DNA of 64,000 bases from Streptomyces asoensis. Lineage in GTDB: Bacteria; Actinomycetota; Actinomycetes; Streptomycetales; Streptomycetaceae. Shown here piece by piece: positions 1 through 64,000 of the stretch (positions are counted from its first letter, which is position 1; each line of letters begins with the position of its first letter). Under the pieces are notes generated by a model, which was not told the DNA's origin, made no database searches, and saw only the letters and a list, made by a program, of their open reading frames with translations. The position numbers and the translations under genes were made by a program. The stretch spans positions 9,424,001-9,488,000 of the forward strand of contig NZ_CP049838.1 in the NCBI RefSeq assembly GCF_013085465.1, written 5' to 3'.

Positions 1-1
1 G

Positions 2-313
2 GAACTGGACGAGGAGGCCCGCAAGGACTACATCTCCCGCCACCACCTCGCCGATCTCACGCCCAGGACCATCACCAGCGCCCCCGAACTGCTCCGGCAA
101 CTGGACTCCTCGCCCGTGGCCCCGGCCGTCACGGACCTGGAGGAGTACGCCCTCGGTACGGTCTGTGTCGCCGTGCCCGTCTACAGCGGCGACACCCTCG
201 GCTCGCTCGGCGTCTCGCTGCCGGTCGACCGGCTGTCCCGGCTCGATCAGGTGCGGGCCCGGCTGCTCCCGACCGCGAACCGCGTGACCAGGGGTCTTTC
301 GCTCACGATGTGA
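2..313 (+). CDS. IclR-family regulator, C-terminal fragment
   Basis: The left edge of the window cuts this gene; about 103 C-terminal residues remain and end in GLSLTM before TGA. The visible part matches the effector-binding (GAF-like) domain of IclR regulators: a stretch with EEYALGTVCVAVPVYSG and then LGSLGVSLPVDRL is the conserved strand-loop-strand where IclR proteins bind small molecules. The DNA-binding winged helix would lie upstream, outside the window. IclR proteins usually regulate a neighbouring catabolic operon, but the target cannot be seen here. The call is made from motif resemblance only. Confidence 0.75.
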   Translation, partial: ELDEEARKDYISRHHLADLTPRTITSAPELLRQLDSSPVAPAVTDLEEYALGTVCVAVPVYSGDTLGSLGVSLPVDRLSRLDQVRARLLPTANRVTRGLSLTM

Positions 314-359
314 TCGTTCACTATCTGAAAATCTGATCCTTGTAAGCAGTGGGCCGAAG

Positions 360-379
360 CCGTTTCCTAGACGAAACGG
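360..379. promoter_or_regulatory. Inverted repeat between the IclR gene and the PP2C gene
   Basis: CCGTTTC, a 6-base spacer CTAGAC, then GAAACGG form a perfect 7-bp-arm inverted repeat in the 117-base gap. The arms are AT-richer than the surroundings. It could be an operator for the IclR-type protein or a weak terminator. There is no following T run, so an operator is slightly favoured. Confidence 0.35.
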
Positions 380-430
380 ACATTTCCGAAGTGCCCCGGC
401 GCACGCACAGATGAGGATTGCGGACGAAGC

Positions 431-1594
431 ATGGGTCATGCGCGCAACCATGGCGGCGATCACTGCCCGACACGGCTGTTGAAATCGTTCAGACACCGGG
501 TGGCAGGGCCTCTGCTGCCGGTTCTGATCCTCCTGGTCATCATGCTCGTCGGCCTCTTCGGCGACGCGGGAATGATCTGGCTGCCCCTGCTGTCGGCAGG
601 GCCCGCGCTGGCCGCCACGACCAACGGCCCGCGCGGTGTCCTCTGCGTCGGCCTGCTCGCAGCGGTGGTCGGCGCGACGCTCGGCGCCCGGGTCGGTGCA
701 CCCGGCCGCGAGGTGGCCGCCGTACTGGCCGCCCTGGTGGCCGTCACCCTGGCGAGTGGCCTGGCCAGCGCGCTGCGCGGGCGCCGCGAGCGGGTGCTCG
801 CGGACGTCCGGTCGGTCGCGGAGGCCGCCCAGCACGCGCTGCTCAGGCCGGTCCCGGCGACCGTCGGTCCGTTCGAGGTCGCCGTCCGTTACAGCGCCGC
901 GGCCGCGGAGGCCCGGATCGGAGGCGATCTCTACGCGCTGGTGCCCACTCCGTACGGCGTACGGCTGATCGTCGGTGATGTGCGAGGCAAGGGGCTGCCC
1001 GCCGTGGGGACCGCCGCACTCGTCCTCGGTGTCTTCCGGGAGGCCGCCTACGACGAACCCGATCTCCTCGCCGTCGTCGACAGGATCGAGCGGAGCCTCG
1101 CGCGCAACCTGGGTACCGACGACTTCGTCACCGCAGTGGTCGCCGGATACCCGCGATCCGGTGAGCTGGAGATGGTGAACTGCGGACACGCGCCACCGCT
1201 GCTGGTCGGCGACTCTCGGAGCGTCGTGGCGGTGGAGCCCACGCAGCCCGCCCCGCCCCTCGGGCTGCGCGCCCTCACCGACCAGACCCCGAGCCTTCAG
1301 GTGCTGCCCTTCGCCGACGGGGACCAGCTGCTGCTCTACACGGACGGGGTCATCGAGGCCCGGGACCGCGACCGGGAGTTCTACCCGCTCGTCGAGGGCC
1401 TCGCGCGCCACCTCTGCGACGATCCGGCGCGCACGGTCGGCGCGATCCACGACGAACTGCTGGCGCACGTCGGCGGACGACTGCACGACGACGCGGCCCT
1501 GCTCCTGATCCGCAAGCCCGCCGTCGTCACCCCCTCGGTTCCCCAACCGACCAGCCCTGAGCCGGCTACTCGCCCGACGGAGCGGTCAGTGTGA
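431..1594 (+). CDS. Membrane-anchored SpoIIE/PP2C-type protein phosphatase
   Basis: This 387-residue protein has an N-terminal membrane region, about residues 28-115, with three or four hydrophobic segments, followed by a PP2C/SpoIIE serine phosphatase domain from about residue 140. Metal-binding phosphatase motifs are visible: GGDLYAL, GDVRGKGLPAVGTA, YTDGVIEARD and the final DDAALLLI. Family members dephosphorylate anti-sigma-factor antagonists in partner-switching pathways that control alternative sigma factors. No kinase domain is fused and no antagonist gene is adjacent, so the target is unknown. The start ATG has GGA seven bases upstream. The 3' end overlaps the convergent GH43 gene by 29 bases. 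Confidence 0.85.
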   Translation: MGHARNHGGDHCPTRLLKSFRHRVAGPLLPVLILLVIMLVGLFGDAGMIWLPLLSAGPALAATTNGPRGVLCVGLLAAVVGATLGARVGAPGREVAAVLAALVAVTLASGLASALRGRRERVLADVRSVAEAAQHALLRPVPATVGPFEVAVRYSAAAAEARIGGDLYALVPTPYGVRLIVGDVRGKGLPAVGTAALVLGVFREAAYDEPDLLAVVDRIERSLARNLGTDDFVTAVVAGYPRSGELEMVNCGHAPPLLVGDSRSVVAVEPTQPAPPLGLRALTDQTPSLQVLPFADGDQLLLYTDGVIEARDRDREFYPLVEGLARHLCDDPARTVGAIHDELLAHVGGRLHDDAALLLIRKPAVVTPSVPQPTSPEPATRPTERSV

Positions 1595-3059
1595 CGCCGA
1601 GGGCCACCGGCGTGCCGAAGTTCGGCGTGCCGTCGGTGTTCCAGGTGAACTTCTGCGCCCTGGTCGTCCGGTTCATGTCGCAGCCGCCGCCCGTGGAGTT
1701 GTTGGCGTGGTAGACGATCCAGTCCTCGGTCCCGTCGGGCGACTTGAAGAAGCCGTTGTGCCCGGGACCGTAGACACCGTTGGCGTTGGATCGCTGGAAG
1801 ACCGGGTTCGGTGACTTGACCCACGAGGAGGAGCTGAGCGGGTCACCGCCGTTGTAGGTGAGCATCCCCAGCTTGTAGTCGGGCGTCGAGCAGTGGCTGG
1901 CGGAGTAGACGATGAACGTCCTGCCGTCCCGCTGGAGCACCTCGGCGCCCTCGTTGACCGCGCCGCCCACCGTCTCCCAGCCGAGGGTCGGCGTGGACAG
2001 TACGCGACGGGTGCCGCTCGCGGTCCACGGGTTCGACAGCGGCCGGATGAACATCGGCTGCGAGCCGTTGTAGAAGGTGCCCAACAGGTAGAGCCGGCCG
2101 TTGAGTTGCAGGATCCCCGGGTCCAGCTCCCAGGTGTTGTCCTGGGTCGGGTCGAGCAGGTCGGCCTTGAAGCTGTACGGCCCCATCGGGTCGAGGCCCG
2201 CGCTCTCCAGCACATGGATCCGCTGGGTGCCCAGGTCGTAGGGCTCGCGGCCGGCCGTGTAGTAGAAGTACCACCGCTTGCCGTTCGGACCGTCGAGCAG
2301 ATGGAACTCCGGCGCCCACATCGTGCCCGCCCCGTTGGGCCGGGTGAGGTTGAAGATCACCTGGTCGGTGGCGGTGGCGAGCCCGGCCAGGGTGCTCGCC
2401 CTGCGCATGGTGACCGTGGAGTTCCAGGTGGTCGTGGCGAGGTAGTAGTACCCGTCGTAGTACGTGAGCCAGGGGTCGGGGCCGTGCTGGGACAGGGGGT
2501 TGGTGAACGTGTGCGGGCTGGTGCCGCCGCCGGTGAAGCCGGGCAGCCGCCACACCCTGCCGTTCGCGGCGGAGCACGGCAGCTGCACCAGGTCGGTGTT
2601 GGACGCCGAGGACCCGCCGCTGGGCGTGACGCACTTGCCCGAGCTCGCGGAGACCAGGTTGAAGGTCTTGTCGGTGCCGCCGACCGACACCGCGACGAGC
2701 CGCCACTGCTGGTTCGTCCCGCCGTGGCAGGGCCACTGGATGACCGCCGCGTTGTCCGCCGTGGACGCCCCGTACACGTCGACGCACTGGCCGGACCGGG
2801 TGGTGATCGTGTACGTCTCGCTCGTCCCGGAGACCAGGGTGTGGGCGAAGATCTGGTTCGCGCCGGAGCCGCAGGCGACGGCACGCAGTTGTGTCCCGTT
2901 GGCCGTCGAACCGCCCGGTAGGTCGAGGCAGTTGCCGCCGTTCTGGTTCACCCCGGTCGAGGTGAACGCGACGGCGGCGGAGGCGGGCGGCGCCACCAGG
3001 AAGGCGACCGCCAGGGTCAGCAGGGCGATGAGCGCGGCCAGGCATCTGGAACGAGTCAC
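1566..3059 (-). CDS. Secreted CBM13 (ricin B lectin)-GH43 glycosidase
   Basis: The 497-residue product begins with a signal peptide (LAALIALLTLAVAFLVAPPASA), then a ricin-type beta-trefoil CBM13 (about 35-172) with QQWR and RVWR forms of the QxW motif, then a five-bladed GH43 domain (about 182-497). The expected catalytic acids are present: D195 in HGPDPW, D313 in WELDPGI and E370 in VNEGAE. GH43 enzymes of this shape act on alpha-L-arabinofuranosides or xylosides in plant cell-wall polymers; the exact substrate is inferred from the locus. GTG is chosen as the start because it precedes the signal peptide and overlaps the upstream stop as GTGA. This suggests translational coupling to the MGH1-like gene. 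Confidence 0.88.
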   Translation of the reverse strand: MTRSRCLAALIALLTLAVAFLVAPPASAAVAFTSTGVNQNGGNCLDLPGGSTANGTQLRAVACGSGANQIFAHTLVSGTSETYTITTRSGQCVDVYGASTADNAAVIQWPCHGGTNQQWRLVAVSVGGTDKTFNLVSASSGKCVTPSGGSSASNTDLVQLPCSAANGRVWRLPGFTGGGTSPHTFTNPLSQHGPDPWLTYYDGYYYLATTTWNSTVTMRRASTLAGLATATDQVIFNLTRPNGAGTMWAPEFHLLDGPNGKRWYFYYTAGREPYDLGTQRIHVLESAGLDPMGPYSFKADLLDPTQDNTWELDPGILQLNGRLYLLGTFYNGSQPMFIRPLSNPWTASGTRRVLSTPTLGWETVGGAVNEGAEVLQRDGRTFIVYSASHCSTPDYKLGMLTYNGGDPLSSSSWVKSPNPVFQRSNANGVYGPGHNGFFKSPDGTEDWIVYHANNSTGGGCDMNRTTRAQKFTWNTDGTPNFGTPVALGVTLTAPSGE

Positions 3060-6000
3060 GGTCCGTACACCTTTGCTTCGAGGAGGCCGACGGAGTTGGT
3101 GCCGTTGCCGGTGAGCAGCACCCGTAGTCGGGTGGTGCTCGTGGCGGTGAAGGCGACGGTGTTGTACTGGTTCTTGACCAGTGGGTAGCCGCCGGCGCCG
3201 GGCAGGTCGACGTAGGCGCTGCCGTTCCAGTACTGGAGCTTCCAGGCGGCCGGCATGTCGATGCCCTGGTCGTCGTCGAAGAAGTACACCTCGGCCCTGT
3301 TCAGGGTCTTCGCCGACGGCCAGGTCAGTTCCGCCCACTGCTGGCCGGTCTCCGGCCAGGTCCCCCAGCGCGGGTTCACCGTGTCGTTGGACGACGGCGG
3401 GTCGATGCCGTCGTTGACGGCGGTGACCGCCTCCCAGGGGGAGGTGTACGACGCGGACGGCGTCGCGGACGTCGCCAGGTTGGCCGGTGGCTGGACGCCG
3501 CCCCGGTTGTACACCTTGACCTCGGTGAGCCCCGTCTTGGCTCCGGAGGCGTTGGTGGCCAGGATCCGTACGCGTTGGGCGGTGATCGCCGGGAACCGCA
3601 CGAGGTTGTAGTTGGCGCGTGGCGCCGCCGGGCTCCTGGTCTGGCCGGGCGCGTTCACCCATGAACTGCCGTCGTAGTACTGGACGGTGTACGCGGACGG
3701 CGCCCGGTAGGTCGTACTGGCCGGGCGGCTGTCCTTGAAGTACAGGCGCAACTCGTCGAGCGTGCGGGCCGTGCCGAAGTTCAGCTCGTACCAGTCCTGG
3801 CTGTTGGCGGACCCGCCGGCGCCCCAGAAGGGCTCATTGGTGGGGTATCCGTCGACCGCGCCGGCGGTGCTGCTGCCGGTTCCGGTGGCGGAGGCGGACA
3901 CGGTCGCCCCGGTGGCGAGGTTGGTGAGGTCGGCGGTCAGGTCGACGCCCGCCTTGGCGAGCATGTCGACCATCCGGGGGCTGTTCTGCACGACCTGGTT
4001 CGGGGCCTGGAGCCCGGCGACGGCCGTGTGGTGGGTGACCGTGCCGCTGGTGGTCACGTTTCCGGTGGCCGGGTCCCAGGTGAAGGGCACCAGCGAATCG
4101 ACGGTCGCGGCCCGGCTGCCGTTGACGAAGATCGAGTAGCCCTCCGGGACGCCGGGGTAGCGCACCACGCCGTCGGCCGGGTCGTCCCAGACGACGGTCA
4201 GGTCGGCGCCCCGGTAACGGAGGTTGTTGACGGTGAAGTGGCTCCAGCCGATGTCGATCGGGGACAGCTCGACCTTCGCGTCGTTGCGGGGCCGCAGCCC
4301 GGCGACGTCCTCGATCACCGTCCAGTTGCTGCTGCCCAGGATGTTGTGGTGGATCCAGGACCGGTAGTCGATCCCGGTGCCGTTCCAGTCGGCCCAGAAC
4401 TCGTTCGCGTCAGGCCACTGGGTGTTGCCGCCGACGTACTGCGCCCAGGTGTTCCAGTAGAGCAGCTTCTTGTAATCCGTCGCGTTCATCCAGGAGTTGG
4501 GGTAGTTGCGCAGCACGGAGGAGTAGAGCCGGAACTGCACGGTCGAGTTGATGGTGGAGAAGTTGTTGGAGCCGGGGTTCCCGGCGTCGGCCGCCGCCTT
4601 CTTGTCGACCTGGTTGGCCGTGTAGAAGGGGAAGACGGGGTACTGGGCCGGGTCGTCGTACAGCCGCAGGGCCTGCTTGTACGTCGCGGTGTCGGGGACC
4701 GCTCCGACCGCGAAGGGGTAGTAGTTGTTGATCTCCTTCCAGGGCACCCACTCGTTGGTCGACTTGAGCCGGTGCTCGAACAGCTGCCGGTTCGGGTTCC
4801 ACAGGACGTTGACGATGGCGTCCTTGATCTGTGTCGCGAGGGTGCGCATCTCGGTGGCCTTGGCCGTGTTGCCGACCGCCTCGTAGGCCTGGGCGGCGGC
4901 GAGCGCGCCGCTGTACTGGTAGGCGGACTCGGCGCGGTCCATGTTGCCGGGCTTCCAGTGGAAGGAGACGGCGTCGGCGTCGTTGCCCGTCAGAGCGCCC
5001 CAGTCGTACTCGATGAGCTTGTTGTTGTCGTGGTCGTAGTAGGCGAGCTGTCCTTTGACGTCTCCCTCCGCGTAGCGCGCGAGGTTGCCGGCGATCGCCG
5101 GCTGCCCGCCGTGGATCTGGTAGCTCTTCCAGGCCGCCTCGGCGATGTACTGGGTGTAGCTGTTGGACCAGTTCTCCGGGTCACCGGGATTGTCCAGGAA
5201 GCGGCCGCCCTTGGAGGTCTGGCCGGCGCTGAGCCAGTCCCCGTAGGCGTAGGCCGGGTTGCGCAGGTACTTGAGGTCGTCGATGTGCATGGGCTGGGTC
5301 AGCGCGATCGCGTTGTTGTAGCCCAGGACGCCCTCGGTCGAGGTCGGGAACTGGAAGGTCTGGCCGGGGATGTCGGCGTCGAGGTTGTTGAAGCGCATCA
5401 GCCACCAGCGGTAGTAGATGTTCTTCTTGATCGCGGGCTCGGGCACGTCGATGTAGGGCACGTTCTGCGCCCACCACAGGTTGTACGCCTTTACGTGGGT
5501 GGCGAAGGCGGCGGTGTCGGAGTAGCCCGCGTAGGCGTTGTACTCGGTGAGCGACTCGGGGATCTCGTCGGTGACGAAGCCCATCACCACCTTGGCGGTC
5601 ACCGTGGCCCCGGCCCCGACGGTCACGGACCGGTTCAGGCCGCCGCTGGACACGCTGAAACCGTCGCCGGTGAGTCGCGGCCGGATGGTGGTGAGGTTGT
5701 TGTAGGCGTTCACCTGCCCGGTCAGCTCGCTGCCGGTACCCGTGGTGGCGATCGGCGAAGTCGCCCGTAACTGGAGGGTGGTGGAGCCGGTGCCGTTGTT
5801 CTTGATCGACAGGTTGGTCACGGCGACGTTGTTCTCGGTGATGAACTTGGTCTGGGTGACGGCGATCGAGCCGTTGGTGTGCACGCTCTTCCAGTGGCTC
5901 GGCACCTGTCGGCGCTGGGCGACCTGTTCGGTGAAGGTGCCCGGGCTGATCGCGACGGTGTAGGCGTTGTTGTCGTTGACGCTCTCCCAGTAGGCGACAT

Positions 6001-6307
6001 GACCGCCGAAGCCGAGGACCGCGGGGTTGTGGGTCTTCATGAAGACCGCCCGGCCACGGCTCATCAGCCAGGGCCCGGCCGGGTCGTCGCCGGAACGGGC
6101 CAGCAGACGGTCCATCCAGAAATCGGTTCCCGAACTTTCCGCGTCGTAGATGCTCCGCATCATGTCGCCCGGTGTGTAGGCGACGGGCGGAGCCGGGATC
6201 GCGGGTCCGCTGAAGGACGGGAACCCGATGGTCTGCGCGGCGGCGGCCGGGGTCACGGAGCAGACGGAACAGAGGATGAGCACGAGTGCGACGAGGAGGC
6301 GCTTCAT
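3056..6307 (-). CDS. Secreted MGH1-like (alpha/alpha)6-barrel glycosidase with two discoidin domains
   Basis: The 1083-residue protein opens with a signal peptide (MKRLLVALVLILCS...AAAA). A large catalytic region (about 40-770) resembles the alpha/alpha-toroid glycosidases annotated as MGH1-like, related to GH63. It carries aromatic, acidic motifs such as YYRWWLMRFNNLD, WHANNL-like segments and EFWADWNGTG. Two tandem F5/8 type C (discoidin, CBM32-like) domains follow, roughly 785-935 and 945-1083, each ending in VRILAT or LRVLLT before an EVKVY/EAKVYG strand. The activity is not assigned by the sequence. The operon suggests a role in debranching an arabinose-containing glycan. The start ATG has GGGAG six bases upstream. 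Confidence 0.8.
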   Translation of the reverse strand: MKRLLVALVLILCSVCSVTPAAAAQTIGFPSFSGPAIPAPPVAYTPGDMMRSIYDAESSGTDFWMDRLLARSGDDPAGPWLMSRGRAVFMKTHNPAVLGFGGHVAYWESVNDNNAYTVAISPGTFTEQVAQRRQVPSHWKSVHTNGSIAVTQTKFITENNVAVTNLSIKNNGTGSTTLQLRATSPIATTGTGSELTGQVNAYNNLTTIRPRLTGDGFSVSSGGLNRSVTVGAGATVTAKVVMGFVTDEIPESLTEYNAYAGYSDTAAFATHVKAYNLWWAQNVPYIDVPEPAIKKNIYYRWWLMRFNNLDADIPGQTFQFPTSTEGVLGYNNAIALTQPMHIDDLKYLRNPAYAYGDWLSAGQTSKGGRFLDNPGDPENWSNSYTQYIAEAAWKSYQIHGGQPAIAGNLARYAEGDVKGQLAYYDHDNNKLIEYDWGALTGNDADAVSFHWKPGNMDRAESAYQYSGALAAAQAYEAVGNTAKATEMRTLATQIKDAIVNVLWNPNRQLFEHRLKSTNEWVPWKEINNYYPFAVGAVPDTATYKQALRLYDDPAQYPVFPFYTANQVDKKAAADAGNPGSNNFSTINSTVQFRLYSSVLRNYPNSWMNATDYKKLLYWNTWAQYVGGNTQWPDANEFWADWNGTGIDYRSWIHHNILGSSNWTVIEDVAGLRPRNDAKVELSPIDIGWSHFTVNNLRYRGADLTVVWDDPADGVVRYPGVPEGYSIFVNGSRAATVDSLVPFTWDPATGNVTTSGTVTHHTAVAGLQAPNQVVQNSPRMVDMLAKAGVDLTADLTNLATGATVSASATGTGSSTAGAVDGYPTNEPFWGAGGSANSQDWYELNFGTARTLDELRLYFKDSRPASTTYRAPSAYTVQYYDGSSWVNAPGQTRSPAAPRANYNLVRFPAITAQRVRILATNASGAKTGLTEVKVYNRGGVQPPANLATSATPSASYTSPWEAVTAVNDGIDPPSSNDTVNPRWGTWPETGQQWAELTWPSAKTLNRAEVYFFDDDQGIDMPAAWKLQYWNGSAYVDLPGAGGYPLVKNQYNTVAFTATSTTRLRVLLTGNGTNSVGLLEAKVYGP

Positions 6308-6375
6308 GAGGTGCTCCCTGTCCGGGTGACGGCGAGCGGGCGATGGCATGTGCCTGACATGCGTGACGGAAACGG

Positions 6376-6421
6376 ACCTAAAAGGTTTTCGCAACGTAGG
6401 AGCGACCTGATGAAGTGTCAA
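6376..6421 (-). promoter_or_regulatory. Promoter and LacI-type operator candidate of the MGH1-like/GH43 operon
   Basis: Read on the minus strand, TTGACA (6421-6416), a 17-base spacer and TACGTT (6398-6393) form a strong sigma-70-like promoter. Two bases after the -10 comes GAAAACCTTTTAGGT (6390-6376). This matches 13 of 15 bases of a sequence in the same position of the divergent ABC-transporter promoter. The motif would sit over the transcription start, where a repressor blocks initiation. It is the best candidate binding site for the LacI protein encoded between the two operons. Confidence 0.65.
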
Positions 6422-6466
6422 GAGAGGGTGCTGCGGGCGTGCGGACCGGGAACGCCGGCCGGCAAT

Positions 6467-7495
6467 TCAGGACAGCGGCGCCGTCGACCCCCTGATCACC
6501 ACGCGGCAGCGCACGGTCTCCACGCCCGAGCGCCGCACCCCGCCGATCGCGCTGAACAGGGCGTGCGCCGCCGCGCGGCCGACCTGCTCCAGGTTCATGT
6601 CGACGCTGGTCAGCGGCGGCCGCGAGGCGGCGGTCAGGACCTGCCAGTTGTCGAAGCCCATGACCGCCACGTCCTCCGGCACCCGGTGGCCCCGCTCGCG
6701 CAGGACGTCCATGACGCCACGGGCGATCTGGTCGCTGCCGCACAGCACGGCGTCGAGATCCGGATGCCGGTCGAGCAGCAGCGCGGTGGCCGCCCGCCCC
6801 CAGCCCTCCGACCACGCCCCGAACCGCGGTTCGCCGACCGGGGCGAGACCGGCGTCGGCGAGAGCGGCCCGGGCGCCCTCGGCCCGCTCCTGCGCCGCGA
6901 GGTACCCGGGGTCGCCGGTGATGTGCGCGATCCGGGTGCGGCCGCAGGCCAGCAGGTGCTCCACCGCGATCCGGCCGGCGTCGACGCTGTCGGGCACGAT
7001 GGACAGATCGGCCGGATCGTCCGACGGCGCGTAGGCGTAGACGACGGGCACGGGCAGCTCACGCCCCAGGGACGGCCGGGGGTCGGTCCGGCTGCCCACC
7101 ACGATGAGACCGTCGACGCGGCGCCCCAGCAGCGCGCGGACATGGTGCTGCTCGCGGATCGCGTCGCCGCGGGCGTCGCACAGGAACACCGCGACCTCGC
7201 CCGCCCCGAAGGCGTCCTCGGCACCCATGAGGATCGGGATGCTGAACCGGCCCTCCAGGTCGCTGGTGAGCAGACCGACCGTGCCCGACCGCCCGACGAG
7301 CAGACCGCGGGCCAGCTGGTTCGGCCGGAAGGCCAGCCGCTCGGCCGCTTCGATCACCCGCTGCCGCGTCTCCGCGCGCACCTGGCTGCGGCCGTTGAGG
7401 GCCTTGGACGCGGTGGCGATGGACACTCCGGCCAGCCGGGCGACATCGCTGAGTGTGGCGGGCTGCGAACGAGAGGGGCCGACGGCCGGTGTCAT
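6467..7495 (-). CDS. LacI-family transcriptional regulator of the glycan locus
   Basis: The 342-residue protein has the LacI helix-turn-helix at residues 13-35 (ATLSDVARLAGVSIATASKA, then LNG). A hinge follows, then a periplasmic-binding-protein-like effector domain with GLIVVGSRTD, the sugar-contact loop VPVVYAYAP, CGSDQIARGVMDVLRERG and VMGFDNWQVL. Such proteins release DNA when a sugar derived from the imported glycan binds. The gene lies between the two operons, divergent from the ABC transporter. Matching operator-like sequences precede both operons. GGAG stands upstream of the ATG. Confidence 0.92.
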   Translation of the reverse strand: MTPAVGPSRSQPATLSDVARLAGVSIATASKALNGRSQVRAETRQRVIEAAERLAFRPNQLARGLLVGRSGTVGLLTSDLEGRFSIPILMGAEDAFGAGEVAVFLCDARGDAIREQHHVRALLGRRVDGLIVVGSRTDPRPSLGRELPVPVVYAYAPSDDPADLSIVPDSVDAGRIAVEHLLACGRTRIAHITGDPGYLAAQERAEGARAALADAGLAPVGEPRFGAWSEGWGRAATALLLDRHPDLDAVLCGSDQIARGVMDVLRERGHRVPEDVAVMGFDNWQVLTAASRPPLTSVDMNLEQVGRAAAHALFSAIGGVRRSGVETVRCRVVIRGSTAPLS

Positions 7496-7712
7496 GGAGG
7501 TTCTCCTGTCTCGCGGCGCGTGCGTAAACCGTACGCGAGATGTTTCGGCCGGGGTGCGCGCAGGAGGCTTTCACAGCTTTCGGCAGCGCACGGTGCAGCG
7601 ACCCGTACAGCCGTTCCCTGCAAGGGGATTGACGGGCCGTGAGCCGGGTCCTAACTTTCAGAAAGCCTTTTCGGTTTCTTTCCGTCGCAGAACCCATCCA
7701 AGGGGGATCGTC
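7496..7712. promoter_or_regulatory. Divergent control region with ABC-operon promoter and operator candidate
   Basis: On the plus strand, TTGACG (7629-7634), a 17-base spacer and TAACTT (7652-7657) form a sigma-70-like promoter. GAAAGCCTTTTCGGT follows at 7661-7675, three bases after the -10, and is a near copy of the motif at 6376-6390. Its core AAAG-C-CTTT is a small palindrome, and CTTTCAGAAAG overlaps its left side. Its position over the predicted transcription start fits repression by the adjacent LacI protein. Confidence 0.65.
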
Positions 7713-9029
7713 ATGGGGAGCACGACCGGACCACGTGGACCCGTCCGCCGGCTCACCACCGGCGCCGTCGCGCTCCTCGCCGCAGCGAGCCTGATCACGG
7801 CCTGCGGGTCGGGGGACGGCGGCTCGGACGGCGGGGGAGGGGGCGGAGCGGCGGACGCCAAGGGCGTCGACGACGGCACCACGCTGACCATGTGGACGCG
7901 CGCGGCCACCCGCCCGCAGAGCGAGGCGCTGGTCGAGGCGTACAACGCGGCCCACAAGAACAAGATCAAGCTCACCGTCGTCCCCACCGACGACTACCAG
8001 GCCAAGGTCGGCGCGGCGGCCGGCTCCCGGGACCTCCCCGACCTCTTCGCCTCCGACGTGGTGTTCGTGCCGAACTACACCACCAGCGGGCTCTTCGCCG
8101 ACCTCACCGAGCGCGTCGACGCCCTGCCCTTCGCCGCCGACCTGGCTCAGTCGCACATCAAGGCGGGCACGTACGAGGGCAAGAAGTACGTCGTCCCGCA
8201 CACCCTCGACCTGTCGGTGCTCTTCTACAACAAGGAGCTCTACCGCAAGGCGAAGCTCGACCCCGCCAAGCCGCCCACCACGCTGAGCGAGTGGGACCAG
8301 CAGGCCCGGGCCGTGGACGCGCTGGGCGGCGGCGTCGACGGCACCTTCTTCGGCGGCAACTGCGGTGGCTGTGGTGTCTTCACCTGGTGGCCGTCCGTCT
8401 GGGCCGGGGGAGAGGAAGTACTGAACAAGGAAGGCACCGAGGCCAACCTGGACTCCGCCACCGCGAAGAAGGTCTACGACACCTACCGGGGCTGGGTGCA
8501 GGACGACATCGTGGCCCCCGGCGCACGCGACGAGACCGGCACCACCTGGACCGGCGTCTTCCCGAAGGGAAAGGTCGGCGTCATGCCCATGCCGTCGACC
8601 ACGCTGGGCCTGATGCCCAAGAACCTGGACCTCGGTGTCGCCCCCATCCCCGGACCCGACGGCGGCACCTCCACCTTCGTCGGCGGTGACGCCATCGGCA
8701 TCTCCGCCACCAGCAAGTCGGCCGACCAGGCCTGGAACTTCCTCGCCTGGTCACTGGGTGACGAGGCCCAGGTCGACGTGGTCGCCGCACACAAGGACGT
8801 CGTGGCCCGCACCGACCTCGCCGCCAACAAGTACTCCGCCGCCGACCCGCGCCTCGTCACCATCAACCAGCTCGTGACGAACGGCCGCACCCCGTACGCC
8901 CTGAAGTTCGGCCAGACCTTCAACGACCCCAACGGGCCCTGGCTGTCCCTGATGCGCGACGCCGTCTTCGGCGACGGAACGTCCGTCGAGAAGGACAACA
9001 AGGCGGTCACCGCCTCACTGGCCGACTGA
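7713..9029 (+). CDS. ABC sugar transporter, substrate-binding lipoprotein
   Basis: The 438-residue protein carries a lipoprotein signal: charged RR, a hydrophobic stretch and lipobox LITAC with Cys about residue 31. A Ser/Gly-rich linker and an extracellular solute-binding domain of family 1 (MalE-like) follow, with LTMWTRAAT, GKKYVVPHTLDLSVLFYNKELY and PLSEWDQ-like helices. It would capture oligosaccharides outside the membrane and deliver them to the two permeases that follow. The set has no ATPase gene, which is usual in Streptomyces, where a shared MsiK-type ATPase serves many sugar importers. The ATG is preceded by AGGGGGA. Confidence 0.92.
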   Translation: MGSTTGPRGPVRRLTTGAVALLAAASLITACGSGDGGSDGGGGGGAADAKGVDDGTTLTMWTRAATRPQSEALVEAYNAAHKNKIKLTVVPTDDYQAKVGAAAGSRDLPDLFASDVVFVPNYTTSGLFADLTERVDALPFAADLAQSHIKAGTYEGKKYVVPHTLDLSVLFYNKELYRKAKLDPAKPPTTLSEWDQQARAVDALGGGVDGTFFGGNCGGCGVFTWWPSVWAGGEEVLNKEGTEANLDSATAKKVYDTYRGWVQDDIVAPGARDETGTTWTGVFPKGKVGVMPMPSTTLGLMPKNLDLGVAPIPGPDGGTSTFVGGDAIGISATSKSADQAWNFLAWSLGDEAQVDVVAAHKDVVARTDLAANKYSAADPRLVTINQLVTNGRTPYALKFGQTFNDPNGPWLSLMRDAVFGDGTSVEKDNKAVTASLAD

Positions 9030-9096
9030 ACGGCACGGCACCGGACGCACCGGACCCCGGCACGACCCCTCCCACGTCACCCGGCAGAGGAGAGCC

Positions 9097-10059
9097 ATGC
9101 AGGTCAAGGCGCCCGACCGAGCGACCACCGCGGACCGGCCCGCGGTGCGGCGCCCGGCCCGCCGACCCCGTACCGCCGCGCCCCGCCGGCACTCCCGCAC
9201 GATCCAGGGCCTCGGCTACGCGGCCCCCACGGCCGTGTTCGTCGCCGTCTTCTTCCTGCTGCCCCTCCTCCTCGTCGGGCAGATGTCGCTCAGCGACTGG
9301 CCGCTGCTCGCCGGAGACCAGGGCGGCAACGCCCCGGAGAACTACACCGACGTCACCGACAGCCCCCTGTTCTGGCCCGCCGTCCGCTTCACCCTCCTCT
9401 ACACAGGGATCGTCACGGTCGTCCTGCTCGGCCTGGCGCTTCTCCTCGCCCTGCTGGTGCAGGAGTCCCGCCCCGGCGCCGGCTTCTTCCGTACGGTGTA
9501 CTTCCTGCCCGGCGCCCTCGGACTCGCCTCGGCCTCCCTGCTCTTCTGGGGCCTCTACAGCCCCACCACCGGCCCGCTCAGCCGCGTCCTGGAGCGGCTC
9601 GGCCTCGTCGACGACCCGGTCTCCTTCCTCGGCACGCCGACCTCCGCCCTCCTGTCGACGGTGTTCCTCGTCGTCTGGAAGTTCGCCGGTTTCTACATGC
9701 TGATCCTGCTCGTCGGTCTCCAGCGCATCCCCCACGAGGTGTACGAGGCGGCCCGGATGGACGGCGCGCGCCGCGGCCAGATCTTCCGCTCCATCACGCT
9801 GCCGCTGCTGCGTCCGTCGCTCGCCCTCTCCCTGCTGCTCTGCGTGACCGGATCACTGCTCGCCTTCGACCAGTTCTTCGTCCTCACCAAGGGCGGACCC
9901 GACAACAGCACCGTCACCGTCGTGCAGTTGATCTACCGCGAGGCGTTCCAGCGGCTGAACCTCGGCACCGCGGCAGCCCTGTCGATCGTCGTGCTGGCCG
10001 CGCTGCTCCTCCTCAACGCCCTTCAATTCCGCGGTCTTCGCCGCGCCGACGAGTCATGA
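9097..10059 (+). CDS. Sugar ABC transporter permease (MalF/UgpA type)
   Basis: The 320-residue integral membrane protein has an Arg-rich cytoplasmic N terminus and six predicted transmembrane helices. The EAA loop EAARMDGARRGQIFRSITLP contacts the ATPase. It forms the transmembrane channel with the next gene product for import of the sugar bound by the lipoprotein. GGAG lies upstream of the ATG, and its stop overlaps the next start by four bases. Confidence 0.92.
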   Translation: MQVKAPDRATTADRPAVRRPARRPRTAAPRRHSRTIQGLGYAAPTAVFVAVFFLLPLLLVGQMSLSDWPLLAGDQGGNAPENYTDVTDSPLFWPAVRFTLLYTGIVTVVLLGLALLLALLVQESRPGAGFFRTVYFLPGALGLASASLLFWGLYSPTTGPLSRVLERLGLVDDPVSFLGTPTSALLSTVFLVVWKFAGFYMLILLVGLQRIPHEVYEAARMDGARRGQIFRSITLPLLRPSLALSLLLCVTGSLLAFDQFFVLTKGGPDNSTVTVVQLIYREAFQRLNLGTAAALSIVVLAALLLLNALQFRGLRRADES

Positions 10060-10904
10060 CCCGCTCGAGACAGGAGACTTCGGTGCTCACCAGAGCCCTC
10101 GGCCGGACGCCCTACTACGTCGTCGCCGGAGGACTGGCCGTCATCTTCCTCTTCCCGTTGCTGTGGAACGCCTGGGCCTCGGTCAGCGCACAGCCCGGCA
10201 CCGCGCAGGAGACCGGCTACGGCCTCGGCAACTACCGCACGCTGCTCGACTACGACGCCGGCCTGTGGCGGTACCTCGGCAACAGCACCGTCGTCGCCGC
10301 GCTCACCGTCGCGCTGACCCTCGGTGTCTCCCTGCTCGGCGGCTACGCCTTCGCCCGCTTCGACTTCCCGGGCAAGAACCTGCTGTTCCTGCTGACCCTG
10401 GCCATCCTCATGGTCCCGTACGCCACGCTCCTGATCCCGCTCTACGTGCTGCTCGGCAGGCTCCACCTCCAGAACTCGCTGCTCGGGCTGAGCCTGGTGC
10501 TGGCCATGTTCCAACTGCCGTTCGCCACCTTCATGATGCGTATCTCCTTCGAGGCGGTGCCGCGCGAACTGGAGGAGTCGGCCCTGGTCGACGGATGCGG
10601 CACCGCGGGCGCGCTGCGCCGGGTACTCCTTCCGGCGGTGCGACCGGGGCTGATCACGGTGGGGCTGTTCGCCTTCCTCGCGGCCTGGAACGACTTCATC
10701 GCACCGCTGATCCTCATCTCGGACAGCGAGAAGGCACCTCTGCCGCTGGCCGTCGCGAACCTGCGCCAGCAGAGCATGGGCGCCGTGGACTACGGCGCCA
10801 CCGAAGCCGGGGTGGTGGTGCTCGCCGTGCCCTGCCTGCTCCTCTTCCTGCTGCTCCAGCGGCACTACGTACGGGGCTTCATGGCGGGCGCGCTCAAGGG
10901 CTGA
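10056..10904 (+). CDS. Sugar ABC transporter permease (MalG/UgpE type)
   Basis: The 282-residue protein has six predicted membrane helices and a degenerate EAA loop (ELEESALVDGCGTAGALRRV), as in MalG-type permeases. It pairs with the preceding permease. The annotated ATG overlaps the previous stop (ATGA). A GTG at 10083 with GGAG upstream is an alternative start that would remove nine residues. Confidence 0.92.
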   Translation: MTRSRQETSVLTRALGRTPYYVVAGGLAVIFLFPLLWNAWASVSAQPGTAQETGYGLGNYRTLLDYDAGLWRYLGNSTVVAALTVALTLGVSLLGGYAFARFDFPGKNLLFLLTLAILMVPYATLLIPLYVLLGRLHLQNSLLGLSLVLAMFQLPFATFMMRISFEAVPRELEESALVDGCGTAGALRRVLLPAVRPGLITVGLFAFLAAWNDFIAPLILISDSEKAPLPLAVANLRQQSMGAVDYGATEAGVVVLAVPCLLLFLLLQRHYVRGFMAGALKG

Positions 10905-10924
10905 AGCCCTCGCACCCGCATGGA

Positions 10925-11006
10925 ACCCTCGCACCTGCACGCAAGCCCATGCACCTGCACGGACGGCCTGACGGACCACCTGCACGGCCATACCTGACGG
11001 ACCACC
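10925..11006. repeat. Short direct repeats between permease and GH127 genes
   Basis: The 129-base gap contains three copies of CACCTGCAC (10932, 10952, 10978) and two copies of CCTGACGGACCACC (10967-10980 and 10993-11006), 26 bases apart. No coding potential is evident. The repeats look like slippage duplications, but they could hold binding sites or reduce translation of the downstream gene relative to the transporter. Confidence 0.6.
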
Positions 11007-11033
11007 GAAGGGACGAACCGAAGGCATGAACTG

Positions 11034-12998
11034 GTGAGGGAGAACACGGCGCGGTCATCCTTTGTGCCGGTGGCGCCGACCCGGGGACGGCTGCGGCCGC
11101 TCGGCCTCGACGAGGTCCGGATCACCGGGGGTTTCTGGGCCCGGCGCCGGCAGACCAACGCGACCGCCACACTCGACCACTGCCGGGACTGGATGGAACG
11201 CGTCGGCTGGATCGGCAACTTCCGGGCCGCCGTGGAGGGCCGGATCCACCGGGACCGGCGGGGCCGGGAGTTCGCCGACTCCGACGTCTACAAGCTGCTG
11301 GAAGCCATGGCCTGGCAGGCCGGGCAGGCTCCCGGCGGTTCGCTCGACACGCAGGTCGCCGCACTCACCGAGGCCATCGCCCCCGCCCAGGAACCGGACG
11401 GCTACCTCAACACCGCCTTCGGCCGCCCCGGTCAGCAGCCCCGCTACAGCGACCTCGAATGGGGCCATGAGCTGTACTGCTACGGGCACCTGATCCAGGC
11501 GGGCGTCGCCCAGACCCGGGCCCGCGGCGAGGGTGAACTGGCGAAGATCGCCCGGCGGGCCGCCGACCACGTGTGCGCCACCTTCGGCCCGGGCGGCATC
11601 GAGGGCGTCTGCGGACACCCGGAGATCGAGACCGCCCTGGTCGAACTGGCCAGGGCGACGGGGGAGCAGCGCTACCTCGACCAGGCCGCGCTCTTCGTCG
11701 ACCGCCGCGGGCACGGCACCCTCGCCGACCCCGAGTTCGGCCGCGTCTACTACCAGGACGACCTGCCCGTCCGTCAGGCCAGGGCGCTGCGGGGCCACGC
11801 CGTCCGCGCCCTCTACCTCGCGGCCGGCGCCGTCGACGTGGCGGTGGAGACCGAGGACGACGCCCTGCTCGACGCGGTCGTACGGCAGTGGGAGACGGCG
11901 GTCGCCCGGCGCACCTACCTGACCGGCGGCATGGGCTCGCACCACCGGGACGAGTCCTTCGGCGACGACTTCGTGCTGCCGCCGGACCGCGCCTACTCGG
12001 AGACCTGCGCCGGGGTGGCCTCCGTGATGCTCAGCTGGCGCCTGCTGCTCGCCACCGGGGAGCCGCGCTACGCCGACCTGGCGGAGCGGACCCTGTTCAA
12101 CGTGGTCGCGACCTCCCCGTCCGAGGACGGCCGAGCCTTCTTCTACGCCAACACCCTGCACCGGCGCCGCCGCGGCACCGTACCGGCTCCGGACGCCGAC
12201 AGCCCACGCGCCGAATCGAGCCTGCGCGCCCCCTGGTTCGCGGTGTCCTGCTGCCCGACCAACGTGTCTCGGACCCTGGCACTGCTGCCCGGCTACCTGG
12301 CGACGGCGGACGACCACGGCATCCAGCTGCACCAGTACGCCGACGCCGAGATCGCCACCTCCCTCGCGGGCGGCCACGGCGTCGCGCTGCGCGTCCGTAC
12401 CGACTACCCCACCGGTGGGAGCGTGAGCGTAAGGATCGACCGGTCGCCGGACCACCCCTGGACGCTGTCGCTTCGCGTCCCCGCGTGGACCGAGGGTTCC
12501 CCCGCCTGGCTGCTCGACCCGGACGGCGCGCGCCGAGCCGTGGCACCCGGCACGGCCACGGTCACCCGGCTGTTCCGGCCCGGTGACGAGGTACGGCTCG
12601 CACTGCCCGTGATCCCGCGCTGGATCGCGCCCGACCCGCGCATCGACGCGGTGCGCGGCACCGCCGCCGTCCAGCGCGGCCCGCTGGTGTACTGCGCCGA
12701 GTCCGTGGACCTGCCGGACGGACAGGAGGTCGACGCGGTACGAGTGGATCCGTCCGCCGAGCCGCAGGACGGGCCGGACGACACGGTCCTGGCGCCCGGT
12801 GAACTCGTCGCCCCGCGAGACGAGCCCCGCGCCGCCACCTGGCCGTACCAGCCACTCGGCCAGGCCCCCGCTCCCACCGCCGAGCGCACCGGCATCGTCC
12901 TGGTGCCGTACCACTCCTGGGCGCGCCGAGGTCCCTCGACGATGCGCGTATGGCTGCCGACCACGACGGAACCGCCGACCGCGCGCCCCGGGGAGTAG
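11034..12998 (+). CDS. Cytoplasmic GH127 beta-L-arabinofuranosidase
   Basis: The 654-residue protein lacks a signal peptide and matches GH127 (DUF1680) along its length. Residues known in HypBA1 of Bifidobacterium longum to bind zinc and act in catalysis are conserved: E323 and C325 in SETCAG, and C406 and C407 in VSCCPTN, where the first Cys of the pair is the expected nucleophile. The family hydrolyses terminal beta-L-arabinofuranosyl residues, as in plant hydroxyproline-linked arabino-oligosaccharides. Being cytoplasmic and downstream of the importer, it probably cleaves sugars after uptake. A tiny ATG-AAC-TGG-TGA reading frame overlaps the GTG start. Confidence 0.88.
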   Translation: MRENTARSSFVPVAPTRGRLRPLGLDEVRITGGFWARRRQTNATATLDHCRDWMERVGWIGNFRAAVEGRIHRDRRGREFADSDVYKLLEAMAWQAGQAPGGSLDTQVAALTEAIAPAQEPDGYLNTAFGRPGQQPRYSDLEWGHELYCYGHLIQAGVAQTRARGEGELAKIARRAADHVCATFGPGGIEGVCGHPEIETALVELARATGEQRYLDQAALFVDRRGHGTLADPEFGRVYYQDDLPVRQARALRGHAVRALYLAAGAVDVAVETEDDALLDAVVRQWETAVARRTYLTGGMGSHHRDESFGDDFVLPPDRAYSETCAGVASVMLSWRLLLATGEPRYADLAERTLFNVVATSPSEDGRAFFYANTLHRRRRGTVPAPDADSPRAESSLRAPWFAVSCCPTNVSRTLALLPGYLATADDHGIQLHQYADAEIATSLAGGHGVALRVRTDYPTGGSVSVRIDRSPDHPWTLSLRVPAWTEGSPAWLLDPDGARRAVAPGTATVTRLFRPGDEVRLALPVIPRWIAPDPRIDAVRGTAAVQRGPLVYCAESVDLPDGQEVDAVRVDPSAEPQDGPDDTVLAPGELVAPRDEPRAATWPYQPLGQAPAPTAERTGIVLVPYHSWARRGPSTMRVWLPTTTEPPTARPGE

Positions 12999-13112
12999 GT
13001 GTGCACCGGTGCGCGACCGGCAGCGCACATGCGGCCGCGCGACGCCCGTCCAATACGTTCCACCCCCACGCGTGTCCGTCCCACCCCCCCACACACACAA
13101 ACGGAGCCCAGC

Positions 13113-15296
13113 ATGTCCCAACCCCCCACTCGCCGCCATCTGTTGAGGCTGGCCGCAGGGACCGCGGCCGCCGCCCCGCTGCTGTACCCGATTCCGGCGG
13201 CAGCCCGTACCGCCTCCACCTCTTCCACCGCCACGCCGCTCGCCGGGACTCCGGCACACGTCCCGTCCACCGCTGCCCCGGCAGCCGTCCCGGCGACCTG
13301 GGCGGTACATCCCTTCCCGCTGGACCAGGTGACCCTCGGCGACGGCGTCTTCCGCCGCAAGCGCGATCTGATGCTCGACTACGCCAGGGCCTACCCCGCT
13401 GACCGCATCCTGGCCGTCTTCCGGGCCAACGCCGGGCTCGACACCCGAGGGGCCCGGCCACCCGGCGGCTGGGAGACCGCCGACGGCAATCTGCGCGGCC
13501 ACTACGGCGGCCACTTCCTCACCCTCGTCTCCCAGGCGTACGCCGACACGCGCGAGGCGGCGCTGAAGACCAAGCTCGACCAGCTGGTGGCCGCGCTCGG
13601 CGAGTGCCAGCAGGCCCTGGCCGAGCACGGCTCGCCGAAACCGAGCCACCCCGGCTATCTGGCGGCGTACCCGGAGACGCAGTTCATCCTGCTGGAGAGC
13701 TACACGACCTACCCCACCATCTGGGCGCCGTACTACACCTGCCACAAGATCATGCGCGGTCTCCTCGACGCGTACACCCTGGCCGGGAACGCACAGGCCC
13801 TCGCCATCGCCTCGAAGATGGGCGACTGGGTGCACAGCAGGCTCGGCCGGCTGCCGAAGGCGCAGCTGGAGCGCATGTGGTCGATCTACATCGCCGGTGA
13901 GTACGGCGGGATGAACGAGGTGCTGGCGGACCTCCACGCCCTCACCGGACGGGCGGAGCACCTCGCCGCCGCCCGCTGCTTCGACAACACCTCGCTGCTG
14001 GAGGCCTGCGCCGGCGACCGGGACATCCTGGAGGGCCGGCACGCCAACCAGCACATTCCCCAGTTCACCGGCTATGTGCGGTTGTTCGACCACACGGGGG
14101 ACGAGAAGTACGCGGCCGCGGCCCGCAACTTCTGGCACATGGTGGCGGGACCGCGGACGTACAGCCTGGGCGGCACGGGTCAGGGCGAGATGTTCCGGGC
14201 CCGGAACGCCATCGCGGCCACCCTGGGCGACAACAACGCCGAGACCTGCGCCACGTACAACATGCTCAAACTGAGCAGGCAGTTGTTCTTCCACGAGCCG
14301 GACCCCGCCTACATGGACCACTACGAGCGGGGCCTGACCAACCACATCCTCGCCTCGCGCCGGGACGCCGCGAGCACGGTCAGCCCGGAGGTCACCTACT
14401 TCGTCGGCATGGGTCCGGGGGTGGTGCGCGAGTACGACAACACCGGCACCTGCTGCGGCGGCACCGGCATGGAGAACCACACCAAGTACCAGGACTCGGT
14501 CTACTTCCGCTCCGCCGACGGCAACGCGGTGTACGTCAATCTCTACCTCGCCTCCACCCTGCGCCTTCCGGAGCGGGGGCTCGTCATCGAGCAGGCGAGC
14601 AGCTACCCGGCCGAGGGCGTGCGCACCCTGACGTTCCGTGAGGGCGGCGGCACACTCGACCTGAAGCTGCGGGTGCCGTCCTGGGCCACGGCGGGCTTCA
14701 CGGTCGCGGTCAACGGCGTCCGGCAACAGGCTCAGGCGATGCCCGGCAGCTACCTCACCCTGAGCAGGAACTGGCGGCGCGGTGACCGGGTCACGGCCTC
14801 GGCCCCCTACCGCCTGCGCGTCGAAAGGGCGCTGGACGATCCCACCGTCCAGTCGCTGTTCCACGGGCCGGTCCTGCTGGTCGCGCGGAGCCGGGAAACG
14901 GCGTTCCGGCAGTTCTCCTTCTACCGTGACTTCACGCTCCGGGGCGACCTGGCCGACGCGGTCCGGCCCGAGGGGCGCCCCCAGCACTTCACCACACACG
15001 GCCTGACCCTGGCCCCGTTCCACATCGCGGACGACGCCGCCTACCACGCCTACTTCAGGCGTACCGAGCCGGTCGTCGTCTTCGGCGCCAGCGACTCGGG
15101 GGTGGCGAACCGCGCCCGCGGGGACGGCCTGACCTTCCTCGACGTCCTCTGGGAGCAGGCGCCGTTCGCGACCTCCGCCCGTTTCGTGGACGCGGTGCGC
15201 GCCGTGGCCGACGTCTGGCTGTCGGAGGGCCTCTTCACACGGTCCGAACGGGACCGGGTCGTCGCGGCCGCGGGCGCGGCGAACCTGCGCCGCTGA
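13113..15296 (+). CDS. Tat-exported GH127/GH146-like beta-L-arabinofuranosidase
   Basis: The 727-residue product starts with a twin-arginine-like signal (TRRHLLRLAAGTAAAAPLL). The catalytic toroid follows, with E377 and C379 in AETCATYN and C447 and C448 in TGTCCGGTGMENH. These are the zinc and nucleophile positions shared by the GH127 and GH146 families. A C-terminal beta-sandwich ends with a helical tail. It is probably an extracellular partner of the preceding cytoplasmic enzyme. ATG is chosen because it precedes the Tat motif and has GGAG eight bases upstream. The leader just before it is C-rich with a CA run. Confidence 0.86.
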   Translation: MSQPPTRRHLLRLAAGTAAAAPLLYPIPAAARTASTSSTATPLAGTPAHVPSTAAPAAVPATWAVHPFPLDQVTLGDGVFRRKRDLMLDYARAYPADRILAVFRANAGLDTRGARPPGGWETADGNLRGHYGGHFLTLVSQAYADTREAALKTKLDQLVAALGECQQALAEHGSPKPSHPGYLAAYPETQFILLESYTTYPTIWAPYYTCHKIMRGLLDAYTLAGNAQALAIASKMGDWVHSRLGRLPKAQLERMWSIYIAGEYGGMNEVLADLHALTGRAEHLAAARCFDNTSLLEACAGDRDILEGRHANQHIPQFTGYVRLFDHTGDEKYAAAARNFWHMVAGPRTYSLGGTGQGEMFRARNAIAATLGDNNAETCATYNMLKLSRQLFFHEPDPAYMDHYERGLTNHILASRRDAASTVSPEVTYFVGMGPGVVREYDNTGTCCGGTGMENHTKYQDSVYFRSADGNAVYVNLYLASTLRLPERGLVIEQASSYPAEGVRTLTFREGGGTLDLKLRVPSWATAGFTVAVNGVRQQAQAMPGSYLTLSRNWRRGDRVTASAPYRLRVERALDDPTVQSLFHGPVLLVARSRETAFRQFSFYRDFTLRGDLADAVRPEGRPQHFTTHGLTLAPFHIADDAAYHAYFRRTEPVVVFGASDSGVANRARGDGLTFLDVLWEQAPFATSARFVDAVRAVADVWLSEGLFTRSERDRVVAAAGAANLRR

Positions 15297-15317
15297 AGAA
15301 GGGGGCTGCCGCAGACT

Positions 15318-15333
15318 GGTAACAGCTGTTACC
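15318..15333. promoter_or_regulatory. Perfect 16-bp palindrome upstream of the toxin-antitoxin pair
   Basis: GGTAACAGCTGTTACC is identical to its reverse complement and ends eight bases before the antitoxin ATG. Ribbon-helix-helix antitoxins bind palindromes in their own promoters, so this is the expected autoregulatory operator. Confidence 0.7.
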
Positions 15334-15341
15334 GTCGGCCT

Positions 15342-15581
15342 ATGGCGAAGACACAGTTGGGTGCGCGCGTCGACGACGAGATCGCGGAGCTGGCCAGGGC
15401 CCGGGCCAAGGACCGTGGCCTGCCTCTCGGCGAGTACATCGCCGCCCTGGTCCGCGAGGACGCCGACGGGCTGCGTCAGCGCGGCCTGGACGCGGCACGA
15501 CGCTTCCTGGACGAGCACCAGTCCGTCTTCGACGAGGCCGAGGACGCCGACCGGCACGTCCCGGGAGCGCACGCCGCCTGA
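15342..15581 (+). CDS. Ribbon-helix-helix (CopG/Arc-type) antitoxin
   Basis: The 79-residue protein begins MAKTQLGARVDDEIAELA, a beta-strand-helix pattern of ribbon-helix-helix DNA-binding proteins. A second helix (LPLGEYIAALVREDAD) and an acidic C-terminal tail follow, the latter suited to bind a partner. It overlaps the following gene by one base (TGATG), so the two are co-translated. It probably represses the operon by binding the palindrome just upstream. There is no clear ribosome binding site, so initiation may be leaderless. Confidence 0.72.
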   Translation: MAKTQLGARVDDEIAELARARAKDRGLPLGEYIAALVREDADGLRQRGLDAARRFLDEHQSVFDEAEDADRHVPGAHAA

Positions 15582-15958
15582 TGGAACTCCACATCGACGT
15601 CCCCTGGATCCTCCAGGTCGCGGAGATCGCCGGCGCGGCCGACCCCACCCCCGAGGACTACGGGGTGCCGGTGGCGGCGGTCGCCTGCCACCGCGCCGAG
15701 CTGCTCGAGCAGCCCGTCTACGACGGCCCCTACGCCCGCGCCGCCGCCCTGGTGCACGTCCTCGGCCGCTGCCGCTGGCTCGAGCGCTCCAACATGGCCG
15801 TCGCCGCGGCGACGGGCGTGATGTACCTGGACGCCTCCGGGATCCCGGTCAAGCCCACCCGCGAGGACGCGGTGGCCCTGCGCGACCTCCTGCGGGATCC
15901 CACCTGCACCGCCGGAAGGATCGCCGCGCTGCTGCGCGCCTGGCCGCGAGCCACCTGA
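15581..15958 (+). CDS. Fic/Doc-like toxin component with degenerate active-site motif
   Basis: The 125-residue protein resembles the small Doc-like proteins annotated in Streptomyces as fic-family toxin components. The helix-loop-helix around residues 58-88 (LVHVLGRCRWLERSNMAVAA then ATGVMYLDASGIPV) aligns with the Doc signature. However, the HxFxDGN(K/G)R core is not intact, because a histidine is present but the Gly-Asn and following basic residue are replaced. If active, it would modify a target by AMP or phosphate transfer. With this motif it may be inactive, non-enzymatic or a variant. The call rests on size, overlap with the antitoxin and the flanking pattern. Confidence 0.6.
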   Translation: MELHIDVPWILQVAEIAGAADPTPEDYGVPVAAVACHRAELLEQPVYDGPYARAAALVHVLGRCRWLERSNMAVAAATGVMYLDASGIPVKPTREDAVALRDLLRDPTCTAGRIAALLRAWPRAT

Positions 15959-16036
15959 ACCCCGCACGGCTCACGGCCCACGACTTCACGGCTCTCGGCT
16001 TCACCGAACGTGCACACAACTGCACACGGCTCCACG

Positions 16037-16052
16037 TGAACTTAAAAGTTCA
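16037..16052. promoter_or_regulatory. Inverted repeat upstream of the flavoprotein gene
   Basis: TGAACTT-AA-AAGTTCA is a perfect inverted repeat with 7-base arms, AT-rich in a GC-rich background, 84 bases before the GTG of the oxidoreductase. It looks like a binding site for a MarR, HxlR or TetR-type repressor. No such gene lies in the immediate neighbourhood. Confidence 0.5.
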
Positions 16053-16136
16053 AGCGCTACGCTCGTCGGCAGTTCGAGTGGCCGAGGAAGCCCCCACGGC
16101 GCGCCGCTCGCTTCCCCCCATGCACAGGAGACGCGC

Positions 16137-17243
16137 GTGCGCGACGGCGACATAGTGGTGATCGGCGGAGGCTACGCGGGCGTCCGGCTGGCGAAACGAC
16201 TGGACGCGACGGCCCGGGTCACCTTGGTGGACCGCAAAGAGGTGTTCTTCCACCGCATCGCCTCGCTCCGGGCCGGCGTGCGCCCGGAGTGGTCGGTCAC
16301 CCCCTTCATTCCGTACGACCGGCTGCTGCGCGACGGCCGGGTGGTCGTGGGCAAGGCGGTCCGCATCGACACCGACGAACGGCAGGTCGTCCTGGCGACG
16401 GGCGAACGGCTTCCCTACGACGTCGTCGTGATCGCCACCGGCGCCGACTACCCCGAGCCGGCCCGCTTCACCGGCACCACCACCGAGGAGACGATCAAGT
16501 CCTTCGCCGGCCACCAGCGCAAGGTCGCCGCCGCCGAACACGTCCTCGTCGTCGGCGGTGGGCCCTCCGGCGTCGAGCTCAGCGCCGAGATCCGCCTGGC
16601 CCGGCCGGACGCCCGGGTCACCCTCGCCCACGCGGGGACGGCGCTGCTCAACTCCGCCGGCAGTGTGCGGGCCGGACGCCGAGCGCTGGCCTGGCTGGAG
16701 TCCCACGACGTGGAGGTGCGCCTCGACTCGTTCATGTCCCCCGGAAACGACTTCGGCACCTATCGCGACGCGCGCGGCAACGTCATCGACGCGGACCTCT
16801 CCTTCTGGGCGACGGGCACCACACCCAACACGCTCTGGCTGCGGCTGGCCGGACACGGTGACTGGCTGAACGCGGCCGGGCACATCAAGGTCGACCGGAG
16901 GCTCAGGGTCGCGGGGCACCCGGACGTGTTCGCGGTCGGCGACGTGAACGACGCCACCGAACTCAAGATCACCCCCGCCGCGCTGGCCCAGGCCGATCTC
17001 GCCGCGCACAACATCCGCGTCCACCTGAAGAGTTCCGGCAGGCATCGCAAGGAGCCCCGCTTCTACCGGCCGGTCCAACGCACCCCGCTCATCGTGCCCT
17101 TCGGCCCCGCCGACGGACTGACCGTGCTGCCCGTGCCGGGCGGCGAGAGCGCCGTACTGGGCGGACGCACCTCGGTGCTGGCGAAGGCGAAGACCCTTAT
17201 GACCCCGTACATGAGGCGCCAACTCGGCTACAGCGCCGGCTGA
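16137..17243 (+). CDS. FAD/NAD(P)-dependent oxidoreductase, NDH-2/AMID-like
   Basis: The 368-residue protein has an FAD-binding Rossmann motif near the N terminus (VVIGGGYAGVRLAKRL, residues 7-22), the ATG motif (VVVIATGADYP), a second nucleotide-binding motif (VLVVGGGPSGVELSAEI, 136-152) and the C-terminal FAD motif HPDVFAVGDVND (261-272). This layout is shared by type II NADH dehydrogenases and AMID/FSP1-like quinone reductases, which move electrons from NAD(P)H to quinones. The C terminus is short and weakly amphipathic, so peripheral membrane binding is possible. AGGAG lies upstream of the GTG. It is transcribed alone and may respond to the upstream inverted repeat. Confidence 0.85.
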   Translation: MRDGDIVVIGGGYAGVRLAKRLDATARVTLVDRKEVFFHRIASLRAGVRPEWSVTPFIPYDRLLRDGRVVVGKAVRIDTDERQVVLATGERLPYDVVVIATGADYPEPARFTGTTTEETIKSFAGHQRKVAAAEHVLVVGGGPSGVELSAEIRLARPDARVTLAHAGTALLNSAGSVRAGRRALAWLESHDVEVRLDSFMSPGNDFGTYRDARGNVIDADLSFWATGTTPNTLWLRLAGHGDWLNAAGHIKVDRRLRVAGHPDVFAVGDVNDATELKITPAALAQADLAAHNIRVHLKSSGRHRKEPRFYRPVQRTPLIVPFGPADGLTVLPVPGGESAVLGGRTSVLAKAKTLMTPYMRRQLGYSAG

Positions 17244-17286
17244 ACCACCCGCCCCGGGCCGCCGCGGTCGCCGGCCGTCGTCGGCC

Positions 17287-17308
17287 ACATGTCGGTCACA
17301 TGTCGGTC
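17287..17308. repeat. Tandem 11-bp repeat
   Basis: ACATGTCGGTC occurs twice head to tail. Each copy contains the palindrome ACATGT. It lies in the gap upstream of the DUF574-type methyltransferase, so a paired regulatory site is possible. Confidence 0.5.
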
Positions 17309-17475
17309 ACCCTCGGGAAACCGCTTACCGGTGTCGACTCGCCGCACGGAGCTGCCGATTTGGCCGAAACGGCATGCCGGGCGACGGCAAGCGCTCTCAA
17401 CTTCCCTGCCTGGAAAGAAAGTTCGCCTACGTTGGTGCCCTGATCATCTACGTAGCCGTGCAGGAGGCTTTTGCC

Positions 17476-18297
17476 GTGTCGGATTCCACCTCCCAGACCA
17501 CCGCGACCGCCGGGGGACCCGGCCGGATCGACACGTCCAAGCCGCACTCGGCCCGGTTCTGGAACTACTTCGTCGGCGGCAAGGACAACTACGAGGTCGA
17601 CCGGGAGATCGGCGACCACATCAAGGAGATCTTCCCCGGCCTCGTCGACGTGGCGGTCACCAGCCGGCACTTCCTGGGGCGTGCGGTGCGCTATCTCGCC
17701 GACGAGCAGGGCATCCGCCAGTTCCTGGACGTGGGCACCGGTCTGCCCACCGCCGACAACACGCACCAGGTGGCACAGCGGGTGGCCCCGGACGCCAGGA
17801 TCGTGTACGTCGACAACGACCCCGTCGTCCTGGCCCATGCGAACGCCCTGCTGACGAGCACGCCGGAAGGCAGGACCGCCTATCTGGACGCGGACCTGTA
17901 CGACCCGGAAGCCGTGCTGGAAGCCGCCGCGGGGACGCTGGACCTCTCCCGGCCGGTCGCACTGATGATCCTCAACACGCTCGGCCACGTCGGCGACTAC
18001 GAGCAGGCACGCGACCTGGTCCGGCGGCTCATGGCGGGTCTCCCCTCGGGCAGCCACCTGGTGATCAGCGACAGCACGGCCACCAGCGAGGGCATGATCG
18101 CCGCGTCGGAGGCGTACAACGCGAGCGGTGCCGTGCCGTACCACGTGCGCGCCATCGAGGAGATCGGCGGCTTCTTCGACGGGCTGGAACTGGTGGAGCC
18201 AGGGATCGTCCAGGTGACGAAGTGGCGTGCGCACCTCGATGATTCGGCCAACTTCGCCGCCGTCGACGCCTACTGCGGCGTGGGACGCAAGCCGTAG
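17476..18297 (+). CDS. DUF574-type SAM-dependent methyltransferase
   Basis: The 273-residue protein matches the actinobacterial family of S-adenosyl methyltransferases formerly called DUF574: the N-terminal signature HSARFWNYFVGGKDNYEVD (residues 24-42), the SAM-binding loop FLDVGTGLPT (83-92), VYVDNDPVVLAHA and a late YHVRAIEEIGGFFDGLELVEPG segment. Streptomycetes carry many copies. Substrates are mostly unknown, and some lie in regulatory or antibiotic loci. GTG is taken as the start because AGGAGG lies eight bases upstream. An upstream in-frame ATG would lack a ribosome binding site. Confidence 0.88.
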   Translation: MSDSTSQTTATAGGPGRIDTSKPHSARFWNYFVGGKDNYEVDREIGDHIKEIFPGLVDVAVTSRHFLGRAVRYLADEQGIRQFLDVGTGLPTADNTHQVAQRVAPDARIVYVDNDPVVLAHANALLTSTPEGRTAYLDADLYDPEAVLEAAAGTLDLSRPVALMILNTLGHVGDYEQARDLVRRLMAGLPSGSHLVISDSTATSEGMIAASEAYNASGAVPYHVRAIEEIGGFFDGLELVEPGIVQVTKWRAHLDDSANFAAVDAYCGVGRKP

Positions 18298-18320
18298 CAG
18301 TCCGGCCGGCCCCGGGGCAT

Positions 18321-18342
18321 CGGCCCCGGATCACCGGGGCCG
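18321..18342 (+). terminator. GC-rich hairpin after the methyltransferase
   Basis: CGGCCCCGG-ATCA-CCGGGGCCG forms a perfect 9-bp stem with a 4-base loop, 24 bases after the stop. No T run follows, as is common for Streptomyces terminators. Confidence 0.65.
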
Positions 18343-18396
18343 GGAGCCCGCCGGGGCCGCCTGTCCACCTCGCGCGTCGGCCCGGATACTGGGGGC

Positions 18397-18717
18397 ATGG
18401 GATTCGCCGTCTTCATGACCCTGCCCGGGCTGGTCATCCTGCTGACCGCGGTGGCCTTCGCCGACCAGCTGCTTCTCCACGCCGGGCGGGCCGGACTGCT
18501 GCCCTGGCGCAACAGCGCCCGGCAGGGCCAGATATCGGCGACCGGGTTCGAACAGCTCCACGCGAGCTTCTCGCCGGGAAAGCAGAACGAGCTCAAGGAG
18601 CGCCGGTCGGCGCTGGTGATGCGGGACGACGAGGAGGACGGCGCGCCCCCGAACCGGACGACGGTGGACCTGGACGGCGGAGTCGCGGTCGTCCGGTTGC
18701 CCCAGGCCGACCGCTAG
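18397..18717 (+). CDS. Small membrane-anchored hypothetical protein
   Basis: The 106-residue protein has one N-terminal transmembrane helix (MGFAVFMTLPGLVILLTAVAF). A cytoplasmic part with ISATGFEQLHASFSPGKQNELKE follows, then an acidic to neutral tail. The SATGFxELHA..F pattern recurs in small Streptomyces proteins that I believe are grouped as DUF6191, but this is from memory and unverified. Its function is unknown. It is followed by a convergent membrane protein gene. Confidence 0.7.
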   Translation: MGFAVFMTLPGLVILLTAVAFADQLLLHAGRAGLLPWRNSARQGQISATGFEQLHASFSPGKQNELKERRSALVMRDDEEDGAPPNRTTVDLDGGVAVVRLPQADR

Positions 18718-18777
18718 CCGTACGGCCCGGCTCACGACCGACCGCGAGCGTCCGGCTCCCGCGGACAATCCCGCAGC

Positions 18778-19143
18778 TCAGCCGCTGTGCCGGTCCCTGG
18801 AGAGCAGCCACCGCCACCGTTGGCGTTCCGTGACGAGGGTGATGGCCACCAGGAGAGACACGAGGACTGCCGCGTAGGTGGGCCATACCCACCATGCGGA
18901 GATCGCGGCAGCGGCGAGTTGGAGCAGCACGAGCAGGATCGTGACCGTGCCCGAGACAGGGATGATCACCTGTGTCTTGTCCCCCGGGGTCGAGAAGACG
19001 GTCGGCAGGCCGATCAGTACCACCACGGCCAGGACGGCGTACAGCCACGAGTACGTGGACAAGGCCCACGGGGTGGCCACCCAGGCGACGAGTTCCGAGG
19101 CGAAGCGCAGGACGGATGCGATGCGGTCGTCCGGTCTTTCCAT
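18778..19143 (-). CDS. Small multi-pass membrane protein (YrdB/DUF2568-like)
   Basis: The 121-residue product has four hydrophobic segments: LRFASELVAWVATPW, WLYAVLAVVVLIGLPTVF, ILLVLLQLAAAAISAWWVW and YAAVLVSLLVAITLV. The pattern resembles the DUF2568/YrdB group of membrane proteins of unknown role. The start at 19143 is preferred over 19194 because GGGGG stands five bases upstream. It appears monocistronic. Confidence 0.7.
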   Translation of the reverse strand: MERPDDRIASVLRFASELVAWVATPWALSTYSWLYAVLAVVVLIGLPTVFSTPGDKTQVIIPVSGTVTILLVLLQLAAAAISAWWVWPTYAAVLVSLLVAITLVTERQRWRWLLSRDRHSG

Positions 19144-19157
19144 GTAAGCCCCCAGGC

Positions 19158-19319
19158 TGTGCCGACCACCAGCGGGAGATCCTACGACGCGCACTGTCGT
19201 ACCGGGACGACTCCGGGAGCCGCTGGGTCACCGCCACCGGTGAGGCGCCCGTCCACGTCGGCCGTTCCGCCGCCGACATCGAGCTCGCCGGCACCGTCAA
19301 GGTCGAACAGCTCCGGTAG
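19158..19319 (+). other. Possible coding remnant without a start
   Basis: A plus-strand frame ending at 19319 has strong GC third-position bias and reads like a protein tail (SRWVTATGEAPVHVGRSAAD, then IELAGTVKVEQLR). It runs into the antisense of the membrane protein gene and has no credible start or ribosome binding site. It may be the 3' end of a lost gene. I do not recognise the family. Confidence 0.25.
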
Positions 19320-19346
19320 CTCCGGTAGCTCCGGTAGTTCCGGTCG
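19311..19346. repeat. Four tandem copies of a 9-bp unit
   Basis: CTCCGGTAG is repeated three times and then a variant TTCCGGTCG follows. The array sits at the end of the putative coding remnant, and its first unit contains that frame's TAG. It is in phase with codons, as expected for replication slippage. The rest of the 380-base gap before the GH15 gene shows nothing else convincing. Confidence 0.8.
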
Positions 19347-19525
19347 AGAACGCCGGTCACCGGCCACCGCGGGAGCGGGCGCAGGTCCTCGACGACCTGG
19401 TGCCGGCCGGCCCGACCGGGGATCGGTGACCCGCGGCCCGACGTGCCGGGGCGCGGGTGCGGCGCAATCCTTGTGGTGGCGGACGCGGTCCGGCCGGAAC
19501 GTCGGAGCAGGCCGAAAGGATCACC

Positions 19526-21349
19526 ATGCGCCGCTATCCCCCCATCGCGGACCACGGGCTGGTCGGAGACCTCCAGACGGCCGCCCTCATCTCGTCCGAC
19601 GGAGTGGTCGACTGGTTCTGCGCCCCCCGCTTCGATTCGCCGAGTCTCTTCGCCGCGCTGCTGGACCACGAGCGGGGCGGTCACTTCGCCGTCACGGTCG
19701 ACGGGGCGGACGTCACCACCCGCCAGCTGTACCTGGCCGACACCGCCGTCCTGATCACCCGCTTCCTCACCCCCGACGGGGTCGGCGAGGTCGTCGACTT
19801 CATGCCGGTCGAGCGTCCGGAGACCGCGACCGACCGGCACCGGCTGGTCCGGGTCATGCGGGTGACGCGCGGCCGGGTCCGTTTCGCGCTGGCCTGCCGC
19901 CCGCGCTTCGACTACGGCCGCGCCGTCCACCGCCTCGACCTGCGCCCGGACAGCGCACACTTCTCGGGCCCGGGCACCGACGCGTTCCTGCGGAGCGCGG
20001 GGCCGGTGACCCTGGAGCGGGACGGCGAGGACGTCCGGGGCGCCGTCGAGCTGGGCCACGGTGGGCGGGCCGCCGTCGTCCTGACCGTGTGCGCGACGGG
20101 AGCCGACCCGCCCGCCCCACCGACCGTCGAGAGCCTGCGGGCGGACTTCGACGGCACCCGGGGCTTCTGGTACCGCTGGCTCAGCCGCAGCCACTACCGG
20201 GGGCGCTGGCAGGACATGGTGAACCGGTCCGCGATCACCCTGAAGCTGCTCACCTACGCCCCCACCGGCGCCCCCGTCGCGGCGGCGACGACCGGCCTGC
20301 CCGAACAGCCCGGCGGAGAACGCAACTGGGACTACCGCTACACCTGGGTGCGGGACGCCTCCCTCTCGATGCAGGCCCTGCTCGGCCTGGGCTTCACCGA
20401 CGAGGCTCTCGCCTTCCGGCACTGGCTCGGGGAGCGCGTGCGCGACGGCCGCACGGTCACCGGCGAACCCCTCCAGATCATGTACCGGATCGACGGCGAC
20501 CCCCACCTCGCCGAGGAGACCCTCGACCACTTCGAGGGCTACCGCGGTTCGGCCCCCGTCCGTGTCGGCAACGGCGCCGCCGACCAGCTCCAGCTCGACA
20601 TCTACGGCGAGGCGGTGCACGCCCTCACCCGCACCGACGACCTCGTCCACGGCGCGGGCTACGACGGGTGGCTGGGCCTGGCCGGGCTGCTGGACTGGCT
20701 CAAGGAGAACTGGGACCGCCCCGACGAGGGCATCTGGGAGACCCGTGGCGGCCGGCAGGACTTCACCTACAGCCGCCTGATGTGCTGGACGGCCTTCGAC
20801 CGCGGCATCCGCCTCGCGAGGGACTTCGCCCGCCCCGCCGACCTGACCGGCTGGACCGCCGCCCGTGACGCCATCCTGCGCCAGGTGATGGAACGCGGCT
20901 GGAGCCGGCGGCGCGAGGCGTTCGTCCAGCACTACGGCAGCGAGGTCCTGGACGCCTCCCTCCTGCTGATGCCGGCGGTCGGCTTCATCACGCCGCGCGA
21001 TCCGCGCTGGCTGTCCACCCTCGACGCCATGGAGCGGGAACTCGTCTCCGACAGCCTGGTCTACCGCTACGACCCGGCCGCCTCGCCCGACGGCCTGCGC
21101 GGCAGCGAGGGCACCTTCTCGCTGTGCAGCTTCCTGTACGTCGACGCCCTCGCCCGAGCGGGCCGCGTCGACCAGGCCCGGTACGCCTTCGACAAGATGC
21201 TCACCTACGCCAACCACGTCGGCCTCTTCGCCGAGGAGATCGGTCCCACCGGCGAACAACTCGGCAACTTCCCGCAGGCGTTCACCCACCTCGCCCTGAT
21301 CGGTTCCGCCCTTGCCCTCGACGAGGAACTGGCGCGGGCGCAGCGCTGA
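19526..21349 (+). CDS. GH15 family glycosidase (glucoamylase/trehalase-like)
   Basis: The 607-residue cytoplasmic protein starts MRRYPPIADHGLVGDLQTAA, the typical opening of bacterial GH15-like enzymes. It has an N-terminal beta-sandwich and an (alpha/alpha)6 barrel with NWDYRYTWVRDASLSMQALL. The general acid region is EGIWETRGG, and the general base region is GSEGTFSLCSFLYVDALARAG. Family members release glucose from alpha-glucans or hydrolyse trehalose; sequence alone does not decide which. AAAGGA stands six bases upstream of the chosen ATG. It is a single-gene unit, convergent with a broken amidohydrolase gene. Confidence 0.88.
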   Translation: MRRYPPIADHGLVGDLQTAALISSDGVVDWFCAPRFDSPSLFAALLDHERGGHFAVTVDGADVTTRQLYLADTAVLITRFLTPDGVGEVVDFMPVERPETATDRHRLVRVMRVTRGRVRFALACRPRFDYGRAVHRLDLRPDSAHFSGPGTDAFLRSAGPVTLERDGEDVRGAVELGHGGRAAVVLTVCATGADPPAPPTVESLRADFDGTRGFWYRWLSRSHYRGRWQDMVNRSAITLKLLTYAPTGAPVAAATTGLPEQPGGERNWDYRYTWVRDASLSMQALLGLGFTDEALAFRHWLGERVRDGRTVTGEPLQIMYRIDGDPHLAEETLDHFEGYRGSAPVRVGNGAADQLQLDIYGEAVHALTRTDDLVHGAGYDGWLGLAGLLDWLKENWDRPDEGIWETRGGRQDFTYSRLMCWTAFDRGIRLARDFARPADLTGWTAARDAILRQVMERGWSRRREAFVQHYGSEVLDASLLLMPAVGFITPRDPRWLSTLDAMERELVSDSLVYRYDPAASPDGLRGSEGTFSLCSFLYVDALARAGRVDQARYAFDKMLTYANHVGLFAEEIGPTGEQLGNFPQAFTHLALIGSALALDEELARAQR

Positions 21350-21398
21350 GCCGCCGTCGCGGAGGCACTCCCCGGTGAAGGCGCTCGCAGGGGAGCCC

Positions 21399-22527
21399 TC
21401 AGTCGGTTCCGGGTTGGACGATCTTGAAGAAGAGGCGGGCGCCGGCGCGCTGTGCGGACCGGCGCAGGCGCACCGGGAGCGGACGGGCGGCCACCGGCGC
21501 GGGGGCGGTGCCGGCCAGCCGGGGGAACAGCGCCTCCGCGTTGGCGCGGTTGACGGCCGCGCGGGTGCCGGAGTCGACGCCGCTGTCGAGGCCGTTGGCG
21601 AAGTACTGGCCGGCGGGCATCGGCGCGAAGGGTCAGTCGCTGCCGAACAGGACGTGTCCGGGGCGGGCGAAGGCGAGCAGAGTGGGCAGGGCGGCGGGGC
21701 TGGAGGACAGCGCGGTGTCGTAGTGGAAGCCGCGCAGGTCGTCGAGGATGTCGAGAGGGCTGCGTCCGATGTCGGCTGCGATGGCGACGGCCATGCGGTG
21801 GGAGGCGTAGGGCACGAAACCGCCGGCGTGGCTGAGGACGAACCGGATGTTCGGGTGGCGGCGCGGGACGCCGTTGCGTACGAGGAGGTAGGCGGCGCGG
21901 GTGGCGTCCAGGAGGAAGTCGGCGGCGAACGGCGGGATGCCGTCGACGGCGGGGGCCGGGAGATCGGCGGGGTGGACGAACACGACGGCACCGTGCTCGT
22001 CGAGGACCCGCCACAGCGCGTCCTGGCCGCCGGCGCCCAGGTAGCTGCCCCGGTTGTTGGCGAGCAGGGTCACCCCGTCCGCGCCGAGCCCGGTCAGGGC
22101 GCGCCCGGCCTCCACCGCCGACGCGTGGACGTCGGGCATGGGCAGCGTGGCGAACCAGCCGAACCGGCCCGGGGTGTGCGGCGGGAAGAGCGGCGGAGAA
22201 GTCGTTGAGGCGCCGGGCCAGGCCCGCGGCCTCGCCGGGGTCGGTGAGGAAACCCGCCCCGGGAGTGGAGACGGAGAGGATCGCCGTTTCGGTGCCCAGC
22301 AGATCCATCAGCTCCAGCGCCGCCTCGGGACTCCAGTCGGGCAGCGCGCGGCCGCCCGCTTCGGCGATACCCGCCCTGGCGAGGACGTCCCGGTAGAGCG
22401 ACGGGACGAGGTGCTGGTGGACGTCGATCCTCCGCCTCGGCGCGCGCTCCCTCGCCCGCCCGGAGAAGACCGTCCCGGCTCTCAGCGGTGCGGGCATCCC
22501 CGACGACTGACCCGCACGGCCGAACAC
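21399..22527 (-). pseudogene. Amidohydrolase (metal-dependent TIM-barrel), frameshifted and nonsense-mutated
   Basis: Three reading pieces together make one amidohydrolase-2 protein. The N-terminal piece carries the metal motif IDVHQHLVPSLYRD. The middle piece (22139-21633) has LSHAGGFVPYASHRM and ends at FGSD. The tail (from about 21632) begins PFAPMPAGQYFANGL. The second break is a TGA (21635-21633) exactly where the family has Trp in GSDWPFAP. The first break is an extra base in the CCC run at 22168-22170; removing it restores HPGRFGWFATLPMPDV. Two independent lesions argue for a decayed gene rather than a single sequencing error. Intact relatives are decarboxylase-like hydrolases. Confidence 0.8.
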
Positions 22528-22700
22528 GCCCTCCCTGCCCGAGCGGCGGCGTCCGGGCCGGGAGAAGCGACCGTCGGGCCCCGATCCACTCGGCGAGGGT
22601 GCGCACGTGATCGTCCGGAACGGCCGCTACAGCAAGAGAGGCACCCGGGTGGACCTCTCCCGAGGAGGCCTACGCGCCCGTACGGCGTAACGTCGTCCTT

Positions 22701-24833
22701 GTGGACCTGACGGCTGCCGGTCTCGTGTCCCGTGTCGTACGCGAGCTCGGTTCCCGAGCGGACGAGCTGATCGCCGAGGTGGAGAGCGGCCTGCGGCGGG
22801 AGCTTCCCGAGCTGTGGGACGACCCCGGCATCGCGCGTATAGCGGCGGAGAACATCGCCGACCACATCGCCGCCGGGCTCTTCGGCCTCGAGCACGCCAT
22901 CGAGCCGGGCCTGATCGAACCACCGCCGGCGGACGTGGACCGCGCGCGCCGGCTGGCCCGGCACGGCACCCCTCTCGGCACGATGCTGCGGGCCTTCCGG
23001 CTGGCGCAGGCCGTCGTCCTCGACCGGCTGCTCGCGGAGATGCCCCGGTTCACCGAAGACGCCGAGCTGGTCAGCGCGGCCACACGGCACGTGATCGCCA
23101 CGGCGGCCGCGTACGTGGACCGCACCTCGGAGCAGGGCGTCATCGCGTTCCAGGAGGAGCGGGACCGCCGGCTGCAATGGCGGCTGTCGATGGTGAACGA
23201 GGCGGGCGTACGCATCGGCACCACCCTGGACATCGCCCGCACCACGCAGGAGCTGGCCGATCACGCCGTCGAGTACTTCGCCGACCTGGTCACCGTCGAC
23301 CTGCTCGACGCCGCGCTGCACGGCCACGAATTCCCGAGCGAAGGCCCCCTCGTACTGCGCCGGACCGCACGGGCATCAGTGGCCGACGACGGTCCGGAAC
23401 CTGGCGCCGCACCGCAGGAGCTCCACATCTGCCCGGACGGGTCGCCCGAGGCTCGCGCCCTGGTCACCGGGCAGCCCGCCAAGCACCACGGTGACACGGC
23501 CGCCGCCGACGCCCCTCGCGTCCATTCCGCCCTGGTCGTGCCGCTGCGCGCCCGCGGCGCCACGCTGGGCGTCGCCCGGTTCTGCCGGCACCGCAACCCC
23601 GTCCTCTACGACGACGAGGACCTGCTCCTCGCCCAGGAGATCACCGCCCGGGCGGCCGTCGCCGTCGACAACGCCCGCCGCTACAGCTACGCCCGCGCCA
23701 CCGCCCTCGCCCTCCAGCGCAGCCTGCTCCCGCGCGGTGCGCCGCGGCAGTCCGCGGTCGAGGTCGCCTACCGCTACCTTCCCGCGGGCGACCAGGTCGG
23801 CGTGGGCGGCGACTGGTACGACGTCATCCCGCTGTCCGGCGCCCGGGTCGCCCTCGTGGTGGGCGACGTGGTCGGGCACGGCATCCACGCCGCCGCCACC
23901 ATGGGCCGTCTGCGGACCGCCGTACGCACCCTGGCCGACATCGACCTGCCGCCCGACGAACTCCTCACGCACCTCGACGACATCGTCCTGCGTCCGTCCG
24001 GCGAAGCCTCCGACGACGTGGACGGCGAAGCCGCCGGGGACATGGGCGCCACCTGCCTGTACGCCGTCTACGACCCCGTCTCCCGCCGCTTCACCCTGGC
24101 CCGCGCGGGACATGTGCCGCCCGCCCTGGTGACCCCGGACGGAACGGTCGAGATCCTGGATCTGCCGCCCGGCCCGCCACTCGGCCTGGGCGGCCTGCCG
24201 TTCGAGGCTGCGGAGCTCGAACTCCCCGAAGGCAGCCTCCTCGCCCTCTACACCGACGGCCTGGTCGAGTCCCGCGACCACGACGTCGACGCCGGCCTCG
24301 CCACGCTGCGCCACGCCCTCGCCCAGCCGGCGCCCTCCCTGGAGGCGATCTGCGACAACGTCATCGAGGCCCTGCTGCCGCACCGGCCGGACGACGACGT
24401 CGCCCTGCTCCTGGCCCGTACCCACGCCCTGGGCGCCGGCCAGGTCGCCACCTGGGACCTCGCCGCCGAACCCGCCGCCGTCGCCCGGGCCCGCTCGGAC
24501 GTCTCCCGACAGCTGAGCGAGTGGGGCCTCGAGGAACTCGACTTCACCGCCGAGCTGGTCGTCAGCGAACTGGTCACCAACGCCATCCGCTACGGCCGAC
24601 CCCCCATCCGGCTGCGCCTCATCCACGACCGCGCCCTCCTGTGCGAGGTCTCCGACGGCAGCAGCACCACCCCTCACCTGCGCCGGGCCCGCGTCTTCGA
24701 CGAAGGCGGCCGAGGCCTGCTCCTGGTCGCCCAGCTCGCCGAACACTGGGGAACCCGCCACGCCCGCCGCGGCAAGACGGTCTGGGCCGAACTGAGCGAC
24801 ACCGCCGAACTCCCGCTGCTCGCCTTCACCTAG
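22701..24833 (+). CDS. Multidomain PP2C phosphatase: RsbRD-like N domain, GAF, SpoIIE, HATPase
   Basis: The 710-residue protein has four parts. A helical N-terminal domain (about 1-155) resembles the RsbRD/PucR-type sensor. A GAF domain (about 175-335) follows. The PP2C/SpoIIE phosphatase (about 345-565) has GDWYDVIPL with D371, GDVVGHGIHA, YTDGLVESRD and DDVALLLAR. A C-terminal RsbW-like histidine-kinase ATPase domain (about 585-705) has the N-box VVSELVTNAIRYG and GRGLLLVAQLAEHWG. Such hybrids combine switch phosphatase and anti-sigma kinase activity and probably tune a sigma factor or antagonist. GTG is the likely start. Confidence 0.88.
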   Translation: MDLTAAGLVSRVVRELGSRADELIAEVESGLRRELPELWDDPGIARIAAENIADHIAAGLFGLEHAIEPGLIEPPPADVDRARRLARHGTPLGTMLRAFRLAQAVVLDRLLAEMPRFTEDAELVSAATRHVIATAAAYVDRTSEQGVIAFQEERDRRLQWRLSMVNEAGVRIGTTLDIARTTQELADHAVEYFADLVTVDLLDAALHGHEFPSEGPLVLRRTARASVADDGPEPGAAPQELHICPDGSPEARALVTGQPAKHHGDTAAADAPRVHSALVVPLRARGATLGVARFCRHRNPVLYDDEDLLLAQEITARAAVAVDNARRYSYARATALALQRSLLPRGAPRQSAVEVAYRYLPAGDQVGVGGDWYDVIPLSGARVALVVGDVVGHGIHAAATMGRLRTAVRTLADIDLPPDELLTHLDDIVLRPSGEASDDVDGEAAGDMGATCLYAVYDPVSRRFTLARAGHVPPALVTPDGTVEILDLPPGPPLGLGGLPFEAAELELPEGSLLALYTDGLVESRDHDVDAGLATLRHALAQPAPSLEAICDNVIEALLPHRPDDDVALLLARTHALGAGQVATWDLAAEPAAVARARSDVSRQLSEWGLEELDFTAELVVSELVTNAIRYGRPPIRLRLIHDRALLCEVSDGSSTTPHLRRARVFDEGGRGLLLVAQLAEHWGTRHARRGKTVWAELSDTAELPLLAFT

Positions 24834-24841
24834 GGCACGCA

Positions 24842-25462
24842 TCAGCGGCGGCGCGCCCGGAACAGAGCGTGACCGCCCTCGCCCTCGGGCACGAACTCCT
24901 CCTGCTCGACCACCATCCCGGCCCGAGCGATCCAGCCCCGATACGTCGCGACGTCCGCGTGGCTCCACCACATGGGGGTCCCACCACCGAGCCAGTCCTC
25001 ATCGACACCGGTCCAGGCCCGATGGCCGGTGGTGCCCAGGAACCAACCGCCCGGTCGCAACCATCCGGCGACCTTCCGGAGCAACGGAAGCTGTTCGTCG
25101 AGCGGAATGTGGATCAGTGCGTAGAACGAGACGACCGCGTCGAAGGAGGCCGGCCCGAAGTCCACCGCCGTGGCGTCGGCATGGATGAACTCGGCCTGCG
25201 GCACGCGCTCCCGAGCCCTGCGGATCTGCACCTCACTGATGTCCACGCCCGTGACACGGTGACCTGCGGCCGCCAGGTCACGTGCGACGGGGACCCCACT
25301 TCCGCACCCGAGGTCCAGCACGGTGCCGCCTGCCGGGACACGACGGGACAGTTCGCGGATCCATGGCCGGTACTTCGTCTCCGCGCCGTACGTCTCGTCG
25401 TAGCGGAGGGAGAGCGCGTCATACCCGCGCCGGACCAGCTCTTTGGGATCTTCGATGTCCAC
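24842..25462 (-). CDS. Class I SAM-dependent methyltransferase
   Basis: The 206-residue protein has the SAM-binding motif I VLDLGCGSGVPVARDLAA (about 43-60), motif II VTGVDISEVQIRRAR, and the later FDAVVSFYALIHIP and LRPGGWFLGTTG motifs of the methyltransferase-11 fold. The substrate is unknown. GTG at 25462 is preferred because the longer frame adds an Arg/Pro-rich segment unlike the family. The ribosome binding site is weak. It converges on the large phosphatase gene with only eight bases between. Confidence 0.82.
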   Translation of the reverse strand: MDIEDPKELVRRGYDALSLRYDETYGAETKYRPWIRELSRRVPAGGTVLDLGCGSGVPVARDLAAAGHRVTGVDISEVQIRRARERVPQAEFIHADATAVDFGPASFDAVVSFYALIHIPLDEQLPLLRKVAGWLRPGGWFLGTTGHRAWTGVDEDWLGGGTPMWWSHADVATYRGWIARAGMVVEQEEFVPEGEGGHALFRARRR

Positions 25463-25635
25463 GCCGGTGCACGCTAGCCGCGCCCGGTGAGGAGTCGCGA
25501 GTGGTTTTCCCCGAGGGCGACAAGGCGGTGTGTGCGGCCCCACGAGCGCGTGGGCTCGCCTCTCCCGATAGAACCTCCCGGACCTGGGCACACGCTCGAT
25601 GATCTTCGTTGTCGTACTCGGGAGGACGCACCGTC

Positions 25636-26481
25636 ATGGCCGTACCGCCACACGTTCCGCAGCCCGCGCGTAGTCCGCGTCGGTTCGAACTTCGTTCCAC
25701 GGCCGTGTACTTCGTGCTGCTCGCCATCCTGCTGACCCTGCTGGGCACGGTCGCCCGTACCGCCATGGCCGCGGCGGAGCGCCGTCCCGGCTGGGCCGTC
25801 TCGCTCGTGCTCGTCGGTGCTGCCGCTGTCGTCGCCGCCGGACGGCGCAGGTTCTCGGCGGCGAGGCTCGCACGCCGTGCCGCGAAGTCCTTGGAGGCGG
25901 CCACGGAGACGGTGGTCGAGGCTCTCGAGACCGCGCCACCCGCTGTTGCTTCGGGGCCGGCCGTGCCGCGGGCGGAGTTTGTCGGTGGGGGACTCGACGT
26001 GGAACCGACGATCCCGCTCGGTCAGCCCCTCGGTCAGATCTCCGAGCACCCTCTCGACGACGTGTCGGCCGACACCGAGGAGATCGGTTACGAGGAGCTG
26101 GACCCCTACGAGTTCGAGCAGGCGATAGCCGAGCTGTGCCGGCGCGACGGCTGCACCGAGGTGGAGGTCGTCGGCGGGGCCGGCGATCTGGGCGCCGATG
26201 TCGTGGCGAGGACACCGGACGGACGTGTGCTCGTCATCCAGTGCAAGCGGTACAGCGATACCAACCGTGTCGGTTCCCAGGACATGCAGCGCTTCGGCGG
26301 GACGTGCTTCGCCGTGCACGGGGCCGAGGTCGCGGCGGTCGTCACCACCGGCGACTTCACGGCGCCCGCCGTCGAGTACGCGCGGCAATGCGGCATCGTG
26401 TGCGTGGACGGCGAGGACCTTGGGCGTTGGCAGGACGCGGCGGGTCCGAGGCCGTGGGAGCCGGAGTTCGTGGCGGGCTGA
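25636..26481 (+). CDS. Membrane-anchored Mrr-type restriction endonuclease-like protein
   Basis: The 281-residue product has two N-terminal transmembrane helices (AVYFVLLAILLTLLGTVA and WAVSLVLVGAAAVVAAG). A linker follows, then a C-terminal Mrr_cat/PD-(D/E)xK domain (about 158-270) with the core GDLGADVVARTPDGRVLVIQ followed by CKRY. The Asp and the QxK pair are the expected metal-binding and catalytic residues. Soluble relatives cut foreign or methylated DNA. Membrane-tethered forms are widespread in actinobacteria with unclear roles. GGAGG lies ten bases before the ATG. Confidence 0.82.
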   Translation: MAVPPHVPQPARSPRRFELRSTAVYFVLLAILLTLLGTVARTAMAAAERRPGWAVSLVLVGAAAVVAAGRRRFSAARLARRAAKSLEAATETVVEALETAPPAVASGPAVPRAEFVGGGLDVEPTIPLGQPLGQISEHPLDDVSADTEEIGYEELDPYEFEQAIAELCRRDGCTEVEVVGGAGDLGADVVARTPDGRVLVIQCKRYSDTNRVGSQDMQRFGGTCFAVHGAEVAAVVTTGDFTAPAVEYARQCGIVCVDGEDLGRWQDAAGPRPWEPEFVAG

Positions 26482-26534
26482 ACCGGTGACCGTCGAGAAG
26501 ATCCGGGTGTGCGGCGAGAGAGGCGGCGGGCAGT

Positions 26535-26592
26535 GCGCGAAGAAGCGGGCGAAGAGGCGGGCGAAGAGGCGGGCGAAGAAGCGGGCGAACGA
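26535..26592. repeat. 12-bp tandem repeat rich in GCGAAG
   Basis: GCGGGCGAAGAG or a one-base variant occurs four times in a row (26545-26592), preceded by a partial copy (26535-26544). It lies in the 156-base gap between the nuclease and hydrolase genes. If the hydrolase began at the GTG at 26509, the array would encode an EEAG repeat, which is unlikely to be real. Confidence 0.8.
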
Positions 26593-26637
26593 GCGGTCGG
26601 GGAAGCGGGCGGAGACGGAGGAGGCGTTGCGGGGAGC

Positions 26638-27312
26638 ATGTCCGCCTTGGTGGTGCGGCACCGGCCGGCCGCCTCGCCGGGCGCCGCGGTCGTGGTCCTG
26701 CACGGCGGCCGGGAACACAGCCGGGAGGCATCGCGGGGCTGGCACCTGGCCGCCCTGCGCATGCGTCCCGTCCTCCGGGCGGCCGTGGCCGCGACGGACC
26801 GTCAGGACGTGCTGGTCGGCGAGGTGCGCTACCGCTACCGGGGCTGGAACGCGACCGCCGACCCCGTGCACGACACCGTACGGGCCCTCGACGAACTGCG
26901 CCGGACGGTCGGCGAGGTGCCCGTGACCCTGGTGGGCCACTCGATGGGCGGCCGGGCGGCGCTACGGGCGGCGGCCGACCCCGCGGTGCGCGGTGTCCTC
27001 GCGCTGGCGCCGTGGTGCCCGCCCGGCGAACCCGTCGACCATCTCGGCGGGAAGAGGATCGTCGTGCTGCACGGAGACCGTGACCGGGTGACCGATCCGG
27101 GGGAGTCCGCGGACTACGTCCGGCGGGCCCGGCGGGCGGCGGCGCAGGCAGGCATCGTCCTCGTCCGCCGCGGTGACCACGCCATGCTCCGGCGCTGCGC
27201 CGACTGGCACCGTGCCACCGCCGCGATCGTCGCCCAACTCCTGCGACCGGAGCCGGTCATCGAGGGTCTCGCCGGCGAGGCCTGCGCGGCGGACGGCCCC
27301 CTGCCGTGGTGA
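26638..27312 (+). CDS. Alpha/beta hydrolase
   Basis: The 224-residue protein shows the alpha/beta-hydrolase order: an oxyanion-loop strand AVVVLHGGREHS, the nucleophile elbow VTLVGHSMGGRAAL (Ser about residue 103), an acid strand RIVVLHGDRDRVTDP and a His in RRGDHAMLRRCADWH. The catalytic triad therefore appears complete. It may be an esterase or dienelactone-hydrolase-like enzyme with an unknown substrate. The ATG has GGGGAG close upstream (a short spacer). Confidence 0.8.
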   Translation: MSALVVRHRPAASPGAAVVVLHGGREHSREASRGWHLAALRMRPVLRAAVAATDRQDVLVGEVRYRYRGWNATADPVHDTVRALDELRRTVGEVPVTLVGHSMGGRAALRAAADPAVRGVLALAPWCPPGEPVDHLGGKRIVVLHGDRDRVTDPGESADYVRRARRAAAQAGIVLVRRGDHAMLRRCADWHRATAAIVAQLLRPEPVIEGLAGEACAADGPLPW

Positions 27313-27599
27313 CGGCGGGCGGAGCCGCACGCCGACGGCAAGGGGTCGTGCCGAGGGCGGTTGGGGCACCTCCGGGGCACCTCTCGGCAGCCCACCGCGA
27401 CCGCTTCCGGGCCCCCATGGTCACCCGCACCCGGGCCATCGGGGACAATACGATGACGTCACCGCGGGCGGTTCCGCTGTCGAACCGTCAGGAGACGTCA
27501 CAAAAGCGCCGGTTCGCTCCGTCGGATCGTCGGCCGTGTCCGAAGCAAGTCCTGCCCGCGTCGGCCTGCCCGACCGTCCACGAAAGCAGAGCCCCCTCG

Positions 27600-27776
27600 G
27601 TGATCCCCGTCTTCGACGACACCCCGATCTACCACCGCCTCATCATCGAACGCGGTGACGTGCCCGCTCAGGTGAAGGGCGAGGCCGAACGCATCAAGCG
27701 AGACCTGGACCGGGTCATGAGCGCCCCGTCCTCCTTCACCCCCGGCCTGCCCGCGCAGCGGTCGTTCTTCGGCTGA
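27600..27776 (+). CDS. Small hypothetical protein
   Basis: This 58-residue frame starts at GTG and reads as a compact soluble protein: IPVFDDTPIYHRLIIERGDV, then PAQVKGEAERIKRDLDRV, with a helix likely in the second half. Codon third positions are strongly GC. I believe similar short proteins occur in streptomycetes but cannot confirm it. There is no clear ribosome binding site, and the true start might lie further upstream. The preceding 290 bases after the hydrolase show no other gene I trust. Confidence 0.5.
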   Translation: MIPVFDDTPIYHRLIIERGDVPAQVKGEAERIKRDLDRVMSAPSSFTPGLPAQRSFFG

Positions 27777-27900
27777 GGTTCTGAGGTTCGGGGGGGCTGA
27801 GGTCCCGAGGACGCCCGTCCCGAGTCCCCACGCGCCCTGGGTATCGTGGGCCCGCCCGGCACCGGCAGGGCACCCGACCAGGGACGATCCGAGGAGATCC

Positions 27901-29130
27901 GTGAACGAGGGCGAAGTCGTCACCGTGCCCCGACCGTTGACGCTGCCGGACGGGCGACCCGCGTCGGCGGCCTGGACGCTCGACCCGGACATGCGGCATC
28001 TCAACCACGGCTCGTTCGGCGCCGTCCCACGGGTGGCGCAGGAGCGGCAGAACGCCCTGCGGGCGGAGATGGAACGAGCCCCGGTCGCCTGGTTCCCGTC
28101 GCTGCCCGGCCGGATCGCCGCGGCCCGCGCGGCCGTGGCGGGTCGGCTGCGGACCGACGCGAAGGACCTGGCGCTCGTGCCGAACGCCAGTGCCGGGGCC
28201 AGCGTCGTCTACGCCGCGCTGGCCGCCCGGCCCGGCGGGGACATCGTGGTCACCGACCACGGCTACGGCGCCGTCACCATGGGCGCGGAGCGGCTGGCCC
28301 GCCGCTGGGGGACCGGCGTACGCACGGCCCGGGTGCCGCTGGCGGCCGACGCCGAGCAGGCGTACCGAGCGGTGATGGCGCAGGTGGACGACGGCGTCGC
28401 CCTGATCGTCCTGGACCAGATCACCTCCGCGACGGCCCGGCTGATGCCGGTCGAACGCGTCGGGACCGAAGCCGCGCGGCGCGGGATCACCCTGCTCGTC
28501 GACGGCGCGCACGCCCCCGGTCTGCTGGCCGCGCCCCTGGACGGACTGGTCTGCGACGCCTGGGTCGGCAACCTTCACAAATGGGGGTGCGCCCCGCGCG
28601 GTACGGCGGCGCTCGTCGCCCACGGCCCGCTGCGGGCGGACCTTCATCCACTGATCGACTCATGGGGCGCGGCCGAACCCTTCCCGGACCGCTTCGACCA
28701 CCAGGGCACGCTCGACGCCACCGGCTTCCTGGCCGCGCCCGCCGCACTGGACTTCATCGACGACACCTGGGGCTGGGACACGGCCCGCCGGTACATGGAC
28801 GAACTGGCGGACCACGGCGCCCGTGTCGTCGCGGAGGCCTTCGGTCGGATCGGGGCCCCGGCCGATCCCGTCGACGTCGGGCTGCCCGTCCCGGGGATGC
28901 GGCTCGTCCGCCTGCCGGAGGGCCTGGGCACGAGCCGGGTCGCGGCGGACGCCCTGCGCGACCGTGCGACCGCCGAACTGGGCGTGGAAGCCGCGTTCAC
29001 CAGCTTCGACGGACTCGGCTACCTCCGGCTGTCCGCCCATCTCTACAACACCCCCGACGACTACGCGTACTTCGCCGAGACCTGTGTGCCCGTCGTCGAG
29101 AAATGGGCCCGCGAGGCAAGGGAGTCGTAG
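27901..29130 (+). CDS. PLP-dependent aminotransferase class V, isopenicillin-N-epimerase-like
   Basis: The 409-residue protein has the fold-type I features of CefD-like enzymes: LNHGSFGAVPR near the N terminus, the PLP-phosphate region NASAGASVVY, D201 in LLVDGAHAPGL and the Schiff-base lysine K227 in WVGNLHKWGCAPRG. Despite the family name, most relatives are not in beta-lactam clusters; they may be cysteine desulfurase-like or epimerase-like enzymes. No antibiotic genes lie nearby. GAGGAG stands six bases before the GTG. Confidence 0.85.
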   Translation: MNEGEVVTVPRPLTLPDGRPASAAWTLDPDMRHLNHGSFGAVPRVAQERQNALRAEMERAPVAWFPSLPGRIAAARAAVAGRLRTDAKDLALVPNASAGASVVYAALAARPGGDIVVTDHGYGAVTMGAERLARRWGTGVRTARVPLAADAEQAYRAVMAQVDDGVALIVLDQITSATARLMPVERVGTEAARRGITLLVDGAHAPGLLAAPLDGLVCDAWVGNLHKWGCAPRGTAALVAHGPLRADLHPLIDSWGAAEPFPDRFDHQGTLDATGFLAAPAALDFIDDTWGWDTARRYMDELADHGARVVAEAFGRIGAPADPVDVGLPVPGMRLVRLPEGLGTSRVAADALRDRATAELGVEAAFTSFDGLGYLRLSAHLYNTPDDYAYFAETCVPVVEKWAREARES

Positions 29131-29140
29131 GCCCCGGCGC

Positions 29141-30040
29141 TCACCGCCCGTTCGGCGTGCCACGGCGCTGCGCCGCCGCCGTTTCGTCGGCTCGGCCACC
29201 GGCGCCGAGCGGCCCGGTGGGACGCAAGGCATCCGCTGCCTCCAGACGGGGCAGCGCGCGGCGGGACCGGCGTACGACCAGGGCCGGCAGTGCGGCCCGC
29301 GTCAGCTGGACGAGGCGCAGCGAGGCCGGGACGTAGACGGCGGTGCGCCGGCGTTCCACGGCCGTGGCGAGGCGGGTCGCCACGAACTCCGGCGGGAAGA
29401 CACGTCGGGCGGGCGGTGGCATGTGAGCGCGCAGCTCACGCAGCACCGCATGCCGGTCGGCGTCCCGGATCATGTCGGTGTCGGTCCAGTTCAGGTAGGC
29501 GATGCCGACGGCCACGCCGTGGTGTGCCGTCTCGGCCCGCAGCGCGTGCGCGAAGGCCTCCACGCCGGCCTTCGAGGCGCAGTAGGCGCTCATCAGGGGG
29601 GCGGCCCCCATCGAGGCCAGCGAAGCGATCTGGAGGTAGTAGCCCGCCGACTCCACCAGGTCCGGCAGGAAGACGCGTGCCGTCAGGGCGCTGCCCGTGA
29701 CGTTGACGTCGATCACCCGCCGCCAGGAGGCCATGTCCGCCGAGGCGAACGGGCCGCCTTCCGCGATTCCCGCGTTCGCGACGACGACCGACGGCGGCCC
29801 CAGCCGCGCGCGGACGACCTCGGCCGCCCGCTCCAGCGCCTCGCCGTCGGTGACGTCGGCCTCGACGGCCAGCGCGGGAGTGGGCAGCGACGCGGCCACG
29901 GACCGCAGCGCGGCCCCCTCGTGGCCGATCAGCGCCAGGCGGGCGCCGCGCCGTGCGAGCTCCCGAGCCAGCGCCGCTCCCACCCCGCGGGCGGCTCCCG
30001 TGACCACGGCGGTGCGGTCTTCGAGGGGACTGTCATGCAC
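29141..30040 (-). CDS. Short-chain dehydrogenase/reductase
   Basis: The 299-residue protein has the SDR cofactor motif TGAARGVGAALA near residue 14, the NAG motif VVANAGIAEGG, and the catalytic Ser-Tyr-Lys set in SLASMGAAPLMSAYCASKAG. Its C-terminal extension (after about 240) is Arg-rich, as in many actinobacterial SDRs annotated as ketoacyl reductases or retinol-dehydrogenase-like. GTG is chosen as the start, since GGAG lies upstream and the frame before it has no plausible protein. It lies downstream of the phytoene-desaturase-like gene and is probably in the same operon. Confidence 0.85.
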   Translation of the reverse strand: MHDSPLEDRTAVVTGAARGVGAALARELARRGARLALIGHEGAALRSVAASLPTPALAVEADVTDGEALERAAEVVRARLGPPSVVVANAGIAEGGPFASADMASWRRVIDVNVTGSALTARVFLPDLVESAGYYLQIASLASMGAAPLMSAYCASKAGVEAFAHALRAETAHHGVAVGIAYLNWTDTDMIRDADRHAVLRELRAHMPPPARRVFPPEFVATRLATAVERRRTAVYVPASLRLVQLTRAALPALVVRRSRRALPRLEAADALRPTGPLGAGGRADETAAAQRRGTPNGR

Positions 30041-30051
30041 GGCGTGCTCCG

Positions 30052-30100
30052 TTCCTCGGCTCTTCGACTTTTCGGCTCCTCGGCTCTTCGGTTCCTCGGC
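30052..30100. repeat. Imperfect CTCGGCTCTTCG repeats
   Basis: Between the FAD oxidoreductase and the SDR are several imperfect copies of TTCCTCGGCTCTTCG and TTTTCGGCTCC. The gap is otherwise featureless. It resembles slippage-generated sequence. Confidence 0.55.
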
Positions 30101-30114
30101 GGGAGTGGCACCGG

Positions 30115-31746
30115 TCAGCCGGCAGACGGCTTCTTCGCGCCGGTGCGGTCCCGGCGGGCGAGCGCCCGCTGTACGAACGTGCCGCCGGGCGGGCGGTGCC
30201 GGCGCAGCGCGGCGCGGGCGGCGTTGGCGCCCGGCGCGCCGTGGACGCCCCCGCCGGGATGGGCGCCGGCCGAGGCCAGGAACAGCCCGCGCACCGGGGT
30301 CTCCGGCCGCCCGCTGCCGGGCAGGGGGCGGAAGAGGAGCTGCTGGTGCAGCGCGGTCGTGCCGCCGTTGATCGCGCCGCCGTGCAGATTGGCGTCGAGG
30401 GACTGGAGAGTGGGCGGGGCGAGGATGCGGCGGGCGCGGATCAGGGACCGGAAACCGGGAGCGAATCGCTCGACCTGGTGTTCGACCCGGTCGGCCATCA
30501 GCTCCTGCTCGCTCGCGTCCCAGGCGCCTGTGAGTCCCTCGTCGCCGGCGTCGCCCTCGACCAGCTGGGGCACATGGGTGTAGGCCCAGGCCGACTCGGT
30601 GCCGGCGGGGGAGCGGCCGGGGTCGGAGGTCGTCATCTGGCCGAACAGCGCGAAGGGGCGGTCGGGAACCTGCCCCATGGCGAGCTGGGCGGCGAATCGG
30701 GTGAGCTCGTGCAGGCCGTCGGCCAGATGCACGGTCCCGGCACGACGCGCCGCCTCCGCCTGCCAGGGCACCGGCCCGTTCAGCGCCCAGTCGACCTTGA
30801 AGGTCGCGAAGTCCCACTGGAAACGCTCCAGGTCGGACAGCAGCTGGGAGGGCAGGTGCTCCGGCTCCAGAAGCACTCCGTACAGCGCGGGGACGGAAAC
30901 ATCGGCCAGCACCGCGCGGTCGCCGGCGACCTGCTCCCCGTCGGTGGTCCGCACCCCCACCGCGCGCCCGTCCCGGACCATGATCCGGCCGACCCGCTGC
31001 CCGCAGCGCAACACGCCGCCGTGGGCGCGCAGCCGCCGGACCAGGGCCTCGGTGAGGGCCCCGGAGCCGCCGGCCGGCACGGGAAAACCGTAGGACTGGC
31101 CGAGCATGGCCATCAGCCAGCCGAAACCGCCGCTGCCCGCGGCCTCCGGAGCGAGATCGGCGTGGAGGGCGTTGCCGGCCAGGAGCAGCCGGCCGCCCTC
31201 GCCCCCGAACTCCTCCTCGCCCAACCGCCGCACCGGCAGGGCCAACGTCCTGGCCAGTCGCAGGCCGCCCGCGGCGCGCAGCCGGGCCGCCAGCCGGGCC
31301 GTGGCCCGCACCGGCGGGAACGGGGTGAACAGCGCGCCGAGGATGTCCGGGCGGAGCTGTTCCCACACCTCGTGCAGACGGCGCCAGGCGGCTCCGTCCC
31401 CGGCGTGGAAGGCGTCGAGGGAGCGGGCGGTGACGTCGAGCCTGCGGTCGAGGAGCGCACAGCCGCCGTCGGTGAGGGGATGGGCCACGACACTGGGCGC
31501 ATGGTTCCAGCGCAGACCGTGTTCGTGCAGCCGCATCCCGGACAGGACCGGGGAGGCGACGGCCAGCGGGTAGAAGGAGCTGAAGAGGTCGCTGACGAAC
31601 TCGGGATCCACCGACCGGTCGTGCCGCACCGCGCCGCCGGGCTCGGGCTGTTCCTCGAGGACCTCCACGCTCCAGCCCGCGTCCGCCAGCAGGTTCGCCG
31701 CCACCAGCCCGTTGGGTCCGGCCCCGATCACCACCGCGTCAGGCAT
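30115..31746 (-). CDS. Phytoene-desaturase-like FAD-dependent oxidoreductase (PYROXD2/CrtI group)
   Basis: The 543-residue protein starts with the dinucleotide-binding motif AVVIGAGPNGLVAANLLADA and the following acidic strand VEVLEEQPEPGGAVR. It ends with the C-terminal FAD-binding segment LFLASAGAHPGGGVHGAPG, ANAARAAL. This layout is that of CrtI, retinol saturase and PYROXD2-like proteins. There is no carotenoid synthase nearby, so a role in carotenoid synthesis is not supported. It overlaps the upstream SRPBCC gene by eight bases, indicating one operon: SRPBCC, oxidoreductase, SDR. Confidence 0.85.
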   Translation of the reverse strand: MPDAVVIGAGPNGLVAANLLADAGWSVEVLEEQPEPGGAVRHDRSVDPEFVSDLFSSFYPLAVASPVLSGMRLHEHGLRWNHAPSVVAHPLTDGGCALLDRRLDVTARSLDAFHAGDGAAWRRLHEVWEQLRPDILGALFTPFPPVRATARLAARLRAAGGLRLARTLALPVRRLGEEEFGGEGGRLLLAGNALHADLAPEAAGSGGFGWLMAMLGQSYGFPVPAGGSGALTEALVRRLRAHGGVLRCGQRVGRIMVRDGRAVGVRTTDGEQVAGDRAVLADVSVPALYGVLLEPEHLPSQLLSDLERFQWDFATFKVDWALNGPVPWQAEAARRAGTVHLADGLHELTRFAAQLAMGQVPDRPFALFGQMTTSDPGRSPAGTESAWAYTHVPQLVEGDAGDEGLTGAWDASEQELMADRVEHQVERFAPGFRSLIRARRILAPPTLQSLDANLHGGAINGGTTALHQQLLFRPLPGSGRPETPVRGLFLASAGAHPGGGVHGAPGANAARAALRRHRPPGGTFVQRALARRDRTGAKKPSAG

Positions 31747-32248
31747 CGGCGCCCCCCTCGGCGTGCGCTCGCGCCGCCGCGGGCGTCCTGCGGGGGCCGT
31801 CGGACCGTCCGCCGCGGGCCTCGGACTCGCACACCTTCGCCAGCCGGCCGAGCAGGGCCCGGTGGCGGATCTGGGTCACCACCTCCACGCCGGCGTTGTG
31901 CAGCAGTCCGCCGACGCCTTGCAGCGGATGCTCGTCCAGGATCACCAGACAGTGGCGGCCCCACGGCCGCAGCTCGAACGCGATGCGCGCCGTGCCCAGC
32001 ACGCCCGCCCGTGCCTCCAGCTCCAGCACGTCCGGTTCCTCACAACGTCGTACGACCGTCTCGTTGGCGAGGCTGACGGGCCCCACCCGGACCGCATAGG
32101 CGATCTTCGCGTCCACGTGGGGCCACTCGCCCGTCATCTCCCGGGTCGACGACGTGCCCACCACCCACTCCGCGTAGCGGTCTCCGTCGGCGAGGACGTC
32201 CCACACCGCCTGCGGACTCGCTTTGACCAGCTGATGCCGTACCGCCAC
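31739..32248 (-). CDS. SRPBCC (START/Bet v1-like) lipid- or ligand-binding protein
   Basis: The 169-residue protein has the helix-grip start of polyketide-cyclase-like proteins: VKASPQAVWDVLADGDRYAE, then WVVGTS. Strands with SLANETVVRRCEEPDVLELEA and a long C-terminal helix follow. An Arg/Ala-rich tail covers the overlap with the next gene. Such proteins bind hydrophobic ligands. With the FAD oxidoreductase and SDR it suggests lipid or isoprenoid redox chemistry. Confidence 0.8.
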   Translation of the reverse strand: MAVRHQLVKASPQAVWDVLADGDRYAEWVVGTSSTREMTGEWPHVDAKIAYAVRVGPVSLANETVVRRCEEPDVLELEARAGVLGTARIAFELRPWGRHCLVILDEHPLQGVGGLLHNAGVEVVTQIRHRALLGRLAKVCESEARGGRSDGPRRTPAAARAHAEGGADA

Positions 32249-32445
32249 CGTGCACCTCCCGCAGTCGCTGACACGTGGCTCGCCGAGTGCCCGTATCGCC
32301 GGAGGTCAACCGCTGGGAGGGCATGATGCGGCGCCGGTGAACCCGCCCGTTGTCAGTGCCGTCATGAAGGATGCCCCACATGAGATCAACTTCGGCTCAG
32401 CGGGGTAGTCGGTCTCATGTCCCTGCCGAGGAAAGGTCATCGATC

Positions 32446-33045
32446 ATGCCGCCCACCGCCGTCCAGCCGCAGATCCTCGACGTACGTTCCGACGCACACC
32501 CCTGGCGGCGTCGGAACGAGGAGATACCCGGCGCGGCGGGCACAGTCGTCATGGCCGCCGGGGTGCCGCGTCAGCGCGGCCCGCTCCCGCTCGGCCGCGA
32601 GGAGAAGGCACGTCCGGTGACGCGTCCGGCACCGCGACCGGCGCCCGCCGCGGCTCGCACGGACGGCGGCGGCGCGGCAAGGGACAGGCGGTCGGCCCAG
32701 CCGTCCCGCACCGGCGCGTCGCCGGGCCGTGCCGGGGCCGATGTGCTGCGCATCGTCTCCGACCCCCGTACGCCCGTGTTCGTCACCGAGCACGCCAGTG
32801 GACGCCGGGTGTACGGCTACTGGCGGCCGCTGGACGCCGACAGCGGCCGGGGAGGCTGCTATGTCGCGCTGTCCGCCACCGAGTGCGACGAGCTGTACGC
32901 GGCCGGCCGGATCACGGTCGGCGAGCCCGTCACGGACCCGACGAAGACGACCTACCGGGTCCGCGCCGCCCGCACCCAGGCGGCGGGCGCTCGCCCCGCG
33001 GCCGCGCCGGTGCGGACGACGGCGGCCAGGGGACGCGCGGCGTGA
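32446..33045 (+). CDS. Hypothetical protein with basic disordered N-terminal half
   Basis: The 199-residue protein has a Pro/Arg/Ala-rich, probably disordered segment (about 40-105). A compact C-terminal domain follows with DVLRIVSDPRTPVFVTEHAS and RRVYGYWRPLDADSGRGGCY, and a basic tail. I do not recognise the family. It might bind nucleic acid, judging from charge only. The ATG has GAGGAAAGG about ten bases upstream. The gene is divergent from the SRPBCC operon across a 197-base gap. Confidence 0.6.
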   Translation: MPPTAVQPQILDVRSDAHPWRRRNEEIPGAAGTVVMAAGVPRQRGPLPLGREEKARPVTRPAPRPAPAAARTDGGGAARDRRSAQPSRTGASPGRAGADVLRIVSDPRTPVFVTEHASGRRVYGYWRPLDADSGRGGCYVALSATECDELYAAGRITVGEPVTDPTKTTYRVRAARTQAAGARPAAAPVRTTAARGRAA

Positions 33046-33183
33046 GCGGACGGCCGACGGCGGGGGAGCGGGCCGTCCGTCCGAGCGATCCCGACGACCC
33101 GTCCGACGAGCCTGATCGGCGCGTTCGGGGGTAACCGGACGACCGGAAGAGGCAGTACACCGACAGACAAGGGGAGGACAGAG

Positions 33184-33327
33184 ATGAGCGTCATTCAGCG
33201 CATCAAGGAGTTCGCGAGGAGCCCGCAGGGGCGGCGCACGATGGAGCAGGCACGGCGTGCGGCGGCCGATCCGCGCCGTCGTGCCCAGGCGCGCGGCCTG
33301 CTGGCCCGCCTGCGCACGCGACGCTGA
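33184..33327 (+). CDS. Small basic protein of 47 residues
   Basis: ATG is preceded by GGGGAGG at ideal spacing, and the frame encodes MSVIQRIKEFARSPQGRRTM, then EQARRAAADPRRRAQARGLL, then ARLRTRR. It is strongly basic and helical, with 14 Arg. The good ribosome binding site and codon bias support expression. The function is unknown; nucleic-acid binding or membrane association is possible. Confidence 0.65.
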   Translation: MSVIQRIKEFARSPQGRRTMEQARRAAADPRRRAQARGLLARLRTRR

Positions 33328-33498
33328 CCGCCGACGATGTCTTCGTTGACGGCGAAACTGTCACCAGGGTCGCTGACGCGAAGGGCCCCCTCCAGGCGAT
33401 GACCACCGGTACGCACGGTTTTCGACTCGCGCCAAGTGCGCCTTGAGACCTCGGTTTTCGTCTCCCTCCGCCTTGTGCGCTGGCTACAGTTCCCTGAT

Positions 33499-35046
33499 AT
33501 GACGCCTCGGGGTACGCAACGCTCAGATCTCTCGTCGGCGCAGCTGCCGGGGCCGTGGACCGGTCAGCCGCTGATCTCGCGGGACATGACGCATGACGCG
33601 GTGGTCGTGGTGCCGGGGATCATGGGAAGCGCGTTACGGGAGACCACGGGGTCCCGGCGGCTCTTATGGGGACTGGAGGATCTCGGCTGGCTGCTGTCGG
33701 CGTGGCAGGGGCGCGGTGAGTCACTGCGGCGGCTGCATCTGGACGAGAGCGAGCGATCGGGGCGCTACGGGCGGGTCGAGCCCGCCGGACTGCTGAGATT
33801 CCCTGCCTGGGCGCCCTTCCTGCACGGCTTGGAGCCATACGACCACCTGCTGAAGACCGTACGGGATGCCGTGGCCGATCCGGCGGCCGTGTTGGCGTTC
33901 GCGTACGACTGGCGGCTGCCGGTGGAGGTCAACGGCGCACTGCTGGCCGAGGCCGCTCATCGCCACCTTGCCGCCTGGCGCGGCAGCGAGGCCCACAGCA
34001 GGGCACGGCGACTGCACCCCGACGAACGAGAGGCACGCCTGGTGATCGTCGCCCACTCCATGGGCGGCCTGGTCACACGCGCCGCGTTCGCCCGCGCCGC
34101 GGCCCAGGGGAGCGATCTGGGCGCCGACACCCGCTGTGTCGTCACTCTCGGGACGCCGTTCCTCGGCTCGGTCAAGGCCGCGGTCATCCTGGGCGGCAAC
34201 CGCTCCGCCCCGCTGCCCGCCAGGCCCAGACGCAGAATGCAGGCCCTGGCCAGGACCCTGCCGGGTGTGCACGACCTGTTGCCGGACTACCGGTGTGTCG
34301 ACGCGGGCGAGGACGTGCTCCGGCTCACCCCGTCCGACGTCGCCGGACTCGGCGGCGACAAGGAACTGGCCGCGGAGGCGCAGGACTTCCAACAGCGCAT
34401 GCGTGCCCCCGGCGCGCCGGGCCTCCCCGGGCATCGGTCGATCGTCGGAGTTGCCCAGCCCACCGCGCAGAGCCTGCGTCTTGAAGGCGGGGTGGTGTAC
34501 GAGCAGTACCTGTCCTTCGAACGCGACGGGGATGGCGAGTTGGCGCGAGATCCGGCAGCGGGGCTTCCCGTTCGCCGGGACCGGGCGGGCGATGGCACCG
34601 TCTACCGCGACGCCGCCGCGCTGTCCGGCAGCAAGGGAGTGACGTGGCTTCCGTTGCAGCACGGCTCCCTGGCCAAGGACGGAGTCGCCCTCGCCCACGT
34701 CCGCGCGATCCTCACCGAGCGCGACCAGCACCTCGGCCCCGCCCTGGGCGCCGGCGGCATCGGCCTGGACCTGCCCGACTGTGTGGAAGCCGGCCGGCCC
34801 TGGCTCGCACGCCTGACACCCGCACCCGGCGAGGAACTCGAAAGCCATGCCGGCATCGCCTGTTCGGTGCACGACGCCGAAACCGACCGACGCGTCGACA
34901 CCGGTCGCCTGGGCTGGCACGACGGCACCGTCGCCGCCTCCCTCACACTGCCCTCCCCCGGGCTGTATCGGATACGGGTCATCACCGAGGGCACCCCGCC
35001 CCTCACCCAACTCGTCCTCGCCCTCGATCTCACAGACCCGATCTGA
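33499..35046 (+). CDS. LCAT-like lipase/acyltransferase, first gene of a conflict-type pair
   Basis: The 515-residue protein matches the lecithin:cholesterol acyltransferase-like fold: the oxyanion strand VVVVPGIMGSALR, nucleophile S187 in VAHSMGGLVTRA, acid D365 in GDGTV and His H388 in LPLQHGS. The triad is complete. A C-terminal beta-sandwich (about 425-515) follows, with LGWHDGTVAASLTLP. There is no signal peptide, so it acts inside the cell, perhaps on membrane phospholipids. Residue 56 is encoded by TTA (33664-33666), which requires the bldA tRNA. The ATG at 33499 follows TACAGT by eight bases, so a leaderless transcript is possible. It is followed after 14 bases by the caspase-STAND gene. 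Confidence 0.8.
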   Translation: MTPRGTQRSDLSSAQLPGPWTGQPLISRDMTHDAVVVVPGIMGSALRETTGSRRLLWGLEDLGWLLSAWQGRGESLRRLHLDESERSGRYGRVEPAGLLRFPAWAPFLHGLEPYDHLLKTVRDAVADPAAVLAFAYDWRLPVEVNGALLAEAAHRHLAAWRGSEAHSRARRLHPDEREARLVIVAHSMGGLVTRAAFARAAAQGSDLGADTRCVVTLGTPFLGSVKAAVILGGNRSAPLPARPRRRMQALARTLPGVHDLLPDYRCVDAGEDVLRLTPSDVAGLGGDKELAAEAQDFQQRMRAPGAPGLPGHRSIVGVAQPTAQSLRLEGGVVYEQYLSFERDGDGELARDPAAGLPVRRDRAGDGTVYRDAAALSGSKGVTWLPLQHGSLAKDGVALAHVRAILTERDQHLGPALGAGGIGLDLPDCVEAGRPWLARLTPAPGEELESHAGIACSVHDAETDRRVDTGRLGWHDGTVAASLTLPSPGLYRIRVITEGTPPLTQLVLALDLTDPI

Positions 35047-35060
35047 GACCCGCACCTCCC

Positions 35061-38000
35061 ATGGCCCCACAGGACACCCAGGACGACGACCGTTCCGCCG
35101 GCAGCCCGCTCCAGTTCTTCCCCATCGACATCGGCCACTACGACAACCACCCTCCCCTGCCCACGGGACCGGAAGTCGACGCGGTTGCCGCCCTGTTGAC
35201 TCCGTTCGGCGCCGAGACCGACGCCTGGCGTGCTCCGCAGGAAGGCCGCGGTCCCGACGCCGTCCACGACCGCCTCGCCGCATGGTCCGCCGACCGCACC
35301 GGCTGTGACACCGTCCTGTACTGGGTCGGACACGGCGCCAGCGACGGCTTCTTCCACGCACTGCTCGCCCACGCGAAAAGCCCTCGACCGCTCGACACGA
35401 ACGGCATCTCTCATCTGGAGATTCTTCAGCATCTCAAGAGGAGGCAGGCACGGCAGGACGCCGGTTGGGCCGCCGTCGTCGTCGATACCTGCAAGTCGCG
35501 CCGCTTCATCGAGCTGATGAGCAGTCAGGCGATCCTGGACCCGGACGTCAGCGACTTCATCCTCGTGGCCAGTTCGCACGACGGCAGTGCAACCCTCGGC
35601 GCGTTCCGGGAGATCCTTGACCGTCTGCTCACCGTGACCTTCCGAACGCACGACACCATCAGCCTCTACGCCTTGGCCGAGCAGATCAACTGCGCCATGG
35701 GCGACACCGTCGCCTACGCCCGGACGCACAACCGGGCAGCCCTGCGGCGGACCCACCCGACCGTGGTCGGCCGGATGCAGGCCCCGCTCGACACCGAGGC
35801 CGAGATCGAGAACGCCCTTGTCGCGCTCACGGCCGACGAGCGTCGTCATTTCGTCGAGAAGGCCGCAGGTGGTGAACTGGGCGAACAGGCCTGGTACTTC
35901 GAGGGACGCGAGACCGAACGCTACGACATCCTGTCCTGGCTCGACACCACGCGGGAAGGGCTGCTCGTGGTCACCGGGCCGGCCGGCTCGGGCAAGTCGG
36001 CACTGCTCGGGCACATCCTGATCCACACCCGCCCGGACCTGGCCGAACCCCTCTTCCGTGCCGGACATCTCTCCGACCTACCGCCGGGAACGCCCCGCCC
36101 CACCGACGCGTTCGACCTCGCCGTCCACCTCACCGGTGTCTCGGCCCAGGCACTGCTCGACAGGATCGTCGAAGCCGTGGGCCGCAAGATCGGAGCCAAC
36201 GGCTTCAAGCCGCTCTCCCCCGACCAGCCCTTCGACTCCCAGATGGCCCGGCTCACCGGACGGCTGGCGGACCTGCGGCTCGGGGCACCTGGGGGCGGGG
36301 GAGGGAAGTGGACGTTCACCCTGCTCGCGGACGCCCTCGACGAGGCTCATCTGCCCCTGGTCATCGCGGAGGAGGTACTCCGGCCGTTGGCCCGAACGCC
36401 GGGCGTCCGGGTCGTCGTCGGAACCCGCCGCTCCACCCGGGAGGGGCCGGACCTTCCGGCCCCCGACGACGAGGATCTCCTCGACGCCCTCGGAGCCACG
36501 GAGGGATCCGACCACCCCGGCGACAAAGTGCTCGTGGTGAGGCGCGACCGCGAGGCCACCATCCGCTACATCCGCCGTCGCCTGAAAACCGCACACGAAC
36601 GCGGCGCGCTCAAGGTCGGCCAGACAGACATCGAGCGTACGGTTCATGCCCTCGGACGCCTCGACCGCGAGTTTCTCTTCGCCCGCTTGGCCGTGCACGA
36701 GATCCTCCACGATCCGGGCCTCGCGCACGACCCCGCACCGCTCCTCGCGACCGACCACAGGGGGCTCTTCGGCCGCGCCGTGCAGCGCCTCACCGCCGTC
36801 AACCCGATACATCGCCATCTGCTGGAGGCTCTGGCGCTCTCACGGGGGCTCGGGCTGCCCGACCGGGACGACATCTGGTCCACCGCGGCCACCGCGCTCA
36901 TGCCCGATGACGGCCTACTGCCGATCACCAGCGAGGACATCGTCCGGCTCATCGAGGGCGGAGCCCCTTACCTCATGGCCGCGATCGAGTCCGACCAGAC
37001 GGTGTACCGCCTCGCGCACCGCGCCTTCATCGAGCACTTCGAGCGTCCCGCGCAACCGCCGGAAAGCGACGACCGCCACCGACGCATCGCCATCCGGCTC
37101 GCCCGCCATGCGGACGCCCGGGTGCCCGACGAGGTACCGAATCCCTACGTCCGTCTCCACTTGGCCGATCACGCGGCTCTCGGCGGCCCCACGGCTTGGG
37201 AGGTTCTCGGCGCCCGCCCCTGCCTGCTGGACCGGTTGGACGCCACTGCCGTGCGGGGCAGTGCCAAACTGACCGGCTTCGGACGCTTCGCGTTGCCGCC
37301 GGCCGTGGCGGGCGTGGTCGCGGCGTACGACCGGCTCGCAGACGCGTCGGCCGGTGACCGGCGTGGCCTGCGGGAGCTGGCCACGGCGCGCTGCACCGAC
37401 CAGAGCAGCCCTCCTCGCCAGCCGTTCGACCCGCAGGCGGCGTGGTCCCTGGCCTGGGCCCGGCTCCAACGGCGGCCCCTCCACCTTCCGTTGCAGGGCC
37501 ACCAGAGCGAGGTCGTGGCGGTGACGGCCTTCGCGGCGCCGAACGGAGACACACTGCTGGCCTCCGCCAGCGACGACGGAACGTTGTGTCTGTGGGATCT
37601 GGCCACGGCCGAGCAGACGAGTTCCCCGCTGGACAGCGGCACCGGTCCCGTACGCGTGGTGAAGGCCTTCACCATGTCGAGTGGGCGCACGTTCCTCGTC
37701 ACCGGCACCGACGGCGGGAAAGTACACATCTGGAATCCGGTCACGGCCGACCAGACCGCCGTCTCGCCCCTGGTGGGTCATGAGGGCCCCGTCCAGGCGA
37801 TGGCCGTCTTCACCGGATCCGACGGACGCACGCTCCTCGCCACCGGCGGCGACGACTGCACCGTCCGTATCTGGGACCCCGCCACGGGCCACGAAACCGC
37901 ACAGCCGCTGACCGGACACACCGGCGCGATCCAGGCCATCACGGCGTTCACCACGTCCGACGGACGCACACTTCTCGCCAGCGGCGGCGACGACGAGACC

Positions 38001-39392
38001 CTCCGCGTCTGGGACCCGGCCACCGGGCACCAGACCATCGCACCTCTCGAGGGACATACCGGTGCCGTGCAGACGGTGGTGGCGTTCACCACGCCCGAGG
38101 GACGAAACCGGCTCGCCAGCGGCAGCGACGACTGCACCATTCGTGTCTGGGACCCAGGCACCGGCCGCCAGACGGTGCCACCTCTCGAAGGACACACCGA
38201 CTGGATCGGCGAGGTGACCGCGTTCCGCGGGCCCGACGGGCTGCCGCTGCTGGCCAGTTGCAGCGACGACGAGACGATCCGGCTCTGGGACCCGGCCACC
38301 GGACGGGAGACCTCACCCCCTCTCTACGGCCACGGCCACCGCAAGTTGATCGGCGCGATCACTGCGTTCACCGGGCCCGACGGACGCACGCTCCTTGCCA
38401 CCGGAAGCAACGACCGCACGGTCCGTATCTGGGACCCGGCCACGAGTCGGCAGGCCTCGCCGACCCTGCGGAGTCACGCACAAGAAGTGGGCGCGGTGGT
38501 GGCGTTCGCCGGGGCCGGCGGACGCACGTTCCTCGCCACCGGCGGCAACGACGACACGACCCGAATCTGGGACGCGGCCACGGGCCATGCGATCGGCACC
38601 CCTCTGCGCGGACAAGGACACCGGGTCGAGGCTCTCGCGCCGTTCACCGGGTCACATGGGCAAACGCTCCTGGCCGTGTGCAGCGGCGACGGGTTCGTGG
38701 AGATCTGGGACCTGGACGTCCCGGGCAACGGGGTGCTGTCGCTCATAGGACACACGGGTGGCGTGCGAGCGGTGGCGGCATTCCCCGCACCGGGCCGCGG
38801 AACGTACCTGGCGATCGGCGACGACCGCACGGTGCGCCTGTGGGACCCCGTCACCGGACAACAGATCACGGCACCGCTGTTGGGGCACACCGGCGCCGTG
38901 CGTGCCATCAGCACCTTCACCGCGCTCGACGGACACATCCTGCTCGCCAGCGGAGGCAATGACGGGAGTGTGCGCATCTGGGATCCCGTCACCGGCCAAG
39001 AGACGCAAGCGCCCCTGCGAGGCCATGCCGGCGCAGTCCGCACGATGCTGGTCCTCCCCTCATGGGAAGGGCGCACCTTGCTCGTCACGGGCGGCGAGGA
39101 CTGCACCGTGCGGGTCTGGGACCCTGCCATCGGCAAGGAGATCATCCACCCTCTGGCCGGGCACTCCGCCGCTGTGCAGGCGGTCACAGCGTTCACCGCG
39201 ACGGACGGACACACTCACCTCGCCACCGGCAGCAACGACCGGACCGTACGCATCTGGGACCCGGCGTCCTGGATCGAGCGTCTTGTCATCTCCGTGGACC
39301 TGGCGGTGCACGGACTCGCGGCAGCCGGCTCGAACCTGGCCCTGGCCACGGACCAGGGCGTCGCCATGCTGAAGGTGGCGCAACGGGCATGA
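35061..39392 (+). CDS. Caspase-like protease / STAND NTPase / WD40 propeller protein
   Basis: The 1443-residue protein has three parts. First is a caspase-like peptidase domain (about 20-240), with catalytic His H91 in VLYWVGHGASDG and Cys C144 in VVVDTCKSRRF. Second is a STAND-type P-loop NTPase (about 285-670), with Walker A GPAGSGKSALL (K312), Walker B FTLLADALDEAH (D424/D427) and the winged-helix-like RLAHRAFIEHFERP. Third is a WD40 region (about 805-1443) with thirteen clear IWDP-type repeats and a degenerate fourteenth, enough for two seven-bladed propellers. In this architecture the propeller senses, the NTPase oligomerises and the protease is the effector. The start lacks a good ribosome binding site and probably depends on coupling to the LCAT gene. 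Confidence 0.85.
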   Translation: MAPQDTQDDDRSAGSPLQFFPIDIGHYDNHPPLPTGPEVDAVAALLTPFGAETDAWRAPQEGRGPDAVHDRLAAWSADRTGCDTVLYWVGHGASDGFFHALLAHAKSPRPLDTNGISHLEILQHLKRRQARQDAGWAAVVVDTCKSRRFIELMSSQAILDPDVSDFILVASSHDGSATLGAFREILDRLLTVTFRTHDTISLYALAEQINCAMGDTVAYARTHNRAALRRTHPTVVGRMQAPLDTEAEIENALVALTADERRHFVEKAAGGELGEQAWYFEGRETERYDILSWLDTTREGLLVVTGPAGSGKSALLGHILIHTRPDLAEPLFRAGHLSDLPPGTPRPTDAFDLAVHLTGVSAQALLDRIVEAVGRKIGANGFKPLSPDQPFDSQMARLTGRLADLRLGAPGGGGGKWTFTLLADALDEAHLPLVIAEEVLRPLARTPGVRVVVGTRRSTREGPDLPAPDDEDLLDALGATEGSDHPGDKVLVVRRDREATIRYIRRRLKTAHERGALKVGQTDIERTVHALGRLDREFLFARLAVHEILHDPGLAHDPAPLLATDHRGLFGRAVQRLTAVNPIHRHLLEALALSRGLGLPDRDDIWSTAATALMPDDGLLPITSEDIVRLIEGGAPYLMAAIESDQTVYRLAHRAFIEHFERPAQPPESDDRHRRIAIRLARHADARVPDEVPNPYVRLHLADHAALGGPTAWEVLGARPCLLDRLDATAVRGSAKLTGFGRFALPPAVAGVVAAYDRLADASAGDRRGLRELATARCTDQSSPPRQPFDPQAAWSLAWARLQRRPLHLPLQGHQSEVVAVTAFAAPNGDTLLASASDDGTLCLWDLATAEQTSSPLDSGTGPVRVVKAFTMSSGRTFLVTGTDGGKVHIWNPVTADQTAVSPLVGHEGPVQAMAVFTGSDGRTLLATGGDDCTVRIWDPATGHETAQPLTGHTGAIQAITAFTTSDGRTLLASGGDDETLRVWDPATGHQTIAPLEGHTGAVQTVVAFTTPEGRNRLASGSDDCTIRVWDPGTGRQTVPPLEGHTDWIGEVTAFRGPDGLPLLASCSDDETIRLWDPATGRETSPPLYGHGHRKLIGAITAFTGPDGRTLLATGSNDRTVRIWDPATSRQASPTLRSHAQEVGAVVAFAGAGGRTFLATGGNDDTTRIWDAATGHAIGTPLRGQGHRVEALAPFTGSHGQTLLAVCSGDGFVEIWDLDVPGNGVLSLIGHTGGVRAVAAFPAPGRGTYLAIGDDRTVRLWDPVTGQQITAPLLGHTGAVRAISTFTALDGHILLASGGNDGSVRIWDPVTGQETQAPLRGHAGAVRTMLVLPSWEGRTLLVTGGEDCTVRVWDPAIGKEIIHPLAGHSAAVQAVTAFTATDGHTHLATGSNDRTVRIWDPASWIERLVISVDLAVHGLAAAGSNLALATDQGVAMLKVAQRA
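37491..39290 (+). repeat. Thirteen DNA-level repeats encoding WD40 blades
   Basis: Units of about 135-150 bases repeat from 37.49 to 39.29 kb. Each contains a GGACGCACGCTCCTCGCC-like block and a CGTATCTGGGACCC-like block. Many stretches are almost identical between neighbours, so the array could expand, contract or recombine. The unit length corresponds to 44-50 residues, slightly longer than the usual 40-residue WD repeat because of an inserted FTxxDGRTLLA loop. Confidence 0.85.
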
Positions 39393-39515
39393 GCACGGAC
39401 GACGCAGTTCATGAGCTCATCCACGGTCACCGCACGGAGACAAGCCGTCAGGCCGGCCGTCCCGGCAACAGCGGACCCGGGCTCCCTTGGTCACAGTGGG
39501 GATCATTTGGCGGGA

Positions 39516-39569
39516 ACGGTACGGCGGTTGCGGTTGCGTGCCGGGCTGACACAGGAGGCCTTGGCGTAG
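39516..39569 (+). pseudogene. Remnant of a helix-turn-helix (XRE-type) regulator
   Basis: A short frame reads TVRRLRLRAGLTQEALA and then stops. This is the classic N-terminal recognition helix of actinobacterial XRE or AfsR-type regulators, where ERAGVS is expected next. Instead the sequence enters the reversed ADP-ribosylglycohydrolase remnant. A further upstream FGG in another frame suggests a frameshift. Only the fragment is present. Confidence 0.5.
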
Positions 39570-39574
39570 CGTTC

Positions 39575-39995
39575 GGCATGCCGTTGGTCAGGACGTCTTC
39601 GGTCTGTAGTCCGATGTCCTTGGGGTCTGATGCCGCCCACCGCTGGAAGCGGGCGAAGATGTCCGGCAGATCCAGTCCGCCCCGCTCCAGCAGCGGCTCC
39701 GCGACCAGGACGGCCATCTGCGTGTCGTCAGTGGCCTCGCCGGGGTCCCAGCCACCGCCTCCGCACATCTCTCCACCGGCACCAGGCGCGGGAAACCGCG
39801 CGGAGAAGGCTCCAGGGGGACGAACTCGAAAGGGCCACCCAGGGCGTCACCCACCGCTGAGCCGACGACCGTGCCGGCGGCCCTGTTCCTTCTTCGGCTC
39901 CCCGAACCATCGGCGGCGAAAGGGCCTCGTCTACGGAGGTGCGCCGCCTGAGACACCGTGGGTCTGAGGCATCCGTACAGGTCACCTAACGCCAT
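39575..39995 (-). pseudogene. Truncated, frameshifted ADP-ribosylglycohydrolase
   Basis: The N-terminal piece reads RAAGTVVGSAVGDALGGPFE, the conserved opening of ADP-ribosylglycohydrolase (DraG-like) proteins. Another frame continues with GGGGWDPGEATDDTQMAVLV, which contains the metal-binding TDDTQM motif, and then FARFQRWAASDPKDIGLQT. A base is missing in the run of five C/G at 39815-39819; adding one restores continuity. The reading then ends near LTNGMP, where the downstream two-thirds of the family is absent. The gene is therefore a 5' fragment. Intact enzymes remove ADP-ribose from proteins or nucleic acids. Confidence 0.75.
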
Positions 39996-40176
39996 GCCCA
40001 GGAGCTGCGGGCGCAGGTGAGGTGGAACAGGGCTTCGGTTCGGTGTGGTGGGCGTCGTCGTCGTGGTCCTCAGGGGAGCATCAGCTTCGATCGCACGTCA
40101 ATACCTCGTCGCCGTAGGTCTTTTGAAAGGAACTCAGGGCTCAGAGCGGACCTTCGGCTAATTCCTGTTTCTTTCA
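39996..40176. other. Intergenic sequence with no recognised feature
   Basis: Between the gene debris and the ROK promoter I see no coding frame. It is relatively AT-rich, with repeated GTC near 40046, and contains TCTTTTGAAAGGA near 40112. No function is assigned. Confidence 0.5.
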
Positions 40177-40205
40177 TTGACAGCGGAAAATAAGGGCCCT
40201 AGGTT
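40177..40205 (+). promoter_or_regulatory. Sigma-70-like promoter for a leaderless ROK transcript
   Basis: TTGACA (40177-40182), a 17-base spacer and TAGGTT (40200-40205) closely match the Streptomyces HrdB-type consensus. The ATG of the ROK gene lies at 40213, seven bases after the -10. Transcription would therefore begin at or next to the A of ATG. No Shine-Dalgarno sequence is present, which agrees with leaderless initiation. Confidence 0.65.
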
Positions 40206-40212
40206 CCGGGCC

Positions 40213-41394
40213 ATGCCCTCGTCCTTCGCCGCGCATCCCGCCGAGACGTTCCCCGCCGGAACGCCGGCCGCTTCGCAGGTCTTCACCACTGTCCTGTCCC
40301 AGGGCCCGCTCACCCGGCTCGAACTGGCCCGGCGGGCCGGGCTGTCGGCGGCGGCCGTCACGAAGGCGGTCCGGCCGCTGATCGAGTCGGGATACCTGGT
40401 GGAGGACGTGGACACGGAGGCCCGCACCGCGCTCGGGCGGCCCGCGAACCTGGTCCGGGTCGACGGGGGCCGCGCGCTGTTCCTCGGGCTCAAGCTCACC
40501 GGAGACGCGATCTTCGGCGTGCTCACGGACCTGCGCTGCCGGATCCTGCTCGCCCGGCGCGTGCCGCTGACCGACCGTGCCGCCAAGGCGGTCCTGGCGT
40601 CGACCGCCGAGGTCGTGCGGGAGTTGCTGACCGAGGCGGACGGCTACGGCGTACGCGTCATGGGGCTGGGCATCGCCGTCTCCGGCGACGTGGACCGCGG
40701 GGAGGGTGTGGTGCGCTACTCGCCGTTCCTGGAGTGGCGCGACGTACCGCTCGCCGAACTCGCCTCCGTCGTCACCGGCCTGCCGGTCACCGTCGACAAC
40801 GACGTACGGGCCCTCACCGTCGCCGAGCAGTGGTTCGGCGCCGGCGTGGGCCTGTCGAACTTCGCCGTGGTGACCGTCGGCGCGGGCGTCGGCTGCGGCC
40901 TGGTGGTACACGGCCGGGTGGTCGCCGGGGCGCACGGGGTGGCCGGCGAGATCGGTCATGTCACCGTCGACCCGAACGGGCCGCTCTGCCACTGCGGCAA
41001 CCGCGGCTGCGTCGAGGCGATCGCCGCGGACCCGGCGATCCTCACCCGGATCCGCGAACTGAGCGGCGTCGAGGTCACCGACACCACCGAGGCCGTCGAC
41101 CTCGCCCGCCGCGGCGACGCGCACGCCCGTGACGCGTACTCACGGGCGGGGGAGGCGATCGGCCGCGGCATCGCCACCGTGGCCAATCTGCTCGGCCCGG
41201 AGCGGGTCGTCATCTCCGGCGAGGGCCTGGCCGCCTACGACCTCTTCGCCGAGCAGATCCGCAGCGCCTTCGCGGCGGCCGCCTTCGGCTCGGCCGCGCA
41301 GTGCGACCTCCAGACCCGCCCGCTGCCCTTCGAGGAGTGGGCGCGCGGCGCCGCGGCCACCGCCATCCAGTCCTTCATCACCGAACCGAACTGA
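40213..41394 (+). CDS. ROK-family repressor
   Basis: The 393-residue protein has an N-terminal winged helix (about 20-70; LTRLELARRAGLSAAAVTKA, VRPLIESGYL). A ROK sugar-kinase-like domain follows with the Asp and ATP-site motif GLGIAVSGDVD, VTVDNDVRALTVAEQWFGAG and the zinc-binding CHCGNRGCVEAI. Proteins with this layout (NagC/XylR type) are sugar-responsive repressors. It precedes GH27 and GH95 genes by 160 bases and probably controls them. The ATG is preferred to TTG at 40177, which is part of the -35 element. Confidence 0.88.
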   Translation: MPSSFAAHPAETFPAGTPAASQVFTTVLSQGPLTRLELARRAGLSAAAVTKAVRPLIESGYLVEDVDTEARTALGRPANLVRVDGGRALFLGLKLTGDAIFGVLTDLRCRILLARRVPLTDRAAKAVLASTAEVVRELLTEADGYGVRVMGLGIAVSGDVDRGEGVVRYSPFLEWRDVPLAELASVVTGLPVTVDNDVRALTVAEQWFGAGVGLSNFAVVTVGAGVGCGLVVHGRVVAGAHGVAGEIGHVTVDPNGPLCHCGNRGCVEAIAADPAILTRIRELSGVEVTDTTEAVDLARRGDAHARDAYSRAGEAIGRGIATVANLLGPERVVISGEGLAAYDLFAEQIRSAFAAAAFGSAAQCDLQTRPLPFEEWARGAAATAIQSFITEPN

Positions 41395-41495
41395 CCGTAC
41401 GAGCAGCGTCCCCGCACGCTCCGGCCGGCGCCGGTTCGCAGCGGCCCGCCATCGGTGGGAGCCACGACCGGCCGCTCCGGAGCCGTTCAGCCGAA

Positions 41496-41539
41496 CCCCA
41501 CCCCCCACCCCCACCCCCACCCCCAACCCGCCCCCACCC
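41496..41539. repeat. C-rich tract in the GH27 leader
   Basis: About 44 bases consist of runs of three to six C broken by single A or AA. The opposite strand has at least four G runs in short succession and could fold as a G-quadruplex. It ends immediately before the AGGAGG ribosome binding site. A similar, shorter C run precedes the second GH127 gene (13080-13092). Confidence 0.75.
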
Positions 41540-41554
41540 AGGAGGTCAGACCCC

Positions 41555-43351
41555 ATGCGGTCACCCTCGCACTCCGTCCTGCCCGCACGCGCCCTGAGAG
41601 CCGCCGTCGTTCTCGCTCTCGCCCTGGGCACCGCCACCGTCGCCCCCGTCGCCCACGCCGAGAGCACCGCACCGGGGCCGGCCGCCAAGCCGTACATGGG
41701 CTGGTCGAGTTGGAGCATGCAGTCCTCCAAGTACCCGGGCCTCAACCCCGACGGCGACTACAGCTACCTCACCGAGGCCAACGTCCTGAAGCAGACCGAC
41801 GCCCTGGCCGCGAAACTCAAGAAGTACGGCTACGAGTACGTCAACATCGACGCCGGCTGGTGGCGCGACAAGGCCTGGAAGCCGCAGTTCGACCGGTACG
41901 CCCGCCAGAAGGCCGACCCGCAGCGCTTCCCCCGGGGCATGAAGGCCGTCGCCGACCACGTGCACGCCAAGGGCCTCAAGGCGGGGATCTACCTCCCCGT
42001 GGGCCTGGAGAAGGAGGCGTACGCCGACGGCAAGGCCCCGATCTGGAACGCCGCAGGCTGCACCACGGCCGACATCGTCCACGACGACCTGCGCACCACC
42101 AACGGCTGGGACAGCGCCTACAAGATCGACTTCTCCGACCCCTGCGCGCAGAAGTACATCGACTCCCAGGCGCGGATGTTCGCCGACTGGGGCTACGACT
42201 TCCTCAAGCTCGACGGCGTCGGTCCCGGCTCCTTCAAGAGCGGCGACAACTACGACAACGTCGCCGACGTGGCCGCCTGGCAGAAGGCGATCGCCGCCAC
42301 CGGACGCCCGATCCACCTGGAGGTGTCCTGGTCCCTCGACATCGGACATGCCGCCGACTGGAAGAAGTACACCGACGGCTGGCGCATCGACACCGACGTC
42401 GAGTGCTACTGCAACACCCTGGTCTCCTGGGAGAACTCCGTCGACGACCGCTTCGACGACACCCCGGCCTGGACCCGCCACGCCGGCCCCGGAGGCTGGA
42501 ACGACCTCGACTCGCTCGACATCGGCAACGGCGCGATGGACGGCCTGACCAAGGCCGAGCGGCAGACCTACGCCACCCTGTGGGCCATCGCCAAGTCGCC
42601 GCTCTACACCGGCGACGACCTCACCCGCCTGGACTCCTACGGCCTGTCCCTGCTGACCAACCGCGAGGTCATCGCCGTCAACCAGGGTGCCGCGCCGCCC
42701 GTGCACCCGGTCACCCCGTCCGACCCCCAGCGTGTGTGGGCGGCCGAGAACCCCGACGGCACCTACACCGTCGCCCTGTTCAACCTGGCCGACGCGCCTG
42801 CCTCGGTCAGCGCCGACTGGACGACGCTCGGCTTCACCGGCAAGGCGGCCGTCCGTGACCTGTGGAATCACGAGAACCTCGGCACGTACAAGAACCGGAT
42901 CACCCAGGCACTGCCCGCCCACGGCTCCCGCCTGTTCACCGTCACCCCGCGCGGCAGCGCACTCGAACGCACCGGCTACGAGGCCGAGGCCCCGGCCAAC
43001 ATCCTCGGCGGCAACGCCTCCGCCGCCGACTGCTCCACCTGCTCCGGCGACCGCAAGGTCGGCAACCTCTACCTCGGCGGCGAACTGACCTTCACCGACG
43101 TCGTCGTCGACAAGCCCGGCACGTATCAGATCGAGGTCGCCTACATCAGCGGCGACGCACGGGCCGCCGCGGTCTCCGCCAACGGCGGCGGCGCCACCCG
43201 CCACACGTTCCCCGCCACCGGTGACTGGGGGACCGTCGCCCGCGTCCATGTGCCGGTGACGCTGAAGGCGGGCGCCAACACGATCACCTTCGACAGCGGT
43301 TCGGGCTACGCGCCGGACATCGACCGGATCGACGTACCGAAGACCTCCTGA
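41555..43351 (+). CDS. Secreted GH27 enzyme (alpha-galactosidase or beta-L-arabinopyranosidase) with CBM35-like domain
   Basis: The 598-residue protein has a Sec signal peptide (LRAAVVLALALGTATVAPVAHA), a GH27 TIM barrel (about 46-385), a beta-sandwich and a CBM35-like C-terminal domain (about 470-598, starting YEAEAPANILGGNA). The nucleophile is D220 in DFLKLDG and the acid/base is D281 in WRIDTD. The GGWNDLDSLDIGN segment is also conserved. GH27 includes alpha-galactosidases and the related S. avermitilis beta-L-arabinopyranosidase; I cannot separate these from sequence. AGGAGG lies nine bases before the ATG. Confidence 0.88.
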   Translation: MRSPSHSVLPARALRAAVVLALALGTATVAPVAHAESTAPGPAAKPYMGWSSWSMQSSKYPGLNPDGDYSYLTEANVLKQTDALAAKLKKYGYEYVNIDAGWWRDKAWKPQFDRYARQKADPQRFPRGMKAVADHVHAKGLKAGIYLPVGLEKEAYADGKAPIWNAAGCTTADIVHDDLRTTNGWDSAYKIDFSDPCAQKYIDSQARMFADWGYDFLKLDGVGPGSFKSGDNYDNVADVAAWQKAIAATGRPIHLEVSWSLDIGHAADWKKYTDGWRIDTDVECYCNTLVSWENSVDDRFDDTPAWTRHAGPGGWNDLDSLDIGNGAMDGLTKAERQTYATLWAIAKSPLYTGDDLTRLDSYGLSLLTNREVIAVNQGAAPPVHPVTPSDPQRVWAAENPDGTYTVALFNLADAPASVSADWTTLGFTGKAAVRDLWNHENLGTYKNRITQALPAHGSRLFTVTPRGSALERTGYEAEAPANILGGNASAADCSTCSGDRKVGNLYLGGELTFTDVVVDKPGTYQIEVAYISGDARAAAVSANGGGATRHTFPATGDWGTVARVHVPVTLKAGANTITFDSGSGYAPDIDRIDVPKTS

Positions 43352-43405
43352 CGACACCCGGGGCCCGGTACCGCACCCGGGCCCCCTCAGACCTCCGGAG
43401 CCGCC

Positions 43406-45790
43406 ATGAACCCCCGCCCGACGGGCCCCGACAGACGCACCCTCCCCGACAGACGCACCCTCCTCGCCGCCGGTCTCACCGCCGCGGCCCTGGCCGGCCT
43501 GCCCGCCTTCACCGCCGCCGCCGCACCCCGGCGCCCCACCGACGCGCCGCCGCCCACCGAGGACTCCCGGCACCTGCTCTGGTGGCAGGCCCCCGCCGAC
43601 GACCAGTCCATGATCGAACAGGGCCTGCCCGTCGGCAACGGCCGTCTCGGAGCACTCGCGAGCAACGACCCCGGCCGGGAACTCCTGCTGATCACCGACG
43701 CCACCCTGTGGACCGGCGGCCTCAACGACAAGCTGGACGCCGACGGCCAATTCCCGTACGGCCGCACCGACTTCGGCTCCTTCACCCTGCTCGCCCGGCT
43801 CGCCGTGGACATCCCCGACCACGACCTGTCCGCCGTCAACGGCTACCGCCGCACCCTCGACCTCTCCCAGGCCCTGCTCACGACGACGTACGTCCGCGCC
43901 GGGGTGACGTACCGGCGGCAGATCTTCGCCAGCCGCCCGGACGACGTGATCGTCCTGCACTTCACCCAGAGCGGCGGCGGCCGGTACACCGGGTCCGTGA
44001 CCCTGGACGGCACACACGGCGAGACGGGTGGCGGAGCGGAGTCCTTCGGCGCTTCCTTCCCCGGCGGTCTGCGCTACGGCGCGGCCGTCACGGCGCACGG
44101 CACCGGCGGCCGGGTCCGGGTGAACGGCGCACGGATCGACTTCTCCGGCTGCACCGACCTCACGGTGGTCGTCAGCGGCGGCACCAACTACGCACCCGAC
44201 GCCCGGGCGAAGTACCGCGACCCGTCCCTCGACCCCGAGAAACTGGCCCGTACGAAGGTCCGCGCGGCAGCCGCCCACCCGGCCGGCACGCTGCTGCGCA
44301 CCCATGTCGCCGACTACCGCGCCCTCTACGGCCGGCTCGACCTCTCGCTCGGCACGTCGACCGCCGAACAGCGCTCCCTCGACACCTGGGAACGCCTCGC
44401 CGCGCGCGCCCGCGACAGGACCCCGGACCCCGAACTCGAAGCCGCCTACCTCCAGTTCGGCCGCTACCTGATGATCTCCGGATCCCGTGGCAGCCTTCCC
44501 CTCAACCTCCAGGGACTGTGGCTCGACGGCAACGACCCGGACTGGATGGGCGACTACCACACCGACATCAACCTCCAGATGAACTACTGGATGGCCGACC
44601 GTACGGGCCTGTCCCCGTGCTTCGACGCCCTCACCGACTACTGCCTCGCCCAACTGCCCTCCTGGACCGCCCTCACCCGGTCCCTGTTCAACGACCCGCG
44701 CAACCGCTACCGCAACTCCACCGGAAAGAACGCCGGTTGGACCGTCGCGATCTCCACCAACCCGCACGGCGGCATGGGCTGGTGGTGGCATCCCGCGGGC
44801 AACGCCTGGCTCGCCAACACCCTCTGGGAGCACTACGAGTTCACCGGCTCCCGCACCCACCTGAACAAGATCTACCCGCTGCTGAAGGGCGCCTGCGAGT
44901 TCTGGGAGGCACGGCTGCTGCCCACGACCCTGCCCGGCAGCGCGCGAGAGGTCCTCGTAGCCGACAGCGACTGGTCGCCCGAACACGGCCCGCTCGACGC
45001 CCAGGGCATCACCTACGCCCAGGAGCTGGTGTGGGAGCTGTTCGGCCACTACCAGGCCGCGGCAGGGGAACTGGGCAAGGACGCCGCCTACGCGGCCACC
45101 ATCGCCGGCCTGCGCAAACGGCTGTACCTGCCGGAGGTGAGCCCGAAGACGGGGTGGCTGGAGGAGTGGATGTCACCCGACAACCTCGGCGAGACCACCC
45201 ACCGGCACCTCTCCCCGCTCGTCGGCCTGTTCCCCGGCGACCGCATCCGCCCCGACGGCTCGACCCCGCAGGAGACCGTCGACGGCGCCACCGCCCTCCT
45301 CACCGCGCGCGGCATGAACAGCTTCGGCTGGGCGAATGCCTGGCGCGCCCTGTGCTGGGCCCGACTGAAGCACGCGGAGAAGGCGTACGAGCTGGTCACG
45401 ACCAACCTCCGCCCGTCGACCGGCGGCGGCAACGGCACCGCCTTCAACCTGTTCGACATCTACGAGGTCGAACAGGGCCGGGGCATCTTCCAGATCGACG
45501 CCAACTTCGGCACCCCGGCGGCGATGACGGAGATGCTCCTGTACTCCCGCCCCGGGCATCTCGAACTCCTGCCCGCCCTGCCCGACGCCTGGGCCGCCTC
45601 CGGGTATGTCACCGGCCTGCCCGCGCGCGGCGGGTTCGTCGTCGACCTGCGGTGGCGCGACGGCACACCCACCTCGGTGCGGCTGCGCAGCGTCGGCGGC
45701 CGGACCACGACGGTGGCGCACGGCGGGACGTCCCGGACGGTGGACCTACGGCCGGGGAAGTCCGTCACGCTGAAGGGCTTCACCCGATGA
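43406..45790 (+). CDS. Exported GH95 alpha-L-fucosidase/galactosidase-like enzyme
   Basis: The 794-residue protein has a twin-arginine-type export signal (DRRTLLAAGLTAAALAGLPA). It then matches GH95 with an N-terminal beta-sandwich, an (alpha/alpha)6 barrel (about 325-695) and a C-terminal sandwich. Family landmarks are WWQAPADDQSMIEQGLPVGN, LPLNLQGLWLDGN, DYHTDINLQMNYW (386-395), the acid region SPEHGP (E526) and QIDANFGTPAAM (D698). In the well-studied AfcA the catalytic Asn pair is NIN; here the first position is Asp (D387). It forms an operon with GH27 and the SGNH gene. Confidence 0.88.
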   Translation: MNPRPTGPDRRTLPDRRTLLAAGLTAAALAGLPAFTAAAAPRRPTDAPPPTEDSRHLLWWQAPADDQSMIEQGLPVGNGRLGALASNDPGRELLLITDATLWTGGLNDKLDADGQFPYGRTDFGSFTLLARLAVDIPDHDLSAVNGYRRTLDLSQALLTTTYVRAGVTYRRQIFASRPDDVIVLHFTQSGGGRYTGSVTLDGTHGETGGGAESFGASFPGGLRYGAAVTAHGTGGRVRVNGARIDFSGCTDLTVVVSGGTNYAPDARAKYRDPSLDPEKLARTKVRAAAAHPAGTLLRTHVADYRALYGRLDLSLGTSTAEQRSLDTWERLAARARDRTPDPELEAAYLQFGRYLMISGSRGSLPLNLQGLWLDGNDPDWMGDYHTDINLQMNYWMADRTGLSPCFDALTDYCLAQLPSWTALTRSLFNDPRNRYRNSTGKNAGWTVAISTNPHGGMGWWWHPAGNAWLANTLWEHYEFTGSRTHLNKIYPLLKGACEFWEARLLPTTLPGSAREVLVADSDWSPEHGPLDAQGITYAQELVWELFGHYQAAAGELGKDAAYAATIAGLRKRLYLPEVSPKTGWLEEWMSPDNLGETTHRHLSPLVGLFPGDRIRPDGSTPQETVDGATALLTARGMNSFGWANAWRALCWARLKHAEKAYELVTTNLRPSTGGGNGTAFNLFDIYEVEQGRGIFQIDANFGTPAAMTEMLLYSRPGHLELLPALPDAWAASGYVTGLPARGGFVVDLRWRDGTPTSVRLRSVGGRTTTVAHGGTSRTVDLRPGKSVTLKGFTR

Positions 45791-46995
45791 CGGCCCGCCG
45801 CACGCCGCTCCGCGTGCTCGTCGCCGTCCTCGCCGTCCTGCTCGCCGTCGTCCTGCCGCAGGCCTTCCCGGCGGTCGCCCGCGCGGCGGACACCGGGCAC
45901 GATGTCGTCACCTGGGCGGCGTCCGCGGACCGGCTGGGGGAGGGCGTCGCCGACCGTGGCTACCGGCTCGTCGTCCGCACCAGCGTCGGCGGCGCCGACC
46001 TGCGGATCCGGCTCACGAACGCCTTCGGCGACCGGCCGGTGACCTTCGACAGCGTCTACGCGGGAGTCCAGCAGGAGGGCGCGACGCTGGTCCGGGGCAG
46101 CAACCGGCGGCTGAGTTTCGGCGGCGCGCACTTCGTCACGATCCCCGCCGGCGGCACCGCGTCGAGCGACGCGCTGCCCGGCAGGCTGTCGGCCGCCACC
46201 GACCTGGTGGTCAGCCTGCACTCGCCGGACGCGGGAGGCCCGGCGAGCGGTCACGGGATGGCCATGCAGACCTCGTACCTCGCCCAGGGCGACCACGCCG
46301 CGGAGGAGAGCGGCGACCCGTGGAGCGCGACGACCGGCTCCTGGTTCTACCTCGACTCCGTCTCGGTCCGGGCGAACGCGGCGACGGGCGCGGTGGTCGC
46401 GCTCGGCGACTCCATCACGGACGGCTGGCAGTCCACCGCCGACCTCGACCGCCGCTGGCCCGACTACCTCGCCCGCCGACTCCAGCGGGCGGACACCGAG
46501 GTCAAGGGCGTGGCCAACGGGGGGATCTCCGGCAACAAGGTCCTCGCGGACGGAGCCGGCCAGAGCGCGCTGAACCGGCTCCAGCGGGACGTGCTGTCGC
46601 AGCCGGGAGTACGCACCGTGTTCCTCTTCGAGGGCGTCAACGACATCAAGGCGCACACCGGGGTGACCGCCCAGGACATGATCGCCGGATACCGGGAGAT
46701 CGTCCGCCGTGCGCACGCGGCCGGAAAATGTGTCGTCGGCGCCACCGTGGCCCCCTTCGAAGGCTGGTCGGAGTGGGACCCGGCCGCCGAGTCCGTACGC
46801 CAGGACGTCAACACGTTCATCCGGAGCAGCGGGGAGTTCGACGCCGTCACCGACTTCGACCGCATCCTGCGCAGCCCCTACGACCCCGAGCGGATCCTGC
46901 CCTTCTTCGACGGCGGCGACCATCTGCACCCCAACGACAAGGGGATGCAGGCGATGGCCGACGCGGTGGACCTCACGGCGCTCGACTGCACCTGA
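45787..46995 (+). CDS. Secreted SGNH/GDSL hydrolase
   Basis: The 402-residue protein has a signal peptide (LRVLVAVLAVLLAVVLPQAF). An N-terminal beta-rich region (about 40-190) is followed by an SGNH hydrolase domain with block I VALGDSITDGWQ, block II GNGGISGN-like ANGGISGN, block III FLFEGVNDIKA and block V HLHPNDKG. It probably removes acetyl or other esters from plant polysaccharides. Its start overlaps the GH95 stop (ATGA), so translation is coupled. Confidence 0.86.
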   Translation: MTARRTPLRVLVAVLAVLLAVVLPQAFPAVARAADTGHDVVTWAASADRLGEGVADRGYRLVVRTSVGGADLRIRLTNAFGDRPVTFDSVYAGVQQEGATLVRGSNRRLSFGGAHFVTIPAGGTASSDALPGRLSAATDLVVSLHSPDAGGPASGHGMAMQTSYLAQGDHAAEESGDPWSATTGSWFYLDSVSVRANAATGAVVALGDSITDGWQSTADLDRRWPDYLARRLQRADTEVKGVANGGISGNKVLADGAGQSALNRLQRDVLSQPGVRTVFLFEGVNDIKAHTGVTAQDMIAGYREIVRRAHAAGKCVVGATVAPFEGWSEWDPAAESVRQDVNTFIRSSGEFDAVTDFDRILRSPYDPERILPFFDGGDHLHPNDKGMQAMADAVDLTALDCT

Positions 46996-47020
46996 CGACG
47001 GGCCGCGCGAGGGGGGAGGC

Positions 47021-47494
47021 TCACCCCTCGCGGGGCGCGGTCCGGTCGGAGGCCGGCCAGACGTACGGCAGATCGTCGGGCACGCCGGGGAACAGAGCCG
47101 CGTAGAACTCGGGATCCTTGCGCACGAGCGCGGATCGGTGACTGCGGTGGAACGCGGGATCGCCGAGCCACGGCGGCAGCTCCCCCGCCGCCGCGAGCCG
47201 CTCCTGCGTGCGGATGCCGGCCCGCTGCCCGGCGAAGCCGGTCACCAGCGAGGCGGCGCAGGTGTCCGCACGTCCGGTCGCCGTCCACACACCGCAGACC
47301 TCCAGGCCGTAGCGCACGAGTGCCTCCTCGTACCCGGTCCACATGCGCACCGCCGGGTGGTGGCGCCATCCGTAGCCGGTGACCGTCAGACCCCGCAGCA
47401 CCTGGAGCGCCTCGACCCGCTGCTTGCCCAGCCGACGAGGGTCCAGGGCGGCGGCCGACGCGGTGAAGTCCGGGTACGGCAGAAAGGTCTGCAC
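47021..47494 (-). CDS. MSMEG_6728-type / Pyr_excise-domain protein
   Basis: The 157-residue protein begins VQTFLPYPDFTASAAALDPR RL-type and contains KQRVEALQVLRGLTVTGYG, WRHHPAVRMWTGYEEALVRYG and LPPWLGDPAFHRSHRSALV. These match the MSMEG_6728 family, related in fold to phage pyrimidine-dimer DNA glycosylases (PF03013). The role in actinobacteria is not established; DNA repair is only suggested by relatives. GTG is chosen because the family begins with xQTFLPY. Confidence 0.75.
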   Translation of the reverse strand: MQTFLPYPDFTASAAALDPRRLGKQRVEALQVLRGLTVTGYGWRHHPAVRMWTGYEEALVRYGLEVCGVWTATGRADTCAASLVTGFAGQRAGIRTQERLAAAGELPPWLGDPAFHRSHRSALVRKDPEFYAALFPGVPDDLPYVWPASDRTAPREG

Positions 47495-47579
47495 GGTCCG
47501 ACCCCCATATGGCGGAAGCGTTTCCACAACGCGGCCCGGGCGGCACACCGATCGACGGGTGCCGCCCCGGCCGGACTGC

Positions 47580-49856
47580 TCAGGCCACGGTGAACCTGTC
47601 CCACACGCGGTGCCCGCCCAACAGCGGGACGAGCTGTTCCAGGGCGGCCGTACCGGTGTCACCGACCACCACGCCCGGCGCGCCGGTGGGTACCCCGGCC
47701 CCTTCGAGGACGGCTTCGCCGCCCGCCCAGGCGCCCACGGCCTTGCCGTGCCGGAAGGCCTCGGACACCAGCAGGGTGACGCGGGGATCGCCCGTCAGCT
47801 GCTGCGCGGCGGCGGGGAACGCCTTGGCGTCGCGCGCGCCGTACGCGTCGCTTCCGACCCCGGGCAGACCGGCCAGCAGCACCGCGTCGAACTCGACGGA
47901 CCGCGCGGTGGCGTACGTGCGCTGCACGGTCACAGCGCCCTCGCCGGAGCCGAGGACGCCACCTGCCTGGGCGACGACCAGCGGGACCATGCCGCCCTCG
48001 ACGACCGCCTCACGCACGGCCCGTACGCCGTCCAGGTCGCCGTCCGGGCCGACGACGATGCCGATGACGCGGCCGTCCGTCGGCCAGGTACGGCCGAGCT
48101 GCGACAGGGCCGGGCTGGGCTGGACGTCGGCCAGGGGCACCGTGGGCGCGGGCGCCGGCAGTCCGAGGCCCGTCGCCACCTCGCCGCACAGCTCCGGGTC
48201 GATGTTGGCCAGGACCAGCAGGGCCCGCTCCCGGATGGCCTGTTCGTAGCACTTGGCGAGCTCGAAGGTGTACGCGCCGATGATGTGCTCGCGCTCCAGC
48301 GGGGACATGCTGAGCCAGAACCGGCGGGGCTGACTGAAGTGGTCCGCGAACGACTCGGGCGCCTCGCGGACCCTGGTGCTCTCCGGCACCCGCACCGGAG
48401 CCTCGATGAACGCCCCGGTGTCCGCCCCCGCGAGGAACGGGCAGCCGCCGTCGAGCGAGTTGGGCCGGTAGGGGGCGACCCCCCGGTGCACGGCCGTCTG
48501 GTGGAGGCCGTCGCGCAGCATGTCGTTGACGGGCGCGTGCGGACGGTTGATGGGCAGCTGCGGGAAGTTGGGGCCGCCCAGGCGGGTGATCTGGGTGTCC
48601 AGATAGGAGAACAGCCGGCCCGCGAGCAGCGGGTCGTCGGTGATGTCGACGCCCGGCACGAGATGGCCGACGTGGAAGGCGACCTGCTCGGTCTCGGCGA
48701 AGAAGTTCGAGGGGTTGCGGTCGAGGGTCAGCAGCCCGACCGGCTGCACCGGCGCGAGCTCCTCGGGCACGAGGTTCGTCGGGTCCAGCAGGTCGATGCC
48801 CTCGAACATCTGGTCCGGGGTGTCGGGGAACGTCTGGATGCCCAGCTCCCACTGCGGGTACGCGCCCGCCTCGATGGCGTCCGCGAGGTCCCGCCGGTGG
48901 AAGTCGGGGTCGACGCCGTTGATGATCTGCGCCTCCTCCCAGACCAGCGAGTGCACACCCAGCTGGGGCTTCCAGTGGAACTTCACCAGCGTCGTCGCGC
49001 CTTCGGCGTTGACCAGGCGGAACGTATGGACGCCGAAGCCCTCCATCGTCCGGAACGAGCGCGGGATGCCCCGGTCGGACATGTTCCACAGCGTGTGGTG
49101 GGTGGCCTCGGTGTGCAGGGTGACGAAGTCCCAGAAGGTGTCGTGTGCGCTCTGCGCCTGCGGGATCTCCCGGTCCGGGTGCGGTTTGCCGGCGTGGATG
49201 ATGTCGGGGAACTTGATCGCGTCCTGGATGAAGAAGACGGGCATGTTGTTCCCGACCAGGTCGAAGACGCCCTCGCTGGTGTAGAACTTCGTCGCGAATC
49301 CCCGGGTGTCCCGTACGGTGTCGGACGACCCCCGCGACCCCAGCACCGTGGAGAAGCGCACGAACACCGGCGTCTCCTCGTCCTCGGCGAGGAACGCCGC
49401 CTTGGTCACGGTGGCCGCCGTGCCGTAGCTCTGGAACGTGCCGTGCGCCGCGGCGCCCCGGGCGTGGACCACGCGCTCCGGGATGCGCTCGTGGTCGAAG
49501 TGCATGACCTTCTCGCGCAGATGGTGGTCCTGGAGCAGCACGGGCCCCCGGGGCCCCGCCTTGAGCGAGTGGTCGGTGTCGTGGAGCCGGGTGCCCTGGG
49601 CGGTCGTGAGATAGCTGCCGGACTGCGCCGTACGGGCCTGATCGGCGCCCGTCGGCTGCCCGGTCGGTGACACGGTGTCGGGGCCGCTCTGATCCGGCTT
49701 GGGCGGCAGCGGGTCGCGCGGCTCCGTCGGCTCCGCGACGGACGGCGACTCGGGCGCCGGCTTGCCGGGGATCCCCTCCTCCGGCGCCCCGCCGTCGCCC
49801 CGGAGGCTGTCGGTGATCTTCTGGGCCGCCCGCTTGAGGGGGTTGGTCTCGCTCAT
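47580..49856 (-). CDS. katE: Large-subunit (clade II, KatE/HPII-type) catalase
   Basis: The 758-residue protein has an unstructured N terminus (about 1-75), a catalase core (about 80-590), and a C-terminal flavodoxin/DJ-1-like domain (about 610-758), which mark large-subunit catalases. H131 in RVVHARGAAAHG and the Asn in VGNNMPVFFIQD are active-site residues. The heme-ligand Tyr lies in FSYLDTQITRLGGPNFPQLP. It decomposes hydrogen peroxide, usually in stationary or spore stages. GAGGAC stands upstream of the ATG. Confidence 0.9.
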   Translation of the reverse strand: MSETNPLKRAAQKITDSLRGDGGAPEEGIPGKPAPESPSVAEPTEPRDPLPPKPDQSGPDTVSPTGQPTGADQARTAQSGSYLTTAQGTRLHDTDHSLKAGPRGPVLLQDHHLREKVMHFDHERIPERVVHARGAAAHGTFQSYGTAATVTKAAFLAEDEETPVFVRFSTVLGSRGSSDTVRDTRGFATKFYTSEGVFDLVGNNMPVFFIQDAIKFPDIIHAGKPHPDREIPQAQSAHDTFWDFVTLHTEATHHTLWNMSDRGIPRSFRTMEGFGVHTFRLVNAEGATTLVKFHWKPQLGVHSLVWEEAQIINGVDPDFHRRDLADAIEAGAYPQWELGIQTFPDTPDQMFEGIDLLDPTNLVPEELAPVQPVGLLTLDRNPSNFFAETEQVAFHVGHLVPGVDITDDPLLAGRLFSYLDTQITRLGGPNFPQLPINRPHAPVNDMLRDGLHQTAVHRGVAPYRPNSLDGGCPFLAGADTGAFIEAPVRVPESTRVREAPESFADHFSQPRRFWLSMSPLEREHIIGAYTFELAKCYEQAIRERALLVLANIDPELCGEVATGLGLPAPAPTVPLADVQPSPALSQLGRTWPTDGRVIGIVVGPDGDLDGVRAVREAVVEGGMVPLVVAQAGGVLGSGEGAVTVQRTYATARSVEFDAVLLAGLPGVGSDAYGARDAKAFPAAAQQLTGDPRVTLLVSEAFRHGKAVGAWAGGEAVLEGAGVPTGAPGVVVGDTGTAALEQLVPLLGGHRVWDRFTVA

Positions 49857-50024
49857 GAAATGACAGTCCTCCGATACATACCCGAAAATGTACAAAAAGG
49901 GCATTTGGTGTGCCACGCTCTCACGGCCCGCAGGGCCGCGCACCAGGTGCGCTCGCGTTTGAGGTGATCACCGGCACGGAACCCGGTTGACGCGAGCGAC
50001 GCATTTCAAGGAGGCGCGGAACCG
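49857..50024. promoter_or_regulatory. Divergent promoter region for catalase and PPK2
   Basis: On the minus strand, GGGTAT followed by GTATCGGAGG lies about 22-27 bases before the catalase ATG. GGGTAT matches the -10 of Streptomyces sigma-B-type promoters (GNNT-N14-16-GGGTA[CT]). The -35 match is partial. The central region is unusually A/T-rich with a run of five A/T. This fits control by general stress and osmotic stress. Confidence 0.45.
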
Positions 50025-50990
50025 ATGGATCGTGAAGAGGTCGAGGCCCGGTTGCTCGACGGGCTGACGGTGGACGACCGCAGACCGGAACAGCCGGTGC
50101 TGCTCGACGGCGCACGTCAGCCGATCACCACGTGGCGGGAGAACTACCCCTACGACCGCAAGGTGAGCCGCAGGGAGTACGAGCGCACCAAGCGCGTCCT
50201 CCAGATCGAGATGCTCAAGCTCCAGCGCTGGGTCAATGACACCGGCGCCCGTCTGGTCGTGATCTGCGAGGGGCGGGACGCGGCGGGCAAGGGCGGCACC
50301 ATCCAGCGATTCACCGAACGCCTCAATCCCCGCGGCGCGAAGATCGTGGCCCTGGGCAAGCCCACGGAACAGGAGCAGGGCCAGTGGTACTTCCAGCGTT
50401 ACGTCGACCATCTCCCCGGGCCGGGTGAGATCGTCTTCTTCGACCGCTCCTGGTACAACCGGGCGGGCGTCGAACGGGTCATGGGCTTCTGCACGCAACA
50501 GGCATACGAACTGTTCCTCAAGCAGTGCCCGCTCTTCGAGGAGATGCTCGTCGAGGACGGCGTCATCCTGGTGAAGTTCTGGTTCTCCGTCTCCAGGACC
50601 GAGCAGCGGACGCGGTTCGCGATCCGCCAGGTCGACCCGGTACGCCAGTGGAAGCTCTCACCCACCGACCTCGACTCCCTCGACCGCTGGGACGAGTACA
50701 CCACCGCCAAGGTCGAGATGTTCCGTGTCACCGACACCGCGCACGCCCCCTGGACGGTCGTCAAGAGCAACGACAAACGTCGGGGCCGCCTCGAAGCCAT
50801 GCGCAGTCTGCTGTCCCGCGTCGACTACGCGGCCAAGGACGCCGAAGCGGTCGGCAGCCCGGACCCCCTGGTCGTAGGTGCCGCCGCCACCCTCCTGGAG
50901 CCGGGCGAAGAGGACACCGTCCTGTCGCCGACTCCGCTGACCAACCGGACCGAGGGCCCCGGCCGGCATCCCGGCGGCACGGCCTCCTGA
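50025..50990 (+). CDS. ppk2: Polyphosphate kinase 2
   Basis: The 321-residue protein shows the PPK2 signature: Walker A GRDAAGKGGTI (K89), the lid-like region and Walker B region FFDRSWYNRAGVE (D140), and VKFWFSVSRTEQRTRF. Class I PPK2 enzymes use polyphosphate to phosphorylate nucleoside diphosphates (or the reverse), linking phosphate storage and energy stress. AAGGAGG lies upstream of the ATG. It is divergent from catalase, suggesting shared stress regulation. Confidence 0.9.
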   Translation: MDREEVEARLLDGLTVDDRRPEQPVLLDGARQPITTWRENYPYDRKVSRREYERTKRVLQIEMLKLQRWVNDTGARLVVICEGRDAAGKGGTIQRFTERLNPRGAKIVALGKPTEQEQGQWYFQRYVDHLPGPGEIVFFDRSWYNRAGVERVMGFCTQQAYELFLKQCPLFEEMLVEDGVILVKFWFSVSRTEQRTRFAIRQVDPVRQWKLSPTDLDSLDRWDEYTTAKVEMFRVTDTAHAPWTVVKSNDKRRGRLEAMRSLLSRVDYAAKDAEAVGSPDPLVVGAAATLLEPGEEDTVLSPTPLTNRTEGPGRHPGGTAS

Positions 50991-51059
50991 AGCGCGGTGC
51001 GGGTCCGTCCGCACGGGATGCCCGCACGGCGCTGCCGGCGAGGCCCTGGCCGGGGTCGG

Positions 51060-51506
51060 TCAGACGCGGCGCCGGCGCCGTCTCACGCAAGCGGCGCCGG
51101 CCAGCAGGCCCGCCGCCGTCAGGGAGGCGCCGATGCCGATGTCCCAGCCGGACGGTCCCGCGGTCATGGCGCCGCCGACGCCGCCGCGCACACCGAGGCT
51201 GGGCAGCGCCGCGGGGCTGATCGTCACCGGCGCGGAGCTGGTCGGGACCGGCGCCGGAATGCTCGTGGCGGGAACGAGGGTGGGCGGCGACTGGCGAGGG
51301 AGGACCTCGCAGGCGATGCCGTCGTCCGGTCCCTGGTCCTCGTCGAGGCGGTTGGGGTCGCTGGTGTCCCGGTCGAACTCCGCCTGGGCGTCCTCCTGGT
51401 AGGTGAAGTCGCGGCAGTCGATGTCCTGGGCGTGGGCCACTCCGGACAGCGGAGCGAAGGTCATGATCGTCGCGGCTATTCCCGCGACGACGGTGCGATG
51501 GGGCAT
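51060..51506 (-). CDS. Secreted Excalibur-domain protein with C-terminal membrane helix
   Basis: The 148-residue protein has a signal peptide (VVAGIAATIMTFAPLSGVAHA). It is followed by an Excalibur calcium-binding-like domain (about 27-70; DCRDF, LDEDQGPDDGIACEVL), a Pro/Ser/Thr-rich spacer and a terminal hydrophobic helix followed by CVRRRRRRV. It probably stays attached to the membrane or cell surface. No LPXTG is visible. GGAGG precedes the ATG. Confidence 0.8.
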   Translation of the reverse strand: MPHRTVVAGIAATIMTFAPLSGVAHAQDIDCRDFTYQEDAQAEFDRDTSDPNRLDEDQGPDDGIACEVLPRQSPPTLVPATSIPAPVPTSSAPVTISPAALPSLGVRGGVGGAMTAGPSGWDIGIGASLTAAGLLAGAACVRRRRRRV

Positions 51507-51740
51507 GGGTGTCTCCTCCCGGCCGGGGGCCGTCGCTTCGACGCTAGGCAACGACCGACGCCGTCGCGCGAGGCGAGCGGCCATCCGGGTGGAGCCGCCC
51601 CGATCCTCCGGGCCGCCGGCGGTGGTGTGACCGGCGCCGACGCGGCAAGACGTCCTCCGACCGCCGCTACCCGCTACCGCCCGGCGAAGCCGCGAGCAGC
51701 CGGGTGAAGCCGGGTGAAGCCGAGAGAAACGGAGTGCACT

Positions 51741-52199
51741 GTGAGGGATCTGCTGGGAGGGTTCCGCAGTTTCATACTGCGCGGGAACGTGGTCGACCTG
51801 GCCGTGGGCATCGTGATCGGCGCGGCCTTCACCGCACTCGTCAACGGCTTCGTGAAAGCGTTCCTGACCCCCGTCGTGGGCTTCGCGACCGGTGCGACGG
51901 GCGACTACAGCCGCAGGACCTTCGCCGTCGGCGGGGCGGTCTTCCCGTACGGAAGTTTCGTGAACGCCGTCATCAGTTTTCTGCTGATCGCCTGCGTCCT
52001 GTACTTCCTCGTCGTTCTGCCGATCAACAAGCTGCACGAACGTTTCGCCCCGCACCAGGACGTCCAGGCGGACAAGCGGGACTGTCCCGAGTGCCTCAAC
52101 CCCGTCCCCGCCCAGGCGCGCCGCTGCGGGTTCTGCACCAGCGACCTCGTGCCCCTTCCCGACACGGCCGGCGCGGGGGAGACACGGGCGCAGGCCTGA
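51741..52199 (+). CDS. mscL: Large-conductance mechanosensitive channel MscL with zinc-ribbon-like tail
   Basis: The 152-residue protein has the MscL N-terminal helix and TM1 (FILRGNVVDLAVGIVIGAAF), a periplasmic loop, TM2 (FVNAVISFLLIACVLYFLVV) and, unlike E. coli MscL, a C-terminal segment with CPEC and CGFC (about 114-132) that could bind zinc. It releases solutes upon hypo-osmotic shock. GTG at 51741 is preferred because CGGAG is just upstream and the protein then starts RDLLGGFRSF. Confidence 0.9.
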   Translation: MRDLLGGFRSFILRGNVVDLAVGIVIGAAFTALVNGFVKAFLTPVVGFATGATGDYSRRTFAVGGAVFPYGSFVNAVISFLLIACVLYFLVVLPINKLHERFAPHQDVQADKRDCPECLNPVPAQARRCGFCTSDLVPLPDTAGAGETRAQA

Positions 52200-52274
52200 C
52201 GGGCCCGTTCCGGGATGTCTCTCCCGCCGGTCACCGGGTACCCGGTGCGGCACCGAGAGGAAGGGGTGAAGGCT

Positions 52275-52715
52275 ATGGCTGAAGCAGGACGGTACGGCAC
52301 GGACGGTGAGCGCGGCGCGCGGACCGCCGACGGCGGTGAGTCGGTCGGCGACCTGGTGCAACGCGCTTCGCAGCAGCTGACCGAACTGGTGCGCGGCGAG
52401 ATGCAGCTCGCACGGGCGGAGATGGTCGAGAAGGGCAAGCGCTACGGCAAGGGCGGTGGACTGTTCGGCGGGGCCGGACTCTTCGGCTTCCTCACCCTCC
52501 AGGCGCTGGTCGCCACCGCGATCGCCGCGATCGCGGTGCCGCTCCCGGTCTGGGCCGCGGCCCTGATCGTCACGGCCGTGCTGGCGGTGATCACCGCCGT
52601 GCTGGCCCTGACCGGCAAGAAGCAGGTCGGCGCGGCCGCCCCACCGGTGCCCGAGCGGACCGTCGACAGCGTGAAAGCCGATGTGTCGGAGATCAAGGAG
52701 AGTGCACGACGATGA
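52275..52715 (+). CDS. Phage-holin-family membrane protein (DUF1469-like)
   Basis: The 146-residue protein has an N-terminal amphipathic helix (SVGDLVQRASQQLTELVRGE), two transmembrane helices (AGLFGFLTLQALVATAIAAI and WAAALIVTAVLAVITAVLAL), and a C-terminal helix. This is the actinobacterial phage holin superfamily 6 (DUF1469) layout, common near DUF3618 genes and not part of a phage. The stop overlaps the next start by four bases. Confidence 0.85.
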   Translation: MAEAGRYGTDGERGARTADGGESVGDLVQRASQQLTELVRGEMQLARAEMVEKGKRYGKGGGLFGGAGLFGFLTLQALVATAIAAIAVPLPVWAAALIVTAVLAVITAVLALTGKKQVGAAAPPVPERTVDSVKADVSEIKESARR

Positions 52716-53140
52716 CCCAGCCACCCCATGACGAGCCCACCGCCGCCGACCCCGAAGAACTGCGCCGACAGGTCGAGCAGACCCGCCACGAACTCGGCGA
52801 GACGGTCGAGGCACTGGCCGCGAAGACGGACGTCAAGGCCCGCGCACAGGAGAAGGCGACCGCGTTGAAGGAACAGGCCGGCATCACGGCGGCGCATCTG
52901 TCCGAGCAGGCCAGGACGAAGGCGGCCGAGGCGGCCCACCTGTTGGAGGAGAAGGTCCCGGCCCCGGTCAAGGACACGGCCGGCGCGGCCGTCGTCCAGG
53001 TCAGGGCCAAGGCCGGGCAGGCCGAGCAGATGTGGCAGGACAAGGCGCCCCGACAGGTGCGCGATCATCGCGCCGCCCTCATCGGCGCCGCCGTGGCGGT
53101 GACCGTCGCCTACCTGCTGCTGCGCCGCGGCAAGAAGTAG
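52712..53140 (+). CDS. DUF3618-family protein
   Basis: The 142-residue protein begins with the DUF3618 signature DPEELRRQVEQTRHELGETV, followed by EALAAKTDVKARAQEK. A long alanine-rich, charged helix resembling an apolipoprotein or LEA-type helix follows, and then one C-terminal transmembrane helix. Such proteins are thought to act at the membrane with the holin-like partner. ATGA overlap with the previous gene. Confidence 0.85.
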   Translation: MTQPPHDEPTAADPEELRRQVEQTRHELGETVEALAAKTDVKARAQEKATALKEQAGITAAHLSEQARTKAAEAAHLLEEKVPAPVKDTAGAAVVQVRAKAGQAEQMWQDKAPRQVRDHRAALIGAAVAVTVAYLLLRRGKK

Positions 53141-53330
53141 CCGCCGGCGGGACAGGGCGCCGTCGGCACACCGGGCGGGCGGCGCCCGCCGCCGAACTGC
53201 GGATCATGCCCCCAGGTGTGAGACTGCGGCCAAAGCGATCGGTCCCTCCGGTCCACCTGGTCCGTCCGGCAGCGATCAGCCGACCAGGCGGTGACGACGC
53301 GACGGCCGAGGATCCGCACACACCGGAGTC

Positions 53331-54188
53331 ATGATGGTGCTCGCCGTGCTCTTCGCCGTCCTCGGCGCCGTCAGCAACGCGGTGGGCACGGCGTTCCAGC
53401 GCAAGGCCGCCTCCACGGTGGAACAGGGCGGCGGAGTACGGCTGCTGCTCGCCCTCGCGCGGCGGCCCGCCTGGTCGATCGGCATCGCGGGCGTGGTGGG
53501 CGCCGCGGTGTTCCAGGCCCTGGCCCTCATCAACGGTCCCATGGCGCTGGTCCAGCCCCTGTTCATCCTTGAGCTCCCCTTCGCGCTGCTGTTGGCGGTG
53601 CCGCTCATGCATCGCCGGCTGTCGGCCGAAGGCTGGTGGGCGGTCGGGGGAGTGGTGGCCGGACTCGCCGTGCTCCTGGCGTCGGCAGCCCCCTCCGGCA
53701 GCCGGGAGCAGGCTTCCATGGCGCGCTGGATCCCGGTCCTGGCGCTCACCCTGGGAGCGATGACCGTGGCGTTCCTCCTCGCGCGCTCCACCTCCTCGCC
53801 GTTGTTCCGAGCCGCGGCGCTGGCCTCGGCCGCGGCGGTCGGCAACGCCCTGACCGCCGCCCTGCTGAAGTCGGCCACGGGAACCCTCGCCGACGCGGGC
53901 CTGCCGGCGTTCCTCACCGCCTGGCAGACCTACGGATTCGCGCTCACCGGGGTCCTTGCCCTCCTGCTGCTGGAGAACGCCCTGCAAGCCGGCCCCCTGG
54001 CCGCTTCACAGCCCGCGCTGACCATCGGTGACGCGGCGGTGAGCCTTCTGCTGGGTGTGGCGCTGTTCGACGAGAGCATCCGTACGGGCTGGTGGCTGCT
54101 GCCCGAGGCGATCGGTGCGCTCCTCATCCTCTGGGCCGTTGTGCGGCTCACCCGGGTGGTGCCCCACCTCGTCGACGTCGTGCGCTGA
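53331..54188 (+). CDS. DMT-superfamily (EamA-like) transporter
   Basis: The 285-residue protein has about nine or ten predicted membrane helices, beginning MMVLAVLFAVLGAVSNAVGT with AFQRKAA. The internal duplication is typical of DMT transporters, as are the end of the first half LVQPLFILELPFALLLAVPL and the second-half GDAAVSLLLGVALFDE. The substrate is unknown. There is no obvious ribosome binding site. Confidence 0.8.
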   Translation: MMVLAVLFAVLGAVSNAVGTAFQRKAASTVEQGGGVRLLLALARRPAWSIGIAGVVGAAVFQALALINGPMALVQPLFILELPFALLLAVPLMHRRLSAEGWWAVGGVVAGLAVLLASAAPSGSREQASMARWIPVLALTLGAMTVAFLLARSTSSPLFRAAALASAAAVGNALTAALLKSATGTLADAGLPAFLTAWQTYGFALTGVLALLLLENALQAGPLAASQPALTIGDAAVSLLLGVALFDESIRTGWWLLPEAIGALLILWAVVRLTRVVPHLVDVVR

Positions 54189-54310
54189 GACCGGCTCGAT
54201 CGGGTTCCACCGATCGCGCATCCGGACGGCACGGACGGTGCCGCCGCCCGTGCCGTGCTGTGCTGGTCCGGACAGATCGGGAATCCCTGGGCGCGAAGGA
54301 AGTGGCGAAG

Positions 54311-54784
54311 ATGGGTGACCTCCAGGGTCCGGACCACGAGCACCGGCGTCCCCCGGGCGTCGGCGACGAGACGGTGGAAGCGCTCGGCTCACTGTCCAAA
54401 GCGCTGGAGACGATCGAACGGGCCCGTGGGCACCTCTACTCGTTCCACCAGCTCACCGGCACCGCGGACCTGGAACTGGACCGCACGGTCGCACTGCTGC
54501 GCGGGGCGGGCCACGAGAGCTGGGCCGACCGCGTCGAGACGGAGATCCTCGGGCGCAACGTCATCCCGGGACACTGGACGTTCCAGATCGTCGAAGCCTA
54601 CGACGCGACGTACTACCAGGTGTTCAGACAACTGGAGCACGAGGCGGTGCAACAGCTCGCCGAAGGGCGTGACCACCTCTACGAGGCGGAGATGAAGGAA
54701 GCCCGCCGCACCCGTGACCACCCCGATCACACGGCCCTGCCCGACACCCCCGGCAGCCCCGACCCGACCGGCTCCTTCGACTGA
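54311..54784 (+). CDS. Hypothetical helical protein
   Basis: The 157-residue protein is mostly helical: LGSLSKALETIERARGHLYS, FHQLTGTADLELDRTVALLR, GRNVIPGHWTFQIVEAYDAT and YYQVFRQLEHEAVQQL. The family is unknown to me. A tail rich in Pro and Asp follows. GAAGGAAG precedes the ATG. It converges on the PAS-PP2C gene. Confidence 0.7.
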   Translation: MGDLQGPDHEHRRPPGVGDETVEALGSLSKALETIERARGHLYSFHQLTGTADLELDRTVALLRGAGHESWADRVETEILGRNVIPGHWTFQIVEAYDATYYQVFRQLEHEAVQQLAEGRDHLYEAEMKEARRTRDHPDHTALPDTPGSPDPTGSFD

Positions 54785-54830
54785 CGGCGTGGGCACGATC
54801 TCGGGCGAGGGCCGGTCCCGGGAAGGTGGG

Positions 54831-56060
54831 TCACAGGCGTAGGACGATCAGGGCCGTGTCGTCGGTGGTGCCGGTGGTGGGGAGGAGGTCGGCGAGGAGG
54901 GCGTCGGCCAGGGGTTCGGGGGCTGACAGTCTGTGGTGGGTGAGGGAGGCGGCGAGCCGGGCCAGGCCCGTGTAGATGTCCTCGTCGCGCCGCTCGATCA
55001 GACCGTCGGTGTACAGGACGAGGGTGGCGCCCTCGCTGAAGCCGGTGCGGGCCTGGGGGCGGGGCAGATGTTCCGGGCGGGCGGCGAGCGGGGGATCGGT
55101 GGCCTGGTCGAGGAAGGTGACGGTCCCGTCGTGGTGCACGAGGGCGGGCGGCGGGTGGCCGGCACAGCTGTACGTGATGGTGTGGCTGTCCCAGTCGATG
55201 AAGGTCGTCACGACGCTGGTCGCCTCGGCGCCGTCGACGAAGCGGGCGTAAAGGCCGAGGGCCTCCAGGGCCTGGGCCGGGCCGTCCGCCACGCGGCAGG
55301 CGGCGCTCAGGGCGCTGCGCAGCTGCCCCATGGTGCAGGCCGCCGCGAGGCCGTGCCCGACGACGTCGCCGACGGCGACCGCGAGGTTGTCGCCGGGCAG
55401 GTCGACCAGGTCGTACCAGTCGCCGCACACGTTCAGCGCGCCGACCGCGGGCCGGTAGCGCACGGCGGCGGCGTGCGGCCCGGTCGGGCCGGGCGCGGGC
55501 AGCATCGCCGCCTGGAGGGCGAGAGCGACCTCCCGCTCATGGGCGTGCGCCTGGCGGAGCCGTTCGTTGACCTCTTGCAGCTCGCGGGCCCGGGTGTACA
55601 GCTCGGCCTCCAGCACCCGGGCTCGGGCCCCGCCGTTGGGGCCGCCGCGGGCGTGGATGAGCTCGGTGACCTCCTCCACCCGGTGCACGACCAGTGCCAC
55701 CTGCCCGTCGGGGCCGTGGACGGGCGCGTTCACGGGGCTCCAGTAGTGCTCGCGCCACACGCCGGACCGCTGGGGGTCCTCGATGTCGTAACGCAGCAGT
55801 GCCATCGTGTCGCGCTCGCCGGTGGCGACCACCCGCAGCATCGACTCCCGGGTCTCCCGCATGCCGGCCGCGGCCGGGTCGTTCGGATTCTCCGGGAAGA
55901 CGTCGAAGATGTATCGGCCGAGCAGCTGCTCGCGGGTGCGCCCGGCCAGCCGCAGGAAGTCGTCGTTGGCGTCGGCGTAGATCAGGTCGGGGGTGAGGAG
56001 GGCCACCATGCCGGGCAGGGCTCGGAAGACCGCCACATAGTCGATCAGTGGTTTCCGCAT
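54831..56060 (-). CDS. PAS-domain PP2C/SpoIIE phosphatase
   Basis: The 409-residue protein has an N-terminal PAS domain (about 10-130; FRALPGMVALLTPDLIYADA), a coiled helix (ELQEVNERLRQAHAHEREVA) and a SpoIIE phosphatase domain (about 180-409) with CGDWYDLVDL (212-221), GDVVGHGLAAACTMGQL, YTDGLIERRDE and the closing DDTALIVLRL. It is soluble. It probably senses a small ligand or redox cue and dephosphorylates an anti-anti-sigma factor. Confidence 0.88.
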   Translation of the reverse strand: MRKPLIDYVAVFRALPGMVALLTPDLIYADANDDFLRLAGRTREQLLGRYIFDVFPENPNDPAAAGMRETRESMLRVVATGERDTMALLRYDIEDPQRSGVWREHYWSPVNAPVHGPDGQVALVVHRVEEVTELIHARGGPNGGARARVLEAELYTRARELQEVNERLRQAHAHEREVALALQAAMLPAPGPTGPHAAAVRYRPAVGALNVCGDWYDLVDLPGDNLAVAVGDVVGHGLAAACTMGQLRSALSAACRVADGPAQALEALGLYARFVDGAEATSVVTTFIDWDSHTITYSCAGHPPPALVHHDGTVTFLDQATDPPLAARPEHLPRPQARTGFSEGATLVLYTDGLIERRDEDIYTGLARLAASLTHHRLSAPEPLADALLADLLPTTGTTDDTALIVLRL

Positions 56061-56215
56061 GTCCTGCCGCCTGTCTCGGTGCCGAGCGTCACTGTGCCGT
56101 TCCACGATAGAAGGGAGATCGCGACGGGGCCCGGAAACCGCGTCTCTCGGACCCGACGCGTTCCCCGATCGCGGACAGCCCAATCGGCCCCGGCCGAGGG
56201 CTGGCGGCATCCTCC

Positions 56216-56530
56216 TCACCTGCGACGAAAGCCGCACGAAAGTGTGGTCGGAGCGGAGGTCTCACCTTCCTCCACGGGGGCTCCCCGGCCGCGGGGCTCT
56301 CCGGCCGCGGGCGGCTTCCCGGTGCGCAGGTAGGCGGTGGGGCCCTCCCCGGGCCGGTCCCAGAAGGCGCAGGGGGTGATGTCGTCGGTGAAGGGCCACG
56401 GCAGCGTCCAGACCGCGATCCGCTGCGGTGACGTGCCCGCCCCGCGGGCCGACCCGTCGTCGCCCCCTTCACCAGATGGTCCAGCACGGACGGCCGCGAG
56501 GCGGGCCACCGCGGTGCGGAGGTCGCTCAT
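56216..56530 (-). CDS. Putative small hypothetical protein
   Basis: This 104-residue frame starts MSDLRTAVARLAAVRAGPSG and contains VWTLPWPFTDDITPCAFWDR, then PGEGPTAYLRTGKPP. This segment has aromatic content and codon bias typical of a real protein. The upstream start and family are uncertain and the ribosome binding site is weak. The rest of the 527-base gap between the phosphatase and the regulator gene has no other feature I trust. Confidence 0.4.
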   Translation of the reverse strand: MSDLRTAVARLAAVRAGPSGEGGDDGSARGAGTSPQRIAVWTLPWPFTDDITPCAFWDRPGEGPTAYLRTGKPPAAGEPRGRGAPVEEGETSAPTTLSCGFRRR

Positions 56531-56586
56531 GCCGTCGCCGCGCCCGTCACGGTCGTACTCACCGCGCAAGCCCGTGAGCAGCCGCG

Positions 56587-57786
56587 TCAGTCCGGTGCGG
56601 GCGGCGGCTGTTCGCCCGGTCCGACGCCGGCGTTGCGGACGGCCAGCAGCGCCGCGCCGATGTCGGCGACCGCGCGCGGGTCGGAGAGGGAACGGCCCGT
56701 CAACTCCTCGATACGGCGTAGCCGGTAACGGACGGTGTTGGGGTGGACGAAGAGGCCCTGAGCCGCTTCGGTGGCCGAGCCGGCGGCGCCGAACCAGTGT
56801 TCCAGGGTCTCCAACAGGCGAGCACGTTCCGCGACCGGGAGGTCGACCAGGGGTTGGAGGACCACTCCCACGAGATGCGCCGCCTCCGCCGGAGCGGCGG
56901 CCACCACCATGGCGAGCGGGTTGTCGTCGAACCGCGCGACGCCGGGACCGGTGCCCCGCAGCCCGGCCAGGGCCAGGCGAGCGAAGCGCAGCGCCTGTGG
57001 AGTGTCCCGCAGGGAGGGGAAGCACGGGCTGACGCCCACGCGGGCCTGGGCGCGACGCAGGACGCGCAGGACCGCGCTCTCCGCCGCCGGCGTGGGCAGC
57101 GCGATCACACCGATCTGATGGTCGGGCAACAGCCGCCAGGCCGAGGCGAGTTGGGCCTGACGCAACACGGCTTCGATGCCCGCCAGAGGCTCCTGGCCGG
57201 GCGCGCCGGCCGCCGCCGCGGCCACCGCGTAGGGGCCGTGCTCGGGCAGGCCCAGCTCACGGGCGGCCTCCCACAGCGTGGTCCGGTCGGCGAGGACGCC
57301 GGTGAACAGCGCCTCCACCAGTGCCGAGCGCCGGGCGTGGCCCTGCGAGGTCAACTCGGCGGAGGTCTCCCGGTAGGCCGCCGCCACCGCCTCCGCGTAC
57401 AGGCCGAACAGCGCCCAGATCTCCGCGGACTGGGACACCAACTGGTCGTCGGAGACCTCGGGATGCGTCCGTGACTCCAGAAGGATCTCCGTCCACAGCA
57501 GTTCGAAGCCGACCCGGTAGGCGTGCAGGGTGTCCGCCAGCGGCACGCCCTGTTCGGCGCGCACCCGGCCGGTCTCGCGGGCCGGGCTCGGGTCCGGGGC
57601 ATCCGCGTGACCGAGGTGGCTCAGGACCAGGTCCGCGTTGGCCGTGCAGGAGCGGCGCAGCGAGTCGAAGGGGATCAGCGACTCCTCGTCGTAGGCGTCG
57701 ACGTCCGAGCGGATACGCTGCGCGATCCGCTCACCCAGTTCCGGAAGTCTGGAATGAAGCGCCGCGGCCACGCCCGAGATGTCCAT
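56587..57786 (-). CDS. PucR/CdaR-type transcriptional regulator
   Basis: The 399-residue protein has an N-terminal helical RsbRD-like sensor domain (about 1-150), a GGDEF-like CdaR central part, and the C-terminal PucR-type helix-turn-helix (LFVHPNTVRYRLRRIEELTG, about 345-364). It is divergent from the acyl-CoA synthetase gene, and the 150-base gap contains a TTGTTC-N4-GAACAA palindrome. It probably regulates that gene and perhaps itself in response to a fatty-acid or CoA signal. Confidence 0.86.
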   Translation of the reverse strand: MDISGVAAALHSRLPELGERIAQRIRSDVDAYDEESLIPFDSLRRSCTANADLVLSHLGHADAPDPSPARETGRVRAEQGVPLADTLHAYRVGFELLWTEILLESRTHPEVSDDQLVSQSAEIWALFGLYAEAVAAAYRETSAELTSQGHARRSALVEALFTGVLADRTTLWEAARELGLPEHGPYAVAAAAAGAPGQEPLAGIEAVLRQAQLASAWRLLPDHQIGVIALPTPAAESAVLRVLRRAQARVGVSPCFPSLRDTPQALRFARLALAGLRGTGPGVARFDDNPLAMVVAAAPAEAAHLVGVVLQPLVDLPVAERARLLETLEHWFGAAGSATEAAQGLFVHPNTVRYRLRRIEELTGRSLSDPRAVADIGAALLAVRNAGVGPGEQPPPAPD

Positions 57787-57809
57787 TCCCGCAGCTTAAC
57801 GCCATCGTT

Positions 57810-57825
57810 TTGTTCTCCGGAACAA
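57810..57825. promoter_or_regulatory. Operator candidate between regulator and acyl-CoA synthetase
   Basis: TTGTTC-TCCG-GAACAA has 6-base perfect arms around a 4-base spacer. It is AT-rich for this genome, 24 bases before the regulator start and 112 before the fadD-like start. This fits a dimer-binding site for the divergent PucR/CdaR-type protein. Confidence 0.6.
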
Positions 57826-57936
57826 TCGGGGAGGGGCGGCGCTGTCCTGCCGCCCATAGTCCGCCGCCCAGTGTGGCAGCACGATGTCGCGGAGGTGAAC
57901 AGCGGATTTCAACGGTGACGTTCGTGGAGGCGGGTC

Positions 57937-59436
<1,500 letters not shown>

Positions 59437-59494
59437 CCGAGGTCGAGGTCGAGGCCGAGGAGAAGTCGCCGGGGAGGGTGACTACGCGGCCTGC

Positions 59495-59998
59495 ATGGCG
59501 GATTCGGAAGGTGCCGCGACGAGCTGTGAGCGACTGGTCCGGCTGGTGGCACGACCGGCCGAACCGTTGGACGCCGCCGGGGACTGGACCGCCGTGGAGG
59601 AAGGATCGGTAGTCGGCTGCCCGCCGACCACCGACGGCTCGTGGAGACCTACGGCCGGGGGAGTTCTGCGGCTTCCTCCACCTCCGCACGCCGTTCGGCA
59701 CGAGCAGGCACAACGGCATCGAACGGCGGAGCGTCGACCTCACGACATCTCCCGCACGGGAGCGTGACCGCCACCCGCATCCACCGCATCCACCGCATCC
59801 AACCCCGGGCGCCCGCCCCCCGAGGCGCTGCTGATCTGGGGCACCACCCTGGACGCCGACCGGCTGTGCCGGCTCACCGGTGGGGACCCCGAGGAGTGGC
59901 CGGTCGTGGTGTGGAGCAGCGAGGGCCGCGCATTCCATCCGACCACTGATGAAGCGCGCCGATCGGGGTACCTGGGCCCACATGGCACAGAAAACTGA
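59495..59998 (+). pseudogene. Decayed SUKH-family (SMI1/KNR4) gene
   Basis: The first frame begins MADSEGAATSCERLVRLVAR and continues to DWTAVEE. In the next frame IGSRLPADHRRLVETYGRG follows. In a third, EFCGFLHLRTPFGTSRHNGI, and finally LLIWGTTLDADRLCRLTGGD, then PEEWPVVVWSSEGRAFHPTT. Together these are the parts of a SUKH/SMI1_KNR4 protein, which often act as immunity factors against toxins. At least two frameshifts are visible (near 59605 and in the G run near 59656), and the middle is disordered. No toxin gene is adjacent. Confidence 0.7.
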
Positions 59999-60275
59999 TC
60001 ACCTCGAATCCGTGCGTGCCGTGCGGCAGCTGCGGCGCATCCGCCCTGTCTACGCGGGCGGTGCGGCCTTGTGGGCCGCATCGGCTGTCTGGACGGGATG
60101 GGACGATCCCGGGAGTCGGCAGATGTGGGTGTCGGTGCTCTTCCTGGTGGTCTTCGCCGGTCTGCTGTCCGTGACTTCGCTGTGGCTGTGGCGTCAGCAG
60201 ACGGCCGGCGAGGGCAGGTCCGTGCACCACGCCGCCCCACGAAGGACGGCCACGCGTCGCCACGCCAACGCCTGA
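59982..60275 (+). CDS. Small two-helix membrane protein
   Basis: The 97-residue protein has two transmembrane helices, about VYAGGAALWAASAVWTGW and MWVSVLFLVVFAGLLSVTSL, between a basic N terminus (ESVRAVRQLRRIR) and a basic tail. It starts within the tail of the SUKH remnant. The function is unknown. Confidence 0.7.
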   Translation: MAQKTDHLESVRAVRQLRRIRPVYAGGAALWAASAVWTGWDDPGSRQMWVSVLFLVVFAGLLSVTSLWLWRQQTAGEGRSVHHAAPRRTATRRHANA

Positions 60276-60388
60276 GGGCGGAGGGCTGCGGGCTGAAGTC
60301 TCGGCCCCTCCGCTTGTCCCGGCGTCCGCCGTGGCAGGGCCCGATAAACCCTTGGCCCGCCACGGTCCCGGCGTCCTACAGTGGAGGT

Positions 60389-60462
60389 CGCCGGGTGGAG
60401 CAGGTAGGCAGCTCGCTGGGCTCATAACCCAGAGGTCGCGGGTTCAAATCCCGCCTCGGCCA
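60389..60462 (+). tRNA. Initiator tRNA-fMet (CAT anticodon)
   Basis: A 74-base cloverleaf fits with acceptor CGCCGGG pairing CTCGGCC except at the first pair. D arm GAGC/GCTC, anticodon stem CTGGG/CCCAG with loop CTCATAA (anticodon 60423-60425), and T arm GCGGG/CCCGC. The mismatch at position 1-72 (C-C here; usually C-A in bacteria) and the three G-C pairs in the anticodon stem are hallmarks of initiator tRNA. The 3' CCA is not encoded. Confidence 0.9.
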
Positions 60463-60466
60463 CGAA

Positions 60467-60500
60467 GACCGGGCCCGCCGCGTGTGCGGCGGGCCCGGTC
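60467..60500 (+). terminator. Strong terminator of the tRNA gene
   Basis: GACCGGGCCCGCCGC, loop GTGT, and its complete complement form a perfect 15-bp stem five bases after the tRNA. It is followed by CTGCGTTGT. It is the best terminator in the window. Confidence 0.85.
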
Positions 60501-60652
60501 CTGCGTTGTGGCGTGATGCCGACGGGTCTCGGCGGCCCGAACCGTCCGGGCGCGGTTCTTACGGGACTCTGACGTGAGCCTCGGACACCTTCAGCACTGC
60601 TGTCACTTCGGCAACTCTGGTCACGCAAGCCCCCGGACTCGAGGAGCCGCAC

Positions 60653-61855
60653 GTGAGCAGGCACAACAAACGCAGGTCGACGCTTCAGAAGAGGATGACC
60701 GTCCTCGGCGGTGGCACGGTGGCTGTCGCTGCCGTCGTGGCGACGGTCGACGTCGCCTCCGCAGGCCAGGTTTCACCGACCGCCACCGCGCCGAAGGCCG
60801 ACCACGCCGTCTTCGTTCAGGGCAACGGGCTCGCGGGCAACATCATCCATGTCTTCCGCCGAGGCGACGACGGCAAGCTGACCGCGGCGGGGGAGTACGC
60901 GACCGGAGGCAGGGGCGGGGACCAGGTCGACGCGCCCACCGACTCCCTTGCCTCGCAGGGGAGTCTCGTCTACGACCGGCGTTCCGGCCGGCTGCTGGCA
61001 GTCAACGCGGGCAGCGGCACGCTGACATCCTTCGCGGTGCACGGCCAGAAGCTGACGGATCGACAGACCGTTTCCGCGCGAGGACAGTTCCCCGCGGGCA
61101 TCGCGGTCTCGGGCGACCTGGCGTACGTGCTGAACGCGGGTGGCGCCGGAAGCGTCCAGGGATACAGGATCACCTCGAAGGGGCTGAAGCCGCTGAGCGG
61201 ATCGAACCGCAGCCTGGGGCTCAAGAACGGGAGTGTGCCATTGTTCAGCAGCTCGCCGGGCCAGGTCGCGTTCACGCCGGACGGCCGGAACCTGGTGGTC
61301 ACGACCAAGTCGGCGAACACCATAGAGGTCTTCCCGGTGGGCCGCGACGGCCGCCCGGCGGCGAAACCCGTGGTGACCAGGTCCGCGGGCATGGTGCCGT
61401 TCGCCGTCACCTTCGACAAAGCCGGCCGCATGCTGGTCGCCGAGGCCGCCAAGTCGACCGTCACCACCTACCGGGTGCGACAGAACGGTGCGTTGGACAT
61501 CGCGCAGAAGCCACTGCCCAACGGGCAGGACACGTTGTGCTGGCTGGAGCGGGCGGGCGACTTCTTCTACGGCGGCAACACCGGCAACTCGACGGTCACC
61601 GGCTACCGGATGGACCCGCACGGCCGGCTCGCGCTGACCAACGAGGCCGGCATCGCCACCGCTCCGTCGGGCACATCCCAGGGTGTCATCGACATCGCCG
61701 TGGCCGAGGACAGGTTCGTCTACGTCCAGAACGCCACCTCGGGCACCGTGGACGGCTTCAGCGTCGGCCGCAACGGCGCTCTCACCAAGGTCACGACGGT
61801 CACAGGTCTGCCCGCCTTCGCCGAATCCGGCATGGAGGGCATCGCCGCGGTGTAA
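60653..61855 (+). CDS. Secreted lactonase-family beta-propeller protein
   Basis: The 400-residue protein has a basic N terminus and a hydrophobic signal (MTVLGGGTVAVAAVVATVDV). A seven-bladed 6-phosphogluconolactonase-like propeller follows, with repeating units such as NIIHVFRRGDDGKL, TLTSFAVHGQKLTDR, TIEVFPVGRDGRP and TVTTYRVRQNGALD. The extracellular location argues against a cytosolic pentose-phosphate role. It may be a binding protein or an extracellular lactonase. GAGGAGC is upstream of the GTG. Confidence 0.82.
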   Translation: MSRHNKRRSTLQKRMTVLGGGTVAVAAVVATVDVASAGQVSPTATAPKADHAVFVQGNGLAGNIIHVFRRGDDGKLTAAGEYATGGRGGDQVDAPTDSLASQGSLVYDRRSGRLLAVNAGSGTLTSFAVHGQKLTDRQTVSARGQFPAGIAVSGDLAYVLNAGGAGSVQGYRITSKGLKPLSGSNRSLGLKNGSVPLFSSSPGQVAFTPDGRNLVVTTKSANTIEVFPVGRDGRPAAKPVVTRSAGMVPFAVTFDKAGRMLVAEAAKSTVTTYRVRQNGALDIAQKPLPNGQDTLCWLERAGDFFYGGNTGNSTVTGYRMDPHGRLALTNEAGIATAPSGTSQGVIDIAVAEDRFVYVQNATSGTVDGFSVGRNGALTKVTTVTGLPAFAESGMEGIAAV

Positions 61856-61877
61856 CGAAGCTGCCTCCGCGGCAGAA

Positions 61878-61910
61878 CGCCCCGGGCCCGCGCACCGCGT
61901 GCCCGGGGCG
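61878..61910 (+). terminator. Terminator hairpin of the propeller gene
   Basis: CGCCCCGGGC and GCCCGGGGCG flank a 13-base loop, followed by TCTCTCC. It begins 23 bases after the stop. Confidence 0.75.
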
Positions 61911-62095
61911 TCTCTCCAAGACGCGTGCCCGGCTCGCCCGGGTGTCTCCGCTCCCCGCCGTGCCCGCCTCGCGGAGCATTGCCGATTGCCGGGCGAGGTG
62001 TTCGGTGGTCCTATGGGGTCGCGGTGCCGTCACGACATGACGGGCGGTACGGCGCGGCCTTCGCGCGCGTGCGACTCGACCGATGGGGAGTGCTC

Positions 62096-62557
62096 ATGTC
62101 AGGACAGTTCGAAGCGACGGTGGAGGTCGATCGGGCTGTCGAGGAGGTGTTCGCCTACCTCGCCGACGGACGCAACGATCCGCAGTTCAGCCCCCGTGTG
62201 CTCAAGATCGAACGGATTCCCGAGGCCCCGACCACGGTGGGCACCGTCTTCCGGAGCACGGTCAAGGACGCCGGGATGAAGACCGCCAGGGAGTTCCGCA
62301 TCACCGCTCTCGAAGCCCCGGTGAAGATCCGCTGGGCCGAGGTCTCGAAGAACACCGTGACGGTGCGTGAAGGCGGTTACGACCTGGAGCCGCTGCCCGG
62401 CGGCGGAACCCGGGTCCGTATCTTCAACGTCCTCGAAGGCCACGGGCTGGGCAAGCTCCTCGTCGGCCTGGCGCTCGCCGCCGCCCGCAAGGACGCCCCC
62501 GGCTTCGGCGCGCGCATCAAGGCGGCGGCCGAGGCGGCGATCGCGCCGCGTCGATGA
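62096..62557 (+). CDS. SRPBCC-family protein
   Basis: The 153-residue protein has the polyketide-cyclase/dehydrase pattern: FEATVEVDRAVEEVFAYLAD and GRNDPQFSPRVLKIERI, then a strand series, and a final helix IKAAAEAAIAPRR. It probably binds a hydrophobic ligand. GGGGAG is five bases before the ATG. Confidence 0.82.
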   Translation: MSGQFEATVEVDRAVEEVFAYLADGRNDPQFSPRVLKIERIPEAPTTVGTVFRSTVKDAGMKTAREFRITALEAPVKIRWAEVSKNTVTVREGGYDLEPLPGGGTRVRIFNVLEGHGLGKLLVGLALAAARKDAPGFGARIKAAAEAAIAPRR

Positions 62558-62600
62558 ACTGACCGCGTCGCCGGCGCTTACCCGTCCGGGAAAACGCCGG

Positions 62601-62774
62601 TCAGCGGGCAATACGGTGTTTCCTGCCGCCACGGCGGAAGCGAACCGCGACGTAACAGAGATCGGCGAGGAGAACGACAGCGCCGATGATCAGCAGGTAG
62701 AACAATCCGTGGACCGCGAATCCGATGATGCCCAGGACGAGGGCCACGAGGATCAGAAACAGAAACAGGTTCAT
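62601..62774 (-). CDS. Small hydrophobic membrane protein
   Basis: The 57-residue protein consists of two adjoining hydrophobic helices (MNLFLFLILVALVLGIIGFA and HGLFYLLIIGAVVLLADLC) and a basic tail (RFRRGGRKHRIAR). GGGAG precedes the ATG. The longer frame upstream adds a Pro/Ser-rich piece that lacks coding character. The function is unknown; similar short hydrophobic proteins are common in streptomycetes. Confidence 0.78.
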   Translation of the reverse strand: MNLFLFLILVALVLGIIGFAVHGLFYLLIIGAVVLLADLCYVAVRFRRGGRKHRIAR

Positions 62775-62799
62775 CGGCTCTCCCGGCGGCCTCGACGTG

Positions 62800-63156
62800 T
62801 CAGCGGCGGGCGAGGCGTCGCTCGCCGCCGACGCCCGGTGCGTAGTCCAGTTCGTAGTGCGTGAAGACCTTCGATTCCTCCGAGGCATGCAGTTCGCCGT
62901 CGAGGTCGATCGACGGGGCCTTCTTCACCGCGTTCTTGTCGTGGGCGACCTTCAGATAGCCCGGACCGACCGTCGCCCCGAGGAGCGGCACGAACACCAG
63001 ACGGCGACGGGTGGGAAGACCGACCGTCACCGTGGCGAAGCAAGGCATGTCGGTCCCGGTGTCCACATAGACCGACTCCAGGACGCCGATCTTGTGCCCC
63101 TGCGGGTCCACCACGTCATGACCGCGCCATTCACGGATATCGCTTGCCTCGAACAT
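62800..63156 (-). CDS. PRC-barrel domain protein
   Basis: The 118-residue protein has an N-terminal PRC-barrel (about 1-75): DIREWRGHDVVDPQGHKIGV, LESVYVDTGTDMPCFATVTV, and FVPLLGATVGPGYLKVAHDK. The tail is acidic then basic. PRC-barrels often mediate protein contacts in stress and photosynthetic reaction-centre proteins. It lies 25 bases upstream of the small hydrophobic gene on the same strand, probably one operon. Confidence 0.85.
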   Translation of the reverse strand: MFEASDIREWRGHDVVDPQGHKIGVLESVYVDTGTDMPCFATVTVGLPTRRRLVFVPLLGATVGPGYLKVAHDKNAVKKAPSIDLDGELHASEESKVFTHYELDYAPGVGGERRLARR

Positions 63157-63285
63157 GAGCTACCTCCGCAGATGCGGGTACCCGTGTTCGCGTCCCCGAT
63201 GTCATGCGCACACGCCTGCACACGCCACGGCCGCACCTGCGGATGCGTGAACGAGCCGGCGGCGCGAACCTGCGAGTGCTGACTC

Positions 63286-63768
63286 CTACAGCGGGGTTTC
63301 CAACGTCACCGACTTGGCCGCGAAGCCGTTGCGCTCATAGAAGCGGAGGGCGTCGGTGTTGCTCGAATACGCCGTCACCTCCACGAACCTCGCTTCCTTC
63401 CGCTTCGCCCAGGCCGTGAACTCGCGGATCAGGCGCCCACCGATCTGTTCCCGGCGGTGCGCGGGCTGTACGTACATGCTCACCAGCGTGGCGATTCTGA
63501 CCGGCTTCATCGCAGAGGCCTCGGTCAGCACACCCGTGAGATGGCCGACGACCTCGCCGTCTCGATCGGCGACGAGCAGCAGCCGGTCAGGGTCGTCGAT
63601 GCCGTTGGCGAAACGCTGCGGTCCGTGTTCGCGCGGCCAGTCGATGTCGATGCTCGGATCACGGGTTCCCGCGTCCTCGGCGAACAGGGCACGACTGCAC
63701 GCCACAAGACCCTCTACATCCGCGTGCTCCGCGGTGCGGACAACCACCCCATGCAGTTGATCACTCAT
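63286..63768 (-). CDS. GNAT-family N-acetyltransferase
   Basis: The 160-residue protein shows the acetyl-CoA-binding core of GNAT enzymes: motif A VSMYVQPAHRREQIGGRLIR with the Q/RxxGxG/A signature, a beta-bulge VVGHLTGVL, and motif B ARFVEVTAYSSNTDALRFYE, RNGF. The substrate is unknown. ATG at 63768 is chosen over the in-frame upstream start because the extra segment does not look like protein. Confidence 0.85.
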   Translation of the reverse strand: MSDQLHGVVVRTAEHADVEGLVACSRALFAEDAGTRDPSIDIDWPREHGPQRFANGIDDPDRLLLVADRDGEVVGHLTGVLTEASAMKPVRIATLVSMYVQPAHRREQIGGRLIREFTAWAKRKEARFVEVTAYSSNTDALRFYERNGFAAKSVTLETPL

Positions 63769-63836
63769 GGGGCGCGACACTATCGCCCACCACTGACACC
63801 GCCGCCCGGCATCCCGAACGGTCGCAAGCGGTGCGC

Positions 63837-64000
63837 TCACCGACGATCCGGTCCGTGCTCCCACGTCTTCGGGCCGCCGCCTCGCCACTCGATCAGCGCG
63901 GACGACTCGACGTAGGCCTCGTCGGCATCCTCCAACCCGGTCTCCCGGAGGAACTCGGCGACGTCCAGCAGGCCGTACGCCATCCCCAGGAAGTGGTCAC
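63837..64000 (-). CDS. Unknown protein, C-terminal part at right window edge
   Basis: The frame runs leftward from the edge to TGA and encodes about 53 residues: FLGMAYGLLDVAEFLRETGL, EDADEAYVESSALIEWRGGG, PKTWEHGPDRR. It is acidic with a clear helical pattern and is GC-biased at third positions. The gene begins outside the window. I do not recognise the family. Confidence 0.6.
   Translation of the reverse strand, partial: DHFLGMAYGLLDVAEFLRETGLEDADEAYVESSALIEWRGGGPKTWEHGPDRR

Follow-up and report, generated by a model that had tools for sequence, protein, structure and literature searches.

The window, that is, the whole stretch of 64,000 nucleotides analysed, carries two forward-strand genes that rather probably form a two-gene cell-death module of the NLR type, probably directed against invaders, in which a caspase controls a lipase or phospholipase. 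This interpretation is based on the presence of both genes, the predicted folds of their products, the intact catalytic residues, the conserved pairing and co-divergence of the two, and the constancy of caspase and lipase next to an exchangeable sensor.

The lipase and the caspase-STAND-WD40 receptor

The features of the two genes are the following:

33499..35046, + strand, LCAT/LPLA2-type lipase gene (start 33499 set by homologue P0003; 33586 is an alternative start)
34057..34059, + strand, lipase nucleophile Ser158 in AHSMGG, invariant (S187 in the sequence-only reading)
34519..34566, + strand, clade-specific lipase insertion directly N-terminal of the catalytic Asp and containing a conserved L-x-R-D
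34591..34593, + strand, lipase catalytic Asp336 in GDGTV, from alignment (formerly D365)
34660..34662, + strand, lipase catalytic His359, from alignment (formerly H388)
34756..35043, + strand, lipase C-terminal beta-strand domain (strands 392-480, filamin-type fold matches)
35061..39392, + strand, caspase-STAND-WD40 receptor gene, 1443 amino acids
35094..35756, + strand, MALT1-like caspase domain, residues about 12-232
35331..35333, + strand, caspase His91
35490..35492, + strand, caspase Cys144
35853..37505, + strand, Apaf-1-like STAND NTPase including winged-helix and helical regions, from fold match
35976..35999, + strand, Walker A GPAGSGKS, residues 306-313
36330..36344, + strand, Walker B region, D424 to E428
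37518..39389, + strand, WD40 sensor, 11-13 scored repeats

The sequence-only reading had described a lipase with a full triad followed by a caspase-STAND-WD40 protein, and this is confirmed by the folds and the catalytic residues. Absence of the active sites from close homologues had been named there as an observation that would refute the proposal; both the lipase and the caspase sites turned out to be conserved.

Concerning the lipase, the LCAT/LPLA2 fold and the complete Ser-Asp-His triad place it in that family, and no signal peptide was seen on inspection. LCAT-fold enzymes include acyltransferases and triglyceride lipases, and the phospholipase or acyltransferase activity of this protein is a prediction from its sequence. 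In an alignment of 71 caspase-linked lipases, from which the short loci L001-L031 were excluded, Ser158 was kept in 70 rows, the remaining one being a fragment with a gap. The insertion preceding the catalytic Asp is a candidate gating element, with an Arg in 29 of the 34 rows that have the column, which is gapped in the other 37 (one of them a fragment). No universal caspase cleavage site was found in the 71 aligned rows; since the insertion is absent from 37 of them, a cleavage site conserved family-wide is lacking. The C-terminal domain, which had no match in Pfam, is putatively Ig/filamin-like.

Concerning the receptor, its caspase fold is present with the catalytic His and Cys. Both residues were kept in 176 of 176 caspase sequences, a set selected by profile and not by motif that includes near-duplicates, and in 45 of 45 sequences of another set. 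The window caspase had no match to Pfam Peptidase_C14; this family was matched by the relatives L199 and P0172 and by the caspase of L001, with L117 below the cut-off. The PADLOC 'caspase' model matched 11 of 45 caspase domains, the window caspase not being among them. The STAND core with Walker A and B, together with the C-terminal WD40 repeats, identifies the protein as a STAND/NLR-type receptor; in Pfam, AAA_16 (1.5e-7; 32.5 bits, cut-off 32.6) and nSTAND1 (1.2e-4) scored just below their cut-offs. Among loci, the short ones (L001-L031) excluded, the sensor part differs (WD40, TPR or split genes) while caspase and lipase are constant. A programmed frameshift in the split receptors was considered and rejected: at five loci the junctions are ATGA/GTGA gene overlaps, so these receptors are read as natural gene splits.

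Pairing of the genes and their genomic surroundings

The search for co-occurrence across genomes proposed in the sequence-only reading was run, and the two genes are conserved together in the genus. In 295 of its genomes, a caspase gene lay within 6 kb of at least 26 of the 30 lipases detected at E<1e-100, and of at least 57 of the 74 detected at E<1e-25. Of the four of these 30 for which no caspase was detected, three are NTPase-lipase fusions adjoining a trypsin-like gene. No protease neighbour was detected for 9 of the 74 lipases (E<1e-25), some of which are located at contig ends or are frame-broken. Considering the pairing from the side of the caspase, no LCAT lipase was present at 57 of 114 caspase places, these 114 being the strongest, down to 3.1e-21, of a longer list for which no more than 10 candidates were scored in each genome; they were compared with 92 lipase places, counted after the rows of fragments had been merged by coordinates for four lipases that are broken or split. 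The caspase profile used (A2) was built from caspases adjoining the lipase, which biases the lipase preference seen among the caspases with the highest scores but does not inflate the fraction of lipases having a caspase.

Caspase and lipase co-diverge (r=0.77, 59 loci), a correlation raised also by the shared ancestry of the loci. This set omits L035, which duplicates L034, as well as the short loci L001-L031, so that lipases present only in short loci (e.g., L007, L013-L016) are absent from the test. That the two genes are neighbours by chance has in its favor that both families occur in the genus, and nothing further; this explanation was rejected on the conserved pairing and the co-divergence, and its probability is negligible.

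The pair occurs mainly in Streptomyces and relatives. Within the genus, 74 of the 295 genomes were positive (E<=1e-10, weak homologues counted), as were 7 of 296 within the class. The sequence-only reading had also proposed to look for enrichment in defence islands; no such signal was seen in a PADLOC scan (1e-10) of 110 neighbouring genes at 14 named loci. Matches were obtained with 46 families, and each of the 25 listed matched one of the 110 genes; they include type IIG methyltransferase, DrmMI, C3a189 kinase, PD-T4-6, mad6 and PDC-S04. As the matches were counted by family and not by distinct gene, and in these 110 genes alone, the result is read just as no signal seen; the genes were predicted with a simple caller based on GC content, which possibly missed some. 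In the window, the neighbours are an amine oxidase-like FAD protein, a polyketide cyclase-like protein, an ORF without family, an ADP-ribosylglycohydrolase remnant and a ROK protein. In a search of 61 genomes (1e-60) for the two flanking genes, encoding the FAD protein (upstream) and the ROK protein (downstream), the listed matches of the one were never adjacent to those of the other outside their own genome, so an empty site could not be defined. A scan for promoter and terminator consensus sequences found none.

The concentration in Streptomyces and relatives, and the lack of a visible defence-island signal, would fit a module that serves developmental cell death or lipid turnover in mycelial actinobacteria and not defence against phages. 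Nevertheless, the spread within genus and class is patchy, unlike what is expected of a conserved developmental function, and the sensor part varies, so we regard this explanation as quite unlikely.

Proposed mechanism and a possible protease-hydrolase unit

With respect to the caspase-controlled lipase, we infer the trigger, the oligomerization, the proteolysis of the lipase, its phospholipid substrate and the immune role along the following lines. The WD40 part would sense the trigger, and the Apaf-1-like STAND NTPase would oligomerize in a nucleotide-dependent manner, which would bring the caspase domains together and switch them on. The caspase would then license the co-encoded lipase, most probably through cleavage of a segment that blocks this enzyme or through its release from a complex. 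Hydrolysis of membrane phospholipid by the lipase would follow, the cell being killed or arrested.

Other arrangements of proteases and hydrolases bear on this mechanism. The NTPase-LCAT fusions are accompanied by a trypsin-like gene, and distant LCAT enzymes adjoin CHAT proteases or are fused to them. Thirteen of 14 sampled caspase-STAND genes without LCAT lipase adjoin a different alpha/beta-hydrolase, a count that holds for these 14 alone, taken from the 57 mostly at the top of the ranking and not at random. A second hydrolase family (about 290 residues, GHSLGS) fills the place of the lipase beside other caspase-STAND genes. Altogether, the fusions with their trypsin-like genes, the LCAT-CHAT fusions and the second hydrolase family give indirect support to a protease-lipase unit. 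The interpretation in the sequence-only reading, a conflict or cell-death system in which the lipase could be either a second effector or activated by the protease, is supported in part.

In an alternative explanation, which we find less convincing, caspase and lipase would be parallel effectors under one STAND receptor, the former attacking cell proteins and the latter membranes, without either processing the other. The NTPase-LCAT fusions, which place the lipase directly on the NTPase protein, agree with it, as does the lack of a cleavage site conserved through all caspase-linked lipases. However, these fusions are still accompanied by a protease gene, and the LCAT-CHAT fusions and the occurrence of two hydrolase families in one place fit better a protease-hydrolase unit. 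It is also improbable that the hydrolase acts upstream of the caspase, in regulation or signal processing (e.g., by acyl removal, or by holding the protease inactive), instead of as a killer. The LPLA2/LCAT fold with its complete triad and the C-terminal LCAT domain of the fusions, which resembles the placement of an effector, speak against such a role, although the hydrolase has its own gene, which in 42 of 57 pairs lies upstream of that of the caspase or is divergent from it, and although either of two different hydrolase families can occupy the place.

Returning to a lipase controlled by the protease, a wider generalization is conceivable and is put forward tentatively. A serine lipase combined with a protease, either trypsin-like or of the caspase clan, might make up a death cassette that is portable and widespread in bacteria. 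Its lipase would be a pro-enzyme unlocked by the NLR-borne caspase, as a functional counterpart of caspase-gasdermin. The LCAT/LPLA2-type and the approximately 290-residue families would be interchangeable in the cassette, which would be joined to STAND-WD40, STAND-TPR, VMAP, CHAT and EAD1/trypsin proteins.

If the proposed mechanism is true, an Apaf-1-like receptor with a built-in caspase controls a membrane-lysing lipase in bacteria, a single protein doing the job of the animal apoptosome plus caspase, with the lipase in the gasdermin position. The 2020 rule that a caspase domain implies a neighbouring alpha/beta-hydrolase would also reach from VMAP to STAND receptors. The pair is directly testable, as the catalytic residues are known on both sides, and it gives a first hint of function to families so far annotated as 'hypothetical protein' or as 'lipase/acyltransferase domain-containing protein'.

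Comparison with known systems

In the VMAP (vWA-MoxR) ternary systems, the caspase domain always has a neighbouring alpha/beta-hydrolase gene, and it has been suggested that both operate together (Kaur et al. 2020, PMC7159879). The window pair is similar in this respect, but the caspase of the VMAP systems belongs to the VMAP protein and is accompanied by MoxR and vWA genes, whereas that of the window belongs to a STAND-WD40 receptor and has a hydrolase of the LCAT/LPLA2 type as its partner. VMAP-C had no match in receptor residues 1-312 and 263-815, the remainder matching WD40, and MoxR and vWA genes were absent among the window neighbours scanned. Twenty regions were fetched and 18 VMAP-C regions among them examined, the other two being L182 (VMAP-C too, picked for its lipase match) and L192 (100-base filler). 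A caspase was detected by profile in one of the 18, L199. Its hydrolase was not matched by the LCAT profile at 1e-3 and was matched by that of the approximately 290-residue family (5e-8), so the LCAT family was rejected as the VMAP hydrolase for this sole caspase-bearing region.

In the canu caspase-nuclease defence the protease activates a pro-effector, and trypsin-nuclease pairs occur in AVAST/Hachiman (Tuck et al. 2025, PMC12799240). Common to these and the window is a protease adjoining an effector enzyme as a portable pair, the canu caspase being MALT1-like. The canu effector is an MBL-type nuclease and not an LCAT lipase, and the window caspase, unlike that of canu, is fused to a STAND-WD40 receptor; protease activation is demonstrated for canu and is proposed for the window pair. 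The remark in the sequence-only reading that no described system with this exact pair was known holds for the STAND/LCAT version, of which no description was found in the literature searched, but the caspase/alpha-beta-hydrolase pairing was already known from VMAP, and a caspase-activated effector from canu.

The EACC1 system (Kaur et al. 2020, PMC7159879) also has two genes, with the caspase in the 3' gene and STAND among the fused domains, but its 5' gene encodes a single-TM EACC1 protein in place of the LCAT lipase. The CARD-NLR gasdermin systems, as described in PMC13236601 (primary paper Wein 2025), likewise combine a protease, an NLR-like ATPase and a death effector, and phospholipases are mentioned there as alternative effectors. 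Their protease is a trypsin-like CARD protein encoded apart from the NLR-like gene, while the window has a caspase fused to STAND and a lipase partner instead of CARD-trypsin and gasdermin. Metacaspase-NACHT-WD40 proteins, called widely distributed, have the receptor architecture of the window, with no LCAT partner described in the passages considered (Asplund-Samuelsson 2012, PMC3501461). In fungal protease-NLR/gasdermin pathways (PMC12881547), a membrane executioner is controlled by an NLR sensor whose protease is of the CHAT or the S8 type, the genes often being clustered; that executioner is a pore former, and in the window it would be a lipase.

Finally, the Apaf-1 apoptosome shares with the window receptor, by fold match, the combination of STAND NTPase and WD40. 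Apaf-1 recruits its caspase through CARD, whereas the window receptor has the caspase fused in cis.

Pairing of the lipase and caspase genes

The lipase and the caspase-STAND receptor had been proposed to form a system, and their pairing is beyond chance. The genes concerned, and an observation on the one that follows them, are:

33499-35046 (+), LCAT/LPLA2-type lipase
35061-39392 (+), caspase-STAND-WD40 receptor, 1443 residues
39448-39995 (-), ADP-ribosylglycohydrolase gene remnant, spread over two frames (Pfam 1.3e-13 and 7.7e-5), directly downstream of the receptor gene

Considering the 80 named loci from the lipase alignment, a caspase-STAND gene adjoined the lipase in all of the 19 closest (L032-L050; lipase identity 32-77%, L034 and L035 near-identical), which belong to Streptomyces, Actinacidiphila, Streptantibioticus, Nocardia, Symbioplanes, Catellatospora and Microbacterium. 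The other 61 loci (L051-L111), whose lipases are more distant and some of which lie on short contigs, gave no match to the window-type caspase in a profile search. The lipase profile matched 74 of the 295 genomes of the genus set, own included (1e-10), and the caspase profile 236 (1e-6). Among the best 114 caspase matches, a caspase lay within 6 kb of at least 26/30, 19/24 and 12/20 lipases in successively weaker bins (at least 57 of the 74 with E<1e-25), and of 0/18 in the weakest bin. The chance expectation is about 0.4% per lipase, assuming 2–3 caspases per genome. The order in the 57 pairs was lipase then caspase in 25, divergent in 17 and caspase then lipase in 15.

Counted by caspase, a lipase lay within 6 kb of 45 among the 50 top-scoring ones, versus 10 among ranks 61–114; since the caspase profile was derived from lipase-linked caspases, part of this gradient is built in. 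Class-wide the lipase is rare (7/296 genomes, 4/114 genera; 1e-20), and a protease adjoined it in 5/5 newly fetched loci (caspase in four, trypsin in one). Lipase and caspase distances were correlated (r=0.77, 59 loci; 0/2000 permutations), partly due to shared ancestry of the loci. One locus (L117, genome G171) has a single lipase with two caspase genes nearby, about 7 kb apart.

No signal of defence islands was seen with PADLOC among 110 neighbouring genes of 14 loci, each family shown matching one gene. No empty site was definable, the flanking FAD-protein and ROK genes never being adjacent outside the window's own genome among the listed matches in 61 genomes.

Constant enzymes and exchangeable sensors

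The active sites read in the window recur in its homologues. Caspase H91 and C144 were kept in 176/176 sequences, in 45/45 of a second set and in 14/14 caspases without an LCAT lipase; the Ser-Asp-His triad was intact in 70/70 caspase-linked lipase rows, fragments excluded. While caspase and lipase are constant, the sensor is exchangeable: WD40 in the window's clade, TPR elsewhere, and in some loci matching neither profile. Five loci (L043, L046, L048, L112, L156) encode the receptor as a caspase-NTPase gene and a sensor gene that overlap (ATGA or GTGA), the junction lying directly after the winged-helix motif. The receptor of L121, L140 and L167 is likewise in two ORFs, with different junctions. 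In passages of Kaur et al. (PMC7159879), such a constant-plus-variable make-up is a feature common to the conflict systems treated there.

Other partners of the lipase and of the caspase

The neighbours of the 74 lipases at E<1e-25 were caspases (57), CHAT proteins (4, at the weaker lipases L138, L141, L142 and L143), trypsin-like proteins (4) and, in nine cases, no protease in the scans. Of these nine, the lipase of G128 is broken over two frames, those of G237, G028 and G033:C180 sit close to a contig end, and those of G058 and G071 adjoin genes for pyruvate dehydrogenase E1; the other three are that of G134 and two lipases in G091. Four lipases at E<1e-100 lacked a caspase: that of G128, and those of G099, G254 and G131, where LCAT forms the C-terminus of large NTPase proteins adjoined by a trypsin-like gene and EAD1 proteins. 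The NTPase domain had a Pfam match in G099 and G131, and in G254 a P-loop motif seen by eye; L206 holds a further such fusion with the same neighbours. Moreover, seven loci hold LCAT-like and CHAT domains in one ORF, under the record names Planctomyces (L056), Gammaproteobacteria (L065), Desulfobacterales (L077), Leeuwenhoekiella (L091), Nitrospira (L096), Granulosicoccus (L101) and Bryobacterales (L103). A Pfam scan of six placed CHAT above cut-off in 6/6 and LCAT in 5/6 (L103 slightly below); the call for L101 is from local profiles only. The NTPase-LCAT/trypsin loci, CHAT neighbours and LCAT-CHAT fusions thus tie LCAT-fold hydrolases repeatedly to caspase-clan or trypsin-like proteases.

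Several side observations concern these loci. The LCAT-CHAT ORFs spread over several phyla; a Peptidase_M17_N-like stretch separates both domains in L065, L077 and L096, and the protein at L056:9629-14902 adds a C-terminal PLD-like domain, giving three enzyme domains in one chain. L149, L152, L153 and L206 each encode a large NTPase protein ending in an LCAT lipase, with trypsin-like and EAD1 genes alongside; L149 has Tyr in the catalytic His column of the lipase. In L060 and L061 the lipase adjoins ORFs of 1805 and 1922 residues, respectively; the former matches STAND and TPR models, and no caspase was found there.

Caspases without an LCAT lipase were sampled in 14 of the 57 caspase-STAND genes lacking one within 6 kb, high-ranking ones favoured. 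A different alpha/beta-hydrolase directly adjoined the caspase gene in 13/14, L211 being the sole exception, and also occurs beside L001, a second caspase encoded in the genome that the window comes from. At L199, a caspase-VMAP locus (vWA-MoxR ternary conflict systems), the adjoining hydrolase matches this family (5e-8).

Small alpha/beta-hydrolase beside caspase genes
L210, L212-L223, L001, L199: about 290 residues, GHSLGS-type motif; beside caspase-STAND or caspase-VMAP genes

Over the remaining loci searched, its profile yielded nothing beyond weak matches to LCAT lipases (about 1e-5 to 1e-4). Two hydrolase families therefore occupy one place beside caspases in this sample, suggesting that a hydrolase in that position serves to cleave esters in a caspase-coupled way.

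Proposed mechanism and known systems

The best reading, which we hold to be rather probable as a whole, is that the WD40 part would sense a trigger, the STAND NTPase would then oligomerise and activate the caspase, and the active caspase would license the lipase to hydrolyse membrane phospholipid, leading to cell death or arrest. Direct support here extends to anatomy, conservation and pairing; proteolytic activation of the lipase would follow by analogy with canu (caspase-nuclease defence) and the trypsin-nuclease pairs AVAST/Hachiman, as presented in part of PMC12799240. An insertion of about 10–17 residues with L-x-R-D precedes the lipase catalytic Asp and is possibly a gate; it is not a general switch, because 37/71 caspase-linked rows have a gap there. 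MALT1 cleaves after Arg, which would fit this motif. Other substrates are possible for LCAT-fold enzymes.

As to precedents, metacaspase-NACHT-WD40 proteins were already listed in 2012 (Asplund-Samuelsson, PMC3501461, in part), membrane-lipid alpha/beta-hydrolases figure among the domains fused to the bacterial death-like domain in passages of Kaur 2021 (PMC8195603), and the LypABC paper (PMC13236601) cites, in the part used here, CARD-NLR systems in which the alternative effector is a phospholipase. The sequence-only reading knew of no described system with this pair. That holds for the exact STAND/LCAT pair in titles and abstract starts, subscription papers and preprints being largely outside the search, but not for the pairing of a caspase with an alpha/beta-hydrolase: in passages of Kaur et al. 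2020 (PMC7159879), every VMAP gene that carries a caspase has an alpha/beta-hydrolase gene next to it. This is the nearest precedent and limits the novelty of the window's pair. VMAP systems thus share with the window a caspase beside an alpha/beta-hydrolase, whereas the hydrolase of the VMAP locus L199 is of the small family and that of the window is LCAT-type.
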